Positions 1 through 64,000 of a stretch of 64,000 bases of DNA are shown here, piece by piece. Position 1 is the first letter of the stretch. Every line of letters begins with the position of its first letter. Both the position numbers and the translations under genes were made by a program. Origin of the DNA: a virus; IMG/VR virus record IMGVR_UViG_3300050343_000215, positions 62,001 to 126,000 of that record, one strand, 5' to 3'. The notes under the pieces are model-generated. The model was not told where the DNA came from. It was given only the letters and a program-made list of their open reading frames with translations, and ran no database searches.

Positions 1-943
1 CATCTGTATTTGAACACAATGTAAATTTCTGACCAAGTGATCCAGAAATTCTATCAACTGTAAATGTTGCATCACCATTACCAGTAGTAATTGTGATAAC
101 ATCACCCCTAATATATCCAGTTCCTGAAGTATTAATTGTAGCGGTCTCCAAAATACCAGCACTTGAGGTAAAGTCAATCGTCAACCCTGTACCAGATCCA
201 CCAGTAGTAGCAACATCAGTTCCAGTTACCCCATAACCTGTGCCCGCATTGGTCAAAGTAGTATGAGTAGGAATACCAGGAGTCCTATTATAAAAATAAA
301 TCTGGTCACCACACAATACATTAATATCATTGTTATCAGCAACACTAGAAAATGCCTGGACAAGAGGAGCTTGTCTATTAGGGTTCATGGCAGAAATTGC
401 AATTTCTGTTGCACCATTAGCATCTGATAAAGTTGCTGCAAGTTTAAAAGTATCGTTATCTACTTTGATAATATAATATGTTGTACCAAATGTCAGTTCG
501 GGGATAGCAGCAAGAGGATCCGTTGGTGCATAAGTAGTATAACCCCAAACAACAGCATCACCAGTGCTAAATTGATGGTTTGCCGTAGTAAATGTATTGG
601 TAGTTTCATCAACTTCAACTGAATCAATAAAAAGTTTCCTTAAAACTCTATATGCAGTAGTACCATTTGCATGTACATCATAGTACACATTCTGTCGTGT
701 CCGAAATGGCGCTTGACCATAAGCATTGTGATAAGAGCTGTCAAATCCAGTTTGTAAATAATTGCCGGTGGGGCGGGCAGCATCACCATCATGCGATCGT
801 ACACTCTGAGGAACTCCATCCTGTTGAGTACCTGAGTTCCATCCTAAATCACCAAAGACTTCTTCCAGAGCATCCATAACGTGCCCTGCATTCCATCCAG
901 TGTTTCCATTATTAACTTGAACTGTGTTTTTTAAAACTGACAT
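1..943 (-). CDS. Virion structural / tail-fibre-like protein, partial (3' end off window)
   Basis: An ATG at 943 (protein begins MSVLKNTVQV) opens a frame that stays open to the window edge, at least 314 codons. The visible part is rich in Gly, Thr, Asn and Ser with short repeats of the type NAGTGYGVTG and TSGTGYIRGD, as seen in beta-structured virion proteins of marine phages. It starts one base after the stop of the large fibre-like gene upstream, so the two are probably co-transcribed from the late promoter at 3469. Function as a structural protein is inferred from composition and neighbourhood; no catalytic motif is visible. Confidence 0.7.
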   Translation of the reverse strand, partial: MSVLKNTVQVNNGNTGWNAGHVMDALEEVFGDLGWNSGTQQDGVPQSVRSHDGDAARPTGNYLQTGFDSSYHNAYGQAPFRTRQNVYYDVHANGTTAYRVLRKLFIDSVEVDETTNTFTTANHQFSTGDAVVWGYTTYAPTDPLAAIPELTFGTTYYIIKVDNDTFKLAATLSDANGATEIAISAMNPNRQAPLVQAFSSVADNNDINVLCGDQIYFYNRTPGIPTHTTLTNAGTGYGVTGTDVATTGGSGTGLTIDFTSSAGILETATINTSGTGYIRGDVITITTGNGDATFTVDRISGSLGQKFTLCSNTD

Positions 944-944
944 T

Positions 945-3440
945 TTATGCCTCTAATCTAATTGCGGTAAGGGTTACGTTAATGGTTGCTGCAGCACCAG
1001 AACGATTGGTAACTGCAAGATATACTGTATCTGTCGCGCTAGGCGAATCATTGTTATAACCAAAAGCAGCAGGTGCCATCCTAACTACTCCTGATCCTCT
1101 GGATTCAGCGATGACTCCTGACCCAGTGCCAGGATCATTTCCTTCACTTCGGGTAGCATCTGCTGTTCTAGCAGCAGCATCAGTATAGACTCGCACCCAT
1201 GCATCAGCATCAGTTTCAATTTTAAGCAAAGTATATGCTTTGTATGCTGTTATATTTAGGTCTCCTGTAATATTATCTGCCAGTGAGGATGTAGTTCCGG
1301 TGAAACTTTGACGTGCCTGAAGACCCACAGATCCACCAGCAGCAACAGTGACAACTCCACCAGCATCAATAGAAAGACCTGCGCCAATTTTAATACCACC
1401 CAAGGTGGCGGCGGCAGCGATTGGTAATACATATCCTCCAGCGGCAGCTGCGATATTACCATTAGAATCTACAGTAATAGTAGTACCGTCAGGGATAACC
1501 CCACCCAGTGCTGATGTTGTAGCAGCGGGTAATGAATATGCAGCTGGAACAGATGGTTTATTAAGAATCTGTGCTAACCCAGTAGTAGCATTCCAATCCG
1601 ATTGAACTGGTGCTGTACTAGAAATGGTTGCTGCTTTATTAACAGAGTCCCATGAGATATTAGTACCACCAGCACCAGAAAACTCAATCTGATCTGTTGT
1701 TCCTACAGAGGGATCAAGGTTCAGGAAGACATTATTTGATGTGGTGTTAGTACCGTAAAGATCATACAAGATTGCAGATCCACCACCGCCGCCACCAGAG
1801 GAGAGAACCGTGATGGTTCCAACCATATTAGAGTGAGCACTACACTGGTAGTAATATGTCCCAGCAACTGTAGGTGTCCAAGAAACTGTAGCAGTTCCTT
1901 CTCCAGAAGCAGCAGGATTGTTTACGCTAGAACCACCATTCGCAACCCTAATATACATTGGGTGCCCTACATATGTGGCAGTATTATCAAAGGTAATTGT
2001 ATCACCAGCATAAAGAGTGATTGAAGGATCAGCATCACCACTGAAAGTGTTACTGCGATCTGATCCAGTGAACAGATAATCTCCAGATTGAGAAGCAGTA
2101 GTAATATTATATGTGGTAGGAGTAGTTCCTACTTGAGCATTGATAACTTTACTACTGGTATCATATGTGAAAGAGATACCCAACTGAGTACCATTAAGAA
2201 GTGCCTGTGCAGCAGCATCCTTGGCTTCACTATCACTATAGGATGAACCTCCTCCAGATCCAGCACCTTGCCTCAGAGTAATTGTATTCTCGTCTGTTCT
2301 CTCAACAGTAAGACCATCAGCACCAGCGAATACAATATCATCAGTAGATGGTGTGCTATAAACATTTCCACTAGCAGTATAATGTGTACCAGTTAATCTA
2401 AGTTTTACTGTATTGCCTAATCCTGTCTCAGAAGAAATGGCATACTTTTTAGAACTGAATGTTAACGTATCATTTGAGGCAAAAATTCGTGTTTCGCCAT
2501 AGTAATTTTCAGCAAATTGAACTGTATCTGTGATAGTATCAGATCCAGTTAGAGTTAATGTCCTATTACCATCAAAACTTAAAGTATATGTGGTGTTAGT
2601 ATCTTGCTGAATGTCAGTATATCTTGCAACTCTATACCATGAGTTACCAGCAGCATAATAGAGTTGGTTATCATCATCATTAAAAGCGATTGCTCCTTCG
2701 TATGTCGTGGCACTTGGGAAACTTCCCTGCTGATCATACCAAAATGGAATCTTACTCGCTGTTTGTGTAGCAGTAGTAATACTATTAACACCTGTTAGAT
2801 TGCTATTAGTATCTACAACTAGTGTAGAATCTGAAAGAACTGTTCCATTTACCCCATCAAACAATGCGATAGCATTATCTGTTGTTGTACTAGGAGCACC
2901 TACAGTTCCTGATAATGAAGTAGAGAATGTTACTGTATTATTATTTCTAGTAATGGTAATATTACTACCACCTTTCAAGATCAATGAATCAGAACTACTA
3001 TCAGATCCTGTCAGCGTAGCACTGGCACCATCTACCTCATTAGCAAAAATTAAATCATATGTAGTATTAGTATCTGTTCCAGTGAATGTAATAACACCAG
3101 CATTTTCTGCCAGGGTTACACCTCCAGCACCTGTGAAGGTAACTTGATCCTGCTGTCCTGTAGCATCTCCAGTACCGGTGAGTCTCAACTTAACATCATT
3201 TACAGCAGCATTAACTGATGAAAATGCATATGCACTATTAGTATCAGTGAATGTAATCCACTTTAATCCAGAACCAGTGGATGCTAAAATTTGATTATTA
3301 AGTCCAAGACCATCCGACAAAGTAATTGTCGCACCATTCAAATCAAGGGTTTCCCCCGTTGAAATTTTCGCTCCTTCAGCAAAAATAACTTTATCGTTAT
3401 TCGCTAAATTTACTAGTTCGTCAACTAATAGTCGTGACAT
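945..3440 (-). CDS. Large tail-fibre-like protein with embedded cupredoxin-like domain
   Basis: 831 residues, ATG at 3440. Low-complexity beta-rich repeats (GSDTITDTVQF, LTGTGDATGQ, GAGGVTLAEN) alternate through residues 30-400. Residues about 455-545 look like a cupredoxin fold, with His493 and the Cys533-x2-His536-x2-Met539 cluster in the last strand, followed by a six-Gly linker at 549-554. Residues 600-710 hold fibre-type repeats (ATTSALGG, AATLGGIKIG). The C-terminal 120 residues form a compact domain that could bind the host surface. A TATAAATA late box lies 29 bases upstream. Role as receptor-contacting fibre is inferred; whether the cupredoxin-like domain binds copper is unknown. Confidence 0.75.
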   Translation of the reverse strand: MSRLLVDELVNLANNDKVIFAEGAKISTGETLDLNGATITLSDGLGLNNQILASTGSGLKWITFTDTNSAYAFSSVNAAVNDVKLRLTGTGDATGQQDQVTFTGAGGVTLAENAGVITFTGTDTNTTYDLIFANEVDGASATLTGSDSSSDSLILKGGSNITITRNNNTVTFSTSLSGTVGAPSTTTDNAIALFDGVNGTVLSDSTLVVDTNSNLTGVNSITTATQTASKIPFWYDQQGSFPSATTYEGAIAFNDDDNQLYYAAGNSWYRVARYTDIQQDTNTTYTLSFDGNRTLTLTGSDTITDTVQFAENYYGETRIFASNDTLTFSSKKYAISSETGLGNTVKLRLTGTHYTASGNVYSTPSTDDIVFAGADGLTVERTDENTITLRQGAGSGGGSSYSDSEAKDAAAQALLNGTQLGISFTYDTSSKVINAQVGTTPTTYNITTASQSGDYLFTGSDRSNTFSGDADPSITLYAGDTITFDNTATYVGHPMYIRVANGGSSVNNPAASGEGTATVSWTPTVAGTYYYQCSAHSNMVGTITVLSSGGGGGGSAILYDLYGTNTTSNNVFLNLDPSVGTTDQIEFSGAGGTNISWDSVNKAATISSTAPVQSDWNATTGLAQILNKPSVPAAYSLPAATTSALGGVIPDGTTITVDSNGNIAAAAGGYVLPIAAAATLGGIKIGAGLSIDAGGVVTVAAGGSVGLQARQSFTGTTSSLADNITGDLNITAYKAYTLLKIETDADAWVRVYTDAAARTADATRSEGNDPGTGSGVIAESRGSGVVRMAPAAFGYNNDSPSATDTVYLAVTNRSGAAATINVTLTAIRLEA

Positions 3441-3468
3441 TACATGTCCTTTATACTTTCCTTCAAAG

Positions 3469-3476
3469 TATTTATA
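3469..3476 (-). promoter_or_regulatory. Late promoter box TATAAATA
   Basis: Exact T4 gp55-type late box on the minus strand, 29 bases before the start of the large fibre-like gene at 3440. The window also encodes gp55. Confidence 0.75.
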
Positions 3477-3482
3477 AATCTA

Positions 3483-4037
3483 TTAAGGGACGTAAGAATA
3501 CCATCCAGTAGCAAGATACTTATATTGTGTTTGACTGATCACACCATGATGATAGTGTGTCCATGAAGTAGGCCAAAATACTGCTCTTCCTTGAACAGCA
3601 TCAGTAATCAAATTATGCTGAGGAAACTTAGTGCCACCATCATCAGTAACCGTATTAAGATAAATCATCCATACCACGACACGATGGCAAGTATTCTTGT
3701 GTCCTGCCTCACAGTGTGGTTGTGGGTATCCACCACCAGGAAGATACTTCTGGAGATTATATCTATTCTCCAATCCCCAGAACCCTATTTCATTCAACTC
3801 AGGGTTTTTAATTTTATAATCTTCATAACATTTACATAGAGCACCATGTATCATGGTATCTACTTCAGTTTGATTTTGAAATCTATTGTGTATGTCCCAA
3901 CTATCTTTCATTGAAAGATTAACACCAGCACCGATCTCCCCACGCTTTATTCCAGAAAAGTTATCAATATAACTGATGATACTATCACATTGATCTGGTG
4001 ACAAAGCATTATCATATAGTTCAATAAAATTATTCAT
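3483..4037 (-). CDS. 2OG-Fe(II) oxygenase (prolyl-4-hydroxylase-like)
   Basis: 184 residues from ATG 4037 (MNNFIELYDN). The frame could open at 4091, but a terminator hairpin and T-tract lie between 4061 and 4038, so the ATG just after the T-tract is preferred. The double-stranded beta-helix signature is visible: His108-x-Glu110 for iron, the WTHYHHG segment (His161-164) carrying the distal histidine, and a C-terminal YKYLATGWYSY strand. Substrate is unknown; cyanophage genomes commonly carry several such genes. One of six oxygenase-like genes in the window. Confidence 0.75.
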   Translation of the reverse strand: MNNFIELYDNALSPDQCDSIISYIDNFSGIKRGEIGAGVNLSMKDSWDIHNRFQNQTEVDTMIHGALCKCYEDYKIKNPELNEIGFWGLENRYNLQKYLPGGGYPQPHCEAGHKNTCHRVVVWMIYLNTVTDDGGTKFPQHNLITDAVQGRAVFWPTSWTHYHHGVISQTQYKYLATGWYSYVP

Positions 4038-4061
4038 AAAAAAGGTGGCATTAATGCCACC
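4038..4061 (-). terminator. Rho-independent terminator abutting a start codon
   Basis: On the minus strand GGTGGC-ATTAAT-GCCACC is followed by six T and then immediately the ATG at 4037. It lies downstream of the gene ending at 4122 and upstream of the oxygenase gene, so it separates the two units. Confidence 0.8.
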
Positions 4062-4121
4062 TATAGAGGGTTTTACATGCCGCGCCACCAATTCTTTAAC
4101 TGGAAATTGGAAACCAGTACA

Positions 4122-4505
4122 TCATGAAAATGTAATTACATCTTGACCCGCAGCACCAGGCATAGGTACTTCTCCGGCAGCATAAGTAGCAGCACTATCT
4201 AAATTGAAATTGATATTGTCACCAATATATCCATCATATAGATCAGAATTAGATGAAGGAAACTGAGGTTCATTGCTACCAACAAAGGAACGTTTCATGT
4301 CTTCAATATCTTCAATGATGTTAAGAAGTTTACGAAGTTTAATAGCAGAAGCAGTGCCAGTTACAGAACCAAGAGCAGAACGAAGTTCTTTCTCAGCAGT
4401 ATCAAGGCGTTCATAGGTAGTCATAGTGTTTGTAAATTCAGGAGGTTTTGCAGGAACAAATTTAGTTTGGTTATTGAACTTAAAAGGAGTGTTGTTTAAC
4501 GACAT
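4122..4505 (-). CDS. Conserved-type cyanophage hypothetical protein
   Basis: 127 residues, start ATG 4505, overlapping the end of the upstream gene by 26 bases. The middle (about residues 30-75) is a predicted amphipathic helix (TAEKELRSAL, LRKLLNIIEDIEDM); the C-terminus is acidic and Gly/Ala rich. No recognised domain. It may be a small virion or scaffold protein given its position among structural genes, but this is a guess. Confidence 0.6.
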   Translation of the reverse strand: MSLNNTPFKFNNQTKFVPAKPPEFTNTMTTYERLDTAEKELRSALGSVTGTASAIKLRKLLNIIEDIEDMKRSFVGSNEPQFPSSNSDLYDGYIGDNINFNLDSAATYAAGEVPMPGAAGQDVITFS

Positions 4506-4734
4506 TATTTTTTACATAGCAGGGTACGCCGTCAGGATCTAACCATTTGGTATATTCAAAATCTTCCATCGCTGTAGTCATCTGCATTACATTATCACAC
4601 AGGTACATATCTTTGTAACGCTTAGTCCAAGGATCTGCTTTCTGAATGCGAAAGTCTGGTTTACCATTGATTTCTAGTACACCAGACTCAATATAACGAT
4701 AGGGGAAACGCTCAAGAAGAACTTTCATAATCAT
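4480..4734 (-). CDS. Hypothetical protein
   Basis: 84 residues, ATG at 4734. Contains the hydrophilic segment QKADPWTKRYKDMYLCDN and no recognised motif. A good sigma70 promoter at 4751-4779 points at it, so it probably begins an early transcript together with the overlapping downstream gene. Confidence 0.6.
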   Translation of the reverse strand: MIMKVLLERFPYRYIESGVLEINGKPDFRIQKADPWTKRYKDMYLCDNVMQMTTAMEDFEYTKWLDPDGVPCYVKNNVVKQHSF

Positions 4735-4750
4735 GATGACTTACTGAATA

Positions 4751-4779
4751 ATAATAGCAGGGGAAGCAGGAGTTGTCAA
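4751..4779 (-). promoter_or_regulatory. Sigma70-type early promoter
   Basis: Minus strand TTGACA (4774-4779), 17-base spacer, TATTAT (4751-4756), 17 bases before the ATG at 4734. The -35 overlaps the 3' end of the oxygenase gene at 4776. Confidence 0.75.
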
Positions 4780-5279
4780 GGGTCAACCCAGATTTGTATG
4801 GAACACCGTGGGTATTCAGTGAGAGCAGAAACTGGTGTGACCATGTGTTCCTGATGAGAATCATTGATCACCATCATATTACGTTTGGGAACAATTGCTT
4901 TCATAATTAATGGATCGCCGTCATCCCAAATAAAAATACCACCGTGGTTTTTATCCCAAATATGATTCAAATATATTGTAGCACCATATCCATGCTGACC
5001 ATCATTGTGACTAGCAATACCAGCATTCTGTAACCAAACATAATATTGCATATCATACTTAGATCCCGCAGGAAAATATTTTGATATAGATTTAATTATT
5101 TTGTTTTTAGTTTCTTCAGGAACATATGTGTGAATAGAATCTCCAGTAATTCCCTTTTTAAGATTTGGATGCCACCTTAACATAGAAGACCCCCAACAAC
5201 GTTCTTTCATTAGTTTATCTAATTCAGAAGAACATTTTTTTAAAAGATCTTCAGGGAAAACTTTATGATGAATTTGCAT
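4776..5279 (-). CDS. 2OG-Fe(II) oxygenase
   Basis: 167 residues, ATG 5279. Iron ligands are clear: His91-Asn-Asp93 in ASHNDGQHGYGAT and a distal His145 in SHQEHMV, with Arg158 placed to bind the 2-oxoglutarate carboxylate. The strand ATIYLNHIWD between them is typical. Start overlaps the stop of the upstream 72-residue gene by one base, giving coupled translation. Substrate unknown; protein or nucleotide hydroxylation are both possible. Confidence 0.8.
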   Translation of the reverse strand: MQIHHKVFPEDLLKKCSSELDKLMKERCWGSSMLRWHPNLKKGITGDSIHTYVPEETKNKIIKSISKYFPAGSKYDMQYYVWLQNAGIASHNDGQHGYGATIYLNHIWDKNHGGIFIWDDGDPLIMKAIVPKRNMMVINDSHQEHMVTPVSALTEYPRCSIQIWVDP

Positions 5280-5497
5280 TAGATTAATAAATCAAGGTCT
5301 TTCTCCAATTGTGTCAGCACCACTTCATAGTCATCATCAGGGTCTCCGAACAGTTGCAGACCACGTATGTCATAAAACTCATAGATCTTCTTATAAATCT
5401 GTGGATATTCATCCTCAAGATTCACAACTCCGTCCACAGCATCATTAAGAATATCAATGTCCTCGGGGAACTTGCGAAGAATATTTTGTCTGTTCAT
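5279..5497 (-). CDS. Hypothetical acidic protein
   Basis: 72 residues, ATG 5497. Very acidic (FGDPDDDYEV, QLEKDLDLLI) with no recognised domain. It is the first gene behind a near-consensus sigma70 promoter at 5522-5549 and is coupled to the following oxygenase, suggesting early expression. Confidence 0.6.
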   Translation of the reverse strand: MNRQNILRKFPEDIDILNDAVDGVVNLEDEYPQIYKKIYEFYDIRGLQLFGDPDDDYEVVLTQLEKDLDLLI

Positions 5498-5521
5498 TAG
5501 TATGTGTGAGATACACTACTA

Positions 5522-5549
5522 ATTATACCATAAAAAATTTGAAGGTCAA
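5522..5549 (-). promoter_or_regulatory. Sigma70-type early promoter
   Basis: Minus strand TTGACC (5544-5549), 16-base spacer, TATAAT (5522-5527), 25 bases before the ATG at 5497. Confidence 0.8.
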
Positions 5550-5743
5550 AGAGAACTATGAATTAATTCTTTTTTATACTTATACCAAGGATGTTCGTAC
5601 ACTTTAGGTAAAGATCTTTTAGATTGATAACTTTGTTCATGTAGATCTTGGATTTGATGACTCATTGTATGAAGTAGACCTTTTATGTAAATAATCTCAT
5701 CAGAAAGTTCTTTAATTTCGGCGTGAAGTTTTTCGTGTTTCAT
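5546..5743 (-). CDS. Small coiled-coil hypothetical protein
   Basis: 65 residues from ATG 5743 (MKHEKLHAEI). The longer frame upstream runs through tRNA genes and is rejected. The first 40 residues have heptad-like spacing (IKELSDEIIYIKGLLHTM) suggesting a coiled coil. It sits directly downstream of the tRNA array, and its ATG lies in the 3' arm of a small hairpin (5742-5761) that abuts the 3' end of tRNA-Val, so its translation may depend on tRNA processing. Confidence 0.55.
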   Translation of the reverse strand: MKHEKLHAEIKELSDEIIYIKGLLHTMSHQIQDLHEQSYQSKRSLPKVYEHPWYKYKKELIHSSL

Positions 5744-5760
5744 TAGTAAAAGTATACTAA

Positions 5761-5832
5761 TGCTTGATGACGGGATTGAACCGCCGACCGCCTCGGTGTA
5801 AACGAGATGCTCTACCGCTGAGCTAATCAAGC
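5761..5832 (-). tRNA. tRNA-Val (TAC)
   Basis: Full cloverleaf on the minus strand: acceptor GCTTGAT/ATCAAGC with discriminator A, D-arm GCTC..GAGC, anticodon stem TCTCG/CGAGG with loop TTTACAC, T-arm GGCGG-TTCAATC-CCGTC. No encoded CCA. Confidence 0.92.
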
Positions 5833-5835
5833 ATA

Positions 5836-5917
5836 TGGGCAGGGTTGGATTTGAACCAACGTAGGCAGAGCCAGTGGATTTACAGTCCACCTCCATTAAC
5901 CACTCGGACACCCACCC
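5836..5917 (-). tRNA. tRNA-Tyr (GTA)
   Basis: Minus strand class II tRNA with a long variable arm. Anticodon stem GTGGA/TCCAC with loop CTGTAAA; T-arm ends TTCAAATC; acceptor GGGTGGG pairs with CCTGCCC through two wobbles; discriminator A. Three bases from tRNA-Val. Confidence 0.92.
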
Positions 5918-5920
5918 AAA

Positions 5921-5992
5921 CTCCCAAGGCTGGATTTGAACCAGCGACCAGCCGATTAACAGTCGGCGGCTCTGCCACTGAGCTACTTGGGA
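5921..5992 (-). tRNA. tRNA-Asn (GTT)
   Basis: Minus strand: acceptor TCCCAAG/CTTGGGA, anticodon stem GCCGA/TCGGC with loop CTGTTAA, T-loop TTCAAAT, discriminator G. Its first ten bases overlap the end of the 54-residue reading frame at 5983-6147. Confidence 0.92.
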
Positions 5993-6147
5993 TTGTTTTG
6001 TTCTCTCTTGAGTTTAAAGTACAATTTATAGTATCTATTACACATTTCTCTAAGAATTTTATGGTCTTCAGTAAAACCAAGATTCTTAGTATGTGTACAT
6101 GATCCTTCCATCTCACTAATAAGAAGAAGAATTTCAACTGGTTTCAT
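5983..6147 (-). CDS. Small ORF inside tRNA array
   Basis: 54 residues, ATG 6147 (MKPVEILLLISEM). The frame fills the space between tRNA-Thr and tRNA-Asn, and its stop TAG lies within the 5' acceptor/D-arm junction of tRNA-Asn. Charged C-terminal half (YKLYFKLKREQNN). Unknown function; the fit to the gap and the low density of stops support it, but it is short. Confidence 0.5.
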   Translation of the reverse strand: MKPVEILLLISEMEGSCTHTKNLGFTEDHKILREMCNRYYKLYFKLKREQNNPK

Positions 6148-6169
6148 AATGTAATGCCTCAAGAGAGGA

Positions 6170-6241
6170 AGCCCTCAGTAGGATTTGAACCAACGACCTA
6201 CGCTTTACAAAAGCGTTGCTCTACCACTGAGCTATAAGGGC
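6170..6241 (-). tRNA. tRNA-Thr (TGT)
   Basis: Minus strand: acceptor GCCCTTA/TGAGGGC, D-arm GCTC..GAGC, anticodon stem ACGCT/AGCGT with loop TTTGTAA, T-loop TTCAAAT, discriminator T. Confidence 0.92.
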
Positions 6242-6245
6242 AAGG

Positions 6246-6319
6246 CGACTCAGGTGGGACTTGAACCTACGACCGACTGCTTAGAAGGCAGTTGCTCTAT
6301 CCATCTGAGCTACTGAGTC
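6246..6319 (-). tRNA. tRNA-Arg (TCT)
   Basis: Minus strand: acceptor GACTCAG/CTGAGTC, anticodon stem ACTGC/GCAGT with loop CTTCTAA, T-loop TTCAAGT, discriminator G. First tRNA behind the promoter at 6328-6356. TCT reads AGA, a common codon in this AT-rich phage. Confidence 0.92.
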
Positions 6320-6327
6320 ATGTAATA

Positions 6328-6356
6328 ATTATACCCTATGCAATTGATCTTGTCAA
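6328..6356 (-). promoter_or_regulatory. Consensus sigma70 promoter for tRNA array
   Basis: Minus strand TTGACA (6351-6356), exactly 17 bases, TATAAT (6328-6333): a perfect consensus match, ending nine bases before tRNA-Arg and starting right after the stop of the oxygenase gene at 6357. Confidence 0.9.
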
Positions 6357-6893
6357 TTATCCTTCCGTCTTGATTTTCACAAAGTTTGCAGCGAAAGCAA
6401 TTCTCTTATCTTTAGTTGGAAATACATTATGATCCACAATTCCTGGAAACAATACCAACATACCATCTTTAGGTTGAATTTGCAATTTGTTTTCAAAAAC
6501 TATAGGAGAACTTTTTTCAGTGATACTGATATAATAAACACAAGAAAAATCTGCAGGATAATGATTATGTTTATATGCACAGTCACCCTCAGAATACTTC
6601 ATTGCCCAAAAATTTTGACACTCATAAAAAGTATGACTATCATTAAAGTAATCTTGATTGGCATCATAGATGACTGCAATAATTTTTTCAATCAAAAAAT
6701 TAAAATCTTTTGTATCTTTCCTGGTATAAAATTCTGTTCTCCATGCATCAACATTAGTTCCTTGCTTCAAACCTTTTGGATTTAATTTCTGATGATCATC
6801 AATGATACGGATAAGTTTTTCGTTTAATGACTGATGATCATCTATAATGGTTGTAAATACTGGAAGTTTTTTTACGACATTATAAGTTTCCAT
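6357..6893 (-). CDS. 2OG-Fe(II) oxygenase-like protein (TIGR02466/PF13759 type)
   Basis: 178 residues, ATG 6893. Core motifs: His109-Asn-His111 in YKHNHYPADFS, the strand CVYYIS, the turn GMLVLFPG, distal His155 in GIVDHNVFP and Arg164 in KRIAFAAN. This arrangement matches the putative 2OG-Fe(II) oxygenase family found widely in marine phages. The start overlaps the upstream gene's end by 14 bases. Substrate unknown. Confidence 0.8.
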   Translation of the reverse strand: METYNVVKKLPVFTTIIDDHQSLNEKLIRIIDDHQKLNPKGLKQGTNVDAWRTEFYTRKDTKDFNFLIEKIIAVIYDANQDYFNDSHTFYECQNFWAMKYSEGDCAYKHNHYPADFSCVYYISITEKSSPIVFENKLQIQPKDGMLVLFPGIVDHNVFPTKDKRIAFAANFVKIKTEG

Positions 6894-7098
6894 AATATGC
6901 TTCGTAATACTTAACTATACCTGAAGAAATTTTATGCCCTTGTGACACCCAATCATGAGCACAGGCGTATATGGACTCACAGGTGTATTTGGATTTTCGG
7001 GTGGTGTCAAGTTCACCACCATACTTTTCAAGGAGGATACTCAGAACTTCCTGCCTGAGTTTCAACCTGTCCTCACTATAGCGCCAATCTTCGCTCAT
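6880..7098 (-). CDS. Conserved-type cyanophage hypothetical protein
   Basis: 72 residues, ATG 7098, overlapping the lysozyme gene's stop (ATGA-type overlap). Mostly helical and charged (SEDRLKLRQEVLSILLEKYGG) with two Cys (YTCESIYACAHDWV). No recognised domain. It is co-transcribed with the lysozyme-like gene from the promoter at 7702-7730. Confidence 0.65.
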   Translation of the reverse strand: MSEDWRYSEDRLKLRQEVLSILLEKYGGELDTTRKSKYTCESIYACAHDWVSQGHKISSGIVKYYEAYYGNL

Positions 7099-7688
7099 GC
7101 CAACACCATTTTTTTTGTGTAGTCAAATGCATATAGTTCACGGTTACCTTTAATACCCCACCCTAACCAGTAGTATGCAGGAACCATATACTGACTCACA
7201 GTTCGTCCACTACCCTCAAACTCAGGAAGATAGCGTTGGAAGGTAGATTCATTAATCATGTAACGAGTTTGACCCTTAAGTGTACTGGGATCACAACCAA
7301 ATTTATCACAGAACCTACCAAGGTTATCATAACGTCCTATTGATGTCCACTGGATGAGACCATAACCGCCACTACGACACTCACTATAAGACACTCTAGC
7401 ACCACCCTCACAAATGTCGGGAGTAAAATTAGATTCTTGTTTGATGTTCCCCATGATTGTAGCAAGGGCATTCTTGTCCTTGATTCTAGTGTTTTCTTGG
7501 AGTTCTTCAAGGACATACTGTTCTTCAGGGGAACATGATGGACACTTCCAGGATGGAAATGACACTACTTCAATAGGTGTAATATTATCACGAAGTCCTG
7601 TGCCCACAATCTTGCTATTGGGCAGTAGGAATGGTGTTGCAGCTACTGCTGTTGCTGCTAACAACACGGAATACATAAGATTTCTCAT
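7095..7688 (-). CDS. Exported phage tail lysozyme-like hydrolase
   Basis: 197 residues, ATG 7688. An N-terminal hydrophobic segment (residues 1-22) looks like a signal peptide or anchor. Residues 73-197 match the phage tail lysozyme type: TIMGNIKQESNF carries the likely catalytic Glu85, followed by GGYGLIQWTSIGRYDNL and GWGIKGNRELY. It should cleave host peptidoglycan, either as a signal-anchored endolysin or as a virion lysozyme. It is the first gene leftward from the divergent promoter region. Confidence 0.8.
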   Translation of the reverse strand: MRNLMYSVLLAATAVAATPFLLPNSKIVGTGLRDNITPIEVVSFPSWKCPSCSPEEQYVLEELQENTRIKDKNALATIMGNIKQESNFTPDICEGGARVSYSECRSGGYGLIQWTSIGRYDNLGRFCDKFGCDPSTLKGQTRYMINESTFQRYLPEFEGSGRTVSQYMVPAYYWLGWGIKGNRELYAFDYTKKMVLA

Positions 7689-7701
7689 CAGTGTTCATAC
7701 C

Positions 7702-7730
7702 AACATACCATGTATATAGAGAGTTGTCAA
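7702..7730 (-). promoter_or_regulatory. Sigma70-type promoter, leftward, sharing its -35 with a rightward promoter
   Basis: Minus strand TTGACA (7725-7730), 17-base spacer, TATGTT (7702-7707), 14 bases before the lysozyme ATG. The -35 overlaps the -35 of the plus-strand promoter at 7724. Confidence 0.7.
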
Positions 7731-7752
7731 CCCTAAAATAAATACCTATAAT
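7724..7752 (+). promoter_or_regulatory. Sigma70-type promoter, rightward, with nearby late box
   Basis: TTGTCA (7724-7729), 17-base spacer, TATAAT (7747-7752). An AATAAATA late-type box at 7737-7744 lies inside the spacer, so the plastocyanin unit could be read both early and late. Confidence 0.65.
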
Positions 7753-7774
7753 ACAGAGGCACTAAGGTCTTACC

Positions 7775-7933
7775 ATGAGATTAAACGAAGTAGACGTGGC
7801 ACGTCTGATTACTGCTTGCAACATGTACAAAGAAAAAACTGGTTCTGAATATATGTGGGACGAGTATACTGAACTTGTAGAAAAATTAGAAAGATTATGC
7901 GAACAAGGATACTGTTCAATCACTAGTGATTGA
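7775..7933 (+). CDS. Small hypothetical protein
   Basis: 52 residues, ATG 7775 (MRLNEVDVAR), ending TGA 7933. Helical and charged (ITACNMYKEKTGSEYMWDEY, then LEKLERLCEQ-like region). First gene rightward from the divergent promoter and immediately upstream of plastocyanin. Too short for confident family assignment. Confidence 0.6.
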   Translation: MRLNEVDVARLITACNMYKEKTGSEYMWDEYTELVEKLERLCEQGYCSITSD

Positions 7934-8005
7934 GTGTGTAAGTCCAAACAAAAACAATATTCACACAAAATTAAATACCTAGATAATGTAGTTGCACACA
8001 AGTTT

Positions 8006-8329
8006 GTGAAAGTCTTAATTACATTTTTTATTGCCCTATTTTTTGCTGCTCCTGCATGGGCAGTAGATGTATCAATGGGTGCTAATGGCAACCTAGCATT
8101 CTCACCGAATGAGATCACAATCTCTGCAGGTGATACGGTTCATTTTATCAATGAATCACTACCTCCTCATAATATTATTGTTGAGGCACGTCCAGATCTT
8201 TCTAGAGAAGCATTACTGTTTGCTCCAGGAGAATCACAAGACGTTGTATTTGCTGACAAAGGGGACTATAATTTCTTCTGTGGTCCTCATCAGGGCGCAG
8301 GTATGACTGGCGTAGTTCATGTTGAGTAA
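8006..8329 (+). CDS. petE: Plastocyanin
   Basis: 107 residues when read from GTG 8006, which gives a clean signal peptide (hydrophobic LITFFIALFFAAP, cleavage after AWA). A longer frame from GTG 7934 adds 24 polar residues and is less likely. Type 1 copper ligands are all present: His55 (PPHNIIV), Cys92, His95 and Met100 in CGPHQGAGM. The protein would be exported to the thylakoid lumen and carry electrons from cytochrome b6f to photosystem I or cytochrome oxidase during infection. Known auxiliary gene of cyanophages. Confidence 0.92.
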   Translation: MKVLITFFIALFFAAPAWAVDVSMGANGNLAFSPNEITISAGDTVHFINESLPPHNIIVEARPDLSREALLFAPGESQDVVFADKGDYNFFCGPHQGAGMTGVVHVE

Positions 8330-8597
8330 GGATTACATAACAAAAGAAGAATGCCAGGAGATGATTGATGATGCCATACGAAAACATAATCGTAATGCTG
8401 GAATTATCTCTATGTGTGTTGGTTGGGTTGTTCTCGCACTTTTTGCTGAGGGTCTTCTTAGACTCATTGGAGTAATTCCTCCACTATTACCATGGTTAAA
8501 GATTAACACTATGATGAGCGGACTATTTGTATTTGCATTTATTACACTAATGGTAATTACCATGGTCAAGATAACATGGTCAATGAATTGGGTGTGA
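8319..8597 (+). CDS. Two-pass membrane protein, unknown function
   Basis: 92 residues, ATG 8319, overlapping the end of petE by 11 bases. A polar N-terminus (residues 1-27) is followed by two hydrophobic helices (about 29-50 and 66-86) separated by PPLLPWLKINT. Likely inner or thylakoid membrane. Overlap with petE suggests joint translation, but no functional link is shown. Confidence 0.65.
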   Translation: MLSKDYITKEECQEMIDDAIRKHNRNAGIISMCVGWVVLALFAEGLLRLIGVIPPLLPWLKINTMMSGLFVFAFITLMVITMVKITWSMNWV

Positions 8598-8622
8598 TTG
8601 TAAAAAATAAAGGAAAATTAAA

Positions 8623-9090
8623 ATGAAAGTAGGAATGATTGGTTTGGGTCGTACTGGTGAAGGTATGTCTCGCCGTATGATCGAAAAAGGAATTGAAGTT
8701 TGGGGTTACAGTAGTACTAACTATGAGAATGCCTGTGGACAGTATGAAGCAGGACATATCAGTGGATGTGTAACCTCAATAGAGTATCTTGTTCAGGCAG
8801 TTAAATCTGATGCTAAGAAGTTTACTAGTGCTGGTAGGATTCCTGGCATCTTTCAGATTACATGTCCCGAGCAAAAAGCAGAAGACACACTTGATGAGTT
8901 GCTGCCATTACTTGAAGAGGGTGATATTGTTATTGATTACAGCACCAATGACATCTCAAAATGTCAGGAACTGGAACTGTATTGTTCCAAGTTAGGTATC
9001 TCATATATCTTCTCTGGAGTATATGGAGCAACCCATGCTGTAAATGCATGTTCTAAAATTTTCCAATCGCTATCACCAGGTGTTATCTAA
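8623..9090 (+). CDS. 6-phosphogluconate dehydrogenase-like NADP-binding domain, no C-terminal domain
   Basis: 155 residues, ATG 8623 with AAAGGA upstream. The N-terminus is a Rossmann fold of the Gnd type: GMIGLGRTGEGMSRRM, then a DIVIDYSTND segment. Full-length 6PGDH continues for 150-300 more residues with the catalytic Lys/His helix domain; here the frame ends at TAA 9090 and the downstream DNA codes for unrelated small proteins. Either a standalone cofactor-binding domain or a degenerate auxiliary gene. Cyanophages are known to carry full-length gnd for the pentose phosphate pathway, which fits its position near talC. Confidence 0.75.
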   Translation: MKVGMIGLGRTGEGMSRRMIEKGIEVWGYSSTNYENACGQYEAGHISGCVTSIEYLVQAVKSDAKKFTSAGRIPGIFQITCPEQKAEDTLDELLPLLEEGDIVIDYSTNDISKCQELELYCSKLGISYIFSGVYGATHAVNACSKIFQSLSPGVI

Positions 9091-9242
9091 TGCCACACGA
9101 ATTTGATCCATGCGAAGCACCTGTAGAAGGTGAAGTTGATAAGTGGGGGTTTACTATCAAACCCTCTATCAGTGATGATGAATTAATTCTTATGATGTTT
9201 AAAAAATGCTCCTGTGGAAGTGATAGAAAAGCAAGCAATTGA
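9090..9242 (+). CDS. Small hypothetical protein with CSC motif
   Basis: 50 residues, ATG 9090 overlapping the previous stop as TAATG. Acidic N-terminus (FDPCEAPVEGEVD) and a FKKCSCGSD end. Function unknown. Confidence 0.5.
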   Translation: MPHEFDPCEAPVEGEVDKWGFTIKPSISDDELILMMFKKCSCGSDRKASN

Positions 9243-9478
9243 AGTTAATTAAAATCTACGAGGATAAAATCAATGACGTTAGCTACATGTCCTACTTTTC
9301 GGATCACTACCCTTTGTATGTGCCACCATTTATTTCGGGCTACGAAAAGGTGAAAATAACTATTATGAAACCGACGCCTACTCAGGAAATGGAACAGCGC
9401 ATTAGAATGAGATTTGCGTTTGCCATGTCATCATTCGGTAGAATGTTTCGACCAGATGGTATTACACCATTGAGATGA
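9239..9478 (+). CDS. Hypothetical protein, start uncertain
   Basis: 79 residues if read from TTG 9239, which overlaps the previous TGA; the first in-frame ATG is 9287, giving 63 residues. The C-terminal end overlaps the next gene's ATG (ATGA). Contains MKPTPTQEMEQRIRMRFAF. No recognised family. Confidence 0.45.
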   Translation: MKLIKIYEDKINDVSYMSYFSDHYPLYVPPFISGYEKVKITIMKPTPTQEMEQRIRMRFAFAMSSFGRMFRPDGITPLR

Positions 9479-9597
9479 GAGATCTTTGTAATGAATGGTC
9501 TCAAATTGAAGAGCAACCACCTCAAGGTGATTTGTATCAAGTCGATCGGTATTTTCTAGAACTTTGGAAAAAAAGAAATGAAAAATTAAAAAATTAA
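9475..9597 (+). CDS. Very small hypothetical protein
   Basis: 40 residues, ATG 9475 in an ATGA overlap with the preceding stop. Aromatic and charged (QVDRYFLELWKKRNEKLKN). Supported by its coupled position and by the tight packing of the operon. Confidence 0.45.
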   Translation: MRDLCNEWSQIEEQPPQGDLYQVDRYFLELWKKRNEKLKN

Positions 9598-9614
9598 AGG
9601 AGGAAAACCTTAAA

Positions 9615-9731
9615 TTGAAATTAGAAAATATAAAATTGCGTATCAAAATTCAAGGATTATCATATAATGACTGGATTCACCCAAGATCTTGTTTACACAA
9701 TGATGATCCATGGGATCATTTAGCAGGTTAA
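9615..9731 (+). CDS. Very small hypothetical protein, TTG start
   Basis: 38 residues from TTG 9615, preceded by the strong Shine-Dalgarno sequence AGGAGG at 9598-9604. Reads MKLENIKLRIKIQ at the start. The strong ribosome site is the main argument for a real gene. Confidence 0.45.
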   Translation: MKLENIKLRIKIQGLSYNDWIHPRSCLHNDDPWDHLAG

Positions 9732-9732
9732 A

Positions 9733-9837
9733 ATGAATCACATTATCTTTCTTAGTTTAATTTTATTTTCCAGCATAGTAATAAGTATATCATTAAGTTT
9801 AAACTATGCATATCAAGCACCTACTCACATAATCTAA
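9733..9837 (+). CDS. Tiny single-pass membrane peptide
   Basis: 34 residues, ATG 9733, one base after the previous stop. Residues 4-23 form one hydrophobic helix (IIFLSLILFSSIVISISLSL), with a short polar tail. Its stop lies inside the late box before talC. Confidence 0.4.
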   Translation: MNHIIFLSLILFSSIVISISLSLNYAYQAPTHII

Positions 9838-9841
9838 ATAT
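9834..9841 (+). promoter_or_regulatory. Late-type promoter box CTAAATAT before talC
   Basis: CTAAATAT ends 18 bases before the talC ATG at 9860 and overlaps the TAA stop of the peptide gene. Confidence 0.5.
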
Positions 9842-9859
9842 CACACAAGTAATTATCAC

Positions 9860-10510
9860 ATGAAAATTTTTCTAGACACAGCTGATCTGAACGAAATTAA
9901 AAAAGCAACACGCACTGGATTAGTTGATGGTGTTACAACTAATCCCACATTAATTAAACGAAGTGGTAGAACTCTTATTGACGTTGCTAAGGAATTAATT
10001 GCCGACTATCCTCAATTTGAAAGTGTGTCCTGTGAGGTAGTTGCCGAGACCGCTGAAGAAATGATTGAACAAGCTCAACAGTTTATTCAGTTAGCCAATA
10101 AAGCAATCACTATCAAACTACCATGTACTGTAGAAGGTTTGATTGCATGTAAAGCACTCTCTGTTCTTGGTGTTAAAACCAATGTGACTCTTGTGTTCTC
10201 TGTGGCACAAGCAATCATGGCAGCAAAGTCAGGTGCTACTTATATCTCACCTTTCGTAGGTCGCTGCAATGATAACTCATTCAGTGGTGTAGAACTTGTT
10301 CGTGCTATCAGTGGAACTTATTGTTCTCAAGGTGTAAGAACTCAAATTCTTGCAGCGTCATTGAGAGATGTTCATCATGTATCACGGTGTTTTGCTTATG
10401 GTGCCAGCGTTATTACAATGCCACCTAAAGTATTTTGGGCGATGTACGATCATGTACTTACCCGTGAAGGATTAGATCAATTTCAAAAAGATTGGGAAGA
10501 CGTGCAATGA
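9860..10510 (+). CDS. talC: Transaldolase (short TalC / fructose-6-phosphate aldolase type)
   Basis: 216 residues, ATG 9860, the usual length of the short transaldolase family. Signature VDGVTTNPTLIKRSG at 22-36 and the Schiff-base Lys86 in ITIKLPCT. It moves dihydroxyacetone units between sugar phosphates. In cyanophages TalC is known to push the pentose phosphate pathway during infection to supply NADPH and ribose for nucleotides, complementing nrdA/nrdB in the same window. The stop overlaps the next ATG. Confidence 0.93.
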   Translation: MKIFLDTADLNEIKKATRTGLVDGVTTNPTLIKRSGRTLIDVAKELIADYPQFESVSCEVVAETAEEMIEQAQQFIQLANKAITIKLPCTVEGLIACKALSVLGVKTNVTLVFSVAQAIMAAKSGATYISPFVGRCNDNSFSGVELVRAISGTYCSQGVRTQILAASLRDVHHVSRCFAYGASVITMPPKVFWAMYDHVLTREGLDQFQKDWEDVQ

Positions 10511-10662
10511 TGCTACAGTTTGCTAGATTTTGTGGAACTGTATTAAACAACCCTTGGGGATGTGGACTACTGGCATGGTGCCTGGTCTTCGTCCCCATTA
10601 TTGGTATGTGGGCAGTTCATAAATACAGTTGGCAGCACTGGGAACCTTTCCATAAAAAATAA
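10507..10662 (+). CDS. Small membrane protein
   Basis: 51 residues, ATG 10507 in an ATGA overlap with talC. One hydrophobic helix (GLLAWCLVFVPIIGMWAV) and a Trp/His-rich tail (KYSWQHWEPFHKK). Function unknown. Confidence 0.5.
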   Translation: MMLQFARFCGTVLNNPWGCGLLAWCLVFVPIIGMWAVHKYSWQHWEPFHKK

Positions 10663-10664
10663 GC

Positions 10665-10850
10665 ATGGAAGCCGATTACACCGTCAATTTAAGAATAGAA
10701 GATATACGTCTATTACATCACTGTGTAATAAAAAGACTAGAAATGTGGGAAGGATCACCTGCTCGTCCAGCAGAAGAACAAGAACATTTATGGTATATGA
10801 GAAATTCTCTTTACCGAATGATTTTAGACTATCAATTTAATGAATCATGA
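10665..10850 (+). CDS. Hypothetical helical protein
   Basis: 61 residues, ATG 10665 two bases after the previous stop. Helical, with RIEDIRLLHHCVIKRLEMW and EEQEHLWYMRNSLYRM, suggesting a small three-helix protein. No family recognised. Confidence 0.6.
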   Translation: MEADYTVNLRIEDIRLLHHCVIKRLEMWEGSPARPAEEQEHLWYMRNSLYRMILDYQFNES

Positions 10851-11008
10851 ATCCAGTAATTTTAATCGGTTGCTTCACCCCACTGGGTATTATCTACATA
10901 GTAATGAAACTTGCTGTTTGGGCATCTGCTGTAAATGCCGAAAACTCGGATTATGTTCGGACGAGAACCTCTACGAAAACGAGGACCCTTCGTGGAAAAT
11001 CCGTATGA
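10847..11008 (+). CDS. Small membrane protein
   Basis: 53 residues, ATG 10847 in an ATGA overlap. Hydrophobic helix at residues 4-30 (VILIGCFTPLGIIYIVMKLA). The tail (VRTRTSTKTRTLRGK) is low-complexity and runs antiphase through another possible frame, so the true C-terminus is uncertain. Confidence 0.45.
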   Translation: MNPVILIGCFTPLGIIYIVMKLAVWASAVNAENSDYVRTRTSTKTRTLRGKSV

Positions 11009-11060
11009 GGATGTTGACGAAGAGGAAGAGGAATTTACAGATCGCACAGACTATAGATAA
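10953..11060 (+). CDS. Possible small acidic protein in overlapping frame
   Basis: 35 residues, ATG 10953. Basic start (REPLRKRGPF) and acidic end (EDVDEEEEEFTD) give a sensible composition, and codon choice looks more natural than in the two frames it overlaps. It shares 56 bases with the preceding gene and 56 with the next, in a third frame. Confidence 0.3.
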   Translation: MFGREPLRKRGPFVENPYEDVDEEEEEFTDRTDYR

Positions 11061-11184
11061 TGCACTCCACCAATACTATGTTGTGGAGCAAGGAAAACCT
11101 GTTCCCAATTGGAGATATGTAAAAGATCAAGATTGGTGGATAGAATATTTAAAAGATTTAGGAATTGATCCGAGGAACCCATGA
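11005..11184 (+). CDS. Hypothetical protein
   Basis: 59 residues from ATG 11005, which makes an ATGA overlap with the stop at 11008. The C-terminal 40 residues (NALHQYYVVEQGK, DQDWWIEYLKDLGID) look like genuine protein; the Lys/Arg-rich first 12 residues overlap the acidic frame and may be out of frame, in which case the start is further downstream. Confidence 0.5.
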   Translation: MRMLTKRKRNLQIAQTIDNALHQYYVVEQGKPVPNWRYVKDQDWWIEYLKDLGIDPRNP

Positions 11185-11351
11185 ATTTTGAATTAGATAT
11201 GGAGGATTATGCAATTATCCTCAACGCATTACACTACTATAAGAAAGTTGAGAAACGAGGAAACTTCAAACAGTATAATGAAGACCGTATTAATATGTTA
11301 AGAGATAAGATGGCTTATCAACTAGTTCCCAGTGCAGATAGTATGAGATGA
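11181..11351 (+). CDS. Small hypothetical protein
   Basis: 56 residues, ATG 11181 in an ATGA overlap with the previous stop. Helical, charged (DYAIILNALHYYKKVEKRGN). Function unknown. Confidence 0.6.
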   Translation: MNFELDMEDYAIILNALHYYKKVEKRGNFKQYNEDRINMLRDKMAYQLVPSADSMR

Positions 11352-11545
11352 ATTTATTATTAAGACCTCTAGATAATGCTAACGACCCTGTGTGGTCTGT
11401 AATTATTTGTGTGATACTTGCTGTTGCAGGAGCATTGTTTGTCGTTGTATACATATTACGACAAGCATTTGCAGAGTTAGAAAATGGGAGCAATGACACC
11501 CCCCAGCAGGAAGAGCTGCTACAACTTCCGAGTGATAAAGGTTAA
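11348..11545 (+). CDS. Single-pass membrane protein
   Basis: 65 residues, ATG 11348 in an ATGA overlap. One strong transmembrane helix (residues 15-37, SVIICVILAVAGALFVVVYI) then an acidic Gln/Glu-rich tail. Overlaps the start of the nuclease gene by 62 bases in another frame. Confidence 0.6.
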   Translation: MNLLLRPLDNANDPVWSVIICVILAVAGALFVVVYILRQAFAELENGSNDTPQQEELLQLPSDKG

Positions 11546-11945
11546 TCGTGTTGTTGACGGCGATACTATTGATGTCACCATTGATCTTGGGTTTGACTTA
11601 TACAAGAAAGAAAGAGTTAGAGTTGCAGGCGTTGATACGCCAGAGAAAAGAACGAGAAATTTAGAGGAGAAAGCACTTGGAATTGACGCAACAAATTGGA
11701 TTAAAGAGCATCTTAACTCAGCAATTGCTGGAGAAGAAGATCTTGTTATCAGAACTGAGCTTGTTGGTGGAGTGGGCAAATACGGCAGACTCCTTGGATG
11801 GCTTTACATCGGAGATGCTGAACTGTCAGTCAACGAGCAAATGATTGCAGAAGGATATGCTCACCCATATGATGGTGGCACTAAGAATATGGATCTTGAA
11901 GCACTAAGAAAAATTCGTAGATCACACGGAACATTAGTAGAGTAA
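11484..11945 (+). CDS. Staphylococcal nuclease-like (thermonuclease) endonuclease
   Basis: 153 residues from ATG 11484, or 150 from ATG 11493. SNase fold signature: VDGDTIDVTIDLGF, RVRVAGVDTPEK (active-site Arg46 and Glu54), a third basic residue in GKYGRLLGWLY (Arg102), and MIAEGYAHPYDG. Calcium-dependent cleavage of DNA or RNA is expected. No signal peptide, so it acts in the cytoplasm, perhaps in degrading host nucleic acid. Such genes are common in cyanomyoviruses. Confidence 0.85.
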   Translation: MGAMTPPSRKSCYNFRVIKVNRVVDGDTIDVTIDLGFDLYKKERVRVAGVDTPEKRTRNLEEKALGIDATNWIKEHLNSAIAGEEDLVIRTELVGGVGKYGRLLGWLYIGDAELSVNEQMIAEGYAHPYDGGTKNMDLEALRKIRRSHGTLVE

Positions 11946-11989
11946 TTGTCTACCATGATACAGTTTTAGCATTTCAAAAAAACCTTATG

Positions 11990-12000
11990 CTAAATAAATA
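11990..12000 (+). promoter_or_regulatory. Late-type promoter box CTAAATAAATA
   Basis: Double late box 24 bases before ATG 12024. An inverted repeat (TTTAGCAT at 11965 and ATGCTAAA at 11987) overlaps its left end. Confidence 0.6.
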
Positions 12001-12023
12001 TACATACCGCTTTGGTAAATCAT

Positions 12024-12518
12024 ATGAAAAGGTTTTTACCCTTCATAATGTTACTGATGACAGCACCAGCAGCGAATGCAGGTGCCCTTACTCATAAGTT
12101 ATCTTCTAGTGTTCAGTTAACCGTTGATGCTGCTGCTACTAATGTCACAAGACTTGGTAGTAACTTCTCAATTTCAGGTAGCGGTGTAGATACTACTGAC
12201 GGAACAACAGTTAATACAATTTCTACTGGTGCAATTACCAGTGGAATTTATGCCCCAGGCACAATTGCTGCTACTCAAGATAATCCTGGTAGTGCTTTTA
12301 GTTTCTCTCAGTCTTATACACAGGCAGATGCAATCCCAACCAGTGCAGTCACTGTTGGTGATGTAGCAAACTTTGGCAATATTACATCTACAACTGCAGG
12401 ATCTGCTGGTTCTCTAGCTGGTACTCTTAGTACTGCTGGTGCTATTACTTTGACAGCTGGTGGAGCTGGTACAAATGCTACAGGTCAGTTCGTAAGTGAA
12501 CTCACAATTCTACACTAA
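12024..12518 (+). CDS. Exported cyanophage protein, unknown function
   Basis: 164 residues from ATG 12024 (MKRFLPFIMLLM), with a classical signal peptide ending near ANA/G. The mature part is Ser/Thr/Ala/Gly rich with beta-strand periodicity and the segment SAFSFSQSYTQAD, echoed as AAFQFTQTYMG in the next gene, so the two are distant paralogues. A frame-extending TTG at 12012 is not needed. Likely released to the periplasm or lumen, or a virion surface protein; function unknown. Confidence 0.75.
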   Translation: MKRFLPFIMLLMTAPAANAGALTHKLSSSVQLTVDAAATNVTRLGSNFSISGSGVDTTDGTTVNTISTGAITSGIYAPGTIAATQDNPGSAFSFSQSYTQADAIPTSAVTVGDVANFGNITSTTAGSAGSLAGTLSTAGAITLTAGGAGTNATGQFVSELTILH

Positions 12519-12538
12519 ATAAATGGAGGTCAATCAAA

Positions 12539-13015
12539 ATGACTTCTCCAAAGACTATTACGATTCTTTGGTATGTCCTGAGTGCGGTGGGTGCAAGTGT
12601 CATACTTGCTCCTGCCCAGGCGGTCCCTGTAGTCCCAAACTTCAGCCAGGGCTCAATGACGAGCCACACAGAGACAACATCAAAGGTGACTGAAACGATT
12701 AACTCTATAGACTATGCAACCGGATGGCAATATTCAGTATCGGGAACAAATGTGACCAATGGGGGGCAATCCCTCAGTCCGAACCCAACAACAAACTCAG
12801 TGATAGTGAATCCATTAGGAGGAACAGAGGGGCAAGTAACAAGTGCCAACTCTGGTCTAGATTTAAATGGACAGAGTTTCACAATCGCAGAACCAGGAGC
12901 AGCATTCCAGTTCACTCAGACCTACATGGGACCGGGTGTAACAAATCAAACTGTGATTCAAAGAACCACAGAGGTTACAAGCATCACAGATACCACAAGT
13001 ATCTTTACCCAGTAA
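12539..13015 (+). CDS. Exported cyanophage protein, paralogue of preceding gene
   Basis: 158 residues, ATG 12539 with GGAGG nine bases upstream. Signal peptide ending near AQA/V (residues 1-28). The mature sequence is Thr/Ser/Asn rich, ending in a TTEVTSITDTTSIF strand-like repeat. The stop at 13013-13015 abuts the start region of the following exported protein. Confidence 0.75.
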   Translation: MTSPKTITILWYVLSAVGASVILAPAQAVPVVPNFSQGSMTSHTETTSKVTETINSIDYATGWQYSVSGTNVTNGGQSLSPNPTTNSVIVNPLGGTEGQVTSANSGLDLNGQSFTIAEPGAAFQFTQTYMGPGVTNQTVIQRTTEVTSITDTTSIFTQ

Positions 13016-14002
13016 TATCACTTCTTATCGCCTCCCCTGTCAGTGCTGCTGATGTAGGGGGTGTAAGTGCAACAGCAAATCCAATAGCTAATAGTTCAGG
13101 CTCAGTTACGAACCAAGCTATTCAGGTATTACAAGGACCATATATTACTAACCAATATGGTGGTGGTATTGCATGTCAAGGACCGACTGCTAATATCACA
13201 CCATTCATTACTCATGCTCGTAGTCAGAAGGATCCATTTGAACAATACTATATGGAACCTCAGTATGACAACAGAGATTTTAACGGTCAGATGGTAGAAA
13301 CTCAGAAAGTAGTAAAGAACTTTCCTTGGGAACCACATTATGATAATAGAACATATACAAACTCAGAAGGTGAGGGAAGTTCGTGCCTATGAAGATGGTG
13401 CAGACATGACTATCACCGTTATGGAAATGATGGGTGATGGTGTGCCCGATAATCCAGGGTCAGAATTGTGGAAAAAACCAGTAAGGACTGGTGATGCAAT
13501 TAATAACAGTACAAGTCTTGGTTTATCTGCAACACTTTCTTTCCCACTTGATGGTGGAATGCAAGAGCGTTGTAAGACAGCAGCAGATACTCAGATTGCT
13601 TTACAAGGTCAGATGCTTGCTAATAAAAGATTAGACTTTGAGATCGCTAGACTTAAGAATTGTGGTGAACTAATGCAGAGGGGAATCAGTTTCCACCCCA
13701 GAAGTCCTTACTATAAAATATGTGCAGACATTGTAGTTAATAATGTTACTGGTGTTAAGCAACATCGTCACTCTATCCCTTCGGTTTCAGTGCCGACCGT
13801 AGGATCTTTATCGCCCGGTTCCGATCCCGTTGCTCCGCCCTCTTCTGCGACACAGACAGTACCGGGGGAGTCTTACCCCGTAAGGCAGCAATCTTCTTTA
13901 TCACCTTCTTCACAGTCGGTTTCACAACCTTTAACAAAAGATCAGCAAGAGGCTTTGCAAGCAGTGCAGAGGTCGTCGCGACTACAGCAATTGAGGCGGT
14001 AA
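13015..14002 (+). CDS. Exported cyanophage protein, frame interrupted, non-canonical start
   Basis: Translation from 13015 gives SLLIASPVSA/ADVGGVSATAN, a short signal peptide and the start of a conserved-type cyanophage protein. The expected TAATG overlap is present except that the start codon reads ATA. The frame then stops at TGA 13392, while the continuation (DGADMTITVM, DNPGSELW, SLGLSATLSFPLDGGMQERC) is in the +1 frame, so one extra base lies at about 13386-13389 (SSC then YEDGAD). The C-terminal part reaches HRHSIPS and then runs antisense through the neighbouring gene to 14002. Either sequencing error or a decaying gene. Confidence 0.6.
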
Positions 14003-14585
14003 CAGTTATCATACCTGCTGATGGTATGTTCTGTATAATCTGATCAGGTATATTTAAATTTTCAAATACGGGGAGACATTCTTTTCCTACTGTCTCATAC
14101 CCAGTAATCTTCTTATTGCCCTCTAGGATCTTTCCTACAGGGTTTTTTAATTCTTGTGCTCTACTAGGACACTCTGCTATTGCAGCATCAGTTCTAGGTG
14201 GTGCTGGTGCAGCAGGAGTCTCTGGTGTTTCTGGAGTGTTTGGGATGACTGGTAGAGGTGGAGAAGACTCTGTTGTTATCTTTAACCTACGGGGATCATA
14301 ATCTATTGGATTGAAACTAGGTGTTCCTGCATCACAAAATACTCGGACTCCATCACTATCCTCTTCTTTGAGTGTTTGATTCTCACTACTATCTCTATGC
14401 GACTCAACACATCCAGGTATATTAACAATAGGAACACCCACCTGTGTAGTCACGGGTGGGTAAACTGGTAGTGCCTGCGGAGGATTACTCATCCAATCAG
14501 GCATTACATTAATATTTAAATCACGAATATTACCGATACTAATATCATTATTCGGAATATTAATATTAGGTATGTCCATCAGCAA
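13773..14585 (-). CDS. Membrane-associated hypothetical protein, proline-rich middle, basic C-terminus
   Basis: 270 residues, ATG 14585 (or 14579). Asn/Ile-rich N-terminus (IPNINIPNNDISIGN), a Pro-rich middle (PNTPETPETPAAPAPP), a hydrophobic stretch near 190-215 (ITVTASIAVVATTSALLA) and a Lys/Arg-rich tail (SQKRAEQRDRNRAI). Its last 230 bases overlap the plus-strand gene ending at 14002 in antisense. Conserved-looking but of unknown function; grouped with three other membrane or exported genes downstream of a late box. Confidence 0.65.
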   Translation of the reverse strand: MLMDIPNINIPNNDISIGNIRDLNINVMPDWMSNPPQALPVYPPVTTQVGVPIVNIPGCVESHRDSSENQTLKEEDSDGVRVFCDAGTPSFNPIDYDPRRLKITTESSPPLPVIPNTPETPETPAAPAPPRTDAAIAECPSRAQELKNPVGKILEGNKKITGYETVGKECLPVFENLNIPDQIIQNIPSAGMITVTASIAVVATTSALLAKPLADLLLKVVKPTVKKVIKKIAALRGKTPPVLSVSQKRAEQRDRNRAIKILRSALKPKG

Positions 14586-15214
14586 TCATTAAACACACTG
14601 CCCACTGTAGAACCAAGTGATGATCCTGCTTTCTGTCCTAGTAACAATGCCCAACCACCTGCTAGCCATCCAACGTATGGGATACCCATTACAGCAGGAA
14701 CAGCAACACCAGCAGCGATAGCACTACCTGCCATGGCACCTTGACTTCGTGCTCCAGCGTCCGCCACTAAACACTCTGCGCTTACACCCCCGGTCTTTCC
14801 CAGTTCTCCTATGTCACCTCCTCCCATGTTACGGGTGCCTTCCATAGTGAATTGATCACTACGATACTCACGACGGTTCTCATATTTCTTGCCGCCAAAG
14901 AAACCACTTTGATTTTTTTGAAGTTCTAGGGATTTCTCCGACTGTAGAATTTTAGGATCGTTTGCACGATACTCAATTTCATATCCATCCTTACCTGCTT
15001 TAATAGTATAGGATGAATAATCTCCACGAGGGATATTAATTGTAGGAACCTGAGGAACTTTTGGTTCTTCTGGTCTATGAATTACATAACCTAACAAACC
15101 AATATGTGCCAGAGCAAAGAGTCCACCTAATGTCAGTGCAATACCTTTAACAGGAGACTTACGTGGTGCTTTCTCAGTAGAATATTTTTGTGCTAACTCT
15201 TCTGGATTTGTCAT
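14579..15214 (-). CDS. Membrane-anchored hypothetical protein
   Basis: 211 residues, ATG 15214. One transmembrane helix at about 24-45 (GIALTLGGLFALAHIGLLGY), a Pro-rich linker, a charged middle, and a hydrophobic Gly/Ala C-terminus (residues 160-205) that resembles a membrane-active glycine-zipper segment. Overlaps both neighbours by a few bases. Unknown function; could be part of a virion or envelope-modifying complex. Confidence 0.65.
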   Translation of the reverse strand: MTNPEELAQKYSTEKAPRKSPVKGIALTLGGLFALAHIGLLGYVIHRPEEPKVPQVPTINIPRGDYSSYTIKAGKDGYEIEYRANDPKILQSEKSLELQKNQSGFFGGKKYENRREYRSDQFTMEGTRNMGGGDIGELGKTGGVSAECLVADAGARSQGAMAGSAIAAGVAVPAVMGIPYVGWLAGGWALLLGQKAGSSLGSTVGSVFNDC

Positions 15215-15471
15215 GGCAATCTAATCCCCGGACCAGTTGTAGATGGTGAGGAAGGAATAGCACCACCAGTAACACTAGGAAGTTCTGGCATCGCTGCATC
15301 CATCATTCCAGGAAGTTGTCCTGCAATTGCTTCTGCTGCTGCACCAGCAACTTGAGATTTGATATTCTCAACAATAGAATCTCTGTTGAGATACACTGCA
15401 GTACCTCCTCCAACAATACCAGCAGTTCCTACAAATGATAGTACTGCCAAAACATTAATTACTTTTTGCAT
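15211..15471 (-). CDS. Small membrane/exported protein
   Basis: 86 residues, ATG 15471. Hydrophobic N-terminus (residues 6-27) serves as signal or anchor, followed by an Ala/Gly-rich amphipathic region and a Pro/Ser tail. ATGA-type overlap with the next gene. Confidence 0.6.
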   Translation of the reverse strand: MQKVINVLAVLSFVGTAGIVGGGTAVYLNRDSIVENIKSQVAGAAAEAIAGQLPGMMDAAMPELPSVTGGAIPSSPSTTGPGIRLP

Positions 15472-15482
15472 TTTATTCTCCG

Positions 15483-15908
15483 TTACATTTTGTATGAGTC
15501 GTCAGTAGAAATTTTGATTGGTCCCTGCTCAATACGAATAGTCTGTGAAGGTGCAGTCTGTGCTGCTTTTTCAATCAATCTTTCCATCTGCTCTTTGGTG
15601 ATACTGCCACCACCATTACCACCACCACCTTCTCCTGCTTTCTTTGCAGCCTGGACACCAAAAGTAGCTAAAACTCCGGTGAAGACGCTGGCAATAAAAG
15701 TGGGATCTAGTTTTTGTTCAGGAATTCCAAGTGCTGGTGGAAGTTTGATGTATGCCAGCGTGAGTATTCCGCCAGACCAAACAAGGATGCCGAGCCTAAC
15801 AAAAGTAGACAAAATAGCAAGTTGTTCTTCTTTATCATCTGCTGCCTCCTTAATCTTACCGAGAAGACCTTTCTTCTTAGGTTCTACTTTCTTTACTTCT
15901 TCTGACAT
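15483..15908 (-). CDS. Two-pass membrane protein with Gly-rich linker
   Basis: 141 residues, ATG 15908. Basic N-terminus (KKVEPKKKGLLGK), two hydrophobic helices at about 34-52 and 68-86, then a GEGGGGNGGG linker and a soluble tail. A GATAAATA late box lies 22 bases upstream. Unknown function; holin-like topology is possible but nothing specific supports it. Confidence 0.6.
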   Translation of the reverse strand: MSEEVKKVEPKKKGLLGKIKEAADDKEEQLAILSTFVRLGILVWSGGILTLAYIKLPPALGIPEQKLDPTFIASVFTGVLATFGVQAAKKAGEGGGGNGGGSITKEQMERLIEKAAQTAPSQTIRIEQGPIKISTDDSYKM

Positions 15909-15928
15909 CCATGAACAGCAAGGCTCTT

Positions 15929-16120
15929 TTATTTATCTAAAAGATACTGTTTTTCATTTTGGTATATATGACGCTGACCTGTCTTAAGTTCCCATGCATA
16001 TACTAGGTCAGGAATTAACCACTGATCCACCCTAATACATTGCTGCCAGTTAGCAGGGTGAGCACAACTCACTACTACAACAGCAAAGAATGCCTTAACG
16101 TGGATCCAGATGGTAAACAT
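15929..16120 (-). CDS. Small hypothetical protein, putative signal anchor
   Basis: 63 residues, ATG 16120 overlapping the stop of the metallopeptidase-like gene. Hydrophobic start (WIHVKAFFAVVVVSCAHP) could be a signal sequence. Otherwise featureless. Confidence 0.5.
   Translation of the reverse strand: MFTIWIHVKAFFAVVVVSCAHPANWQQCIRVDQWLIPDLVYAWELKTGQRHIYQNEKQYLLDK
15930..15937 (-). promoter_or_regulatory. Late-type promoter box GATAAATA
   Basis: Lies 22 bases before ATG 15908 and overlaps the stop of the 63-residue gene. Confidence 0.6.
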
Positions 16121-16797
16121 TACTCTTTAATATATCCGAAGTCTACCAGATACTTTCTGGTAAGAGGTGTGGGTTCATATTCAGTCCACATCTGACCAGC
16201 CGCACAAGCATTCAATGCATTCATAGTCATGTGTTCAGTCTTACCTGCCCACATTGCTTCCTTCTCCCACGGAATTGCTGCTGGTTGCATTGCATATGTT
16301 CTACGTGTCATCTCTTGCCACATCTCAGGGACAGCATCTTCGGGTAAGATAATAGCAATCAAACTATTGTCAATCGTTCCTGCCATACAATCCTGTGCAG
16401 CGTGCCATCCTTCATGACGCATGACACTCATGAGCACATGAGGACGACCCATGAATGTTTTGTTTAGATAGAAGTTATTACTTACCGTATGGTAGACACC
16501 ACGATTTCCTACTGGAAAATACTTTTCGTCAGCAAGATATACACCCACACCAACATGGTTCAGTGAAGACATCATATGATTAAACTCTTGTGCCACTGAA
16601 GTAAATGCTTCAGGGTTATCATAATTTGAAGAAACGTCTAACAAAGAATTCACTTTAGTTACATCATCAGTGCATTCTTGAAGAAGCATACACCCCATTG
16701 AATGACTGGTATAGTAATCATCCTTTCCAATAGGGTCTGCCATTGCAGGAATAACTAAGGTAGCTGCAGCAAGTGCAGCAAATAATGTTTTGATCAT
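16120..16797 (-). CDS. Exported HExxH putative metallopeptidase
   Basis: 225 residues, ATG 16797. Clear signal peptide (IKTLFAALAAATLVIPAMA/D). The zinc-site pattern is His128-Glu129-Gly-Trp-His132 in MRHEGWHAAQD; a third ligand could be Glu178 or Glu180. Several Cys residues (36, 42, 137) could form disulphides in the periplasm. Protease activity is inferred from the motif only. Its placement among exported proteins suggests action on the host envelope or on phage exported proteins. Confidence 0.65.
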   Translation of the reverse strand: MIKTLFAALAAATLVIPAMADPIGKDDYYTSHSMGCMLLQECTDDVTKVNSLLDVSSNYDNPEAFTSVAQEFNHMMSSLNHVGVGVYLADEKYFPVGNRGVYHTVSNNFYLNKTFMGRPHVLMSVMRHEGWHAAQDCMAGTIDNSLIAIILPEDAVPEMWQEMTRRTYAMQPAAIPWEKEAMWAGKTEHMTMNALNACAAGQMWTEYEPTPLTRKYLVDFGYIKE

Positions 16798-16799
16798 AA

Positions 16800-17132
16800 T
16801 TAGTTCTGAAAGGTTTTAATGAAGTACTCAGCGTCAATTACTACTAAAGGTTTCTTACCATTTTTTTTGATAATTACAATAGGTTCATAATCACCGCAAT
16901 TGGATGCCGATTGTTCGTAAGCATCCCAGACATTTAGTTTCTCCACGTTCTTGCATTCTACACTATGGGGGAACTTTTGTCTAGCTGCTCTTGCCATAAT
17001 GAGATCTTCTCCACCAGCACCCATTGATCTAGATTCAATGTCCTCAGGATGTACGCTAAGATGTTCAATCAATTTATCCCTAACCCACTGCTGTAACTTT
17101 CTACCCTTCGCTTTAGCACTCTGTGGTTTCAT
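16800..17132 (-). CDS. Small PD-(D/E)XK nuclease-like protein
   Basis: 110 residues, ATG 17132. Motif set Asp43 (GAGGEDLIMA) and Glu59-Cys-Lys61 (SVECKNVEKL), followed by a Gln-containing helix (WDAYEQSA), matches a minimal restriction-endonuclease-like core such as archaeal-type resolvases. Could resolve Holliday junctions or trim DNA ends. The ATG directly follows the T-tract of a terminator. Confidence 0.65.
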   Translation of the reverse strand: MKPQSAKAKGRKLQQWVRDKLIEHLSVHPEDIESRSMGAGGEDLIMARAARQKFPHSVECKNVEKLNVWDAYEQSASNCGDYEPIVIIKKNGKKPLVVIDAEYFIKTFQN

Positions 17133-17166
17133 AAAAAAATACCCCCATCATATGATGAAGGTATTT
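17133..17166 (-). terminator. Rho-independent terminator with late box in its 5' arm
   Basis: Minus strand AAATACC arm (17166-17160), palindromic inner part CATCATATGATG, GGTATTT arm and seven T, ending at the ATG 17132. Confidence 0.75.
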
Positions 17167-17168
17167 AG
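17161..17168 (-). promoter_or_regulatory. Late-type promoter box CTAAATAC nested in terminator
   Basis: The box overlaps the 5' arm of the terminator and lies about 29 bases before ATG 17132. Transcripts starting from it would lack the 5' arm. Confidence 0.55.
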
Positions 17169-17169
17169 A

Positions 17170-17316
17170 TTACATTAAGATGTCATCCCACGGATCTGGT
17201 ATCTGTACTTTATCGCCTGTAAGTGGAATGCCTGAGCCAGACTTGACGGACCTAGTTTCAGTAATGTCCACTCTTCCTCTGTCAGTTTTGGGTCTGCTAA
17301 TGCTAACAGTTTCCAT
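17170..17316 (-). CDS. Small hypothetical protein after nrdB
   Basis: 48 residues from ATG 17316 (METVSISRPK), 13 bases after the nrdB stop; the longer frame upstream overlaps nrdB and is rejected. Polar (TDRGRVDITETRSVKSG). Co-transcribed with nrdA/nrdB. Confidence 0.5.
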   Translation of the reverse strand: METVSISRPKTDRGRVDITETRSVKSGSGIPLTGDKVQIPDPWDDILM

Positions 17317-17329
17317 GGTGGTGGTGTTT

Positions 17330-18478
17330 TCACAGTTGAAAATTAGCGAAAGTATCTTTCTTAACATCCTGCTTAATTCCTCCAACAATGTAACTTTCAT
17401 TCTCAGTTTCCTGAGGTGCTACCTGAAGACCTTTAGAAGAGATCCAATGCTCAGTCCATGGTAGTGGATTATTTCGTGCAGCAATATCATAAACTGGTTT
17501 CAGACCGATTGCTTTCATACGACGGTTGGCAACCCACTCAACATACTGTGTAAGAAGTTTAGCATTAAGACCAATCATAGAACCTTCTTTGAACAAATAG
17601 TCTGCCCAGACACGTTCCTCACTTACCGCTGTCTCAAATGCTTGATAACACCATTCTGTTTCTTCTTCAGCGATGCGAGCCATGTCTGGATCGTCTCCCT
17701 GTTTCCATTTATTGATAATGTTCTGTGTAAGAACAAGATGTTGGTTTTCGTCTCTGGCGATGAGAGAGATGATTTTAGCGGATCCCTCCATGAGTTTAAG
17801 CTCTCCAAAAGCAAATGAACAGGCGAACGAGACATAGAACCGGATTCCTTCAAGGATGTTGACATTCATAACAGCGCGAAACAACTTACGCTTGAGTTCG
17901 TAGAGGTCATCCTCTGCGAGGGGAACTCCATCAAGATTGTGTTCCCACATTCTACCGCTACCATATTCTTGAGCATGATTAATAAACTCATCATACGCTT
18001 TGGTAACAGTCTCAGCGCGTGATATAATCATATCATCTTCTAGGATGGTGTCAAGCACTTCTGCTGGATCAGCATAAACATTTTTGATTACATGAGTATA
18101 TGAACGACTGTGGATCATCTCCATGAAACCCCAGACTTCCATACATGCTTCTAGTTCAGGCAGAGAACAGTAGGGAATGAATGCCATACCAGGAGCACGT
18201 CCCTGAACTGAGTCAAGCATGATCTGATACTTCAGATTAGAAGTAAAGATATGCTTTTGTTCTGGACGCAACGATTGGTAATCACCCCGATCTTTTTGTA
18301 GGGAGACCTCTTCAGGACGCCAGAAATATCCCAGTTGTGTTTGCGTTAATCTATCAAATACTGGATACTTATATTGATCATAACGCTGCACCCCCAGAGG
18401 AGCACCAAAGAACATAGGTTGCTTTAATGTATCAACTTTATCCTTATTGAATACTGTCATTCCTTTAACTGTTGACAT
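17330..18478 (-). CDS. nrdB: Ribonucleotide reductase class Ia beta subunit
   Basis: 382 residues from ATG 18478, which aligns with the T4 NrdB N-terminus; a GTG at 18520 with AGGAGG upstream would add 14 residues. Diiron helices are visible: LPELEACMEVWGFMEMIHSRSY and the later ARDENQHLVLTQ. The subunit houses the tyrosyl radical used to make deoxyribonucleotides. Directly follows nrdA; together with talC it supports phage DNA synthesis. The C-terminal peptide would dock into NrdA. Confidence 0.93.
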   Translation of the reverse strand: MSTVKGMTVFNKDKVDTLKQPMFFGAPLGVQRYDQYKYPVFDRLTQTQLGYFWRPEEVSLQKDRGDYQSLRPEQKHIFTSNLKYQIMLDSVQGRAPGMAFIPYCSLPELEACMEVWGFMEMIHSRSYTHVIKNVYADPAEVLDTILEDDMIISRAETVTKAYDEFINHAQEYGSGRMWEHNLDGVPLAEDDLYELKRKLFRAVMNVNILEGIRFYVSFACSFAFGELKLMEGSAKIISLIARDENQHLVLTQNIINKWKQGDDPDMARIAEEETEWCYQAFETAVSEERVWADYLFKEGSMIGLNAKLLTQYVEWVANRRMKAIGLKPVYDIAARNNPLPWTEHWISSKGLQVAPQETENESYIVGGIKQDVKKDTFANFQL

Positions 18479-18500
18479 ATCGTTACCTGCTGTACCTGTT

Positions 18501-20807
18501 CTAAAGTTTACACGATTCACAATCTTCCTCCTGAGCGTTTTCTAATTGACTGATTAAATTTTCTAAACTTTCTTTGACATCCTCTTTATACTCGTCGGTC
18601 TTAATATCATATGTGTTTTGATAATAAGAAGTTTTCCAACCGTACTTATAAGTTGTGAGGAAGTCTTGTGCCATTACTGAGACAGGAACCTCATTGTCTT
18701 TGTAGTTCTCTGGATTATAACTCCAATTGCCAGAAATTGCTTGGTCAAAGAACTTCTGCATCAGAGAAACAATTTTAATGTAACCACCATTGTCAGGCAT
18801 CTCCCAAAGCAGAGTATAATTGTTCTTCAACGTAGTATATTGTGGAACAATCTGCTTAAGAACCCCCTTTTTACTTTTCTTAATGGACAGAAAGGCTCTA
18901 GGTGGCTCAATTCCATTTGTTGCGTTTGACACAACGGAACTGCTCTCCGATGGCATCTGAGCGGACAGTGTTGAATGTCGTAATCCGTGGGTGGCGATAG
19001 ACGCCCTAAGAGAATCCCAATCATAGGTTAGTTCGTTAGGTACAATATCATCAACATCCTTCTTATAGGTGTCAATAGGGAGGATGCCATCACTATACTT
19101 GGTGCGGTGGAAGTATTCACATGATCCTTTCTCCTTAGCAACTTCATTAGAAGATTTTAGAAGGAAGTATTGGAATGCTTCAGACAGTTCATGTACTGCT
19201 TTCCAAGCACCAGGATCATCGTAATGCTCGCCCCTGCGAGCGAGATAATGTGCAAGACCAATAAAACCAATACCAAGAGATCTTCGTGCCTTTGTAGACC
19301 GTTCTGCAGCAAATACAGGGTATTCTTGATAGTCAATCAATTCCTCAAGAGCACGGACAGAAAGATCACAGAGTTCTTCCATTTCAGAAAGTTTATGAAT
19401 CTTACCTACATTGATAGCAGACAAGATACACAAAGCAATCTCACCACCAGGATCATCAATGTGAGTAAGTGGTTTAGTAGGCAGTGTAATCTCCTGACAA
19501 AGATTACTCATATAAACTTTATCTTTAAATGAAGAATGCTCATTGCAGTGATCAATGTTCATGATATAGAGACGACCAGTCTCTGCACGTTCTTTCAAAA
19601 GATCTAGAATAAGTTCTTGAGTCTTGATAGTCTTCCTTGGAATGAGTCCATCAGATTCATAATGTTGATACAGAGCATCAAAGTTGTCAGTGCCAAAAGC
19701 ATCAAAAAGACCTGGAACATCGTGAGGTGAGAAGAGTGACATCTCCTCATCTTTGATGAATCTTTCATAGAAGAGTTTTGAGATTTGGATTGAGTAGTCA
19801 AGTTTTCTGACACGATTATCCTCTGTACCTTTGTTGTTCTTCAGGACAATAATATCTTCTATTTCTTGGTGCCAGATTGGGAAGTGGACGGTTGCTGATC
19901 CTCCACGAATCCCATTTTGCGTGCAGCATCGTACAGTTGATTCAAACTTCTTAAGGAATGGAACAACACCTGTGTGTGCAACTTCTCCTCCTCGGATCTT
20001 AGCATTGATGCCACGGATTCTACCTGCGTTGATACCAATTCCCGCCCTCTGAGCAACATAACGACCAATAGCCATGTCGCTGCTAAAGATGCTATTGAGG
20101 GAGTCATCAGAATCAATAAGAACACAGCTTGCAAATTGTCGCAGTGGTGTTCGGACTCCTGCCAAGATTGGCGTTGGGACGTTGATTTTGTGTTTGCTGA
20201 TTGCGTTGTAGTATTTTCTGACATATTCTAGTCTAGTTTCCTTAGGATAATCTGCAAAAATTGTGGCAGCAACAAGAATATATGCATACTGTGGGGTCTC
20301 ATAAACTCTATTAGAACTTCTATCTTGCACCAGATACTTATCTGCTACTTGACGTAGACCAGCATAGGTGAACAAATAGTCGCGACCATGATCAATAAAT
20401 TTATCAATCTTGTCCCACTCCTCGTCAGAATATTTATCAATAAGATCTTGATCGTAGATACACTTTGAAATTCCTTCAGTCAAATGAGATTTAATTTCAG
20501 GAAAACCTTCCTTCCAGTCTGGTCCAAACACTTGCTTGTAAAGACCAAACAATAGCAGACGAGCTGCCACAAATTGGTAATTAGGATTATCTAATGAAAC
20601 TAAATCACTAGCAGAACGAACAAGAATCTCTTGGATATTATCTGTGCTAATACCATCATAAAATTGAAGACCAGAATTCATTTCTACTTGACTAGCAGAT
20701 ATCCCCCCAAGTCCTTCACATGCACACTCAACCATTAAATGAATCTTTTCCAAGTTGAGTGGTTCAATCTCACCACTACGCTTAACAACTTTGATTCCGT
20801 TACTCAT
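18501..20807 (-). CDS. nrdA: Ribonucleotide reductase class Ia alpha subunit
   Basis: 768 residues, ATG 20807, normal length. An N-terminal ATP-cone (1-90) is retained. Catalytic residues: Cys228 (FASCVLID), Asn435-Leu-Cys437-Gln-Glu439 in SNLCQEITLPT, Cys460 (EIALCILSA), the radical-path Tyr pair in TSYYQNT, and the shuttle thiols at the C-terminus (EEDCESCKL). Reduces ribonucleoside diphosphates. Start overlaps the primase stop by four bases. Confidence 0.95.
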   Translation of the reverse strand: MSNGIKVVKRSGEIEPLNLEKIHLMVECACEGLGGISASQVEMNSGLQFYDGISTDNIQEILVRSASDLVSLDNPNYQFVAARLLLFGLYKQVFGPDWKEGFPEIKSHLTEGISKCIYDQDLIDKYSDEEWDKIDKFIDHGRDYLFTYAGLRQVADKYLVQDRSSNRVYETPQYAYILVAATIFADYPKETRLEYVRKYYNAISKHKINVPTPILAGVRTPLRQFASCVLIDSDDSLNSIFSSDMAIGRYVAQRAGIGINAGRIRGINAKIRGGEVAHTGVVPFLKKFESTVRCCTQNGIRGGSATVHFPIWHQEIEDIIVLKNNKGTEDNRVRKLDYSIQISKLFYERFIKDEEMSLFSPHDVPGLFDAFGTDNFDALYQHYESDGLIPRKTIKTQELILDLLKERAETGRLYIMNIDHCNEHSSFKDKVYMSNLCQEITLPTKPLTHIDDPGGEIALCILSAINVGKIHKLSEMEELCDLSVRALEELIDYQEYPVFAAERSTKARRSLGIGFIGLAHYLARRGEHYDDPGAWKAVHELSEAFQYFLLKSSNEVAKEKGSCEYFHRTKYSDGILPIDTYKKDVDDIVPNELTYDWDSLRASIATHGLRHSTLSAQMPSESSSVVSNATNGIEPPRAFLSIKKSKKGVLKQIVPQYTTLKNNYTLLWEMPDNGGYIKIVSLMQKFFDQAISGNWSYNPENYKDNEVPVSVMAQDFLTTYKYGWKTSYYQNTYDIKTDEYKEDVKESLENLISQLENAQEEDCESCKL

Positions 20808-21784
20808 ACTTTTTTCCAGGCGTTTAATTTGATGGTTGCTTCTAAACCGCAGTAGTTGTTAGAGTCTACCACTCTTTGCACGTCATGTCCAGACATTATC
20901 ATGTCATTCAGATCTTTCTCCTTAATGGTGCTTGGCCAAATGACTATCTGATTTCCAGACTGAATAAGTTTTTCATACTTTTTCACAATTTCATAGTTTC
21001 TTGGTTCATTGTCAAGTACATAAACGATGTCATTAAACTGAGTGTCATCCAGTGTAACGTCAGATCCACACATGGCAATTGCATTTGATAAGAATAAGGA
21101 ATCAAATGGTCCTTCTGTGACATATACTTTTTCTTTATTGTTTACTCTATCAAGCCCAAACAATTTAGGATAATCTTTATCCAAAATTGTAGTAATATAT
21201 CTCAGTTTCGTATTCCGATCTAGAGATCTTCCTTGATACCCAAACACCTTACCATCATTAGAAATTAAGGGGATGATAATTCTAGATTCTTTCTGGTTAT
21301 TACTGAGTTTTGCCCAAGCATTGAAGTCTTCTGCGTAGTAAAAAATTGAGAATAAATCCTCTGGAATTTGGCGCTGACTTAAGTATACTTTTGCGGGATG
21401 TTCTTTATTTAGAAAATTTATTTTTTTAAGATTTGAAAATATATTGGTATTAAATTTTGGTTTTGGGATGTCAAATTTAGGGGCAGGAGTGTTACTAGAT
21501 TTGCCCGTCAGACCCTCCTTATATCGCTCCAGAATGTATTCATCATGCAATAGAGGATTCTGATCCTTCAGAAAATTTGTGAAGGTTCTACCCATGCCAC
21601 AGTTGTGACATTTAAAAAAGTAATCATTACGCTTCCGATAAAAATAACCCCTAGTTTTATTGCGGTGCTTCTGTGAGTCACCGCAGTAGGGGCATCTGAA
21701 TGTATACAGATCTGATTTCTTTTTTGCAAACTTTACTAACTGAGACGAAATAAGACTAATATATTTCGCATCAAGATATATCAT
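20804..21784 (-). CDS. gp61: DNA primase (T4 gp61-like)
   Basis: 326 residues from ATG 21784; a TTG six codons upstream is not needed. Zinc-binding module Cys31-x2-Cys34 ... Cys59-x2-Cys62 near the N-terminus, and a TOPRIM core with VYVTEGPFDSLFLS and DVTLDDTQFNDIVYVLDNE. Makes RNA primers for lagging-strand synthesis with helicase gp41. Confidence 0.9.
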   Translation of the reverse strand: MIYLDAKYISLISSQLVKFAKKKSDLYTFRCPYCGDSQKHRNKTRGYFYRKRNDYFFKCHNCGMGRTFTNFLKDQNPLLHDEYILERYKEGLTGKSSNTPAPKFDIPKPKFNTNIFSNLKKINFLNKEHPAKVYLSQRQIPEDLFSIFYYAEDFNAWAKLSNNQKESRIIIPLISNDGKVFGYQGRSLDRNTKLRYITTILDKDYPKLFGLDRVNNKEKVYVTEGPFDSLFLSNAIAMCGSDVTLDDTQFNDIVYVLDNEPRNYEIVKKYEKLIQSGNQIVIWPSTIKEKDLNDMIMSGHDVQRVVDSNNYCGLEATIKLNAWKKV

Positions 21785-22208
21785 AATGTAAGGGGGATTC
21801 AATCGTATTCATACTAGCAGATTGAGCAGAGGGTGTCAAGCGGTTATAGACAGGAAATATAATTTGTGCAATAACCCCAAGTGTCGCGAGCACAGCACCT
21901 GCACCCACTACAAACTTTTGATTTGAGTCTACCTTCTTCTGCATTTTATCAATTCTTTCATGTAGAATTTTATGATTTCTTTCTTCTTGTTCCTTCAATT
22001 CATCAATCATTTTGATGATAAGATTGTCAGTTCTCTCACTCTCATCTAGTCTGTTCTCATGGCGCTCCAAGATAACAGCAATCTTGTTACTGTTATCAGA
22101 GATTGTGCCTACTGCTCTTTCAAGCTTGTCAAGCATCTCTTTAGAGAGATCTTCATAAATGTCAAGTTTTGATTCTAAAACTGCTAATCTACCAAGACCG
22201 AAGGGCAT
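21771..22208 (-). CDS. Coiled-coil protein with C-terminal membrane helix
   Basis: 145 residues from ATG 22208 (MPFGLGRLAV). Long heptad pattern between residues 15 and 100 (LSKEMLDKLERAVG, IIKMIDELKEQEERNHKIL), then a transmembrane helix (FVVGAGAVLATLGVIAQIIF). Tail-anchored topology. Seen next to primase; function unknown. Confidence 0.65.
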   Translation of the reverse strand: MPFGLGRLAVLESKLDIYEDLSKEMLDKLERAVGTISDNSNKIAVILERHENRLDESERTDNLIIKMIDELKEQEERNHKILHERIDKMQKKVDSNQKFVVGAGAVLATLGVIAQIIFPVYNRLTPSAQSASMNTIESPLHYDIS

Positions 22209-22209
22209 A

Positions 22210-22953
22210 TCAGACCTGCGACGGATCAAATCTCATAATCTGAAGAAACGATTCTACGCTCTTATTCATTAGGAAACGATACTGATCTTGACGTTCCGTG
22301 TCAAGTGCTTCAAAAGTAGAAACCATTCTCTTAGCAACGTCGCTATTAACTCTCAGTGAACGACCATCCTTAAACTGGATATGTCCTTCTACTTCCTGAT
22401 TGCCATAGGTATTTTCTTGAGCAAGTTTCAATAGGGTGCCAAGAACTTCTACGCCAGGTGCCTGAGTTCCTGCCGATTCTGATACTTGCTTCTGAAGTGA
22501 ACTAGACTTCTCAGATGCTTTCTTTCTAAAATCAGACAAACGTGCCTTCATCAGAGTATCCATCTCCTTAGTCTTACTTTGCATTTTGCCTTTGGCATCC
22601 TGCGCTTTCTTCTGAACTTCTTTTTGCTTGTTCAGTTTCTTCTGCTGAGCAATTTGCTTTTGAGCTCTCTCAGTTTCGGATGGACCCTTCTGCTTATCGT
22701 CAGCTTCAGTAATGTGTTGTTCTTGTGTCATTTTTTTCTTTGCCTTCTTGTCTCGGTTGGTTAAAATACGGTTTACAAGTTTACGACCTGCTTTTGTCCT
22801 ACCATCATACTTCTTTTTTTTCTTACTGGCAGGAATACCAGGAGGTTCATGTGCAGGAGGTAGTGCTACATTAGCACCGGAACCAACAGAATTTGTTGGT
22901 TCTTCCCACATTTGATATCTCGCTTGTTGTAGAAGTTTTCTAATGTTTTTCAT
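22210..22953 (-). CDS. Lys-rich hypothetical protein
   Basis: 247 residues, ATG 22953 in an ATGA overlap. Basic N-terminal half (ASKKKKKYDGRTKAGRK; repeated KKLNKQKEVQKKAQDAKG) likely helical and nucleic-acid binding or disordered; a folded C-terminal 80 residues. Function unknown. Confidence 0.65.
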   Translation of the reverse strand: MKNIRKLLQQARYQMWEEPTNSVGSGANVALPPAHEPPGIPASKKKKKYDGRTKAGRKLVNRILTNRDKKAKKKMTQEQHITEADDKQKGPSETERAQKQIAQQKKLNKQKEVQKKAQDAKGKMQSKTKEMDTLMKARLSDFRKKASEKSSSLQKQVSESAGTQAPGVEVLGTLLKLAQENTYGNQEVEGHIQFKDGRSLRVNSDVAKRMVSTFEALDTERQDQYRFLMNKSVESFLQIMRFDPSQV

Positions 22954-23312
22954 ATCCTATTTAGTTCTTCTAAACATTTATGATCTGGTTCAACATGCTC
23001 CAGATAGTTTGGGGGCATCCTGTTTAAGTATATCAGAAAAGATTTGAGAACGGGCCAACAATTTCTTTCTATTTTAAAAAACAACAGAGGTACTGTTGCA
23101 TCATTGAATACATTAAAAAGTAAAATTAAATGATTAAGGATAAGATGATGTTTAAGTATATCAGAATTAAGATACTTTCGTATTAATTTTTTAACATACT
23201 TAAACCTCTTCAAGTCCTCATCAAATTCTTCTTTAGTTGTGCAATGTGGATTGTTATAATGCTTAATTGCAAAGAAGATATAGTTATCTTCATTCAGTTC
23301 ATCAAATCTCAT
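22950..23312 (-). CDS. Conserved-type cyanophage hypothetical protein
   Basis: 120 residues, ATG 23312. Predicted all-helical, with FDEDLKRFKYVKKLIRKYL and ILNHLILLFNVF. Begins eight bases after the Ig-like protein gene. Family resembling proteins found in many T4-like cyanophages, role unknown. Confidence 0.65.
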   Translation of the reverse strand: MRFDELNEDNYIFFAIKHYNNPHCTTKEEFDEDLKRFKYVKKLIRKYLNSDILKHHLILNHLILLFNVFNDATVPLLFFKIERNCWPVLKSFLIYLNRMPPNYLEHVEPDHKCLEELNRI

Positions 23313-23319
23313 CTAATTA

Positions 23320-24102
23320 TCAGGTAACAGTTAGGGTAGCAGCAGCGGAAACTACTTCAGTAGCACCAGAGTCGGTAGTAACTTTGACTCTGTACTGTCC
23401 ACCATTGTCACCAGCAACAGTTGCGGCAGTGGTAAAGGTAGCAGCATTTGCACTAGAGATGTCAGCAAAGGTTTCGCCAGCATCTGTGCTGAGTTGCCAT
23501 TGATACTCAAGTGTGCCCGATCCAGTAGAAACTGTAGCGGCAACAGTAAAGGCTGCAGTGTTAGTAGCAGCAACAGAAATATCAGCAGGTTGAGTGCCAA
23601 TTGTGATAACAGCAAGAGCATCAGCAGCAATTCTATCATCAGTAAAGTCGCCAGAAGTTCCAGAAGCAACATTCATATGTGCCAAACATTCTGCCTTATG
23701 ACGGGTTTGACCCTCAGCATCATAAGATTTATAAAGCCACCAACCAGGACCCCAGATGCCACGCAATTTGTTTGTAGCAAGTGATGCCTCAGTGCTATCA
23801 GCGAAGATGAGTTCTCCAGGTAGAGTATCACCACCTTTAATTACATAATCTGCGACTGCTTTAGGAGCAGTGCGACGAACTGCACCAGCAAGAGCAGCAT
23901 CAGTTGCTGCCACATATCCTTTATGCAGTTCAATTTCAGTGGTGCTGGTTACTTCTTTAACGATATATGATACACCGCTAAGAACCAGAATGTCTCCTAC
24001 ATCTACACTATCTGCAGCGTTCTTCGTAACAGTAGCATCATTCTGTGTGACGGCTACATTGTTAGCAAAGTTGGCGGCATCAATTTTTCCGAGAATTGCC
24101 AT
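23320..24102 (-). CDS. Virion structural protein with C-terminal Ig-like domain
   Basis: 260 residues, ATG 24102. Residues 1-165 form an Ala/Thr/Asp-rich domain (VGDILVLSGVSYIVKEV; LRGIWGPGWWLYKSYD). Residues about 170-260 look like an Ig-like beta sandwich (TLEYQWQLSTDAGETF ... GGQYRVKVTTDSG). Such domains decorate capsids or tails and may bind host carbohydrate, as for T4 Hoc. A TATAAATA late box lies 33 bases upstream. Confidence 0.75.
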   Translation of the reverse strand: MAILGKIDAANFANNVAVTQNDATVTKNAADSVDVGDILVLSGVSYIVKEVTSTTEIELHKGYVAATDAALAGAVRRTAPKAVADYVIKGGDTLPGELIFADSTEASLATNKLRGIWGPGWWLYKSYDAEGQTRHKAECLAHMNVASGTSGDFTDDRIAADALAVITIGTQPADISVAATNTAAFTVAATVSTGSGTLEYQWQLSTDAGETFADISSANAATFTTAATVAGDNGGQYRVKVTTDSGATEVVSAAATLTVT

Positions 24103-24135
24103 TGGTCTCCCTAAAAGTTTTTCTTAATCTTTTTC

Positions 24136-24143
24136 TATTTATA
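24136..24143 (-). promoter_or_regulatory. Late promoter box TATAAATA
   Basis: Starts at the end of a terminator T-tract and lies 34 bases before ATG 24102. Confidence 0.75.
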
Positions 24144-24166
24144 AAAAAAGGGGAGTAAGACTCCCC
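24143..24166 (-). terminator. Rho-independent terminator
   Basis: Minus strand GGGGAGTCTTACTCCCC plus seven T, downstream of the gene ending at 24190. Confidence 0.85.
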
Positions 24167-24189
24167 GATCATTAGATTTTTAACAGCGT

Positions 24190-24414
24190 TCAACCGTCAT
24201 TAGTTTCCAGAGTAGCAGGATCTCTATTCTTAATTGCCTTAGTGACAACTTCTAGAAGTTGATCATCCATGTCAGTCTTTGTCAACTTAACAGCTTTAGC
24301 AAGAATAACAAGACAGATCTCAACCATCTTCTCACCGAGTTCTTCATTCTCTGGAATTTTAGAAACAGCATCGGTGATAATTTTTGATGCGAGTGGAAGT
24401 AAAAATGCTAGCAT
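24190..24414 (-). CDS. Small helical hypothetical protein
   Basis: 74 residues, ATG 24414. Hydrophobic start (LAFLLPLASKIITDAV) then amphipathic helices. A late box overlaps the stop of the upstream gene. Abundant small virion-associated proteins have this form, but nothing specific is recognised. Confidence 0.55.
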   Translation of the reverse strand: MLAFLLPLASKIITDAVSKIPENEELGEKMVEICLVILAKAVKLTKTDMDDQLLEVVTKAIKNRDPATLETNDG

Positions 24415-24441
24415 AATCTTATGTCAGTAGTGTTCAAAACT

Positions 24442-24449
24442 TATTTATC
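24442..24449 (-). promoter_or_regulatory. Late-type promoter box GATAAATA
   Basis: 28 bases before ATG 24414, overlapping the TGA of the preceding gene. Confidence 0.6.
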
Positions 24450-25365
24450 AATACTTCATTTTCATTTTTTTGCTGTCGCCACAACCTTCATCTACAGTGT
24501 CTTCACATTTACATTCAGCAGTTCCATGTACCTCACATTTAATTCCTTTCTTAGAATTATTGCATTTACCTTCTTCCAATCCCATTTCAGATCTCCAATC
24601 TGAACGCTCTTCTTTCTTCATTCCAATTGCTTTGCCGATTGCCTTACGACGCTTCATAAGGTACTTATCACTCTTATCAGTATCACCATCATTATCAACA
24701 TCAGAATCTTCTTTGCCGACAGGATCAAGTCTCTTTTCATCTAAATCTTCCTCCTTCACGCAGTTAGGAACAACCTTACCGCCCTTATTCTTAGTACCCT
24801 TTGCTTTATAACCATCCCAGCAAGTATCGGCACCAACGTTCTTGCGTGCCTGCTTCATGCTGCCTTCAAATAATTTACCTGAAGAAAGTTTAGCGACAGT
24901 AGCATCCATCAGTGATGATGAATACTCATCGGAAACCTCTTGCTTATTTTCTACTTCTCCGTAGCACTCTTTTCCAGCAATGCCCTCAGAGGATCGCTTA
25001 ATTAAAGAATCCGAATAACTATCGTTGTACATTTCTTTATGGGTACTTTTTCTTTTATTTATAGATGTAGACCATTCAGGAGTCTTAGTTTTACCATACT
25101 GCTCTTTATCTTGACCGGGTGTAAGGTCCTGAAGATACTCTCTGGTCTCATCAGTTCCAAGTTCATGGACCTCGCTGATATCAGAAATCCAACTTCTAAA
25201 AGTCTTATGATCTTCACCTAAGCAAATAACATAGTTAGGTCCACGCCTAATAATAGTCCCCACTTGATCGTTTCCATTACGAACTTTCATTCCTTCAGGA
25301 AAGATTTCATCATTATAATACTGTTCACGAGTGTAAACCTTTGAGTATTCTGAAAAGTTATACAT
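24448..25365 (-). CDS. Hypothetical protein, probable virion component
   Basis: 305 residues, ATG 25365. N-terminal 75 residues form a small beta-rich domain (GMKVRNGNDQVGTIIRRG). The middle is polar. Residues 200-250 hold the repeat VGKEDSDVDNDGDTDKSDKYLMKRRKAIG, an Asp-rich calcium-like loop seen in several cyanophage proteins. The Cys-rich tail (GIKCEVHGTAECKCEDT) could bind metal. Function unknown. Confidence 0.65.
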   Translation of the reverse strand: MYNFSEYSKVYTREQYYNDEIFPEGMKVRNGNDQVGTIIRRGPNYVICLGEDHKTFRSWISDISEVHELGTDETREYLQDLTPGQDKEQYGKTKTPEWSTSINKRKSTHKEMYNDSYSDSLIKRSSEGIAGKECYGEVENKQEVSDEYSSSLMDATVAKLSSGKLFEGSMKQARKNVGADTCWDGYKAKGTKNKGGKVVPNCVKEEDLDEKRLDPVGKEDSDVDNDGDTDKSDKYLMKRRKAIGKAIGMKKEERSDWRSEMGLEEGKCNNSKKGIKCEVHGTAECKCEDTVDEGCGDSKKMKMKY

Positions 25366-25386
25366 TAATAGTTAAATTCTATCAAA

Positions 25387-25394
25387 CTATTTAG
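25387..25394 (-). promoter_or_regulatory. Late-type promoter box CTAAATAG
   Basis: 22 bases before ATG 25365, overlapping the stop of the nucleotidyltransferase gene. Confidence 0.55.
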
Positions 25395-25940
25395 CTGAGC
25401 ATAATATCTCTAATCTTATCCATAAGTTCTCTACAGTCTCTATCAGAAATAGTTCTAGGCATTCCTGCTCTAAATGAATTAAAGTCAGATTGAACTGCTG
25501 CTGCTCTCATCTTACTAGCAGACATACCCTCAGCACCATCAGCATCAGGATCTCTCTCACCAGCAGATACTACTTCCAAATTTCTAAATGTATATTCAAT
25601 ACCATTATACTTACTAATCATTTTATCATATGATTGTACACGATCTGATCCTGCTACTAGAACACAGTCATGATATGTTCCCTGTAATTGCTGTAATGCT
25701 TGAATAATAGTTTTAATGTGAGGGTCATATATGATATTCCTACTCATCGTAGGAAACATTTTTTGCATTACTTCAGATTTAGTTTTAGAATCTAGAGGAT
25801 TCTTCTTCTTGTCCTGTGTATGTGTAGGGGTAGATAAAGAAATCATCCTGACCAGCAATGTTCTTGACTGACAGTAGAAGTTTCTCATGTCCGATGGTTG
25901 GTGGGTTAAATCTACCCCATGCAAATACTACTCGTTTCAT
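25391..25940 (-). CDS. HIGH-type nucleotidyltransferase (NMNAT/cytidylyltransferase-like), one frameshift
   Basis: From ATG 25940 the protein starts MKRVVFAWGRFNPPTIGH, the nucleotide-binding TxGH motif of the cytidylyltransferase superfamily. The frame breaks at a four-C run (25827-25830 on the plus strand reads GGGG); removing one base restores IYPTHTQDKKKNPL and the rest of the fold, ending with the second motif MSASKMRAAA. The 550-base length fits one extra base. It should transfer an AMP or CMP group to a phosphorylated small molecule such as NMN. Its ATG overlaps the stop of the ligase-like gene (ATGA), so the pair is translationally coupled. Confidence 0.75.
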
Positions 25941-28546
25941 TTATCTCCTGATACCCAGTCTTTGGATACGTTAAAGTTTGCTACACTAAATGACAAACGA
26001 TCCACTAACTTTACAGCATTGGTGCCACCACTGATGGCAACATAACCCTCAGGTGCTGTAACCTCATAACCATCTTCAGTCTTAAGATAAGTACCAATCT
26101 TCTCACCTTTTTCAAGTTTACGAATGAATACTAACTTCGCTTCTTGTAATAACTTATATAGTTGAACCGTACTGTTTAAAGAACTTTTATTCTTTTCAAT
26201 AAACTCTAGACCATCAAACATCTTCTTGAGTTTGGTTGCTTTTGCCTTCGGAGTTTTTACTTTATCAACTGCCTTCTGACATTCAGTCTCAAAATATTTT
26301 GTGAACTCTTTGTAAAAAGCATCAGGTGAAGGAACCGTTCTACCCTGACGAACATAAGCATTAAAGAAGATCTTCAGTCGTGGTCCAATAGTCAACTGAT
26401 CTTTAGCAACAATCTGCTCAGCAACCTCATCTAGAAATGCTCCTGCAGAGCGTACCATTGATGGTGCTTGAGTTCTCAATTGTCCTAGTTTAGTTTTCTC
26501 TCCCGTTGTGAGAAGTGTATCATTACCAAGTGTTCCTATCTCTGCACTTAGAACTAGAACATCTTCAGAAGATTTAAGTTGATTGACATTGAAACCAAAC
26601 GAAGCATTCATAGTACTGACATCATTGCCAGTATATGTGGTATGAAATACTACACCAAGTTTTGCTTTCTTTGCTTTCTCATAAAGATCACTATCTTCTG
26701 GAATAGCATATGTAATAGTATTAGGTTGAAATGTAATACAATTCTTTCCGTCAATCACCTGTTGCTTTTTATCAGTGGTGAATAAAAGATCACCCTGTGC
26801 AACTCCTTTGATACCTAATGCTGGAAGATATTTAAGTGATGCTTTTAGTTTTTCAACCAACCCTGCAGCATGACCATGATTCCTATCAATATCAGAATCA
26901 GCGTAGTTAATCTTGGCGTCCTTATTGAAAACTGATTTAGTTCCTACAAAGAAGTTATCAGTACCAGGATAGATACCACAAAATATAGCAGGTGCTCCAT
27001 CCCACTTTGTGGTAATCTTAAATGCATTAGACCCACCAGTGGTAAATGTTTTTGCCAGCAAATCTAAAAATTTAAATGCATCAGTAGCACCTTCCTTTCC
27101 ATCAAGTAAAATGCTGTCCTCTAAATGTTCTAAGTGAGTGTTCTTGCTCATCCCGATGTAGTCCTCCAGACCAGAACGTTTCTCAACATAATTACGGATT
27201 GCTTTAGGAACACCACCAGTTCCTTTCTCCATCTTAAACCGGAACTGGACTAACTCATACTTCTTATTATCATTTTCATTAGTACCAGAGACTCTAACTG
27301 TAGGTAAACCGCTAGCACCTGTAACATAATCAGAACTTAATTTAAGGTTAGCAGGAACGTCTGCATCAGGGAATCCTACCAAAGCAACTTTTAATTTTTT
27401 AAAATCATATCTGTGGAATGTATCACCTTTGATCTCAACCAGTGCAACGTTCTCTTCTTTATATGTTGCAAAATTATCTAATACCTCAACAAAATTTTCC
27501 AACCATACTTTATTATTAAACTTTTGCTGTAATTGACCATCAGCCCATGTGTAAACTCTCCTCATAGTTTCAGCAGCAACCTCCTCCGTGGTTCCCCTCA
27601 TCTCAGCAGAGTCAGCATAGATCTGCTGAACAATACTAGATATAGATGGTTTGCTGCCAAGGATCTTACCCCACAAATTATCCATTTTATCAAGAGTCCA
27701 TCCACCAACTTGAGCAAACTGATCAACATCTTTCTTCAATGAGATTTGAGTCAATCGCAACTGTGTACCATTAACAGTACCGGGAATAGAAATGTTCTTA
27801 GAGTTATTGATGATAAGATTCACATCAACTTTTGTTCCTGTCTCATCACCAATACCATCAGCGATCACATCAATATAATCTTTCTTACCATTGCGATACA
27901 TCATCAGTGCCGCAGTATTAATCTCCTGTGAATTTGCATACGAAATACATGCTGGCATTAATTCCTTCAATGCCACATACTCATCAGGATCACTGGTGAA
28001 CAGCATATCCATATTTGCTGCTGTAAGGTTTACAACTACCTTAACATCATCAAACAAAAGTTTTCTCATCTTAGGATGAGGAGCATTAGGTGACTGGAAT
28101 ATCTTACCTGACGAAGTTCCAGATCTTGTAGGTTTAACTGCATTCAAAACCTTAACGAGATCTTGTTCTGTAATTCTTTTATTCTTATTTAAAAATCTTG
28201 CAGTAATAGCAAATGCCAGAATACCTTCCGCTACGTTTCCAAGGTTATACTTCTTTCTGGGACTTCCTACACTTACATTTACCTTAAGAATTGCACCTAA
28301 TGAAATCTCACCACCACCAAGTTTAGGGAAAGAATATCCTCTACCCTTCTTAAATTGTTCCATACCAATTTGAGCATTGGCATCAAAACTATTAGCGTTC
28401 TTTAAAAACCCCCAACGCTTGTCACTCTTGTCTATAGTTACATGTCCATCCTTAGTAAGAAGTGCGACATCATTCCGAACTTTCTCAGCAAAAGTTTTCC
28501 AATAGTGAGTACCATTGGATGCTTTTTTGAATTCGGCAATACCCAT
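25937..28546 (-). CDS. Large protein with nuclease-like and ligase-like motifs (DUF6267-type)
   Basis: 869 residues, ATG 28546, one base after a terminator T-tract. The N-terminal half contains a restriction-fold-like pattern: Asp241 in TKVDVNLIIN and Gln267-Ile-Ser-Leu-Lys271 in LRLTQISLKK. The C-terminal half contains the covalent nucleotidyltransferase motif I Lys514-Trp-Asp516-Gly517 (TTKWDGAPAIF), a possible motif III (GVAQGDLLFT, 580-590) and motif IIIa/IV-like strand (LGVVFHTTYTG, 630-640). This suggests an enzyme that can form a lysyl-AMP, as RNA and DNA ligases do. Activity is not established; similar cyanophage proteins are annotated as unknown. Confidence 0.65.
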   Translation of the reverse strand: MGIAEFKKASNGTHYWKTFAEKVRNDVALLTKDGHVTIDKSDKRWGFLKNANSFDANAQIGMEQFKKGRGYSFPKLGGGEISLGAILKVNVSVGSPRKKYNLGNVAEGILAFAITARFLNKNKRITEQDLVKVLNAVKPTRSGTSSGKIFQSPNAPHPKMRKLLFDDVKVVVNLTAANMDMLFTSDPDEYVALKELMPACISYANSQEINTAALMMYRNGKKDYIDVIADGIGDETGTKVDVNLIINNSKNISIPGTVNGTQLRLTQISLKKDVDQFAQVGGWTLDKMDNLWGKILGSKPSISSIVQQIYADSAEMRGTTEEVAAETMRRVYTWADGQLQQKFNNKVWLENFVEVLDNFATYKEENVALVEIKGDTFHRYDFKKLKVALVGFPDADVPANLKLSSDYVTGASGLPTVRVSGTNENDNKKYELVQFRFKMEKGTGGVPKAIRNYVEKRSGLEDYIGMSKNTHLEHLEDSILLDGKEGATDAFKFLDLLAKTFTTGGSNAFKITTKWDGAPAIFCGIYPGTDNFFVGTKSVFNKDAKINYADSDIDRNHGHAAGLVEKLKASLKYLPALGIKGVAQGDLLFTTDKKQQVIDGKNCITFQPNTITYAIPEDSDLYEKAKKAKLGVVFHTTYTGNDVSTMNASFGFNVNQLKSSEDVLVLSAEIGTLGNDTLLTTGEKTKLGQLRTQAPSMVRSAGAFLDEVAEQIVAKDQLTIGPRLKIFFNAYVRQGRTVPSPDAFYKEFTKYFETECQKAVDKVKTPKAKATKLKKMFDGLEFIEKNKSSLNSTVQLYKLLQEAKLVFIRKLEKGEKIGTYLKTEDGYEVTAPEGYVAISGGTNAVKLVDRLSFSVANFNVSKDWVSGDK

Positions 28547-28547
28547 T

Positions 28548-28567
28548 AAAAAACCCCCTTACGGGGG
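28548..28567 (-). terminator. Rho-independent terminator
   Basis: Minus strand CCCCC-GTAA-GGGGG followed by six T, ending one base before ATG 28546. Confidence 0.85.
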
Positions 28568-28575
28568 TATTTATT
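28568..28575 (-). promoter_or_regulatory. Late-type promoter box AATAAATA touching terminator stem
   Basis: The box ends at the first base of the terminator 5' arm and overlaps the mazG stop. Initiation would fall within the hairpin, before ATG 28546. Confidence 0.55.
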
Positions 28576-28972
28576 AGAGATCTCCTGCTACTCGGTTTTC
28601 CGAGCGTTCAATACTAAATGTTCCTTCGGGGTAACGAGAACTCAGTTTTTCAAAATTCATCTGAATGATTTCCTCAAGCGAAATGTTGAGACCAATACAT
28701 GCTTGCATAACATACCACATGATGTCTCCAAGTTCACGTTTCAGATGAAACATTTTCATATCAACAGGTTTACCCTGGAAAACAATCTTCTTCACAATCT
28801 CAGTAAACTCACCTGCCTCAGCAGACATTCCTACAGCAGCAGTAAGCAATCGCTCGGGAGGAAAACCTTCTTTTGTAAGTTGATAACAACGATAGTGAAT
28901 TCAGTGGATCTTTGCTAGGTTCCTGTGAGGTAACCTCATTAACAAACTCGGCATACTTTTTTGATCAATCAT
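28574..28972 (-). CDS. mazG: MazG-like nucleotide pyrophosphohydrolase, frame interrupted
   Basis: Reconstructed from ATG 28972 (MIDQK then YAEFVNEVTSQE) to the stop at 28574, about 132 residues. Catalytic set AEAGEFTEIVKK and ELGDIMWYV supplies the Glu/Asp magnesium ligands. Two shifts are needed: one base missing in the A-run near 28957-28963 and one extra near 28893-28902; the net length stays divisible by three. Only the C-terminal 91 residues are in one open frame. Cyanophage MazG hydrolyses nucleoside triphosphates and has been proposed to affect ppGpp or recycle nucleotides. Start overlaps the gp41 stop. Confidence 0.75.
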
Positions 28973-30343
28973 ACTTTAAATCTTGAAATGTTTTCTTTGC
29001 TGTGAACTTTTTAACTAGATCAATTTGCTGTTCTTGACCAGAATCAACTATGTCTTCTTGAGCAGACTCCTCTACATCATACAACCTCATCTTTGATCTG
29101 TCAATACCTATACAAATCTTTTGTATGTATTGGTATCATTATATCTATTCTTTAGTTGTTTGACCATAAGTTGATTCATGCCCTCAAGCTCCTCCGTACT
29201 AATAAGGGCAAACATAAGATCAGCAGTAGCAGGGAGGCCAAAGGATTCACTAGTATCAGTAAGGTCAACATCAGTGCTACCAAAACCTGAACGAGTGGTC
29301 TGCGTAGCACTGACAATAGGAACGTTACACTCCACAGCAAAACCCCTAAGTTCTTCTGCGATTGCTTTAACGTAGGTGTAGGAGTTAACAATGCTCCCTT
29401 TATATCTCTGGGAAGCACAGATATTGAGGTAATCCACAAAGATAATATTGGGTTTAATGCTCCGCTTAAGAGCAAGATCAGAAACAAGAGACTTAAAATG
29501 TCCAACATGTGCAGATGCCGTAGGATATTCTTTAATGATTAATTTACCTTAGTCTTCTTAGAAAGTTTGCAATCTTCTTTTCAAACATTACCTCAGGAAG
29601 ATCTCCAAGTTGTTGAATAGGAACATTAAGTAGATTGGCGTCAATTCGTTCTGCGATCTTCTCTTCTGCCATCTCCAATGTAATGTAAAGAACATTTTTA
29701 CCTTGAAGTAAGGACAGCAGCAGCACAGTGACACATAAACAAAGACTTACCAACACCTGTGCCAGCAAGTGCAACGTTAATGACTTTTGTTAACCAGACC
29801 ACCCTTTGTAATCTTATTAAAGAGCGAAAGATCAAATGGAACTTTATCTTCTTTTCTGTGATAATACTCGTAACGATGTTCATAGTCTTCTATGTAGTCG
29901 TGTCCGATATGATCATCAAATGAAACTGCAAGAGCTTCCTGTAGAATTGAGGGGATCGCATCTTCAGTTCTCTTCTCATCCTGACCATCAGCAATCTTAA
30001 CACTATCTAATAGTGCCAAGTAAACTGCACGTTGCTTACACCATTTCTCAGTGGAATCTAACAACCACTGAGAGTCAACTTCAGTATTGTCAATGTTCTG
30101 AATTTTAACCTGTAACTCTTTGTATGAATCTTCATTCAGATCTTTACGATTCTCTACCTCAATAGTAAGAACTTCTTTAGTTGGAGTCTGACCATAAGTC
30201 ACGATAAAGTTGTTAATGATATCAAACAAAATCTTATCCGAATAATCGTTAAAGTATTCTGGTTTAATATAAGGAATTACCTTACGAACATAAGTGTCAT
30301 CACCAACTAAGTTCTTGATAATAGTGCTTTCAATTGCTTCCAT
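28965..30343 (-). CDS. gp41: Replicative DNA helicase (T4 gp41, DnaB-like), frame interrupted
   Basis: Starts at ATG 30343 ([11 protein letters not shown]), overlapping the uvsX stop. N-terminal domain is intact to 29790; the RecA-like core then appears in successive frames: Walker A ALAGTGVGKS, ITLEMAEEKIAERID, FVDYLNICAS, SATQTTRSGFGS and FALISTEELEG, ending with a basic-acidic tail and stop at 28965. Five shifts are needed (near 29785, 29706, 29563, 29546 and 29111), two extra and three missing bases, mainly at short runs; the total length modulo 3 agrees. The protein unwinds DNA ahead of the fork with primase gp61. Since it is essential, sequence error is more likely than true inactivation. 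Confidence 0.8.
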
Positions 30344-31356
30344 CAAGATCCATAGCAGAACTCTTTCTTGGCGCACTCATCAAGTGCTTGGAGGATTTCT
30401 GGGGTAAAATACTTCTCAGGTTCTTTGTAGATAACAGAAGGATATACGTTCCCATGCTCAGTCTTAACACGGTTGCCAACACGCTCAAAGACTCCGTGCT
30501 CCTGACCCAATTCCAATAGTCCGTAATACTTGTCAAGTCCACGTTCGTCAAAGAATAACCTCGTTTCCACAATAGAATTTTCTTTAGTAAAGCGAGACTT
30601 ATGTGCCTTCACTTTAATGATGTTACCAACCTGTTCAGTACCATCCTTCTCCTTCTTTTTAGAGAGGAACAGAATGCTAGAAGCAGCATACTTAAGACCA
30701 GTGCCACCACCCATTTCCTTAGTAGGAACGTAAGCACCAACAACATCATAAGTATGATTGGTAACAATCAGGGGGATACCTGCCCGACCCAGTTTTAGCG
30801 ACAAGATTCTAAAGATAGACTTGATCACCTGAGCACGAGTCATATCACGAGTCTCCTTACCGTCAGTGGCATCCTGCACTTCTTTAGTAGTGGACAGCAT
30901 ACCCAAAGAGTCTAACACAAAAAGCATTGGAGGACGATCCTCCTTTTTAAACTTCATGTACTCATCAACAATCTTGATTGCCTGAGTTCGGAACTCCTGA
31001 ACTGTAGTTACAGGAACCAATCCAACATTTTTAGTACGAATTCCACGGACTTCCATCATGTCCTTAGAAATAGCAGACTCAGACTCAAAGTATGCAACCT
31101 CACCATCAGGATTTTGATCCAGAAAGTTTTTTACAATACTAAGAGCAAAGAAGGTTTTGCCTGTACTGGACTCTCCTGCGAGGGCAGTGACTTTGTTTTG
31201 TGGGAGACCACCAAAAATGCTCCCAGACACAAGAGCATTGAGGATATAAGAACCGGTGTCCACAAAAGTATTACAATCTCCTGCGGCGATGCCTTCATCA
31301 ACGATTGATGCAAATTCATTATCCAACTCCTTGATAACGTTGTTAAGAAAACTCAT
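30343..31356 (-). CDS. uvsX: RecA-like recombinase UvsX
   Basis: 337 residues, ATG 31356. Walker A GESSTGKT at 61-68, Walker B in [11 protein letters not shown], and the loop [12 protein letters not shown]. Catalyses strand exchange in phage recombination-dependent replication and repair, loaded by UvsY (encoded at 46529). Lies between DNA polymerase and helicase genes, the usual cyanophage order. Confidence 0.93.
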
Positions 31357-31358
31357 AA

Positions 31359-33851
31359 TTAAGAAAAGAAACTAGTTAGTGTGCCTGTACGCTCATGCTT
31401 CCAACCAATACAGTCTAGCACATTTTTGAGAGGATCCAAGAAAGACTTCTCAAACTGTTTGGTATAATCAACATACTTGTCAAGACCAAACTCTTTCGGA
31501 ATAGTATTGAAGAATGAAATAATATTCTCGTTAATGGGGTTTGGTTTTTTCAAATAGATGAATTTTATTTTTTCTCCCTCTTGGATAAGAGGAAACTTAT
31601 TAGTAATCCGATGCTGCTTGAGATAGTGATTATACAATAATGAACCTCGGACAGCAATAGGTGTACCCTTCTTATAAATCTCTGAGTAACTTTTATAAGT
31701 ACCAAGATTATTGCAACCTCTAGGAAACGAAATATCTAGGTAACTTTGTTTGCGAGTATCAGATTTGATACCTGCAATATAATCAATCATGTCATCATTA
31801 GTTCCTTCAATCATGATCTTATATGCTTTAAGTAGTTTATCCTTAAAGTATGCAGGGGTAGAAGAACGTTGTGTCTCCAGTCCCATGATCTTCATCTTAG
31901 GTTCCTTATAACGAACACCCTCACTGTCCCATACATTAAGAATGTATCTCTTCTTAGCAGTCCAGATGCCACGGTTAGCGATGTTCTCGCGTTTCATTAC
32001 CATCTTCTGCTGATATGCATTTACATATTGTGCCAGTTCTTGGTAACAACTTTCAATATAAGTTTCAAGTTCCACCTTACAGATCTTATCAAGGAAATTG
32101 ACAACCTTCTTATCAGACGGCGTTCCTCCCTTGAATACATTCTTAACCAGATCACCCAGATCAAGATAGATGGAATCAGTATCCACAGCAATAACATAAT
32201 CTTTATCACCTGATTTTAAAATTTTATTAAGATACTCATTCATCTTATTCTCAATCCATCTGATAGAGAGTTGTCCTGAAAGAGTAATTGCTTCAGCGTT
32301 CTCTAGTCGGAAGTACCTGAAGTATTCATTACCAATAGCACCATAAGCAGAGTTCAGTTGGATCTTACGTGCCATCTGAATGTTATTGTACTTAGCAATA
32401 TCCTTAACAAGTTGAGGATCTTTAGTATTCTCATACTCTTGCTTAGCAGCAAGCATCTTCTTCTTGTAAATTGTGCGCTCCGTATAGATTTTCTGCATCA
32501 ACTTAGGAAGGAAACCCTGCTTCTTTGTAGTAAACAAAGTTCCGTTAGGGCACATAGTAACGCCATCTAAGGTGCTTGTATCAATCTCACGGTTTAGTAG
32601 TTTGTCTACATTAATACCGCTCACACGGTCATCCAGAAGGGTCTCAGGAGAGATATTATACTGCATGATAAGGTGTGGATACAGTGAGTTAAGGTCAAAG
32701 TTAACTACCCAATCATAAATGCCAGGTTTAGGTTCCTTCACATAAGCACCAGCATACTGCTGATCCTTTGTACTCTCAGTTTTAGGAGGAATGACAATGT
32801 TCTCCTGTGTCAAGGCATCATAGATGATACTATCCCACATACGAACCTGATAGAATACATCCTCAAAGTTTACCTTGGCATCATATGCCATGGTAACAGC
32901 AAGTTCAATCAGTTTCATCTTATCTTCCAGCATGTCTACAAGTTCAACGTCATGGATGTTGTACTCAATAAACTTCTGCCAGTTACTACGATAGAAGTCC
33001 TGGAAATTATCAAACTCACTATGATCTAGTTTCTTCTGACCAAGTTCAACGAAAGCAATATGGTCAAGGCGATATGATTCCTGGTTAGTGTAAGTAAACT
33101 TCTGATACAGATCATAGTAATCCAGAGTTGCTACACCAATAAGGTCATAGTAAATTTTCTTCTGACCCTTGACATGCAGTTCACGCTCACGCACAGAGTT
33201 CCATGGAGACAATGCTCTCATGTGCTTCATACTAAGTACACGATCCATGCGACGGCAGATGAATGGAATATCAAAGAACTTAACGTTCCATCCAGTCACA
33301 ACATCAGGAGTCTTCTGCACCCAATATTCTTGAAACTTGAGAAGAAGTTCACGTTCATTCTGACAATAAACATAGTGAACATCACTACGTGAGTTTTCAA
33401 ACTCACCACAACCCCAAGTAATAATCTTCTTACTAGTAAAGTCCTTTACAGTAATGCAAAGAATTTCTTCCCGTGCTTCCTCAACACTAGGAAATCCATT
33501 CTCAGATGTAGTCTCAATATCAAGAGACATGATATTAAGTTGACTGAAATCATAGTCAACTTCTTTAGGATACTTACTCAGGATATACTGATATAAGTAT
33601 TTGGTATTACCGTAGATAGTAAAGTTATCTACTGCCTCATAAGTATTAACAAACTCTTTAGCATCTTTGATGCCACCAAAATGAACAGGTTCTACACAGT
33701 TGCCCTCAAGAGTTTTATATTCAGTTTCATTTTTTGATGCAACATAAAGAGTTGGTGAAAACTCTTCGCGGCGCTCAACCCTATCACCTCCATCAAATCC
33801 ACGATACAAAATAGTATCGTTGATAATGGCAACATTAGTATAGAAATTCAT
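31359..33851 (-). CDS. gp43: DNA polymerase, family B (T4 gp43)
   Basis: 830 residues from ATG 33851 (MNFYTNVAI). The 3'-5' exonuclease site has Asp111-x-Glu113 ([12 protein letters not shown]), the polymerase has [10 protein letters not shown] (motif A) and [12 protein letters not shown] (motif C), with [14 protein letters not shown] as motif B. The C-terminal [14 protein letters not shown] ending in LTSFFS resembles the clamp-binding tail of T4 gp43. Replicates the phage genome with clamp gp45. Confidence 0.95.
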
Positions 33852-34102
33852 CAATCAATAGCATCACGATATAATTTTAGCAGACTATCCATAGGATCCA
33901 CGATAGTAATAATATCAGTAGACCTAATAGGAATCTGCTTTTGATGTGAATATGGAACAAAATTTTCCAAAATAAAATCTGGAATATATCCAATCACCAC
34001 TTTAGGGTTGATGAGGATGCAATCAGCATCTTCTTCTGGACGTTCTTCAATCTCCGAGATCAGGTACTGACCCGTTTTCATCAAGATTACTTTGACTGTC
34101 AT
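33851..34102 (-). CDS. Sm-like-fold paralogue, small protein
   Basis: 83 residues, ATG 34102, overlapping the upstream paralogue by 56 bases in another frame. Starts VKVILMKTGQYLISEI, continues with INPKVVIGY and ends with ITIVDPMDSLLKLYRD, the same order of blocks as four other small proteins in the window. The pattern suggests a five-strand barrel of Sm type, but this is inference. One base overlap with the DNA polymerase gene. Confidence 0.6.
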   Translation of the reverse strand: MTVKVILMKTGQYLISEIEERPEEDADCILINPKVVIGYIPDFILENFVPYSHQKQIPIRSTDIITIVDPMDSLLKLYRDAID

Positions 34103-34406
34103 CGCTTACTCCAATGTTTTTAATGTAACTGTCTCGGATGTCATCCGTGGGTTCGCAAATAGTAACTACCCAATCTTTATTTAAGAAAAATTCATCGTCC
34201 TTTGTTGTGGACAACCAAGGAACGAAACTCAAAACACTATTTCCTGGATTAGTATCTTCAGTAAGAACTCCTTGCTGAACAACAGTTACTCTAACTGGTT
34301 TTACTAAAACTAGATCTAATACTACATTATTTTCGCGATCATAAATCTCACGAACGTCTGCAACGAGTTCTTCGCCAGACTTCAGAAGTACAAGTTGTAC
34401 CGACAT
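34047..34406 (-). CDS. Sm-like-fold paralogue
   Basis: 119 residues, ATG 34406. Blocks VQLVLLKSGEELVADV, VKPVRVTVV, SVLSFVPWLS, WVVTICEPTDDIRDSYI and an acidic tail. First gene behind a sigma70 promoter that also serves DNA polymerase, so it is expressed early. Closest in pattern to the protein at 62044. May bind RNA if truly Sm-like; no direct evidence. Confidence 0.65.
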   Translation of the reverse strand: MSVQLVLLKSGEELVADVREIYDRENNVVLDLVLVKPVRVTVVQQGVLTEDTNPGNSVLSFVPWLSTTKDDEFFLNKDWVVTICEPTDDIRDSYIKNIGVSDDSQSNLDENGSVPDLGD

Positions 34407-34428
34407 AAACTCCTAGAATTCAACCCTC

Positions 34429-34457
34429 ATCATAGCATGAGCTCATCCGATTGACAA
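34429..34457 (-). promoter_or_regulatory. Sigma70-type early promoter for the polymerase-recombinase unit
   Basis: Minus strand TTGTCA (34452-34457), 17-base spacer, TATGAT (34429-34434), 23 bases before ATG 34406. Confidence 0.65.
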
Positions 34458-35153
34458 GCTGGAAACCTTAAGATTTCTTAGATGTGCTGACATTTTATCA
34501 AGATACCCACGGTTGCGTAGTTCCTTGAATACAAGGTTCTCTACAGCAAACTCACCACCACGTTGGATGGCAGATGATCTCATGTCACGCAGTTTCTCTT
34601 TAAGTTTTTCAAATGCCTCACGGTCGTCTGCCCTATTATCAATCAGGAAATCAATCTTTTCCATATAGTGCATTACCTTCTTGGCAATGTTAGCATCAGC
34701 AAGATTTACATCCTGATATGTGGGGCGGCGCAACCACAGACTATTCATTAGGGAGAATACTCCTTGCCCTGAGGGGGTTGGGTCTCTTCTATCTTGAGCG
34801 TAGAGTTCAACATCGTGTCCATAGATCTGAATATTATGGGTGAGAGCCCAGAGTTGTTTCTTGTCTCGTAAGTAATCATCAATGAGATCAGGACAATCGG
34901 CAATGTCTTCCTTGGAAACAATAAGATGAAGGTCCAGATCAGAATACTTAGTATAATTGTAATTGGCATTGCCACCTACTAGCACTACATCAATTATAGC
35001 ACTGCTAGGAATTTTTGCAAACTCCGCCCACTCCTCGGCAATACGAACTAATCCCTGCCTGACCTCAGGTTTCATTGCTTCGCCAACCCAGATCTTAGGA
35101 TTTAATTGCTGGTTATATCGGAGAGTAAGTTTTAAATCCCTATATGTTTTCAT
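34443..35153 (-). CDS. Nucleotidyltransferase-like protein (GGN...DLD type)
   Basis: 236 residues, ATG 35153. The core GGNANYNYTKYSDLDLHLI (about residues 60-78) has the Gly pair and Asp-x-Asp of the pol-beta/MNT-type nucleotidyltransferase fold, and a third acidic residue in HDVELYAQD. C-terminal half is helical. Substrate could be a nucleic acid end, a protein or a small molecule. It has its own TATAAATA late box and a terminator upstream, so it is a late single-gene unit. Confidence 0.65.
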   Translation of the reverse strand: MKTYRDLKLTLRYNQQLNPKIWVGEAMKPEVRQGLVRIAEEWAEFAKIPSSAIIDVVLVGGNANYNYTKYSDLDLHLIVSKEDIADCPDLIDDYLRDKKQLWALTHNIQIYGHDVELYAQDRRDPTPSGQGVFSLMNSLWLRRPTYQDVNLADANIAKKVMHYMEKIDFLIDNRADDREAFEKLKEKLRDMRSSAIQRGGEFAVENLVFKELRNRGYLDKMSAHLRNLKVSSLSIG

Positions 35154-35171
35154 CAGGACAGACTTTATTTG

Positions 35172-35179
35172 TATTTATA
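35172..35179 (-). promoter_or_regulatory. Late promoter box TATAAATA
   Basis: 19 bases before ATG 35153 and six bases after the terminator T-tract. Confidence 0.7.
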
Positions 35180-35184
35180 AGCAA

Positions 35185-35221
35185 GAAAAAAGAGGGTTAC
35201 CTGACTGTGACCAGGACCCTC
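35185..35221 (-). terminator. Rho-independent terminator
   Basis: Minus strand GAGGGT-CCTGG ... CAGG-ACCCTC type hairpin followed by six T. Located after the gene ending at 35246. Confidence 0.8.
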
Positions 35222-35245
35222 TGCGGCGACGATATTCAATTGTAT

Positions 35246-35461
35246 TTATAGAACAAAGTGTTTATCAAGAACTTCAATACGTTCTTCTTCATGTGCGATG
35301 ATATCAAGTTGCTCTTGAATGGCAGCAAGAACATCAGGATGTTCACCAATACCAACAGGGTTCTCTAGATAGACTTCAATGTTTGCTTTTGCTTTGGCAA
35401 TGTTGCCAGTAGCATCAGCACGAAGTGCTTCTAGAATTTTAAAACGTAGAGTGACAGACAT
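35246..35461 (-). CDS. Small hypothetical protein
   Basis: 71 residues, ATG 35461. Two long helices (LRFKILEALRADATGNIAKA and DVLAAIQEQLDIIAHEEERI). The start overlaps the stop of the 23-residue peptide upstream, and the stop is followed by the terminator at 35221. Confidence 0.65.
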   Translation of the reverse strand: MSVTLRFKILEALRADATGNIAKAKANIEVYLENPVGIGEHPDVLAAIQEQLDIIAHEEERIEVLDKHFVL

Positions 35462-35532
35462 TATTTTTTAGGAGTAAGTTTATATGCACCGAAAATTGCA
35501 CCACCAACAAGGGCAATCATTAAAATTTCCAT
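35461..35532 (-). CDS. Tiny membrane peptide downstream of ferredoxin
   Basis: 23 residues, ATG 35532 in a TAATG overlap with petF, stop overlapping the next ATG. Sequence is one hydrophobic helix (ILMIALVGGAIFGAYKL) with a basic end. Coupling on both sides is the evidence. Confidence 0.4.
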   Translation of the reverse strand: MEILMIALVGGAIFGAYKLTPKK

Positions 35533-35822
35533 TAATAAAGTTCCTCTTCTTTTTCAGTTTCAATTACACAATCAGATGTGGGATAGGACACACATGTAAG
35601 TAAAAACCCTGCTTCAATTTGATCATCATCTAAAAATGACTGATCTTCTTGATCAACAGTTCCACTCACAATCTTACCAGCACATGAAGAACAAGCACCA
35701 GCACGGCAAGAGTAGTTCATATCAACACCTGCTTCTTCAGCAGCATCAAGGATATATTGATCACTCTCACATTGGATAGTGTGATCACCCTCAGTGGTCT
35801 TGAGGGTAATGGTGTAGGACAT
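35532..35822 (-). CDS. petF: Plant-type [2Fe-2S] ferredoxin
   Basis: 96 residues, ATG 35822. Cluster ligands Cys39, Cys44, Cys47 and Cys77 in [10 protein letters not shown] and LLTCVSY, normal length for cyanobacterial PetF. Carries electrons from photosystem I to host or phage reductases (nitrite, ribonucleotide or bilin reductases). Known auxiliary gene of cyanophages. Preceded by an extended -10 promoter. Confidence 0.93.
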
Positions 35823-35850
35823 TTACTTTCTGAGAATAGATATGGTATAT

Positions 35851-35859
35851 ATTATACCA
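35851..35859 (-). promoter_or_regulatory. Extended -10 promoter for petF
   Basis: Minus strand TGGTATAAT (35859-35851), 29 bases before ATG 35822. No good -35 is visible at the right spacing. Confidence 0.5.
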
Positions 35860-35874
35860 CACTTTGTGTAATTA

Positions 35875-36315
35875 TTAATTGCCCGTCAGCTCATATTTTT
35901 TCTTCTTCTGATGATCAGGAATAATTCTCTTTAATCTAATCGTAAGAAGACCGTTGGTGAGATCAACACTTCGGACCTCAACATCATCAGCAATAGTTCT
36001 ACTCCAAGTAAATGCACGACGTGCAATTCCTCTTTGCAAATACTCATGGTCTGGTTCAGAATCTCCAGGTTTAGTACACTGAACAAATAATTTATTTGAT
36101 TCTGTTTCAACTTTAATATCTTCTTTAACATAACCAGCAAGTGCTAGTTCTAATCTAAAATCAATACTAGATTCTTTGACAAGATTATGGGGTGGATAAT
36201 TTGCATCTGATTCATGGACTGTAGCAAATCTACGAATCCATTCATCCATACCAATACCAAATCTTGATGCATCATTTAATAGCGCATCAATATCCGCAAT
36301 GTTATACTTAACCAT
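35875..36315 (-). CDS. hsp20: Small heat shock protein Hsp20
   Basis: 146 residues, ATG 36315. Alpha-crystallin domain from about 50 to 135: DFRLELALAGYVKEDIKVE, RRAFTWSRTIADDVEV and GLLTIRLKRIIP. Holds unfolding proteins, probably assisting capsid folding or photosystem stability. Part of the T4-like cyanophage core. Controlled by a TATAAATA late box at 36374. Confidence 0.9.
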   Translation of the reverse strand: MVKYNIADIDALLNDASRFGIGMDEWIRRFATVHESDANYPPHNLVKESSIDFRLELALAGYVKEDIKVETESNKLFVQCTKPGDSEPDHEYLQRGIARRAFTWSRTIADDVEVRSVDLTNGLLTIRLKRIIPDHQKKKKYELTGN

Positions 36316-36373
36316 TATAGTAGCTCCTTAAAAAGCGAGTTTGTGTTGTGTGGACCCCGAAGGCATCCACAAA

Positions 36374-36381
36374 TATTTATA
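36374..36381 (-). promoter_or_regulatory. Late promoter box TATAAATA for hsp20
   Basis: 59 bases before ATG 36315 and just after the regA terminator. Confidence 0.75.
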
Positions 36382-36386
36382 TCACA

Positions 36387-36421
36387 ACAAAAAAAGCAGA
36401 TACAGTGTAAACCGTATCTGC
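36387..36421 (-). terminator. Rho-independent terminator after regA
   Basis: Minus strand GCAGATAC-GGTTTACACT-GTATCTGC followed by seven T, 55 bases after the regA stop at 36476. Confidence 0.8.
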
Positions 36422-36475
36422 CTATAAGGGTTTCCGACTTTTGTAGAGACCGCACGAAAAGAGTCTCAAGTCTAT

Positions 36476-36919
36476 TTATGTTTCTGTAGGGGCAGAAACT
36501 ACTTTCTTCTTACCAATGTTATATTTTGCCTCCAATGTCCATTCAGACTTCTCCTTGTAGGCAATAACTTTGATTTGATTAAGAGGAGAAACCTCTTCAA
36601 TTGCTTCGGGTTTAACTACAGTAACCAATTCCCAGTCAACCAGAAGTTGTGTGATACGATTACGACGCTGTACATCATTTAATGTCAGGTTAGCACGTTT
36701 GCCATCCAGGGCAAACAGTTCCTTAAAATGAACGATATAATAACGACCCTGCTTATGAAGAATGTGGCAAGATTGATATAGTTTCTTTTCCTTCCGAGAG
36801 GCAACGCCAATTCTAGTCAGAGTCTCACGAACTTTAAGAAAATCATCGGGTTCACTTAAAGTAACTTCCACCATATCGGCAGGTTCCCAAGTTACTTCAA
36901 TATCAGTGGATGTAGTCAT
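36476..36919 (-). CDS. regA: Translational repressor RegA
   Basis: 147 residues, ATG 36919. RegA-type sequence: DFLKVRETLTRIGVASRKEK, LYQSCHILHKQGRYYIVHFKELF and RNRITQLLVDWELV. In T4 RegA binds early mRNA leaders and blocks initiation, including on replication genes. ATG overlaps the gp62 stop (TGA within ATGA), the T4 gene order 62-regA. Confidence 0.9.
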   Translation of the reverse strand: MTTSTDIEVTWEPADMVEVTLSEPDDFLKVRETLTRIGVASRKEKKLYQSCHILHKQGRYYIVHFKELFALDGKRANLTLNDVQRRNRITQLLVDWELVTVVKPEAIEEVSPLNQIKVIAYKEKSEWTLEAKYNIGKKKVVSAPTET

Positions 36920-37296
36920 TGTTTACCGCCTTTAGTCAATTTTTGTTTAATAGAACTCAGTTGTGTATCGGAAAGAATACTAAGAGCGGACTTAGCTTTC
37001 TCGTTACTATAACCATAGTAAGATTTCACTGCATCCAAATCATCAATCTTTTCTTTCTTCAACCACGGAGAGAATCTCCGTTTTGGTCTGACAATATTTA
37101 GTAAAAATTCATATTGTAGTTTCTTAGACAGGTGGTGGTTAATATTAACCTCATTCGCCACCATAATAGTATCTATAAAACCTGACAAACAGCGGTTTAC
37201 GATGTAAGGAGGATATGCATTTTTATTCTCATCAGTCATGATATTTCGTTTCTCATGATTGATAGAATTTAACCAATGTTTAAGTTCGGTTTTCAT
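36916..37296 (-). CDS. gp62: Clamp loader small subunit (T4 gp62)
   Basis: 126 residues, ATG 37296. Matches the cyanophage gp62 pattern: LKHWLNSINHEKRNI, PPYIVNRCLSG, RRFSPWLKKEKIDDLDAV and YYGYSNEKAKSALSIL. Works with gp44 to load the gp45 clamp. Unlike T4, gp44 is separated from gp62 by a methylase, an oxygenase and two small genes. Confidence 0.85.
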   Translation of the reverse strand: MKTELKHWLNSINHEKRNIMTDENKNAYPPYIVNRCLSGFIDTIMVANEVNINHHLSKKLQYEFLLNIVRPKRRFSPWLKKEKIDDLDAVKSYYGYSNEKAKSALSILSDTQLSSIKQKLTKGGKQ

Positions 37297-37853
37297 TTCA
37301 AATAATAATACTGTTGAGGTTGGTCCGACTGAGGTCCAGGCTTGCTTTTATATGCATGAACGTCCATTGCCATAGATATTCTAATTTGATCTGTGGGATT
37401 AGGATCTACCCAATGATGAGTATCACATTCAAAAACCATCAACTCCCCTGGATTATTAACTTGGTTCTTTCCTTCAAACCAAGTTCCAATTTCAGGATCC
37501 CCACCAATAAAAAGGTTGACACAAGACCATGGAAATGGTCGTTGATCTTTTGGTATTGATGGGCGGTGACAATGTGATGCAATACCTTCACCTTTCCTAA
37601 AAGTATTTGCCCAACACTGAATCCAGACCTGACCAACAAATACTACCTTCAACTTAGGAAGGAGGATCGGACCAATCACATCATCAAAAAGATAATTATT
37701 AATCCAATGTCTCCCAGTTAAAGAATTATCAGAAGTTCCCTCATGTAAATCTTCACCAAGTGACTTTACATAATCCTCAGTCTCTAGAATTCTATCATAG
37801 ATTATTGAGCATTCATCTGCGGAAAGAAACTCAGGAACCTTAAATAATTTCAT
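37293..37853 (-). CDS. 2OG-Fe(II) oxygenase-like protein
   Basis: 186 residues, ATG 37853. Iron-site-like His94-Cys-His96 in GIASHCHRPS, strand SCVNLFIGG, LMVFECDTHHWVDP with His146/147, and Arg158 for 2-oxoglutarate. The HxH form replaces the usual HxD, as in the TIGR02466-type proteins. Inserted between dam and gp62 with four-base overlaps. Substrate unknown. Confidence 0.7.
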   Translation of the reverse strand: MKLFKVPEFLSADECSIIYDRILETEDYVKSLGEDLHEGTSDNSLTGRHWINNYLFDDVIGPILLPKLKVVFVGQVWIQCWANTFRKGEGIASHCHRPSIPKDQRPFPWSCVNLFIGGDPEIGTWFEGKNQVNNPGELMVFECDTHHWVDPNPTDQIRISMAMDVHAYKSKPGPQSDQPQQYYYLK

Positions 37854-38664
37854 AGTTAGTCAACAGTAATTCAGCACGGTCTTTCTGTTCGTTCATATAA
37901 TCGCCTGTAGAGCGCATAGTATAAGTTAGGTCATAAGTACATGCAAACCAGTCTTGGAAGCGATCCTTGACCATCTGAGTGGAGTTATAGGAGATCATGT
38001 GGCGAGCAAGGTGGTTATCGCAATCAGCAGCAAACTGATCATGATCAAAACGCTTATGTAAATCTCCCTTGTTCCCATAGAGATTATCTTTAATATCATA
38101 GGGTGGATCAGAATATATAAGACAACGTAAATTGTCTGTAAGAAGTCCTTCATATGACCAGTTCGTAATTTTCCAGTTCTGAATTATTTCTGAGTATCCT
38201 TTTAGTTTCTCAATTCCTCGCATTGAGAAGTTGGAGACAGATGCCTGCCTGCTAAAGGATGAGGACTCAGTGAGACCAGAAAAAGAGCACTTGTTAATAA
38301 CGTAAAAACTAACAGCACGAGATAAATTGGATTGATCATAATCGTTTACTAATTCCTTTGATTCAATGAATAGTCCACGGGCAGATTCCTGATCAGGATA
38401 CCTGGACTTAAGTTCTTGCAGACGACGCTGAAGTTTATCACCATCATCTTGTAATACTCTCCAGAAGTTATACAAAGGTTCGTAAAGATCGTTCACCCAC
38501 ACAGGAATGTCTGGGTTCTCTTTAGTGAATGCGATGGCAACACTACCACCACCAAGAAATGTCTCACGATATTCTTTGATCTCCTTAGGAAATCTTGGAA
38601 GAAGATACTTAGTGGCGCGAGACTTACCGCCAGGATAACGAAGAGGGGTTTTCAATGCTTTCAT
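37840..38664 (-). CDS. dam: DNA adenine N6-methyltransferase, D12 class
   Basis: 274 residues from ATG 38664 (MKALKTPLRYPGGKS). Motif I LRYPGGKSRA at 8-17, FLGGGSVAIAF at 36-46 and catalytic DPPY at 186-189 identify a Dam-like (D12 class) enzyme. Predicted target is GATC but the recognition site cannot be read from sequence. It would protect phage DNA against host restriction or mark strands. Stop overlaps the oxygenase start. Confidence 0.9.
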   Translation of the reverse strand: MKALKTPLRYPGGKSRATKYLLPRFPKEIKEYRETFLGGGSVAIAFTKENPDIPVWVNDLYEPLYNFWRVLQDDGDKLQRRLQELKSRYPDQESARGLFIESKELVNDYDQSNLSRAVSFYVINKCSFSGLTESSSFSRQASVSNFSMRGIEKLKGYSEIIQNWKITNWSYEGLLTDNLRCLIYSDPPYDIKDNLYGNKGDLHKRFDHDQFAADCDNHLARHMISYNSTQMVKDRFQDWFACTYDLTYTMRSTGDYMNEQKDRAELLLTNYEII

Positions 38665-38679
38665 AATCAAATAGAAAAA

Positions 38680-38970
38680 TCAAAGAATAAGTTTTTTCTT
38701 TTCAGGAGTTGAGATAGGAGAATACATTTGCTCATACTGAGAAACAATTTCTTCTGCTGCGTCAGCAACATATACCACAAACTTAGTAGACACTGTGATA
38801 TCTTTTACTTCCTTACTAATCATCGGAGACCATGCTACAAATGATAGTGTGCCCTGCTGTGTAGGAACACCTACAATTCCATTCTTTAGTGTGAGGGAAT
38901 TATCATCATGGTTGACGACTTCAGCAATCACATCCTCTCCAGAGGACATACGGATCAGTTTTACGTTCAT
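38680..38970 (-). CDS. Sm-like-fold paralogue
   Basis: 96 residues from ATG 38970; an upstream frame opening exists but overlaps a small gene. Blocks VKLIRMSSGEDVIAEV, LKNGIVGVPTQ, LSFVAWSPM, KFVVYVADAAEEIVSQYEQM match the family at 33851, 34047, 44653 and 62044. Lies inside the replication cluster between gp44 and dam. RNA binding is a hypothesis. Confidence 0.65.
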   Translation of the reverse strand: MNVKLIRMSSGEDVIAEVVNHDDNSLTLKNGIVGVPTQQGTLSFVAWSPMISKEVKDITVSTKFVVYVADAAEEIVSQYEQMYSPISTPEKKKLIL

Positions 38971-38977
38971 TTTAAAT

Positions 38978-39136
38978 TCAGTCTTTTGTTTGTTGACGTT
39001 GGTATTTTTTTTCTGCACGAGTCATTTTACGAACCCAAGGATCTTTCAGAGGAATTTCTTTCCCCTGTCTAATGAGTTCTTTAATGTGCTCGGGAGGATT
39101 CTTCCAAAGATCTTCTTCATTTATTTGAACTGACAT
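38978..39136 (-). CDS. Small hypothetical protein
   Basis: 52 residues, ATG 39136, overlapping the gp44 C-terminus by 16 bases. Reads LWKNPPEHIKELIRQGKEI and ends in a basic helix (TRAEKKYQRQQTKD). Short hydrophilic protein typical of replication clusters in T4-like phages. Confidence 0.55.
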   Translation of the reverse strand: MSVQINEEDLWKNPPEHIKELIRQGKEIPLKDPWVRKMTRAEKKYQRQQTKD

Positions 39137-40062
39137 TCCATCATAATTTCAGTTAGACATGCCAGAAGATTAATCTCCTGATCAGCAGCAAACGCTGCCT
39201 GATATTGATATTTAGCAATCACTAAGACTGCCATAGGAATAGTAGAAGGAACGAGAACATCATACATTGCCTCATAGATACGATGAATAACCATATTAAA
39301 ATCGTTATCCAAATTTGCAACCACCCACTTACGGACAGTCGGAAACTCCTTTGCTTTCAAAGCATTCGTAAGACCTTTAAGATTAACATCACTAATCTCT
39401 GTAAGGATACCAGTATCAATGTTACCAGTATTACCATACTTTTGAAGTTGATTCAAAACACGACGCCAGTCTGGGAAGTGAGTTTGAATTAGTTCTGCAA
39501 CAACCTTTGGATCGTATGCAACATTCTCACTCTCAAGTATAGACCGGACACGGTTGAAAAATTGCCCCGCAATAGTTGCCTTTTCTTTTCCTTTGAATGC
39601 AAAATCAATGACGGAACATCTTGATTGGATGGGGTCAATGATTTTGTTTTTGTAGTTGCAGGTGAAGATGAATCTGCAGTTGCTATGATACGCCTCAATA
39701 GAACTCCGTAAGAGGAGTTGTACATCATTGGTTGTATTATCTGCTTCGTCAATGATGATGACCTTGTGCTTACTTCCTTGAAGTGATACGGTCGTTGCAA
39801 AAGTTTTTGCTTGGTTCCGTACCGTATCCAGAAAGCGTCCTTCGTCAGATCCATTAATTACAATATAAGATAAGTTTAGTTCTTCACATAATGCTTTAGC
39901 AGCAGTAGTTTTACCAACACCAGGAGGACCAGTGAGAAGAAGATTATTCAACTCACCAGCAGCAACCTGTTGCTTAAGATCACGTTTGATGCTATCAGGC
40001 AGAATGCAATCTTCAATCTTACGAGGGCGGTATTTTTCCACCCAGAGATACTGGTCGTTCAT
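39121..40062 (-). CDS. gp44: Clamp loader large subunit (T4 gp44)
   Basis: 313 residues, ATG 40062. AAA+ ATPase: WVEKYRPRKIEDCI start, Walker A GPPGVGKT at 45-52, Walker B VIIIDEADN, the Ser-Arg-Cys arginine-finger segment QSRCSVIDF. Opens the gp45 ring and loads it on primed DNA together with gp62. Confidence 0.93.
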   Translation of the reverse strand: MNDQYLWVEKYRPRKIEDCILPDSIKRDLKQQVAAGELNNLLLTGPPGVGKTTAAKALCEELNLSYIVINGSDEGRFLDTVRNQAKTFATTVSLQGSKHKVIIIDEADNTTNDVQLLLRSSIEAYHSNCRFIFTCNYKNKIIDPIQSRCSVIDFAFKGKEKATIAGQFFNRVRSILESENVAYDPKVVAELIQTHFPDWRRVLNQLQKYGNTGNIDTGILTEISDVNLKGLTNALKAKEFPTVRKWVVANLDNDFNMVIHRIYEAMYDVLVPSTIPMAVLVIAKYQYQAAFAADQEINLLACLTEIMMECQFK

Positions 40063-40076
40063 AATATAAAAAAGTT

Positions 40077-40736
40077 TTAGTTAGAGTCGGGCTCAAGTGC
40101 AATCCAATATGTCAAAGGAATCGCCTGATGCTGAAAACAACTAATCAAACGCTTAGACATAGTGACCTTGTAATCACCCTTAAAGATTTTCAAGTTCTCA
40201 ACCTTCATGTTGAGTACAAATTCATCAGCAGTCGCACCAACATCAACAGAAAAAGTATTTGAAGTATCGTTTTCTTTATCACGAACTACCACAGAGATCT
40301 TCTCACCATCACCAACAACAGAAAGATCAGGGAGATTGTTGACTGCTGCCATACGAATCAAACGATCAAGATCTTTTGCCGTCAAAGTAAAACTCACATC
40401 TTCAGAAGGAAGTGTGGGATTATCTTCTGGTGCTTTCTTAATCAGACTAGGATCTGCAAAAAAGTACTTCATAGAAGAACCCGTGTCAGTAATTTTTACA
40501 TGATGATCAGCACCAAACTCCATGTCTGCACCATGCATCAGAATCATATTGCTGAGGAACTCACTCAAATCATAGATAGCAAAATTTTGTGGAAATGCTT
40601 CTGTGACATTTGCTTCAGCAAGAATATTTTCTGCGATAGAGAATGTGCGAAGTCTATTGCCTGCTTCCACGGCGATGGATTGATTGATTGAAGAAAAATT
40701 CTTCAAAATTTCAAACGTATCGTTAGATAATTTCAT
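40077..40736 (-). CDS. gp45: Sliding clamp (T4 gp45)
   Basis: 219 residues from ATG 40736 (MKLSNDTFEILKNF), which matches T4 gp45; ATG 40742 would add two residues. Typical beta-clamp segments: FAIYDLSEFLSNM, SVDVGATADEFVLNMKV. Trimeric processivity factor for gp43 and, in T4, mobile activator of late transcription with gp55. Both partners are encoded here. Confidence 0.92.
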   Translation of the reverse strand: MKLSNDTFEILKNFSSINQSIAVEAGNRLRTFSIAENILAEANVTEAFPQNFAIYDLSEFLSNMILMHGADMEFGADHHVKITDTGSSMKYFFADPSLIKKAPEDNPTLPSEDVSFTLTAKDLDRLIRMAAVNNLPDLSVVGDGEKISVVVRDKENDTSNTFSVDVGATADEFVLNMKVENLKIFKGDYKVTMSKRLISCFQHQAIPLTYWIALEPDSN

Positions 40737-40738
40737 AG

Positions 40739-41022
40739 TCATTGAGGGTATTCTTCAGTAATGTTGGATTTGTCAGAGAAATGGAGAAGGAGTAATCCGT
40801 AGTGTAGGATCTTAATGATAATGTCGCGACGGGCAGTACCTTTACGATCATAGCGTGAAGCATACTTTAGAATGTTACTTCTACAGAATGCTTCAGCATC
40901 ACCACAGGACTCAATCAAATCTAACGTTTGAATCTCATCGTTGCCAGCAGAATAATGTTGCCATACGTCCCAGAGATGTAATCGCGCAACTCCTTTGAGA
41001 AGCGCTCTTCATTGTATTTCAT
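40739..41022 (-). CDS. DUF3310-like protein (SaV-type), frame interrupted
   Basis: Begins at ATG 41022 (MKYNEERFSKELRDYISGTYG) and continues in another frame as QHYSAGNDEIQTLDLIESCGD, AEAFCRSNILKYASRY, with a stop at 40739 overlapping the gp45 start region. One base appears missing near 40957-40963; the 284-base length agrees. DUF3310 proteins are widespread in phages and likely bind nucleotides or modulate nucleotide kinases, function unproven. Confidence 0.65.
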
Positions 41023-41024
41023 AA

Positions 41025-42752
41025 TTAGTCTCCGTTAGTCAATTGTTCCATTTTACTAAAATTTTTCACTTTGTCAAATTTGAGAACACGGTCAAACTTC
41101 TCAACCATATGCTCTCGGTGCGAGATAATAAACAGATTAAGGTCGTTAGTAAAGTTCCTCAAGATATATGATAACTCATCAGTGCCGCTGCTGTCAAGTG
41201 AGCTGTCAAAGATCTCATCAAGGATGAGAAGGTTGGTGTCCACGCTGTTTTTGAGTTTGGCAACTGACCTCCATGTTAGCATAAGAGCGATGTCAATGCG
41301 AGACTTCTCACCCTCTGAGAACGATGCATAACTAAAGTCGTCTCTATAACGAGACTTGATAGTCTCCTCAAAACTCTCACTGAGTGTGAAGTTCACAAAG
41401 AAATCCATCTGCTGTAGGTATTGGTTGATGAGTTTGTTCATCACCGGCAGGTATCGTTTGATGATCCTGGTCTTGATACCAGTGTCCTTCAGCAGGTTAG
41501 CAGCAACATTAAAGTAATCTTTATTCTCCTTATGCAAGAACAAAACTTTCTCATATTCTTCTTTCTGATTTTTCAGTTCACTTAACTGCTCTTGCTCCTT
41601 ACTAGAATTGCTTTTGTTATCAGCAATGGATTTAATCTCTAACTCAAGATCTCTAATCTGACGATTGATATGATTAATGATTCCATTGTTCTTATCAATG
41701 GCAGAATAATTATCTCTGATATCATTAGAGATTTCTTTATACTGATTAATCTGAGTCTTTACATCACCAATTTGTTCGTCAAGAACGCCCCATGCTTTTT
41801 CTGTTTCAGAAATAGATTTCTTATTTTTATCTACCTTACTTTGCTTAAAGTCAGAGTCTAGTGTTTGCTTACATGTAGGACATGTATCATTGTTAGTATA
41901 AAATAAAAGTTCTTTATTTAAATTAGAAAGTTTTGTTTTAAACTTTATCTTAAACTCTTTTAAACTATCATACTTTTTAGATAATTTATCGCCGTCAAAT
42001 AAGTCACTCTTTCTAGTTTCAATATACTCTGTAATTTGATGATTTTGTGATAAGATCTCTTCGCTTTGAGAAAATAATTTACTTATCTTCTCTTGTTTAT
42101 GTTGTATAAAATTGTCGCTCTGTGTTTCAATCTGTTTAATTAAATCTTCATGAGATTCAATGCGATGCTTTACCAAGTCAAGATCTTTATCCGTGAAGCG
42201 AATAGCATCGTTTAATTGCTTCATGCGATCCTTAAGATTAGTATTCATTGTAGAGAATACCTGGATATCCAGGAGATCTTCAATGATATCGCGACGGGAT
42301 GCCAATGGCAACTGCATGAATGGAACAAATGTAGAAGATCCCAGAACAACAATCTGTGTAAATGACTTATAGTTTAGTTTGAGGATTGTTTGTTCTAGGA
42401 ACTTCTGTTGATCTGCTGCTGCAGCATCTTGGTTCAGCATTTCTCCATCAACATAAACCTCAAAGAGATTAGGTTTCATGCCACGGATAATTTTATAAGA
42501 TTTCTTAGCGATTGAAAACTCAACTTCAACACAACAATCTTTGCCATTGATAGTGTTTACAAGTTGAGGTTTATTGATCTTACGGAATGGTTTATTAAAC
42601 AATACAAAAGTAAGAGCATCTAACACTGTGCTTTTTCCAGCACCATTACTGCCAATAATTACATTGTTACCATGTGTATTGAGTTTTATTTCTGTGAAGT
42701 TATTGCCACTAGATAAGAAATTTTTATAACGAATAGTTTCAAAGATAATCAT
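41025..42752 (-). CDS. gp46: Recombination endonuclease subunit gp46 (SbcC/Rad50-like)
   Basis: 575 residues, ATG 42752. Walker A GSNGAGKST at 34-42, long coiled coil with a zinc hook TCPTCKQT near residue 290, signature SFSEGEKSRIDIAL and Walker B LLILDEIFDSSLD. ATP-dependent partner of gp47 for resecting DNA ends in recombination and host DNA degradation. Confidence 0.93.
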   Translation of the reverse strand: MIIFETIRYKNFLSSGNNFTEIKLNTHGNNVIIGSNGAGKSTVLDALTFVLFNKPFRKINKPQLVNTINGKDCCVEVEFSIAKKSYKIIRGMKPNLFEVYVDGEMLNQDAAAADQQKFLEQTILKLNYKSFTQIVVLGSSTFVPFMQLPLASRRDIIEDLLDIQVFSTMNTNLKDRMKQLNDAIRFTDKDLDLVKHRIESHEDLIKQIETQSDNFIQHKQEKISKLFSQSEEILSQNHQITEYIETRKSDLFDGDKLSKKYDSLKEFKIKFKTKLSNLNKELLFYTNNDTCPTCKQTLDSDFKQSKVDKNKKSISETEKAWGVLDEQIGDVKTQINQYKEISNDIRDNYSAIDKNNGIINHINRQIRDLELEIKSIADNKSNSSKEQEQLSELKNQKEEYEKVLFLHKENKDYFNVAANLLKDTGIKTRIIKRYLPVMNKLINQYLQQMDFFVNFTLSESFEETIKSRYRDDFSYASFSEGEKSRIDIALMLTWRSVAKLKNSVDTNLLILDEIFDSSLDSSGTDELSYILRNFTNDLNLFIISHREHMVEKFDRVLKFDKVKNFSKMEQLTNGD

Positions 42753-43012
42753 AGATCATGTGATGGTGGAATTATTAGTTCATTGGGTTCTATTACAGTG
42801 TAATTATACCCGGTGCTTTCGCACATTTCAATCATTGACTCAGTGTCAACTTCAACAGTTGACATTATTGGAAAATCATCTGCCTCCAGAAGACCAGCAA
42901 AACGTTCAGCATCTTCTAATTCAGTGAAGAGCAAAAGAGTTCTTTCGTTCTTACTATTTGAAACAGCATATGCTCCTTCAGTTTCCTTACCTTCTAGACA
43001 CAGTATATACAT
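42749..43012 (-). CDS. DUF3110-like protein
   Basis: 87 residues, ATG 43012. Pattern YILCLEGKETEGAYAVSN, LLLFTELEDAERFAGLLEADD and a final MIEMCESTGYNY strand matches small cyanobacterial DUF3110 proteins. Inserted between gp47 and gp46 with overlaps of one and four bases. Role unknown. Confidence 0.7.
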   Translation of the reverse strand: MYILCLEGKETEGAYAVSNSKNERTLLLFTELEDAERFAGLLEADDFPIMSTVEVDTESMIEMCESTGYNYTVIEPNELIIPPSHDL

Positions 43013-44058
43013 TATACCACCTCAAGTGCCTCAACGTACAGAGATTTCATAATCTCTTTTAACTTATGACTATCTAGGTTGGTATTAAGTTCATCAACAT
43101 ACTTCTCCAAAATAGTTAGAGTGTCTTCATGCTCAAGTTCTATGTCATCATCATCATCAACTTCTGTAGAAAAGTCTTCAATAATTTTAAGATCTAATGC
43201 AACATCTTGTAAAGAATTAATAAGATAATCAAACTCAGTATAATCTGTTTTATTTTCTACAACAACTTTTACTACAGTATCTTTATATTTTTCAACATCT
43301 ATATTATAATATTCATTTTTAGTGTCATCATAAAATATTTTATGAAACATTTCGTAAGGATTTTTAATATGCTGTAACTTTAGAGTTTCAGTATCAAAGA
43401 TATTAAATCCACGTTCATCAGCATAATCATTCCAATACATCTGATAGGGATTACCAATATATTGGAAGTTTCCTTTCTTACTTCTAGTATGATAATGACC
43501 CGACATCACCATCTTAAATTTAGAAAACTCGGAAACCTGCCTACCATGATTAGCAACGTAGGTAGGATTAGTTTTAAATCCTTCCATCTCCAGGTGTCCT
43601 AAGACAACCTCTGCCTCAGTTTCCCTCATAAGATTTACTGTTTGTTCTTCATTCTGATCGCAGATCCAAGGAAGATAAACCATCTTACGACCACCAACAG
43701 TAACCTCAGAAGGTCCAGTATAGACACGGAGATTATCATACTCCTGTAGAAGGCACTCCAAAGAATTAATCTCTAGAGTGTTCTTATAGAAAGCATCATG
43801 ATTACCGACCATCATATCAACAGTCACCCCCAGATCCTGCAAAGGATTGAAGATGTTTTTCCTAGACCAGTCAAGACTCCAGAAATCAATGTTGCGACGA
43901 ATATCAAACACATCACCCAGATGGATGACATGCTTAATTTTTTTCTTCTTTAATGTTGGGAAGAAAATATCATTATAGAATTTAAGAAAAAAATCATGAT
44001 AATCTTGATTACCTTTCTTAAATCCGTAGTGGGTATCAGTAATCAGGGCAACTTTCAT
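43012..44058 (-). CDS. gp47: Recombination endonuclease subunit gp47 (SbcD/Mre11-like)
   Basis: 348 residues, ATG 44058. Metallophosphoesterase motifs in order: LITDTHYGF, HLGDVFDIRR, MVGNHDAFYKN, VLGHLEM and MSGHYHTRS. Nuclease partner of gp46. Acidic stretch EVDDDDDIELEHED near residue 290. Start overlaps the gp55 stop. Confidence 0.93.
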   Translation of the reverse strand: MKVALITDTHYGFKKGNQDYHDFFLKFYNDIFFPTLKKKKIKHVIHLGDVFDIRRNIDFWSLDWSRKNIFNPLQDLGVTVDMMVGNHDAFYKNTLEINSLECLLQEYDNLRVYTGPSEVTVGGRKMVYLPWICDQNEEQTVNLMRETEAEVVLGHLEMEGFKTNPTYVANHGRQVSEFSKFKMVMSGHYHTRSKKGNFQYIGNPYQMYWNDYADERGFNIFDTETLKLQHIKNPYEMFHKIFYDDTKNEYYNIDVEKYKDTVVKVVVENKTDYTEFDYLINSLQDVALDLKIIEDFSTEVDDDDDIELEHEDTLTILEKYVDELNTNLDSHKLKEIMKSLYVEALEVV

Positions 44059-44531
44059 TTTCTAGTTTTTTGCTCAATGTTTTGTTTGATACTATTATAA
44101 TCAGAAGCGGAAAAGTTTAGTTCATTCTTATCAGCATAGAGGACTTCATCGTATCCAGAACGCTCAAGAATTTTGCTTTTAATTTCTAGTTGCTTCTTTT
44201 CTTTTTGAATTCTTCTCAAGAATGCATAGTAAATAATTTGAGTAAAGTATGCAAAAGGATTGCCACGATTGGGATCAAAGTTATCAATGTACTGAACACA
44301 GTTCTCAATACCATCACTAATCATGTCCTCACGGAAAGGATAGTTGATGAAGTTAGGACGGTAAGACAGATGCTGTGCGATCTTCAAGAAGCACTCACCG
44401 ATATAATTTGGTATCCTAGGGCGAGTGGTCTCTTCTGTCAAGGCTTTTTTTACAAAGTATTTGTAATCAGAGAGTGCCCTCAAGAACTCTTTATTATCTA
44501 CATAATGTTCTGGTTTCTTTTTGGATCTCAT
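44055..44531 (-). CDS. gp55: Late transcription sigma factor gp55
   Basis: 158 residues, ATG 44531. Sigma-2-like core: DMISDGIENCVQYIDNFDP and GNPFAYFTQIIYYAFLRRI. Directs host RNA polymerase to the TATAAATA-type late boxes found throughout the window, with gp45 as coactivator. Transcribed from a sigma70 promoter, matching its need to be made before late genes. Confidence 0.92.
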   Translation of the reverse strand: MRSKKKPEHYVDNKEFLRALSDYKYFVKKALTEETTRPRIPNYIGECFLKIAQHLSYRPNFINYPFREDMISDGIENCVQYIDNFDPNRGNPFAYFTQIIYYAFLRRIQKEKKQLEIKSKILERSGYDEVLYADKNELNFSASDYNSIKQNIEQKTRK

Positions 44532-44564
44532 TTTGGTTCATCTTCCATAAGTTATTGTACCAAC

Positions 44565-44593
44565 ATTATAACATATGTAAGAGGGCTTGACAA
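44565..44593 (-). promoter_or_regulatory. Sigma70-type early promoter for gp55-gp47-gp46 unit
   Basis: Minus strand TTGTCA (44588-44593), 17-base spacer, TATAAT (44565-44570), 34 bases before ATG 44531. Confidence 0.75.
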
Positions 44594-44652
44594 GATTGGA
44601 TTTGATCTGTAGAATAACTCTGTAAGGGTTCAAAGGAAGTAATAGCTTTAAG

Positions 44653-45060
44653 TTAATAAGTATCAAATAAATTCTCAAAAAATATTCTAGCATCTTCTAC
44701 AGATGCTCTGTATCCTTTGTATTTTTTTCTATTTAATTTTTTAGCAATTTGTTCCTTAGCTTTTTCGTTTATTTGAACAACTGCTTTTTTATAATGACTT
44801 AATCCTGGTTCTAGTAATTCATTAACTGTTATTATTTTAGTATCAGTTATAAAGAAGATATTGTCTGTTGATGATTTAATCCATTTAGATAATCTTAATC
44901 CTGTTATTTTAATATTGTCTCCTAACAAATCGTGTAGATCACTCATGTCCTCTAATATTAATGGGTTCTTAATTAATAAACCTTCTTCATGGACTTCAAC
45001 TAAACCAACAATTTCTTCTCCAGTCATTAATTTTATTGTGCCGAAGAATTTATCGTTCAT
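44653..45060 (-). CDS. Sm-like-fold paralogue with helical C-terminus
   Basis: 135 residues, ATG 45060. N-terminal blocks FFGTIKLMTGEEIVGLV, IKNPLILED, ITGLRLSKWI, ITDTKIITVNELLEPGLSHYKK follow the paralogue family; the Lys-rich last 50 residues are extra. Coupled to uvsW by an ATGA overlap. Confidence 0.6.
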   Translation of the reverse strand: MNDKFFGTIKLMTGEEIVGLVEVHEEGLLIKNPLILEDMSDLHDLLGDNIKITGLRLSKWIKSSTDNIFFITDTKIITVNELLEPGLSHYKKAVVQINEKAKEQIAKKLNRKKYKGYRASVEDARIFFENLFDTY

Positions 45061-46529
45061 CTTTTAATATTTACTGGGATAATTTCATAATTAAATTGCT
45101 CTTCATTGTAAATTTTAATTCTTTCTTTGAGGTGATTGAGAGTATAGTTATTGTAACTACCTTTAGAAAAATCATCAGCAATGTCATAAAGCACTGCCTG
45201 AGCTTTGTTGTCTCCTTTGCGAAGGACTCTACCAATAGATTGTAGATTCCTAATTCTTGATTTGCTAGGTGAAGCAAAAACAATATTATGTAGATTTTTA
45301 ATGTTGATACCAGTAGAGAAGGTTCCGTAGGAAGCAATGATAACGCAGTTATCATTTACCTCTGCTAACTGTCTGATGTTCTCACGTTCAGATGCTTCCA
45401 CACCACCATGAACAAAGAAAACTTTCTTGGTATCTCCGATACTATTATTTATCATATCAAAAAGTGGTTCACCATGCTTCTCCACATAATTGAATAGAAC
45501 TAATGTGTTACCACTTAGGTCACCCACAAGATTTTTAATAAACACATTACGTTTATCATGTGTTACAATGTATTCCATTTCATCTTGGTATGTTTCAAAC
45601 TTATATGATTCGTGCCTCAGAGCAAGGATTTTAATCTTTAGTTGTGAGAGTTGATCTCGCTTCATAAGATCAGCAGTACTAGTAACCCGATCAGATAATC
45701 CGAACAGACCTTCCAAAACCAGACGGTGAGTTTTTGTTCCGTCCAGTGTGCCTGTGAATCCGATACGATATTTTGCTTCATGGAGTTTTGTCATAATACT
45801 TGTTAAAGACTTTGCCTTAAACGTATGGCACTCGTCTCCGATTACAGCAGTATATGAATCAAAATACTTTTTAGGTAGTTTGTAGATAGACTGCCATGTT
45901 GTGATAACTACAGGTGCAGTTGACATTTTTGCTTCACCAGCATATACTTGGTGGCAATAATCTTCTGCATTCCAACCATAGTTTTCAAAATCTTTATACA
46001 ACTGTGTTACAAGTGAAATACTCGGAACAATAATTAATGTCTTAAGATTAGCAGCAGTAAAATATCTAACCAAAGAATATATCATAAAAGATTTGCCCGA
46101 CCCTGTAGGAGAAACAATGATCTTCCTATACATTTTTAATGCTTTGAATACAGCATTATATTGATAGTCTCTGGGTTTAATCTCTGTACCTTCAGTAAGG
46201 TAATCCAAATATTCTTTTACAGTCTCTGGCAAAATATACGGATCTCGTTCAATAACCTTACCGTAATATTCATTATCTTGATAAGAATAAGTATAGTCTC
46301 TTTCCTCTGCCCACTCTATCAAATAATGTAATAACCCAATATAAAGTTGACCATTACCAGGAGAGAACAATCTAATTTTACCGTCCCAATATTTTTTCTT
46401 ATACTGAGGCATGAACTTTGCATCAGGTACTTCAAATGTAAAGTACTCTGATAACTCCATACTTATGTGTGCTTCACATTCAAGTTCTAAGTATACTTCG
46501 TTTCTTTTCCTGATAACAATGTCAGACAT
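45057..46529 (-). CDS. uvsW: RNA-DNA and DNA helicase UvsW
   Basis: 490 residues, ATG 46529. SF2 motifs: Walker A PTGSGKS at 141-147, GDECHTFKA (motif II), GFTGTLDG (motif III), QSIGRVLRKG (motif VI). N-terminal 90 residues hold the small UvsW DNA-binding domain. Unwinds R-loops and branched intermediates, switching T4 from origin to recombination-dependent replication. Confidence 0.93.
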   Translation of the reverse strand: MSDIVIRKRNEVYLELECEAHISMELSEYFTFEVPDAKFMPQYKKKYWDGKIRLFSPGNGQLYIGLLHYLIEWAEERDYTYSYQDNEYYGKVIERDPYILPETVKEYLDYLTEGTEIKPRDYQYNAVFKALKMYRKIIVSPTGSGKSFMIYSLVRYFTAANLKTLIIVPSISLVTQLYKDFENYGWNAEDYCHQVYAGEAKMSTAPVVITTWQSIYKLPKKYFDSYTAVIGDECHTFKAKSLTSIMTKLHEAKYRIGFTGTLDGTKTHRLVLEGLFGLSDRVTSTADLMKRDQLSQLKIKILALRHESYKFETYQDEMEYIVTHDKRNVFIKNLVGDLSGNTLVLFNYVEKHGEPLFDMINNSIGDTKKVFFVHGGVEASERENIRQLAEVNDNCVIIASYGTFSTGINIKNLHNIVFASPSKSRIRNLQSIGRVLRKGDNKAQAVLYDIADDFSKGSYNNYTLNHLKERIKIYNEEQFNYEIIPVNIKR

Positions 46530-46957
46530 TACCTAATTCCTTCAATAAATGATTTCCACTCAATAGCATTTTTTATTTGGAATGACCGATTATTAATCAT
46601 CCTGATTACACTCTCAAGGTATTCAATGATGATGTCATACATATCAATCTTCATCTGTAAGTCTTTGACTTGAGAATCTGATTCAATATACATTGGTAGA
46701 TCTGACTTGAGTACTTTCAGATCAAACGGTTCTTCTTTGTAATCTTCCTCGGATCCTCGTCCCGCATAGTATTCAAACTTGCGTCTGTTAAGTTGTTTGA
46801 GGTCCAGTACTGCTAATTTCTTTTTGAATTTGTAGTCTGAAAAAAAATTTAAATATTTTGAATGTAGTGTGGGAATATTAAGTGCAGCGGTATCAAGTTC
46901 AACAGGATCAATTTTTGAATCCTGTTCCCACATCGCCTGAATTTCTTCAAAGGTCAT
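46529..46957 (-). CDS. uvsY: Recombination mediator UvsY
   Basis: 142 residues, ATG 46957. UvsY pattern: MTFEEIQAMWEQDSKIDP, LHSKYLNFFSDYK, FEYYAGRG and ESVIRMINNRSFQIKNAIEW. Loads UvsX on gp32-covered DNA. One-base overlaps with both uvsW and the upstream gp19-like gene. Confidence 0.92.
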   Translation of the reverse strand: MTFEEIQAMWEQDSKIDPVELDTAALNIPTLHSKYLNFFSDYKFKKKLAVLDLKQLNRRKFEYYAGRGSEEDYKEEPFDLKVLKSDLPMYIESDSQVKDLQMKIDMYDIIIEYLESVIRMINNRSFQIKNAIEWKSFIEGIR

Positions 46958-47472
46958 TAACTAATCACATTTCCATCATACTTAATTCTATATATGGTAT
47001 ATTTAAAGGTGACATTTGCAGTCAGGTACTGAACTCCTTGCTCAGTTGCATCAAATGCTACAGATGTTAATGCAGTAGGCCATGCATTCTCAAACTCAAT
47101 TTGAATATTTGAATTAAAGTTACTATTTAAAATTTCTAAAGAAATATTTCCTTCTATTGGATCTTTGTCAGTATCAAATTTTTCTGCAAGACCAGTCTTT
47201 GCAATCCATTTATGTATTGATACATAATTTGTCATGTCCTCATCAATCAAAAACTTGACACTAAGGTCTTCATACTCTGTCTCAGTTCCAGCGATAGGAA
47301 TGTCCCTAAATGGTGTGGTGACATTAATCTCAGGAATTCTTATGCCAGGGATGTTTGCTGACTGACATAAGAATGCTACCTTAGGAAATTTTTCAATTGA
47401 TAATTTGAAACCTTGTGGCGCTAGGTAGTTAAGATTATCAATCTTATCTTCTAACCAATTTGCCTGGGTCAT
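46957..47472 (-). CDS. gp19-like tail tube paralogue
   Basis: 171 residues from ATG 47472 (MTQANWLEDKI); a TTG at 47490 is within promoter DNA and rejected. Shares the tail-tube layout with the gene at 53021: FLCQSANIPGIRIPEINVTTPFRDIPIAG, the LIDEDMTNYVSIHKWI segment and FENAWPTALTSV. Probably a minor tail-tube or tube-cap protein. Late box CTAAATAT upstream; coupled to uvsY, so uvsY and uvsW may also be read late. Confidence 0.75.
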   Translation of the reverse strand: MTQANWLEDKIDNLNYLAPQGFKLSIEKFPKVAFLCQSANIPGIRIPEINVTTPFRDIPIAGTETEYEDLSVKFLIDEDMTNYVSIHKWIAKTGLAEKFDTDKDPIEGNISLEILNSNFNSNIQIEFENAWPTALTSVAFDATEQGVQYLTANVTFKYTIYRIKYDGNVIS

Positions 47473-47490
47473 CGTTAAAAATACTTTCAA

Positions 47491-47498
47491 ATATTTAG
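47491..47498 (-). promoter_or_regulatory. Late-type promoter box CTAAATAT
   Basis: 19 bases before ATG 47472, three bases after a terminator T-tract. Confidence 0.65.
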
Positions 47499-47500
47499 AT

Positions 47501-47523
47501 AAAAAAAGACCCCTTTCGGGGTC
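47501..47523 (-). terminator. Rho-independent terminator
   Basis: Minus strand GACCCC-GAAA-GGGGTC followed by seven T; the GAAA tetraloop adds stability. Ends the 57-residue gene unit. Confidence 0.88.
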
Positions 47524-47528
47524 GGTAA

Positions 47529-47702
47529 TTAAATAAGAATTCGTTTACATATTCGTTTACATTTATGTTGATCTAAAGAATCACATTCTACTAAACATTC
47601 GTAGTAGTCATTTAATTTTTCGTTTTCTAAACGTAATCCATCCACAGTATCATCAAAATGTCGCCACTCATTTAACTGAGATCGGGATAAAAGATTGTGC
47701 AT
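47529..47702 (-). CDS. Small Cys-containing hypothetical protein
   Basis: 57 residues, ATG 47702 (MHNLLSRSQLNEW). Helical with Cys at 36, 40, 48 and 52 (YYECLVECDSLDQHKCKRIC), a pattern that could form two disulphides or a metal site. Isolated between two terminators after the major capsid gene. No family recognised. Confidence 0.6.
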   Translation of the reverse strand: MHNLLSRSQLNEWRHFDDTVDGLRLENEKLNDYYECLVECDSLDQHKCKRICKRILI

Positions 47703-47840
47703 TGAGTCACCTCTAACATTTAACTCATAACCAAAAAGTAGGGGTCATGTGTACCTAACAATTCTACTACTATGTATATAAAAATGTTCATTTCAGCACA
47801 ATTAAGAAATAAAAATTTATGCCTACGAGTATATACCCAT

Positions 47841-47864
47841 AAAAAAAGACCCCTTAGAGGGGTC
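47841..47864 (-). terminator. Rho-independent terminator after gp23
   Basis: Minus strand GACCCC-TCTAA-GGGGTC followed by seven T, 25 bases after the gp23 stop. Confidence 0.88.
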
Positions 47865-47888
47865 TGTGTGGACCTGTGAGAGGTTATA

Positions 47889-49241
47889 TCACATGAGGTT
47901 AGTAACACGAACACGTCTGTAGTAGACGTTGGTGTTGACGTTACCACCAGCAACAGGATCGGAATCCGAAAGGGCGGTCGCGCCTTTAGCGAATGGATTA
48001 AGAACCATGCCGTAGCGTGTCTTAAATCCGATTTTGGGCTGGAAGGTGTCAGGACCAATTGCACGAACCATCTGGAGAGGAACGTATGGGCAATAGAACA
48101 GACCAGCATCATAAGGGGAAGTACCCTTATAACCAGCGATGAAGAACTGAGCAGCATTGTTGCCCTCAGTAGGCAGTGCCGAATAAGGATCAATGTAAAC
48201 GCGGATGCGTCCGTTCAGCGTACCAACAAAGGTGCTGCCGGTGTCATCAACATTAAGACCAGTATTCAGAGCAGGGTTGTAATCAAGGACGCCTGCCATG
48301 GACAGAGCAGAAGCAACGTCTGAAGAACAGACGAGCATGTTGCCCTTCCCTCTACGAGTCTCTTTCGCGATGGCGTTCATTTCACGCTCAATTTGGAAGA
48401 GGAGACCCTTGAACTTCTCAACGCTCCAACGTCCGTTGGAATCAACGTCCATGTCAAACGTGCCTTGAGTAGCAACGTTCTGCTGAGCACCAGCTTTAGC
48501 GGAACGGAATACGGTACGGACGACTTCTCTGTTGATTTCGGTAAGGATTTCAGCAGAAAGGATGTTGGCGAGTTCAGTCTCGGCATCCAGACCATGAATT
48601 GCTTTCAGGTCTTGTGCGAGTTCAATGCTGTACTCAGCTTTCAGAGCGCGTGACTTAGCAGTAACGGCGATCTTCTCAATGCTGAATGCCATCTCGGGGA
48701 ATACGCTAGCAGCGGCTTCGCCAAGTGCTTCGGCAGTGGTTGTTGCCATAGCGCCTGCAGAACCATAGGTGCCGCTGTCATTCAAGACACCGGGGTTTGA
48801 ACCTGTAGGAGCAGTACCACCAGCAGAGTTAGTGGAGTTATAACCAGTACCAGAGAAGGCAGAGTTAACTTCGTTGTAGAATGTCTCATCACCAGTCTGA
48901 CTTTCAACGCGGGAACGCATTGCAAAGATCAGTCCAGTAGGACCATTCATTGGTTGAACGCCACAAATATCATAGGCGATCAGGTTAGGCATTGAGCGAC
49001 GGATCAGTGAGATCAGTACGGGGTCAAAACCTGCGACGTTACCAGCGCCAGTTGTGGCGGAATTAATAGGACCAGCGTTTGTAGGCGCTTCGGTCAGCAT
49101 TCTCTCCTCACGGAGGAATTTTTCTTGGTTTTCCAGAAGTTGAGTGGTGACAGCCTTCTTGTAAGTATCCTTGATCTCGGGAAGATCAGAATGAGACAGA
49201 ACTGGTGCCCACTTCTCCTGGAGTTGTTCGGTATTGAACAT
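47889..49241 (-). CDS. gp23: Major capsid protein gp23
   Basis: 450 residues, ATG 49241. T4 gp23 pattern: LQEKWAPVLSHSDLPEI start, FDPVLISLIRRSMPNLIAYDICGVQPM, EMAFSIEKIAVTAKSRALKAEYS, AELANILSAEILTEINREV and the C-terminal NPYA-like segment. The N-terminal ~65 residues are probably removed by protease gp21. Forms the capsid hexamers. A TATAAATA late box is 43 bases upstream and a strong terminator follows, fitting very high expression. Confidence 0.96.
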   Translation of the reverse strand: MFNTEQLQEKWAPVLSHSDLPEIKDTYKKAVTTQLLENQEKFLREERMLTEAPTNAGPINSATTGAGNVAGFDPVLISLIRRSMPNLIAYDICGVQPMNGPTGLIFAMRSRVESQTGDETFYNEVNSAFSGTGYNSTNSAGGTAPTGSNPGVLNDSGTYGSAGAMATTTAEALGEAAASVFPEMAFSIEKIAVTAKSRALKAEYSIELAQDLKAIHGLDAETELANILSAEILTEINREVVRTVFRSAKAGAQQNVATQGTFDMDVDSNGRWSVEKFKGLLFQIEREMNAIAKETRRGKGNMLVCSSDVASALSMAGVLDYNPALNTGLNVDDTGSTFVGTLNGRIRVYIDPYSALPTEGNNAAQFFIAGYKGTSPYDAGLFYCPYVPLQMVRAIGPDTFQPKIGFKTRYGMVLNPFAKGATALSDSDPVAGGNVNTNVYYRRVRVTNLM

Positions 49242-49283
49242 TAGGTTCTCCTTAGAAAATTAATTTGTTAGTGAACTATGATT

Positions 49284-49291
49284 TATTTATA
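49284..49291 (-). promoter_or_regulatory. Late promoter box TATAAATA for gp23
   Basis: Exact late box on the minus strand, 43 bases before ATG 49241, near the gp22 stop. Confidence 0.8.
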
Positions 49292-49298
49292 ATTTAAA

Positions 49299-50384
49299 TC
49301 ACTTATTGTAGCGTGCGATGGCAGAAACATAACGCTCCATGCCAGCAGGAACATCCTTTTCAGCAACGGGATCCGAAGCTTCTACGCTCTCATTGATTGA
49401 AGTTTTGGGGAAATAATTTTCCTTAATAGTTTCAACTTTCTCTCTAAATGACTCTTCAGTACTAAACTCTACACCCTCAGCAAGTGAGGAAAGTTTTTCT
49501 TTTTGAGTATCAGCGAGTCCCTGAGATACTTCGCCAACGATAGATTCTTTGACGAACTCTCCCAAAGAAGAATTTAATTCAATATTTTTGTCAATTTGTT
49601 CGTTGAGTTTTGTCTCCATCTCATCTAATTTGTTTGTCATACCCTCAACCATATCAAATTTCTCTTCAGGGATATCCATGTAATGTTCAGTGAACACACC
49701 CTTCAGAGCAGTCATAAACGATTCTGCAATCTCAGTACGAATACCTTCGTTGATTGCGAGTTTGTTATCATTAATCCATTGTTCTACAATATAGTTCAAG
49801 AATGAGTCAACCTTAGATGACATTTCTTCCTTGATCACGTCAAGTTGCTCATTTAACTGAGCAGCATAGTTTTCTTCTAAACGTGTTGTTTCTTCATCAA
49901 TTCTAGAAGAAACAGCAGCGGTGAAGATTGTTGTTGCCTTTTCTTTAAACTCTTCAGAAAGTTCCTCGCCATTGACGAGTGCGTTGATGTCATCAGTAAC
50001 ATCAATTTCTTCTTTCTTCACAGTAGGCATTGCGTCCCCGCCACCACGACTGACACTCTTGCCAGACATATCCTTACCACCTTCTAATTTAGGCATAGGA
50101 TCTTGCTTGCCTTCACCCGAGTTAACTGCGGTCTTAGACTTCTTAACAGCGGCAGCAGCTTTAGCGCCAGAGTTTTCAAACTTGCCTGAGTGACCTTCCG
50201 AAGAACCGGCAGCCATTGGTTCTACATTAGCAACTGCAACTTCAGCACCTGATGCACTAGGAAGATGTGAACCTTCTGCTGGAGCTGCACCTGCTGTTAC
50301 AGCATTGTTCATTTCTGTAACAGTTTCCGCATCAATTTCTTTAGATACGAAATCTTCAAATTTCTCGTTTAACGAATTAGCCAT
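49299..50384 (-). CDS. gp22: Prohead core scaffold protein gp22
   Basis: 361 residues, ATG 50384. Ala/Gly/Ser-rich N-terminus (residues 25-120) followed by a long charged coiled coil (EEFKEKATTIFTAAVSSRIDE, LNEQIDKNIELNSSL), as expected for the internal scaffold around which gp23 assembles. Located between protease gp21 and gp23, the T4 order. Confidence 0.92.
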   Translation of the reverse strand: MANSLNEKFEDFVSKEIDAETVTEMNNAVTAGAAPAEGSHLPSASGAEVAVANVEPMAAGSSEGHSGKFENSGAKAAAAVKKSKTAVNSGEGKQDPMPKLEGGKDMSGKSVSRGGGDAMPTVKKEEIDVTDDINALVNGEELSEEFKEKATTIFTAAVSSRIDEETTRLEENYAAQLNEQLDVIKEEMSSKVDSFLNYIVEQWINDNKLAINEGIRTEIAESFMTALKGVFTEHYMDIPEEKFDMVEGMTNKLDEMETKLNEQIDKNIELNSSLGEFVKESIVGEVSQGLADTQKEKLSSLAEGVEFSTEESFREKVETIKENYFPKTSINESVEASDPVAEKDVPAGMERYVSAIARYNK

Positions 50385-50423
50385 TTAAAATAACCCCTAA
50401 AGGACCTTGGTTTTTCTATTACT

Positions 50424-50431
50424 TATTTATT
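50424..50431 (-). promoter_or_regulatory. Late-type promoter box AATAAATA for gp22
   Basis: 40 bases before ATG 50384. Confidence 0.65.
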
Positions 50432-50435
50432 AAAA

Positions 50436-51080
50436 TTATAAGTTAAAGAGCAGTTTCTCAAAGCTCTCAAGGATTTTACCCTCAAGTTCTCCGCGTGAAA
50501 CCCTCTCTAAATTTTCTCTTACTTGCTGAAGTTCTGCTTCTTTAAACATTCCATTGTTCCAAACCCATTCTTTTCCTTCCATGATTCCATTGACAAAGGC
50601 ATCAGGAGCAGAAGGATCTGCTACAATATCTGCAGCAGTAGTAAGCATAAAATCATCTCTGACATAATTAGAACCACCTTTGGATTCTAAACTGCCCACA
50701 CCTCTAGATGAAACACCTAGTTGAACACCTTCCCTAAGAAGATTTTTAGCTATTGATCCCATTGGAGTCTCAAGCAATTTTGCCTTACCAATATAGTTTG
50801 CACCATCCTGGTAAAGTTCTACAATCTTATGTGATACACGATCAAGGTTGATGGTAGGACCATCAGGATGACCTAGTTCACCAAGAGCACGAGACTTTTG
50901 TACAAAATTTTCATTGTAGTTAGTCACTTCGCGCTGAAGAACAGGCATGGGATATACACGACCATTGCGATTTTTGATATCGCCCTGGAGAAATACTCCC
51001 TGGATATATGTATACTCTTTTCCATCTTTCTCTTCAGTGAGAAGTTTAATATCTTCGCTGTGCTCTACGATAAGTTTCAT
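50436..51080 (-). CDS. gp21: Prohead core protease gp21
   Basis: 214 residues, ATG 51080. Herpes-type serine protease features: GELGHPDGPTINLDRVSH with the catalytic His and VQLGVSSRGVGSLE with the catalytic Ser. Cleaves scaffold and capsid proteins during prohead maturation. Confidence 0.92.
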   Translation of the reverse strand: MKLIVEHSEDIKLLTEEKDGKEYTYIQGVFLQGDIKNRNGRVYPMPVLQREVTNYNENFVQKSRALGELGHPDGPTINLDRVSHKIVELYQDGANYIGKAKLLETPMGSIAKNLLREGVQLGVSSRGVGSLESKGGSNYVRDDFMLTTAADIVADPSAPDAFVNGIMEGKEWVWNNGMFKEAELQQVRENLERVSRGELEGKILESFEKLLFNL

Positions 51081-51322
51081 GGTTCTTCTGGTTCGGGTTC
51101 GGTGGTTGTTTGTTCTGTAGATGCTTCAACTTCAGGAACTTCGGACTCAACTTCAGGTTCTTCAACTTCAGTAGTTGGATTCATAAGTTGAGCAGCATAT
51201 TCTTTTTTATAACTATCTAGTGTTTCAGATGCTTTTGCATAGAGCATATCAATCACTTCATCAGATGCTACAGAGTTTTCCCCATTAACAATTTTGTCAA
51301 TCAATTCTTTAGTTACTGTCAT
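51077..51322 (-). CDS. Small prohead core protein (gp67/68-like)
   Basis: 81 residues, ATG 51322. Helical N-terminus and a Glu/Pro/Thr-rich acidic tail (VEEPEVESEVPEVEAST). Position between gp20 and gp21 and the acidic tail match T4 small core proteins gp67/gp68. ATGA overlap with gp21. Confidence 0.7.
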   Translation of the reverse strand: MTVTKELIDKIVNGENSVASDEVIDMLYAKASETLDSYKKEYAAQLMNPTTEVEEPEVESEVPEVEASTEQTTTEPEPEEP

Positions 51323-51342
51323 AATAGTAAATTATTATAGTA

Positions 51343-51350
51343 TTATTTAG
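51343..51350 (-). promoter_or_regulatory. Late-type promoter box CTAAATAA
   Basis: 21 bases before ATG 51322, overlapping the gp20 stop codon. Confidence 0.6.
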
Positions 51351-52978
51351 TTTTCAACTTCTTTAGAAGTTTGTGCCTTCATTGGAGGTTTTGATGATGT
51401 GTCAACAGGTCCACCTGCTGGCGGCAATGCAGCATTAGGATCTTCCACTGGCATCACTGGAGTATCCATCAGTTCACCTGATTTTTTCTCAACTTCAATT
51501 TGAATGCGGATCTCTTCAATCTCGGATTCTTTTTGTTGGAGAATTTGACGTTTGATATGATCATTGGAATAATATACTCCAAGGAAAGGTTGCATTCTTT
51601 CTACGAGATTTAACCTCTCGCCAATCATTTCAATTTCTTTTAGTTCAGTAAAATGGTTATCAAACAGATAGTCATATTGAATATGCTGCTCCATCAGTTC
51701 CCAATCATCCACGGTAATAACACCTTTGAGGATTAATTGAGTCTTCAACATATCATTAAAGAGATGTGAGAACTGCTTACGAAGTCTACCGACAAATTTA
51801 ATAAACTTGAGTTCGTCACGTAGGATCTCATTAGAGCGTCCTAGACTAAATCCCTTTTCTTCGCCCACGCGAGATGGTGGGAGGTTGAGAGATTTGTAGA
51901 GTTTCTTCAGGAAGTATTCAACGTCCTTTAGTTCTCCAAGGTTCTGAGCACCAGGAAGTGTGGTGATTTCTGTACCTCTACCACCTTCGCGGCGAGGCAA
52001 CCAGAAATCTTCCAGCATACTCATGAACTTTTTATCGTCACGAATCTCACCAGTGCTGGCATCATATACCAGTTTATTTCTATAGCGAGACATAACCTCT
52101 CTGAGGTATTGCTCTGCCTTAACTTTAGGAAGATTACCAACATCAATGTAGAAAATTCTACGCTCAGGAGCGCGTGACATTCTATAGATAACCAGAGAAT
52201 CTTCAATCATTCTCAATTGGTTAACTGCCTTCAATGCCTTATGAAGATAAGACAATGGCAGATTTTGATTCATGTCCATCAGTCCTGACGTGCAGAACGT
52301 AATCGCATCGGGTGCAATCTTCACACCGAGTTGATCGTTCCCTGCAAGACTAACCGCTGCTTTGTGGTTGAATATTCCTTTGGGATTGTAAAGATAGTAT
52401 TCGTTTACATCACCATAGTTTAGTTTTTGATTATCTCCTTGTCCAGCAGTGGGTTTCTTCTTAACCTCACGCATTTTTTTGACCTTCATTGGGTCAATGT
52501 AGCGAAGTTCTTTAATCCCTTCAGTGGGTTTATTTACATCAATTACCTTATGGTAATAAAGTCTTCCGTCAATATACCAACGTCTAAAAATATGATAGCA
52601 TTTTTTATCAAACTGCAGTAAGCGTTTGATCTCATTAAATTCTTCTCTGATTCTCTTCTTGATTGAATCGCTTTGATCAAGATTAGAGAGTTCAATTTCT
52701 ACAGGTGAATCATCACCATCCGCAACAATTGCTTCGTTGACTACTTCATCAATTGCGGAGTCAACTTCAGGGTGCAATGAGACTTCACGATACTTTCGGA
52801 TCTGCTGAAACTCATTTTTGGATACGCCCTCCATGTCAACGTATTGACCGTAATAACCTCCAGCAGAGATTGTTACGGTCCCGTCGTCATTATTAGGAGC
52901 AACAGGAGATACTAACCCCTGCTGCTTCTTTTTCTTTTGGTCTCCTTTATCAAGGGAAAACCCAAATAACTCCGCCAT
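51347..52978 (-). CDS. gp20: Portal vertex protein gp20
   Basis: 543 residues, ATG 52978. Recognisable gp20 segments: YREVSLHPEVDSAIDEVVNEA, RYIDPMKVKKMREVKK, SYLHKALKAVNQLRMIEDSLVIYRM, APERRIFYIDVGNLPK and MLEDFWLPRREGGRGTEI. Forms the dodecameric portal and nucleates head assembly. Cyanophage gp20 is a standard diversity marker. Confidence 0.95.
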   Translation of the reverse strand: MAELFGFSLDKGDQKKKKQQGLVSPVAPNNDDGTVTISAGGYYGQYVDMEGVSKNEFQQIRKYREVSLHPEVDSAIDEVVNEAIVADGDDSPVEIELSNLDQSDSIKKRIREEFNEIKRLLQFDKKCYHIFRRWYIDGRLYYHKVIDVNKPTEGIKELRYIDPMKVKKMREVKKKPTAGQGDNQKLNYGDVNEYYLYNPKGIFNHKAAVSLAGNDQLGVKIAPDAITFCTSGLMDMNQNLPLSYLHKALKAVNQLRMIEDSLVIYRMSRAPERRIFYIDVGNLPKVKAEQYLREVMSRYRNKLVYDASTGEIRDDKKFMSMLEDFWLPRREGGRGTEITTLPGAQNLGELKDVEYFLKKLYKSLNLPPSRVGEEKGFSLGRSNEILRDELKFIKFVGRLRKQFSHLFNDMLKTQLILKGVITVDDWELMEQHIQYDYLFDNHFTELKEIEMIGERLNLVERMQPFLGVYYSNDHIKRQILQQKESEIEEIRIQIEVEKKSGELMDTPVMPVEDPNAALPPAGGPVDTSSKPPMKAQTSKEVEN

Positions 52979-53007
52979 TGTATAAAGTTAACTACGTTTA
53001 CTGTAGT

Positions 53008-53015
53008 TATTTATT
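53008..53015 (-). promoter_or_regulatory. Late-type promoter box AATAAATA for gp20
   Basis: 30 bases before ATG 52978, just before the gp19 stop at 53021. Confidence 0.65.
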
Positions 53016-53020
53016 CAGGA

Positions 53021-53617
53021 TCAGATAGAAGCACCAGCGCCAATATCTACAGTGCTATCAGATTTCTTAGATTCCCACCAGTCATACTGGAATTCAACAG
53101 TGTATTCAGCAATAGTATTATTGTTGTCATATGACAAATCAATCTGAGCAATGTTAGTTGGGAAAGCATTCTGAAACTCATATGATCTCACAACGCTATG
53201 TGGATCAGTGAGTGATGTAGCAGTGCTTGTACCACGTTCCAGTTGTGAAACTTTTAGTGTGGAAGCAAAATCATCTGTGTAACCTGCACCGTTTTCATGC
53301 TTATTCAATTTGTTCATCCACTTTTCAAAGTATGCTCTTACTGACATGTCCTCATCAGCCATGACTGTAATAGTCCATGATTCAAACGTTCTGTCACCAG
53401 GAAGTTTGATAACTCTACCTCTGAAAGGAACTTCTACAGTTCCGATTGTACTAGCAGGAATGCCAGCAGAACGACAGAGGAATGTGAAATCGGCGTCTGA
53501 TCCTTTTACTGCTGCTACATCATCTAAATTAGATTCCAGGTTTGTTACCTGGACCATGAATAAATTGGGGCGGATACCGTATCCAATTTTGTTCTTGAAT
53601 GAAGTTAAGTTTGCCAT
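53021..53617 (-). CDS. gp19: Tail tube protein gp19
   Basis: 198 residues, ATG 53617. Tail tube pattern: GYGIRPNLFMVQV, FLCRSAGIPASTIGTVEVPFRG, ESWTITVMADEDMSVRAYFEKWMNKLN, YEFQNAFPTNIAQIDLSYD. Polymerises inside the gp18 sheath. A minor paralogue is at 46957. Confidence 0.93.
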   Translation of the reverse strand: MANLTSFKNKIGYGIRPNLFMVQVTNLESNLDDVAAVKGSDADFTFLCRSAGIPASTIGTVEVPFRGRVIKLPGDRTFESWTITVMADEDMSVRAYFEKWMNKLNKHENGAGYTDDFASTLKVSQLERGTSTATSLTDPHSVVRSYEFQNAFPTNIAQIDLSYDNNNTIAEYTVEFQYDWWESKKSDSTVDIGAGASI

Positions 53618-53639
53618 TGTTTGATTATCTCCTTAAGTG

Positions 53640-53647
53640 TATTTATT
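53640..53647 (-). promoter_or_regulatory. Late-type promoter box AATAAATA for gp19
   Basis: 23 bases before ATG 53617, with GGAG ribosome site between. Confidence 0.65.
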
Positions 53648-53653
53648 TTCTAA

Positions 53654-55594
53654 TCAAACTCTGCCGATAACTTCATTAAAGCTAACACCACTGCGAGTAG
53701 CAACGAATGTTAGAGTAATGAAATTAATAGAGCGAGAAGGTTTGATGTAGATGTCAGCAACAAATTCATTACGATCAATAACATCAGGGGTGTTATTTGA
53801 CGTATCCGCAACTATGAGGAAATCAGTCATACCTCTTCTTGCTTGGATATCACGCATGTAGTTATTAACCTGCGTGGAGAAGTTCAAGCGAGTAGTCTCA
53901 TCATTTAATTCAAACAGAACGTTTCTTGAGAAGTTCTTGACTGTTCTCTCAAGAATGAGGAACAAACGGCGAACGTTAATTCTGTCAAAGGCAGAAGGAC
54001 TGCGAAGAGCAGTTTTGTCGCCAAACAGAACGATACCCTGACCAGGGAACGAAACGATTGGATTGACACGATTAGAATAGAGATCATCTCTCTGTGCTTT
54101 ATTTGGATTAAATGCAATCTTAATTGCATTTCTTAGGTTTCCTCTATTGAAACCAGCAGGGGAATACCATGCTTCCGAGACAGCAGTTGTGTTAACACAA
54201 AGACCAGCCATGTCAGCATTGGTTGGAATATAACGATATTGATCGTTAAATCTGTCGTAGATATACTTGTAGTTGTTATCAAATACAGCGTAAGAAGAAC
54301 TATCGCTAATTGCCTCAAAGAACTTAGTTACATTCTCTGCTTGAGCAGATGTTGTAGAAGCATTTGCGCCAACAACATCAGATCTTTGTGGTGAAATGAA
54401 GGCGATGCAATCTTTTCTCGTGTTAGCAAGGTTGATCAGTGCGTTTGCTTTGGCAAGGTTTGATGGTCCTGCAAGAACGTAGTCAATCGTGATAGTTTCT
54501 GTGTCACCAAAAACATCAAGATAAGTTTGAGTCTCATTACCAACAGTATAAGTGTTGTAATCAGTACCAGCAGATAGTGTATACGAACGAGGACCGTATA
54601 AGTGGAATGAAGAAGCAGCAGTGGCAGAACCTGTAATTGCTACAGAACCAGTATAGCTGTAAACATCAGATCCATCTTCATATGATCCAAGGAACACATA
54701 CTTGGAACGACCCTTGATTACATCTTTATAATGATTTGCTTCACCTTCGCTGGTTCTAGCACCAGGAGCTTTTGAAACGTAAAGAATTTTTTCTAGAACA
54801 GAATTTGCTGTTCCAGTAATACCACCTGTTTTATCAAGAACTACGACGTGCATCTCATCGTTAGCACCACCACGAGACGCGACAAAAGGAGAAGTACCAG
54901 GACGAGGAGCAAGTGCATTCCATTTGATGCCTCCAGCAACAGTATATTGCATGTCATACCAGTTGGCGACACTTTCAACATTTTCTGTGCTTACTGTTCC
55001 GCCTTGTACGAATTTAGCAGAACCGGCATCAAGAACGACAGAGACTTTCGTTGTGTCGCCAGTGTTATCTTCATATGCAACACCAGTAGCAGTTCCGTCA
55101 GTAACTGCGTCTCCTTGTGAGAATGCTACACCGTTAGCAAGTGTCAGAATTTGATCTGCACCACTGTCAATGGTTACAACCTGAAGTGCGTTTCCATGAG
55201 TTCCTGGAGTTCTTGCAGCGAAGTCATAAGATTGAGCACTACCTTCAATGTTTGCTTCGTATGCAGCACGGTTGTTAATTTTTACCGTTGCGACTGCTGC
55301 TGAGTTAGCATTTGTGAGATGAGTTGAAGATGCATCAGCAATTCTAGCAACCTGCAGGTTACCACCATAGTTAAGAAACTCAGAAGCAGTAAACCAAAAC
55401 TCGTAATTATCTGCAGTAGGTTTACCAAATTTTTCTACTAATTCTTTCTCACTCGTAACTAATTCTGCTGCGCCGACATCCCCTTGCAGGAAAGGTGCAG
55501 CAATAGCGCCGATGTTAGTGATTGTTTCTTGGAGACGTGAATTAGTAAAATCGCGCTCCTGAACAACAATCCCTGGCGATACTTGTGTTGCCAT
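53654..55594 (-). CDS. gp18: Tail sheath protein gp18
   Basis: 646 residues, ATG 55594. Sheath signature at both ends: VSPGIVVQERDFTNS and GAIAAPFLQGDVGAAELV near the start; FPGQGIVLFGDKTALRS, DRINVRRLFLILERTVKNF and the final IKPSRSINFITLTFVATRSG. Residues 100-380 form a variable, beta-rich protruding domain. Contracts on infection. Confidence 0.95.
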   Translation of the reverse strand: MATQVSPGIVVQERDFTNSRLQETITNIGAIAAPFLQGDVGAAELVTSEKELVEKFGKPTADNYEFWFTASEFLNYGGNLQVARIADASSTHLTNANSAAVATVKINNRAAYEANIEGSAQSYDFAARTPGTHGNALQVVTIDSGADQILTLANGVAFSQGDAVTDGTATGVAYEDNTGDTTKVSVVLDAGSAKFVQGGTVSTENVESVANWYDMQYTVAGGIKWNALAPRPGTSPFVASRGGANDEMHVVVLDKTGGITGTANSVLEKILYVSKAPGARTSEGEANHYKDVIKGRSKYVFLGSYEDGSDVYSYTGSVAITGSATAASSFHLYGPRSYTLSAGTDYNTYTVGNETQTYLDVFGDTETITIDYVLAGPSNLAKANALINLANTRKDCIAFISPQRSDVVGANASTTSAQAENVTKFFEAISDSSSYAVFDNNYKYIYDRFNDQYRYIPTNADMAGLCVNTTAVSEAWYSPAGFNRGNLRNAIKIAFNPNKAQRDDLYSNRVNPIVSFPGQGIVLFGDKTALRSPSAFDRINVRRLFLILERTVKNFSRNVLFELNDETTRLNFSTQVNNYMRDIQARRGMTDFLIVADTSNNTPDVIDRNEFVADIYIKPSRSINFITLTFVATRSGVSFNEVIGRV

Positions 55595-55629
55595 GTTTAC
55601 CCCTAAATTTCAGAAATTTGTTCTGTGAT

Positions 55630-55637
55630 TATTTATT
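55630..55637 (-). promoter_or_regulatory. Late-type promoter box AATAAATA for gp18
   Basis: 36 bases before ATG 55594. Confidence 0.65.
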
Positions 55638-55673
55638 AAAACCTATCTTTTAAGAGGGGAAACAATGCATGAA

Positions 55674-55898
55674 CTACCAGTCTGGATATGACCAACTACG
55701 GTTGTCACTACGTTTTCTATTTTTGGTTACTCTATCTACAGTACATTCCTTACACTCATAGGCATATGCTGAAGGTGTTGCTCTTCCTTTTCTGGTTCTA
55801 TAGAAATCGCTAATTAATTCTTTAATTTTCCCACAAGATTTACATTTTCTTTGGGTAAAAAGTAGGTGTTCTAATTCAAACTCCTCTTCAAAATTCAT
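55674..55898 (-). CDS. Zinc-ribbon small protein
   Basis: 74 residues, ATG 55898, one-base overlap with gp17. Four Cys in a CKSC ... CKEC arrangement about 28 residues apart (RKCKSCGKIK and YECKECTVDRV) with basic residues, as in the zinc ribbon that often precedes HNH domains. No HNH residues follow, so it is probably only a nucleic-acid-binding ribbon. Confidence 0.65.
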   Translation of the reverse strand: MNFEEEFELEHLLFTQRKCKSCGKIKELISDFYRTRKGRATPSAYAYECKECTVDRVTKNRKRSDNRSWSYPDW

Positions 55899-57562
55899 TA
55901 TAGATAAGAACCCATGTAAGTAAAGTCAGAAGCTACATCACCATACTCATCTAAGAACCAACGATCTCCTTCTTTATCCACAAAACTTTCTTGTTCTTCT
56001 AGACCATCGGAAACAAAACCGAATGGTGCCATGTCCTGCTCAATCTGATTCTTTTGCTCATCATAGATTCTTTGACGAACATCATTGTCCGTCATTTCTT
56101 TAAAGTAATCTTGTACTGCTAACCATGCAAAAATTACTAGACACATCGCAAGATCATCATGACATCCTTCTTCTGCCTCAAACGATTCACGTTTAGAGAT
56201 GAATGTCGTGAGTTCTGCGATAGTCTCATAGTCTGGGATGACTAGTTTGTCATCCTCAATAAAAGTCTTTAGGTTCAAACATCCAATCTTCTTCACGGTC
56301 TTAGACATCTTAACGCCAAGTTGTGTTTTCTTTCCAGAGAATCCTGTTCCAACAATCTGACCAGCACGTCCTCTCATGGCACACATAAGAATATGATCAT
56401 ACTCCAGATCATAATGCATCATAGATGCTACCTGATCTCCAATATCATTAACTTCAGTTAAAATATATGCTCTATTATATCCATTGGCAATATCAACAAT
56501 AATTGTAGGGAACATGATAGCTTTGATTTCATTGTTCCTGTATCGTGCTACCAACCTGTAAGGGAACTTTGTAATGTCAAAAACCAAAAATGCGCTATAA
56601 TCACTGCCCACACCACGGGCAACGTCAACAGTAACAATGTAATCGTGGTCCTTTTGCGGGTTTTCATATACTACTAAACCTTTATTATTACTAGTGATAG
56701 GATCATCATACACCATTGTCCGCAATTTGCTTGCAGCAATTAATGTATCTACAGATCCCAGAAACTCACACTCAAATTCTTGAGTGAACTGTCGCTGGGA
56801 AGTGTTTGCAATCGTTTGTGCTTTCCAGTTAGCATCTCTGCCAGGAACTTGACTCCAGTGTACTTCTGTAGTGATATATTCGTTCTTACCCCTCTCAGCA
56901 TCATGCCAGAGTTTGTAGAACATATTCATCCCGTTAGGGGTGGAGATGATAATAACCTTGGTAGACTTACCAGAGGAGATCGTAGGGTATACTGAGGAGA
57001 AAAACTGCTCGGCAATGTGAGTTGGAACGAAAGCAAATTCGTCCAGGAAGATGATGTTGAATGACATACCTCGGACAGCAGAACTAGAAGTAGATGCTGC
57101 CATGATCTTAGAACCATTCTCAAGTTCTAGAGATCCTTTATTCCATGACACAATACCTTGCTGCATCCACTTAGGAAGGTTCTCATAAGCAAGTTGCAAC
57201 CTACCGAGAAGTTCTCTGGATGTACTTAGTTTGTTTGCTAGGATACCGATGTTGACATTATCATTAAAGATACAATAATGCAGCAGGTAAGAAACCACAG
57301 TGGTACTCTTACCAGTCTGACGTGGTAACTTAGCAATGTTAAAACGATTGCCATGGAACCTTTCAATCATCTCTTCTTGAAAGTCCCACATCTTAAATGG
57401 CACCAGACCCTCATCTAGTGACACAATCTTGATATAATTTTTAGTAAAGTAGACGGGATCGTCAGCACATTTCAACCACTCCTGAACCTGTTTAGGAGTG
57501 AAACTCATTTCCACGTTCGCCGCTTTTAGATTGGGCGAACCTTTATAAACTTTATCAGCCAT
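55898..57562 (-). CDS. gp17: Terminase large subunit gp17
   Basis: 554 residues, ATG 57562. ATPase motifs: Walker A LPRQTGKST at about 79-87 and Walker B NIIFLDEFAFV with the C-motif IISTPNG; nuclease domain acidic residues in YIVTVDVARGVGSDYSAF and later HDDLAMCLVI. Packages DNA into the prohead. In T4 order next to gp16 and gp18. Confidence 0.95.
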   Translation of the reverse strand: MADKVYKGSPNLKAANVEMSFTPKQVQEWLKCADDPVYFTKNYIKIVSLDEGLVPFKMWDFQEEMIERFHGNRFNIAKLPRQTGKSTTVVSYLLHYCIFNDNVNIGILANKLSTSRELLGRLQLAYENLPKWMQQGIVSWNKGSLELENGSKIMAASTSSSAVRGMSFNIIFLDEFAFVPTHIAEQFFSSVYPTISSGKSTKVIIISTPNGMNMFYKLWHDAERGKNEYITTEVHWSQVPGRDANWKAQTIANTSQRQFTQEFECEFLGSVDTLIAASKLRTMVYDDPITSNNKGLVVYENPQKDHDYIVTVDVARGVGSDYSAFLVFDITKFPYRLVARYRNNEIKAIMFPTIIVDIANGYNRAYILTEVNDIGDQVASMMHYDLEYDHILMCAMRGRAGQIVGTGFSGKKTQLGVKMSKTVKKIGCLNLKTFIEDDKLVIPDYETIAELTTFISKRESFEAEEGCHDDLAMCLVIFAWLAVQDYFKEMTDNDVRQRIYDEQKNQIEQDMAPFGFVSDGLEEQESFVDKEGDRWFLDEYGDVASDFTYMGSYL

Positions 57563-57565
57563 TTA

Positions 57566-57995
57566 TCAACAGTTCCAAGCTCTCAGTGATTTATTGATCC
57601 TGCTATCGGGATCTCTAGATGTTTTCTTACTAGTCAATTTCTTTTTCATACCCTTCATTCTAGCGCAGAAGGATGCCCTCCTGGGATTTCCAACCTTTTG
57701 CTTGGTGCTTTAAGGTCAGATCCTGGATTTTCCTTTTCATAAGACTCTGCGTCCTTTTTCGTTAAGTCCTCCTTGACTTACTTTTTCCTGACTTTTTTGT
57801 CCAGGCTGCTCCTTCTTGGGTGAGTTCAAATTCTTCTTTAGCAGTCCTCTCCGACTTTTTGAAAGCATCCTTGTCTGGATAATCGGAGGATCCAGGTTTA
57901 GCAGGTGCTTCTCCACGCTTTCTTTTAGCGTGAATGTTAGCATAAAGTCCACGTTTCGCTTCGCTTAGTTCTCTAAATTCTTTAAATGACTTCAT
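57566..57995 (-). CDS. DUF6321-like basic protein, frame interrupted
   Basis: Starts at ATG 57995 (MKSFKEFRELSEAKRG) and reads through GAAWTKKSGKSKS, then in other frames GGLNEKGRR, SYEKENPGSDLKAPSK, VGNPRRASFCARMKGMKKKL and SRINKSLRAWNC, with a stop at 57566 just before gp17. Three shifts are needed: extra bases near 57774 and 57745 and a missing A near 57694-57699; the total length modulo 3 agrees. The reconstructed protein is a highly conserved type in T4-like marine phages. Function unknown; very basic, so DNA contact is plausible. Confidence 0.7.
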
Positions 57996-58019
57996 GCCAG
58001 CAGGGAGGGTTTACTAGGA

Positions 58020-58027
58020 TATTTATT
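58020..58027 (-). promoter_or_regulatory. Late-type promoter box AATAAATA
   Basis: 25 bases before ATG 57995, overlapping the stop of the 82-residue gene. Confidence 0.6.
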
Positions 58028-58275
58028 CAATTAAGGTGTGCGACAGAGGATGCCCACACAGAAGCAGAAGAACCTGTAGTTGCTTCAAGTGTTTCTGCAG
58101 GAAGTTTTTTTACCTCAACACGCTCACCAGCGCCGATATAAAAATTATTTCCATTACTGTTAACGATCAAGCAAGCAGCAGTATTAGTGTTGAGAACTGA
58201 AACTAATGTTGCCGAAGATACATTGCTTGCTGCAGAGTCAAGATCAACAGCAACTGATACGGGTTTGATAATCAT
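58027..58275 (-). CDS. Small beta-rich hypothetical protein
   Basis: 82 residues, ATG 58275. Alternating hydrophobic pattern (VSVLNTNTAACLIVNSNGN; FYIGAGERVEVKKLP) suggests a small beta domain, possibly a head decoration or neck protein. Located between gp16 and gp17. Confidence 0.6.
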   Translation of the reverse strand: MIIKPVSVAVDLDSAASNVSSATLVSVLNTNTAACLIVNSNGNNFYIGAGERVEVKKLPAETLEATTGSSASVWASSVAHLN

Positions 58276-58291
58276 TGTTCTAAATTTTTAA

Positions 58292-58708
58292 TTATTTATC
58301 TTCTAATTTATTTTTTGCTTGCTTCAACATCTTAGCGAGATCAGCAGTAGATCCTACAAACATAGTATTGTTAACTGTTGTTGGTCCTTTCTTTTCTTCC
58401 TGACCTAGATCTTTCATCTTCTTCTGAAGATCAGATAATTTATCAGTGATGTCAGCAACGTTCTTAATGCCCTGGAAGGCGACTTCGTATGCTCTTGGGT
58501 GGTTACTGCTCCTAGCAACGTCTAGGAGTTCCTCAATGGCAACCTGACCCTTCTGAATGAGTTCATACAACTCACCACGAGCATACTTATAATCTGTCTC
58601 TATATCAGCACTAGTAACATCAACCTTTTCAGGTTTAGGTTGCTCCTCTTCATCCATAGGAGTGATGTCAAAAACATCTTCCATATTCTTCTGGAATTTA
58701 TTGTCCAT
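58292..58708 (-). CDS. gp16: Terminase small subunit gp16
   Basis: 138 residues, ATG 58708. Acidic start and a helical core typical of gp16: YARGELYELIQKGQVAIEELLDVARSS, HPRAYEVAFQGIKNVADITDKL, then a C-terminal helix. Forms rings that regulate gp17. Overlaps gp15 by 11 bases. Confidence 0.88.
   Translation of the reverse strand: MDNKFQKNMEDVFDITPMDEEEQPKPEKVDVTSADIETDYKYARGELYELIQKGQVAIEELLDVARSSNHPRAYEVAFQGIKNVADITDKLSDLQKKMKDLGQEEKKGPTTVNNTMFVGSTADLAKMLKQAKNKLEDK
58293..58300 (-). promoter_or_regulatory. Late-type promoter box GATAAATA
   Basis: 18 bases before ATG 58275, overlapping the gp16 stop codon. Confidence 0.55.
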
Positions 58709-59504
58709 GATACGTTATACCTTCATTAAATCCGAAGTCATCATCTGGTTGTAATAGAGCATCATCTGCTGCGTTAATAGTACCGTCGTTATTTTTATCT
58801 TCTAATGCTTTAGGTGTAACGTTATATTCCATTATCCTAGCATTAGTATCCTTATCGCCAAGAAAAGTAGTAGCAATAGACTTTCTAATGATGTCATTGG
58901 CAGCAACAGGACCATACATAAAGGTCTTGACGCTAAATCTTAGTGTATAATAAATGTATCTTCTGGTAGAGTAATCACCTTCATAATCATCAGTAAAATC
59001 AATACTTTCTAAGATGATTGGAATATCTCTCTTCTCATTCATTTCAGGAATAAGATCCACAGTCATACTAAATTGTGGTTGAAAGAATGGAAGAATTTGC
59101 TCAAGAATCTGCAATGCATCATCTTGAGATTTTGAGATTACATTCAACTCAAATCCAATATTATATGGAACAGGAAGATATTGAGTTTTAGTTGTTGTCG
59201 TTTTACCATCACCAACCGCTCTATTTCTCTGAATAGGAGGAACTTTCCTTGTGCTATCATATGAGATACCGGTCATTTCAAATGACAATCTAGGAACAGT
59301 AATCGTTACCTTCTTGTCAAGATTTGGAGCAGCAGCAAGTCTTGCTAAAAACTTTTGAATGGGACCATATGCCAATGGAACTTTTTGCTCCATGACATCT
59401 TTGCCATTAGCATCTAAAGTTTTTAATTGAATGTTATTAAAAAGCGTACCAAATGTGGTAACTGTCTTCCTAATAATTTTGTGATAAAAATAATTTCCTA
59501 ACAT
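58698..59504 (-). CDS. gp15: Tail completion / sheath stabiliser gp15
   Basis: 268 residues, ATG 59504. Matches gp15: MLGNYFYHKIIRKTVTTFGT, VPLAYGPIQKFLARL, VTITVPRLSFEMTG, PVPYNIGFELNVISK and FSVKTFMYGPV. Forms the terminator hexamer at the top of the tail that connects to the neck. An EF-hand-like acidic loop (DKNNDGTINAADD) near residue 245 is notable. Confidence 0.9.
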   Translation of the reverse strand: MLGNYFYHKIIRKTVTTFGTLFNNIQLKTLDANGKDVMEQKVPLAYGPIQKFLARLAAAPNLDKKVTITVPRLSFEMTGISYDSTRKVPPIQRNRAVGDGKTTTTKTQYLPVPYNIGFELNVISKSQDDALQILEQILPFFQPQFSMTVDLIPEMNEKRDIPIILESIDFTDDYEGDYSTRRYIYYTLRFSVKTFMYGPVAANDIIRKSIATTFLGDKDTNARIMEYNVTPKALEDKNNDGTINAADDALLQPDDDFGFNEGITYHGQ

Positions 59505-60649
59505 TAGAAGCTACCTGTAAAATTACCAAATTCTCCAAACGGATTCCTTTCAGTGAAGTCAAGAATATCATCTGCTTCATCTTCTAGTTCTCTATTTTCT
59601 GAGAACGAATCAGTCATATCAAGAGTGTCAAATGATGAGACTGACCATCTTGCATTAGAATCAGCGCCAACTAATTCTTCGTTGACATTAAATGTCCCAT
59701 TTGCATATGCAACACTTAATGTTCTAGTGTCCTCGTTCCACTCTGCAACTTTTCCTACAATGTTTGCAGGAGATCCATCAATAACAATAGTGGGTGCATA
59801 ACCAGCAACACTTTCAACATTGCCAAAAACATCATATGTAATGTCGCCATAAACATATGGAGTTGTTGGTGAATTAACTTTAGAGACTACACCATTAGTA
59901 ATCTCTGTTGTTGATGTACCAATCAAAGAATTAGTTGGTGTGAACCAACGTGCTACTGGTGCAGTTTCATACTTACTACCAGCATTGGTAATAGTAATTT
60001 GACCAAGAACTCCATCTACTGCAACTACAGTAGTTGCTGCAGCATTGAATCTTGTTCCTGTAACTTTCTCATCCTGAATCCAATATCCAGAACCACCGGC
60101 ACTGAATACAACGGGGTATACACCAGATTCCATTTCAGTGTTGTCAACAGCAGCAATTCCAGTATCAAAGATACTGTCACCGTACTCAAAGACTTCACAT
60201 GTCATGGTATATGTATATAGACTTCCTAACTGATAGAAAGGTTTTTGGTTTTCTACATACTTAATTTCAAATACTGTTTCATTTAATGGAAACCAGATAA
60301 GGTCACCATCATTAGGTCTTCCGCTGACTATTTTGTTTGTGGAAGTCTCTACAAAATCTTGCCATCTTCTTCTAGATACTGTCAGTTGAATTTCATCAGT
60401 TACACGAAGACCAAATTTAGACAGCATATCTCCATTGCCACCAAACTGCTCAAAGTTTTCAAGATACATCTCAATGAGATAACTATCCTTAAACTGTGAG
60501 TAGTAGATGTCATTCCATAACTTATCCTCATGAATTTTACGAGGAATATAATAGCAATCCAGACCATACATCTTGATCTGTTCGTCTACAAGATCCTGAA
60601 CTAGACCCTGCTCACCCTTTGTTCCTTGTGTGAAGTATAAATTCTTCAT
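59504..60649 (-). CDS. gp14: Neck protein gp14
   Basis: 381 residues, ATG 60649. gp14 core: FTQGTKGEQGLVQDLVDEQIKM, YYIPRKIHEDKLWNDIYYSQF, YLENFEQFGGNGDMLSKFG and the C-terminal DEADDILDFTERNPFGEFG. Residues 190-340 are an insertion of beta-rich repeats (GVLGQITITNAGSKYE; TPYVYGDITYD) absent from T4 gp14. Part of the neck that closes the head after packaging. Confidence 0.9.
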   Translation of the reverse strand: MKNLYFTQGTKGEQGLVQDLVDEQIKMYGLDCYYIPRKIHEDKLWNDIYYSQFKDSYLIEMYLENFEQFGGNGDMLSKFGLRVTDEIQLTVSRRRWQDFVETSTNKIVSGRPNDGDLIWFPLNETVFEIKYVENQKPFYQLGSLYTYTMTCEVFEYGDSIFDTGIAAVDNTEMESGVYPVVFSAGGSGYWIQDEKVTGTRFNAAATTVVAVDGVLGQITITNAGSKYETAPVARWFTPTNSLIGTSTTEITNGVVSKVNSPTTPYVYGDITYDVFGNVESVAGYAPTIVIDGSPANIVGKVAEWNEDTRTLSVAYANGTFNVNEELVGADSNARWSVSSFDTLDMTDSFSENRELEDEADDILDFTERNPFGEFGNFTGSF

Positions 60650-60650
60650 C

Positions 60651-61445
60651 TTAACCGACCATATCTAGTGGTGGTAACTCTGCTGCTAATTTAAATTCAC
60701 CAAGAATAGTTTCAATTTCTTCTTGTGCATCTTCATAGAACTCTCTTCCATTTAGAGTTGTACCACCAGGAAGTGATACGTTCTTAAATTTAATAAGGTT
60801 TTGTCCCCACTGACGTTTGATCAGAGCGGTAAGATATCTCTTTAACCATACATCATTATAAATTTCTGCTGCATTATTAGGATCAATCATTCTATAACAG
60901 TCAAGAATTAAATGTTGTCCTGCAGTAATATTACCCCAGTCAGTATCAATGTATAATCTATTTTCTCTTTTGTTAAATCTAATTGGTTTGAAGTTACCAA
61001 TTACAAAATCAAGAGTTTCAAGATACTGCTTAACCATATAGTAGTTCAAGATTTCCATTGAACCAAAATTATAAAAGTCATTCAAGAATAACTGGTACTT
61101 CATACTAAAAATATTTCCTGATGTCGCTGATGAACTATTATCATAAGCATAGACTTGCGTTACTCCAAGTACATGCTCAGGAACAGTAATATAGTTATTC
61201 TGCTCCTTAAAATCAGTACCAGCAATTGCACTGTTCGCTTTCGCGTCAGTAATCATCTGTTCAGTAATTTCTACCTTTAAAAATGTTTTGATGCTTCCAT
61301 CAAAATGACGCTCTTGGAAGAATTGAATAGCATCGTCCATGAGATCCTCAATCTGATCATCATCTACATTAATCTCTAGGACGGGAAAACCTAATTTCCT
61401 TAAGCAGTAGTCAACTAACTCCTGGCGTGTTGAGGGTCGTGCCAT
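60651..61445 (-). CDS. gp13: Neck protein gp13
   Basis: 264 residues, ATG 61445. gp13 pattern: STRQELVDYCLRKLGFPVLEINVDDDQIEDLMDDAIQF (start), LNDFYNFGSMEILNYYMVKQ, WGNITAGQHLILDCYRM, WLKRYLTALIKRQWGQNLIKF. Adjacent to gp14 with one base between stop and start. Late box upstream, nested in a terminator. Confidence 0.92.
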   Translation of the reverse strand: MARPSTRQELVDYCLRKLGFPVLEINVDDDQIEDLMDDAIQFFQERHFDGSIKTFLKVEITEQMITDAKANSAIAGTDFKEQNNYITVPEHVLGVTQVYAYDNSSSATSGNIFSMKYQLFLNDFYNFGSMEILNYYMVKQYLETLDFVIGNFKPIRFNKRENRLYIDTDWGNITAGQHLILDCYRMIDPNNAAEIYNDVWLKRYLTALIKRQWGQNLIKFKNVSLPGGTTLNGREFYEDAQEEIETILGEFKLAAELPPLDMVG

Positions 61446-61480
61446 GAATAAAAAAATACCCTAGTTTCCTAAAGGTATTT
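61446..61480 (-). terminator. Rho-independent terminator with late box in 5' arm
   Basis: Minus strand AAATACC ... GGTATTT hairpin (61480-61454) followed by a T-rich run that ends at the gp13 start codon. Confidence 0.65.
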
Positions 61481-61483
61481 ATC
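61476..61483 (-). promoter_or_regulatory. Late-type promoter box GATAAATA for gp13
   Basis: Overlaps the 5' arm of the terminator; 31 bases before ATG 61445. Confidence 0.6.
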
Positions 61484-61488
61484 ATACT

Positions 61489-61950
61489 CTATTCTATACC
61501 TTCTGGAAATCCACTACATTCCACACATTCTTGATCTGGAAGATCTCCAAAATTTTCTGGATTTCTTTCTCGGTATGCAGCATACTCTTCATCTGTATGA
61601 ATAACTTCTCCTTCTTCATTCCTAACTAATTCACCCGAAAATTCACCCGAAGAATAATGCCAGCAGACATCTCCCATTTCCTGAACTTCTGCTTCAAGTT
61701 CTTCATCAAATTCTACTTCATTTAAAAACCAATCTTTTACACGAGTAATATTATCAAATACTTTTACTTTATCCTGAAATTCACACCACCACATGAGTTC
61801 ATCTACTGGCAATTCTGGTTCTGATTCATAATCTTCGGGATTTTTTCCCTCAGGAAGTAATGCTTCAATAACCATATGCACGTCCGACCCGTGCTTCTCC
61901 TCAATTGACTGAATTACATCATATAGGGGGATATCCGTAACAGAGTTCAT
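61489..61950 (-). CDS. Acidic hypothetical protein
   Basis: 153 residues, ATG 61950. Strongly acidic throughout (EVEFDEELEAEVQEM, ELVRNEEGEVIHTDEEY) with a CVECSGFP end and a Trp-rich centre (LMWWCEFQD). It might act as a DNA mimic, but acidity alone is weak evidence. Divergent from the plus-strand unit at 62044. Confidence 0.6.
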   Translation of the reverse strand: MNSVTDIPLYDVIQSIEEKHGSDVHMVIEALLPEGKNPEDYESEPELPVDELMWWCEFQDKVKVFDNITRVKDWFLNEVEFDEELEAEVQEMGDVCWHYSSGEFSGELVRNEEGEVIHTDEEYAAYRERNPENFGDLPDQECVECSGFPEGIE

Positions 61951-61992
61951 TCTTTATGCACTAAATAAAAACACAACACAATATATAGTCAA

Positions 61993-62020
61993 TTGACCTG
62001 ACTTGAATATGTGTTATAAT
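61993..62020 (+). promoter_or_regulatory. Sigma70-type early promoter
   Basis: TTGACC (61993-61998), 16-base spacer, TATAAT (62015-62020), 23 bases before ATG 62044. Confidence 0.8.
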
Positions 62021-62043
62021 ATAGTATAGTATTCCGATAAAAA

Positions 62044-62550
62044 ATGAGTCTTCAACTTTGCCTCCTAGAAACTGGAGAAACTATTATTGCTGATGTTCGC
62101 GAAGCAATTGATCCAGAATCAAATGAATCCCTTGGGTATCTAGTAACTAATCCATTTAGTGTAAAACACATCATTAATAATGTAGTTAATGTTGAGGAGA
62201 TGTCAGAAGAAACTAACACTTCTCCTGAAAATGCCGCATCCCTATCATACTCTGTATGGGCACCTTTAGCTCGTCAAAATACCTTTAATTTTCATACAGA
62301 TTTTATCCGTGTAATTTATAATCCTGATCAAACTGTTATTGATCAATACACAAATATCCTTGAAAAATGGTTAGAAGAACACACTGTAGAAGTTGAAACT
62401 GATAAACACTCAACTACAATTACACTGGGATCAGACGCAACGCAAGCTGCATTGAGAGAAGAATTAGAGTCTATGAATAATGATAAAAAAGAAGGTGACT
62501 TTAATCCAGAGTCAATGACTGCTGCTGGAGAAGAATCTAATGCAAACTGA
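62044..62550 (+). CDS. Sm-like-fold paralogue with long polar tail
   Basis: 168 residues, ATG 62044. Blocks LQLCLLETGETIIADV, VTNPFSVKHI, SLSYSVWAPL, FIRVIYNPDQTVIDQYTNI match the paralogue at 34047 almost block for block. The last 60 residues are polar and probably unstructured. First gene of a sigma70-driven plus-strand unit; overlaps the next gene by 11 bases. Confidence 0.65.
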   Translation: MSLQLCLLETGETIIADVREAIDPESNESLGYLVTNPFSVKHIINNVVNVEEMSEETNTSPENAASLSYSVWAPLARQNTFNFHTDFIRVIYNPDQTVIDQYTNILEKWLEEHTVEVETDKHSTTITLGSDATQAALREELESMNNDKKEGDFNPESMTAAGEESNAN

Positions 62551-63361
62551 ATTAACTCCTGCTCCTGCAATTAAAAAAAGTAAAATTACTACTTTTGATA
62601 CAACACTACTTATGGCGAGTAGACCTCCTGAAATTGAGGAGATGGATAACTGTATTCTTGTTGATAATTTTTTTCATGCATATGAGAAAATAGAAGAAAA
62701 CCTCTTAAAATTTCACTCAACAAACTGTCATGAGATTAATGAAATTTTATTTTATGGTGGGAAAAATGTTGAATATTTAGGAACCAAGGGTATTGTTCAA
62801 CCTATCCCAAGAGATTTTTCAGTTGAATTTATTAAAACAATTTATGAATATCTTACTGAAAAAGATTATTTAATTCCTAATATTAACTCTGATGAGACCA
62901 ACCTAGTTGATAAAATTATATTTTCAAGTGCTACTGAAGCAACATTATATTATGACGAAATGATTGTAGATAAAGGATTTAATGTTCCATGTCCTAGTGG
63001 TGGTGAATTTACTAGTACAGTGTTCTTATGTGATGATACAGAAGAAAGTAAAATGGGAGTTACTTTCTACGATTTTGTTTTTGAGGGAAGATCATATTCC
63101 TCAGTTGAAGATTTCATGCTTGAGGATGATGATACCCGAGAAAAGATTTTTAAAGTTCTTGGGGAATACAGTCTTGCTTCAGGAGAATTAAAACTATTTG
63201 AAGAATTTACTGAGTCCGAACACTTTAAACCAACAGAGTATATTGAAGCAAAACAAAATAGAATGATTGCTTATAAAAGCAGTTTTTTCACTGTTAATAA
63301 TTTTACTGCAGGTGAAAGGTATACTTTAAATTGCTCATTTAATGCTACTAATGTTGGTTAA
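62540..63361 (+). CDS. Degenerate 2OG oxygenase-like protein
   Basis: 273 residues, ATG 62540. Overall outline of phage 2OG oxygenases: DNCILVDNFFHAYEKI start and a final MIAYKSSFFTVNNFTAGERYTLNCSF, where the Arg-x-x-Leu strand is kept but the usual distal His appears replaced (FFT). No clear HxD is seen in the middle. Possibly non-catalytic. TAATG overlap with the next gene. Confidence 0.5.
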   Translation: MQTELTPAPAIKKSKITTFDTTLLMASRPPEIEEMDNCILVDNFFHAYEKIEENLLKFHSTNCHEINEILFYGGKNVEYLGTKGIVQPIPRDFSVEFIKTIYEYLTEKDYLIPNINSDETNLVDKIIFSSATEATLYYDEMIVDKGFNVPCPSGGEFTSTVFLCDDTEESKMGVTFYDFVFEGRSYSSVEDFMLEDDDTREKIFKVLGEYSLASGELKLFEEFTESEHFKPTEYIEAKQNRMIAYKSSFFTVNNFTAGERYTLNCSFNATNVG

Positions 63362-64000
63362 TGGATATTAATAATTTTTCTAGATATTCATCTGGAGACA
63401 TAGAATCTTTGATTGAAATTAATCCTGATTCTGAATTTGAATTATGCAGGTTTGAAGGAATTAAATATATCAAAGGTCACAATGTCTTAAAACGACCAGA
63501 TGATTTTGCTGAGTTTCTTTCTAAATTTCCTGCTGAAGATAGGAATGTGAGTCTTCAACGAAATCAAGAAACTAAAATTGATAGTTCAGCTCCAGGTTTT
63601 CAGCAATACCTCAAAGAAAATTATTTTGCTAAATTAAATGAACATTTTTTTAAAGTTGGTCATCAGTTAAAATTCCATAGATACCCTTTAAATAGAGTTA
63701 GTTTTGATAACTTTACTAACTGTTGCTATCCTGGAATGAAAGCATATCAAAAAAATTATCTTCCTCACACAGATCGTTTTGGAATTGCTTCAAATTTATA
63801 TTTAACTGATCCTGGAACTAAAACATCAACTTCGTTTTATAGAATTAAATGCTCAAGTGGAAATGTATACCACAATGAATTTGAACTTAGTCGCGCTCCC
63901 AAAGAAGATGCGTTAGAACTTAGAGATAGATATGCTGAGGAAGGTGCTAATGCTGGTTGGGAACCTTGGGTTTTCTTTAGGGGAAATAAATTTTATGAAT
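63361..64000 (+). CDS. 2OG-Fe(II) oxygenase-like protein, partial (runs off window)
   Basis: ATG 63361 overlaps the previous stop (TAATG) and the frame remains open to the end of the window, 213 codons. His136-Thr-Asp138 in NYLPHTDRFGI followed by the strand SNLYLTDPG fits the first iron motif of a 2OG oxygenase; the distal His and Arg would lie beyond the end or in the last part seen. Tandem with a degenerate relative, suggesting duplication. Confidence 0.55.
   Translation, partial: MDINNFSRYSSGDIESLIEINPDSEFELCRFEGIKYIKGHNVLKRPDDFAEFLSKFPAEDRNVSLQRNQETKIDSSAPGFQQYLKENYFAKLNEHFFKVGHQLKFHRYPLNRVSFDNFTNCCYPGMKAYQKNYLPHTDRFGIASNLYLTDPGTKTSTSFYRIKCSSGNVYHNEFELSRAPKEDALELRDRYAEEGANAGWEPWVFFRGNKFYE

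What the first reader, a model, noticed from the sequence alone, without database searches (positions are those of the whole stretch)
17133..17168. Late promoter box nested inside a terminator (three instances: 17161, 28568, 61476)
On the minus strand the late box overlaps or abuts the 5' arm of the hairpin (AAATACC...GGTATTT-T7 here and at 61446-61483; CCCCC...GGGGG-T6 at 28548-28575). RNA started at that box would begin inside the hairpin and lack the 5' arm, so it would not terminate, while RNA coming from upstream would. The T-tract runs directly into the next start codon. This would be a very compact insulator that blocks read-through and starts new late transcription within about 40 bases.
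Basis: partly seen in the sequence, partly recalled or inferred. Interest (0 to 1): 0.6.

Follow-up and report, generated by a model that had tools for sequence, protein, structure and literature searches.

The report
Late promoter nested in terminator hairpin
A marine cyanobacterial virus packs a stop signal for upstream RNA, a late-infection start signal and a hidden ribosome-binding site for the next gene into the same ~35 DNA letters; the arrangement recurs in related ocean viruses, so it looks like a real switch, though no experiment has yet tested it.

Summary
The three composites are real, although the box at 17162-17168 is CTAAATA, not ATAAATA. The phage is a T4-like cyanomyovirus; its 177.7-kb record has five composites and encodes gp55, gp45 and gp33.

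The arrangement exceeds chance. Shuffling the box-to-ATG spacers gives 0.06 nested cases against 3 observed. Across 26 T4-like phage genomes, TAAATA is nested in hairpin-T sites 4.3 times as often as permuted 6-mers (p=1e-10), and 94% of nested sites abut a start codon, against 21% of other hairpin-T sites.

It is conserved. Site 3's block is nearly invariant from the box onward while upstream DNA is unrelated. Site 1's stem covaries over 24 sequences with the box fixed. In other relatives the box sits in the hairpin loop.

The 3' arm is usually the Shine-Dalgarno of the next gene. Long RNA should therefore terminate and, if it reads through, hide that site; late RNA should lack the 5' arm and expose it. 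This is T4's late-promoter/hairpin switch (e, soc, I-TevI) with a terminator tail added.

No RNA ends were measured here; termination, start sites and translation are inferred.

The parts
17162..17168 (-). Site 1 late-type box CTAAATA; projected +1 at about 17156
   Evidence: invariant TAAATA in 24/24 distinct orthologues; CTAAATA is the Aeh1 late box (PMC1524935)
17137..17166 (-). Site 1 13-bp hairpin; 3' arm carries SD-like GGGGG
   Evidence: -15.3 kcal/mol; anti-SD duplex -9.7; covariation
17133..17139 (-). Site 1 T7 tract, abutting ATG 17130-17132
   Evidence: T5 near ATG in 22/24 RusA composites vs 3.5% of genes
16800..17132 (-). Gene after site 1: RusA-like resolvase
   Evidence: PHROG 244, E 7.8e-21
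17170..17400 (-). 76-aa ORF upstream of site 1, same strand, downstream of nrdB (17330-18520)
28568..28574 (-). Site 2 late box ATAAATA, overlapping the TAA stop of the MazG-like gene; projected +1 at 28562
28549..28572 (-). Site 2 hairpin CCCCC-GTAA-GGGGG with A/T extension
   Evidence: -12.5 kcal/mol; anti-SD duplex -10.9
28548..28553 (-). Site 2 T6 tract, one base before ATG 28544-28546
28574..28849 (-). MazG-like pyrophosphatase gene upstream of site 2
   Evidence: PHROG 229 and Pfam MazG
25937..28546 (-). ORF after site 2 (PHROG 3560 plus DUF6267/PHROG 455)
61476..61482 (-). Site 3 late box ATAAATA; projected +1 at 61470
   Evidence: start of the conserved block in about 30 contigs
61454..61480 (-). 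Site 3 hairpin with GAAA loop and one bulge
   Evidence: -8.9 kcal/mol
61450..61456 (-). Site 3 T7 tract, then ATTC and ATG 61443-61445
60651..61445 (-). Gene after site 3: head-tail adaptor Ad2
   Evidence: PHROG 211, E 2e-46
24136..24166 (-). Related tandem form: GGGGAGTCTTACTCCCC-T7 terminator running into ATAAATA
47492..47523 (-). Related tandem form: GACCCCGAAAGGGGTC-T7 followed by CTAAATA
44055..44531 (-). gp55-like late sigma factor gene
   Evidence: 61% identity to Syn9 gp55, E 7e-59 (G000:106073-106528)
40077..40742 (-). gp45-like sliding clamp gene
   Evidence: 38% identity to Syn9 gp45, E 6e-41 (G000:102086-102730)

Best explanation
Each composite is a three-way switch between two same-strand genes. 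Host or early/middle polymerase arriving from upstream transcribes the whole hairpin and T-tract and mostly terminates. Any RNA that reads through keeps the hairpin, which buries the Shine-Dalgarno of the next gene (the 3' arm, GGAGG or GGGGG; the T-tract is the SD-to-AUG spacer). Late in infection gp55-polymerase with gp33 and the gp45 clamp starts at the box (-13 to -6). The ~5-nt promoter spacer is the 5' arm or part of it, so late RNA starts after it, cannot form the hairpin, escapes termination and exposes the SD; its leader is only 15-25 nt long. Shown: anatomy, gene context, non-randomness, conservation, covariation, presence of gp55/gp45/gp33, SD placement. Inferred: start site, termination, timing, translational block. 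SD masking is strong at sites 1 and 2 and weak at site 3.
For: Sequence and projected starts. Enrichment of the nested box: odds ratio 4.3, p=1e-10; 3 observed vs 0.06 in spacer shuffles. 31/33 nested hairpins have an ORF start within 40 nt vs 21% of other hairpin-T sites. SD complement in the 3' arm: G>C in 25/31 nested vs 46/103 of other hairpin-T sites before genes, p=3e-4. RusA locus: 43 of 81 homologues keep the composite, box invariant, 95% of cells paired and 3 pairs changed on both sides; no shuffle reached the observed covariation score; SD paired in 23/24 full-length folds and T5 in 22/24 vs 3.5% of genes. Adaptor locus: nearly invariant block starting at the box while upstream sequence is unrelated. 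Box in the loop at the adaptor, DUF6267 and tail-fibre-assembly loci with different stems. Independent pattern scan: AAATACC..GGTATTTTTT hairpins with the box abut an ORF start in 21/34 viral cases vs 4/83 without the box (p=9e-11) and 1/13 in bacterial genomes. gp33, gp55 and gp45 found. T4 precedent (PMC3014915, PMC2988022).
Against: No RNA 5' or 3' ends, reporter or ribosome data. Site 3 has only weak SD complementarity (-4.1 kcal/mol) and about 8 of 33 nested hairpins carry the SD-like run in the 5' arm, so the translational layer is not universal. T4 late promoters favour A/T just after the box (PMC2988020), whereas these spacers are C-rich, which could weaken the promoter. 38 of 81 RusA homologues lack the composite, and distant adaptor orthologues have the box without a terminator, so it is not essential to the gene. 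Sequences in the enrichment test are related, so p-values are optimistic.
Confidence: 0.68

Rival explanations
1. Transcriptional insulator only: the hairpin and T-tract terminate upstream RNA, late RNA starts inside, and the 3'-arm SD match is a by-product of G+C-rich stems.
For: T-tract conserved (22/24); tandem terminator-then-box arrangements are even more enriched (odds ratio 7.6) and need no SD masking; site 3 and about 8/33 cases lack an SD in the 3' arm.
Against: Strand bias of the SD-like run to the 3' arm in nested cases only; CCTCC/GGAGG stems with standard SD spacing at the RusA locus.
Confidence: 0.17
2. Translational switch only, as in T4 e/soc/I-TevI: the hairpin hides the SD in long early RNA and late RNA lacks the 5' arm; the T-tract is just an A/T-rich spacer and does not terminate.
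For: Closest experimentally established precedent; SD paired in 23/24 folds.
Against: T5 runs lie near only 3.5% of starts but at 22/24 composites; SD-lacking composites keep the T-tract.
Confidence: 0.08
3. No promoter: TAAATA arises because a bidirectional terminator needs an A-tract opposite its T-tract and the upstream gene supplies a TAA stop.
For: In the base register AAATACC is complementary to GGTATTT; some boxes overlap the upstream stop (site 2).
Against: The box is also kept in loops and after T-tracts, where pairing does not require it; it is enriched over permuted A4T2 6-mers; box-bearing hairpins abut start codons far more often than box-less ones of identical stem base.
Confidence: 0.05

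Closest known systems
T4 late promoter inside an RBS-sequestering hairpin (genes e, soc, 49, I-TevI; mobE of Aeh1)
   Same: Late box at the 5' arm, late RNA lacks that arm, SD paired only in longer RNA (PMC3014915, PMC2988022).
   Different: Here a T-tract makes the hairpin a predicted terminator; the box can sit in the loop; stems are short and the SD-to-AUG spacer is the T-tract. Termination is not mentioned for the T4 cases in the passages read.
Intrinsic (Rho-independent) terminator
   Same: G+C-rich hairpin followed by 5-7 T.
   Different: Contains a late promoter and mostly ends close before a start codon (31 of 33 within 40 nt).
T4-type late promoter (gp55/gp33/gp45)
   Same: TATAAATA-like box, no upstream element needed; NATAAATA reported in S-PM2 (PMC2984593).
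   Different: Immediate downstream segment is C-rich rather than A/T-rich and doubles as a hairpin arm.
Terminator followed by late box (tandem, e.g. window 24136-24166)
   Same: Stops upstream RNA and restarts late RNA in under 50 nt.
   Different: Promoter lies after, not within, the hairpin, so late RNA has no truncated hairpin and the SD is separate.

Membership tests
T4-type late promoter | TAAATA-core box a short distance before a gene | tested here: met
   ATAAATA at sites 2 and 3, CTAAATA at site 1; CTAAATA documented in Aeh1
T4-type late promoter | Phage encodes gp55, gp33 and gp45 | tested here: met
T4-type late promoter | A/T-rich segment just downstream of the box | tested here: not met
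   spacers are CCTTC, CCCCC and CCTTT against PMC2988020; in T4 this is a preference, not a strict requirement
T4-type late promoter | RNA 5' ends about 6 nt after the box | not testable with these tools
   no RNA data
Intrinsic terminator | Stable hairpin directly followed by a T-tract | tested here: met
Intrinsic terminator | RNA 3' ends at the T-tract | not testable with these tools
   no RNA data
T4 late-promoter/RBS-sequestering hairpin | Projected late RNA lacks the 5' arm | tested here: met
   (projection from the box position)
T4 late-promoter/RBS-sequestering hairpin | SD or AUG paired in the longer RNA | tested here: inconclusive
   met at sites 1 and 2 and in 23/24 RusA orthologues; weak at site 3
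T4 late-promoter/RBS-sequestering hairpin | Upstream early/middle RNA runs through and is not translated | not testable with these tools
   upstream genes are co-directional, expression unknown

The most novel reading that the evidence does not exclude
Marine T4-like phages use a general, repeatedly evolved cis-element in which one ~35-nt sequence is at once terminator, late promoter and SD switch; the promoter box can move between the stem base, loop and T-tract because late promoters need no upstream DNA. A further, untested possibility is that polymerase which has just terminated stays on the DNA and is captured by gp55 at the nested box, making the element a terminate-and-restart relay.
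Probability: 0.45. Interest if true: 0.75.

Novelty: new variant of a known kind. Interest (0 to 1): 0.6.

Why it matters
It would show that the T4 late-promoter/hairpin trick, known from a handful of T4 genes, is used in cyanophages as a gene-boundary device that also terminates upstream RNA. It gives a concrete sequence rule for predicting late transcription units in abundant ocean viruses, a cautionary case for annotation (a predicted terminator directly before a start codon need not mean the gene is cut off), and a very compact design for insulating a gene while making it switchable by a sigma factor.

Tried and rejected
ATAAATA counts alone: not enriched in the window, so dropped as evidence. 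Rfam scan of the window: only five tRNAs, no known RNA family at these sites. T4 itself: no TAAATA in the 5' arm, the loop or straddling the 5' base of its 40 hairpin-T sites, and a single marginal site in the looser listing, so the composite is not a general T4 feature by this scan. The MSAITINL (tail-fibre-assembly) family in more distant phages: box without terminator. The first motif table mixed registers and many weak hairpins; it was replaced by the projected-start definition. Published Syn9 transcription-start data could not be read (paper not held). Seven literature searches found no description of a late promoter nested in a terminator in cyanophages; the library holds open-licence papers only, so absence is weak evidence.

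Full report
Setting. The window is positions 62001-126000 of a 177,686-base virus record. Its genes match T4-like marine cyanophages, and the record encodes relatives of the three T4 late-transcription proteins: gp55 (61% identity to Syn9), gp45 (38%) and gp33 (61%).

Observation. All three composites are present on the minus strand. Site 1: CTAAATA 17162-17168, hairpin 17137-17166, T7 running into ATG. Site 2: ATAAATA 28568-28574, CCCCC-GTAA-GGGGG, T6, one base, ATG. Site 3: ATAAATA 61476-61482, hairpin 61454-61480, T7, four bases, ATG. Site 1 departs from ATAAATA by one base, but CTAAATA is the late box reported for Aeh1 (PMC1524935). Two further composites occur elsewhere in the same genome record: L184:17874(-), with the box at the base, and L186:14822(-), with TATAAATA in the loop. 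In all three window sites the upstream gene is on the same strand, so there is upstream RNA to act on.

Is it chance? The box alone is not enriched (23 vs 20.6 expected). The nesting is. In this genome 50 late-type boxes lie shortly before an ORF ATG; three are nested at the base of a strong hairpin with a T-tract, against a mean of 0.06 when the spacers are shuffled. In 26 T4-like phage genomes or large contigs (T4 excluded; 592 distinct hairpin-T sites), a box whose projected +1 lies inside the hairpin occurs in 33 distinct hairpins; relative to genome-wide abundance this is 4.3 times the rate of permuted A4T2 6-mers (p=1e-10), and the tandem form (box just after the terminator) is enriched 7.6-fold. 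An independent pattern scan gives the cleanest test: among AAATACC..GGTATTTTTT hairpins in viral contigs, 21 of 34 with a late box in front abut an ORF start, against 4 of 83 without it; in bacterial genomes, which are not expected to use gp55, 1 of 13. Phages share ancestry, so these p-values overstate independence.

Conservation. At the head-tail adaptor gene (site 3) about 30 contigs share an almost identical block from the box to the ATG, while the DNA upstream of the box is unrelated; the conserved unit starts at the box, as expected of a late promoter, which needs no upstream element (PMC2988020). At the RusA-like gene (site 1) 43 of 81 homologues carry the composite, S-PM2 among them. 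Over 24 distinct sequences TAAATA is invariant, 94.9% of stem cells pair, three stem pairs show changes on both sides, and none of 500 shuffles reached the covariation score. In more distant adaptor and DUF6267 orthologues, and at a tail-fibre-assembly-like gene, the box sits in the hairpin loop with quite different stems, for example ATCCCTACATG-CTAAATA-CATGTAGGGAT-T6 and CCTCCCC-TAAATAT-TAGGGGAGG-AT7. At one locus the box thus moves between stem base, loop and T-tract, while terminator and late box stay within about 40 bases of each other. Still more distant adaptor orthologues have the box and an SD but no terminator.

What the 3' arm does. 31 of 33 nested hairpins have an ORF start within 40 nt (other hairpin-T sites: 21%). 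In those, the 3' arm is the G-rich one in 25 of 31, unlike other hairpin-T sites before genes (46 of 103; p=3e-4), and anti-SD complementarity of -5 kcal/mol or better lies in the 3' arm in 55% against 19% for the 5' arm, the reverse of the other sites (21% against 44%). At the RusA locus the stem is typically CCTCC/GGAGG, the SD is paired in 23 of 24 full-length folds, 20 of 24 have a strong SD (17.7% of genes genome-wide) and 22 of 24 have five Ts near the ATG (3.5% of genes). Both a terminator T-tract and an SD are therefore kept.

Mechanism. The T4 box occupies -13 to -6 (PMC1524935), so +1 is the sixth base after it. At site 2 the five-base spacer is exactly the CCCCC arm and RNA would start at the loop. 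Folding energies fall from -15.3, -12.5 and -8.9 kcal/mol (sites 1-3) to about 0, 0 and -2 for the projected late RNA, whose leader of 15-25 nt exposes the SD. Long RNA should terminate, and read-through RNA should be poorly translated; late RNA should do neither. The start, the termination and the translational effect are inferences.

Relation to known systems. T4 genes e, soc, 49 and I-TevI, and mobE of Aeh1, have late promoters whose RNA lacks the 5' arm of an SD-masking hairpin (PMC3014915, PMC2988022). The present elements work like these and add a terminator tail and a movable box. I therefore call them a new variant of a known kind. They meet the tested features of late promoters except the A/T-rich downstream segment, and of intrinsic terminators by sequence only; the SD criterion is met at sites 1 and 2 but weak at site 3.

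Limits. No RNA data were available; the published Syn9 transcriptome paper is not held; literature searches cover only open-licence papers.

Noticed in passing
window 25937-28546: One 869-aa ORF here, but relatives (L001, L003, L009, L012, L017) carry two overlapping ORFs meeting near codon 465, matching two separate PHROG families; the window record differs by one base there, so either an assembly error or a true fusion.
   Followed up: partly
window 24136-24166 and 47492-47523, minus strand: Terminators followed immediately by a late-type box (tandem form), the more common arrangement in these phages.
   Followed up: partly
window 4038-4062 and 47841-47865, minus strand: Strong hairpin-T terminators running directly into an ATG without any late box.
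   Followed up: no
L226:15363 and L314:7390, minus strand: Composites with two late-type boxes, one just before the hairpin and one in its loop.
   Followed up: no
L599:4548-4572 and 6542-6566: One 7.3-kb contig carries two copies of the same ATAAATACCCCGAAAGGGGTATTTTTTTATGCG composite before different continuations, suggesting that the element can be duplicated or moved.
   Followed up: no
window 5761-6319, minus strand: Cluster of five tRNA genes.
   Followed up: no
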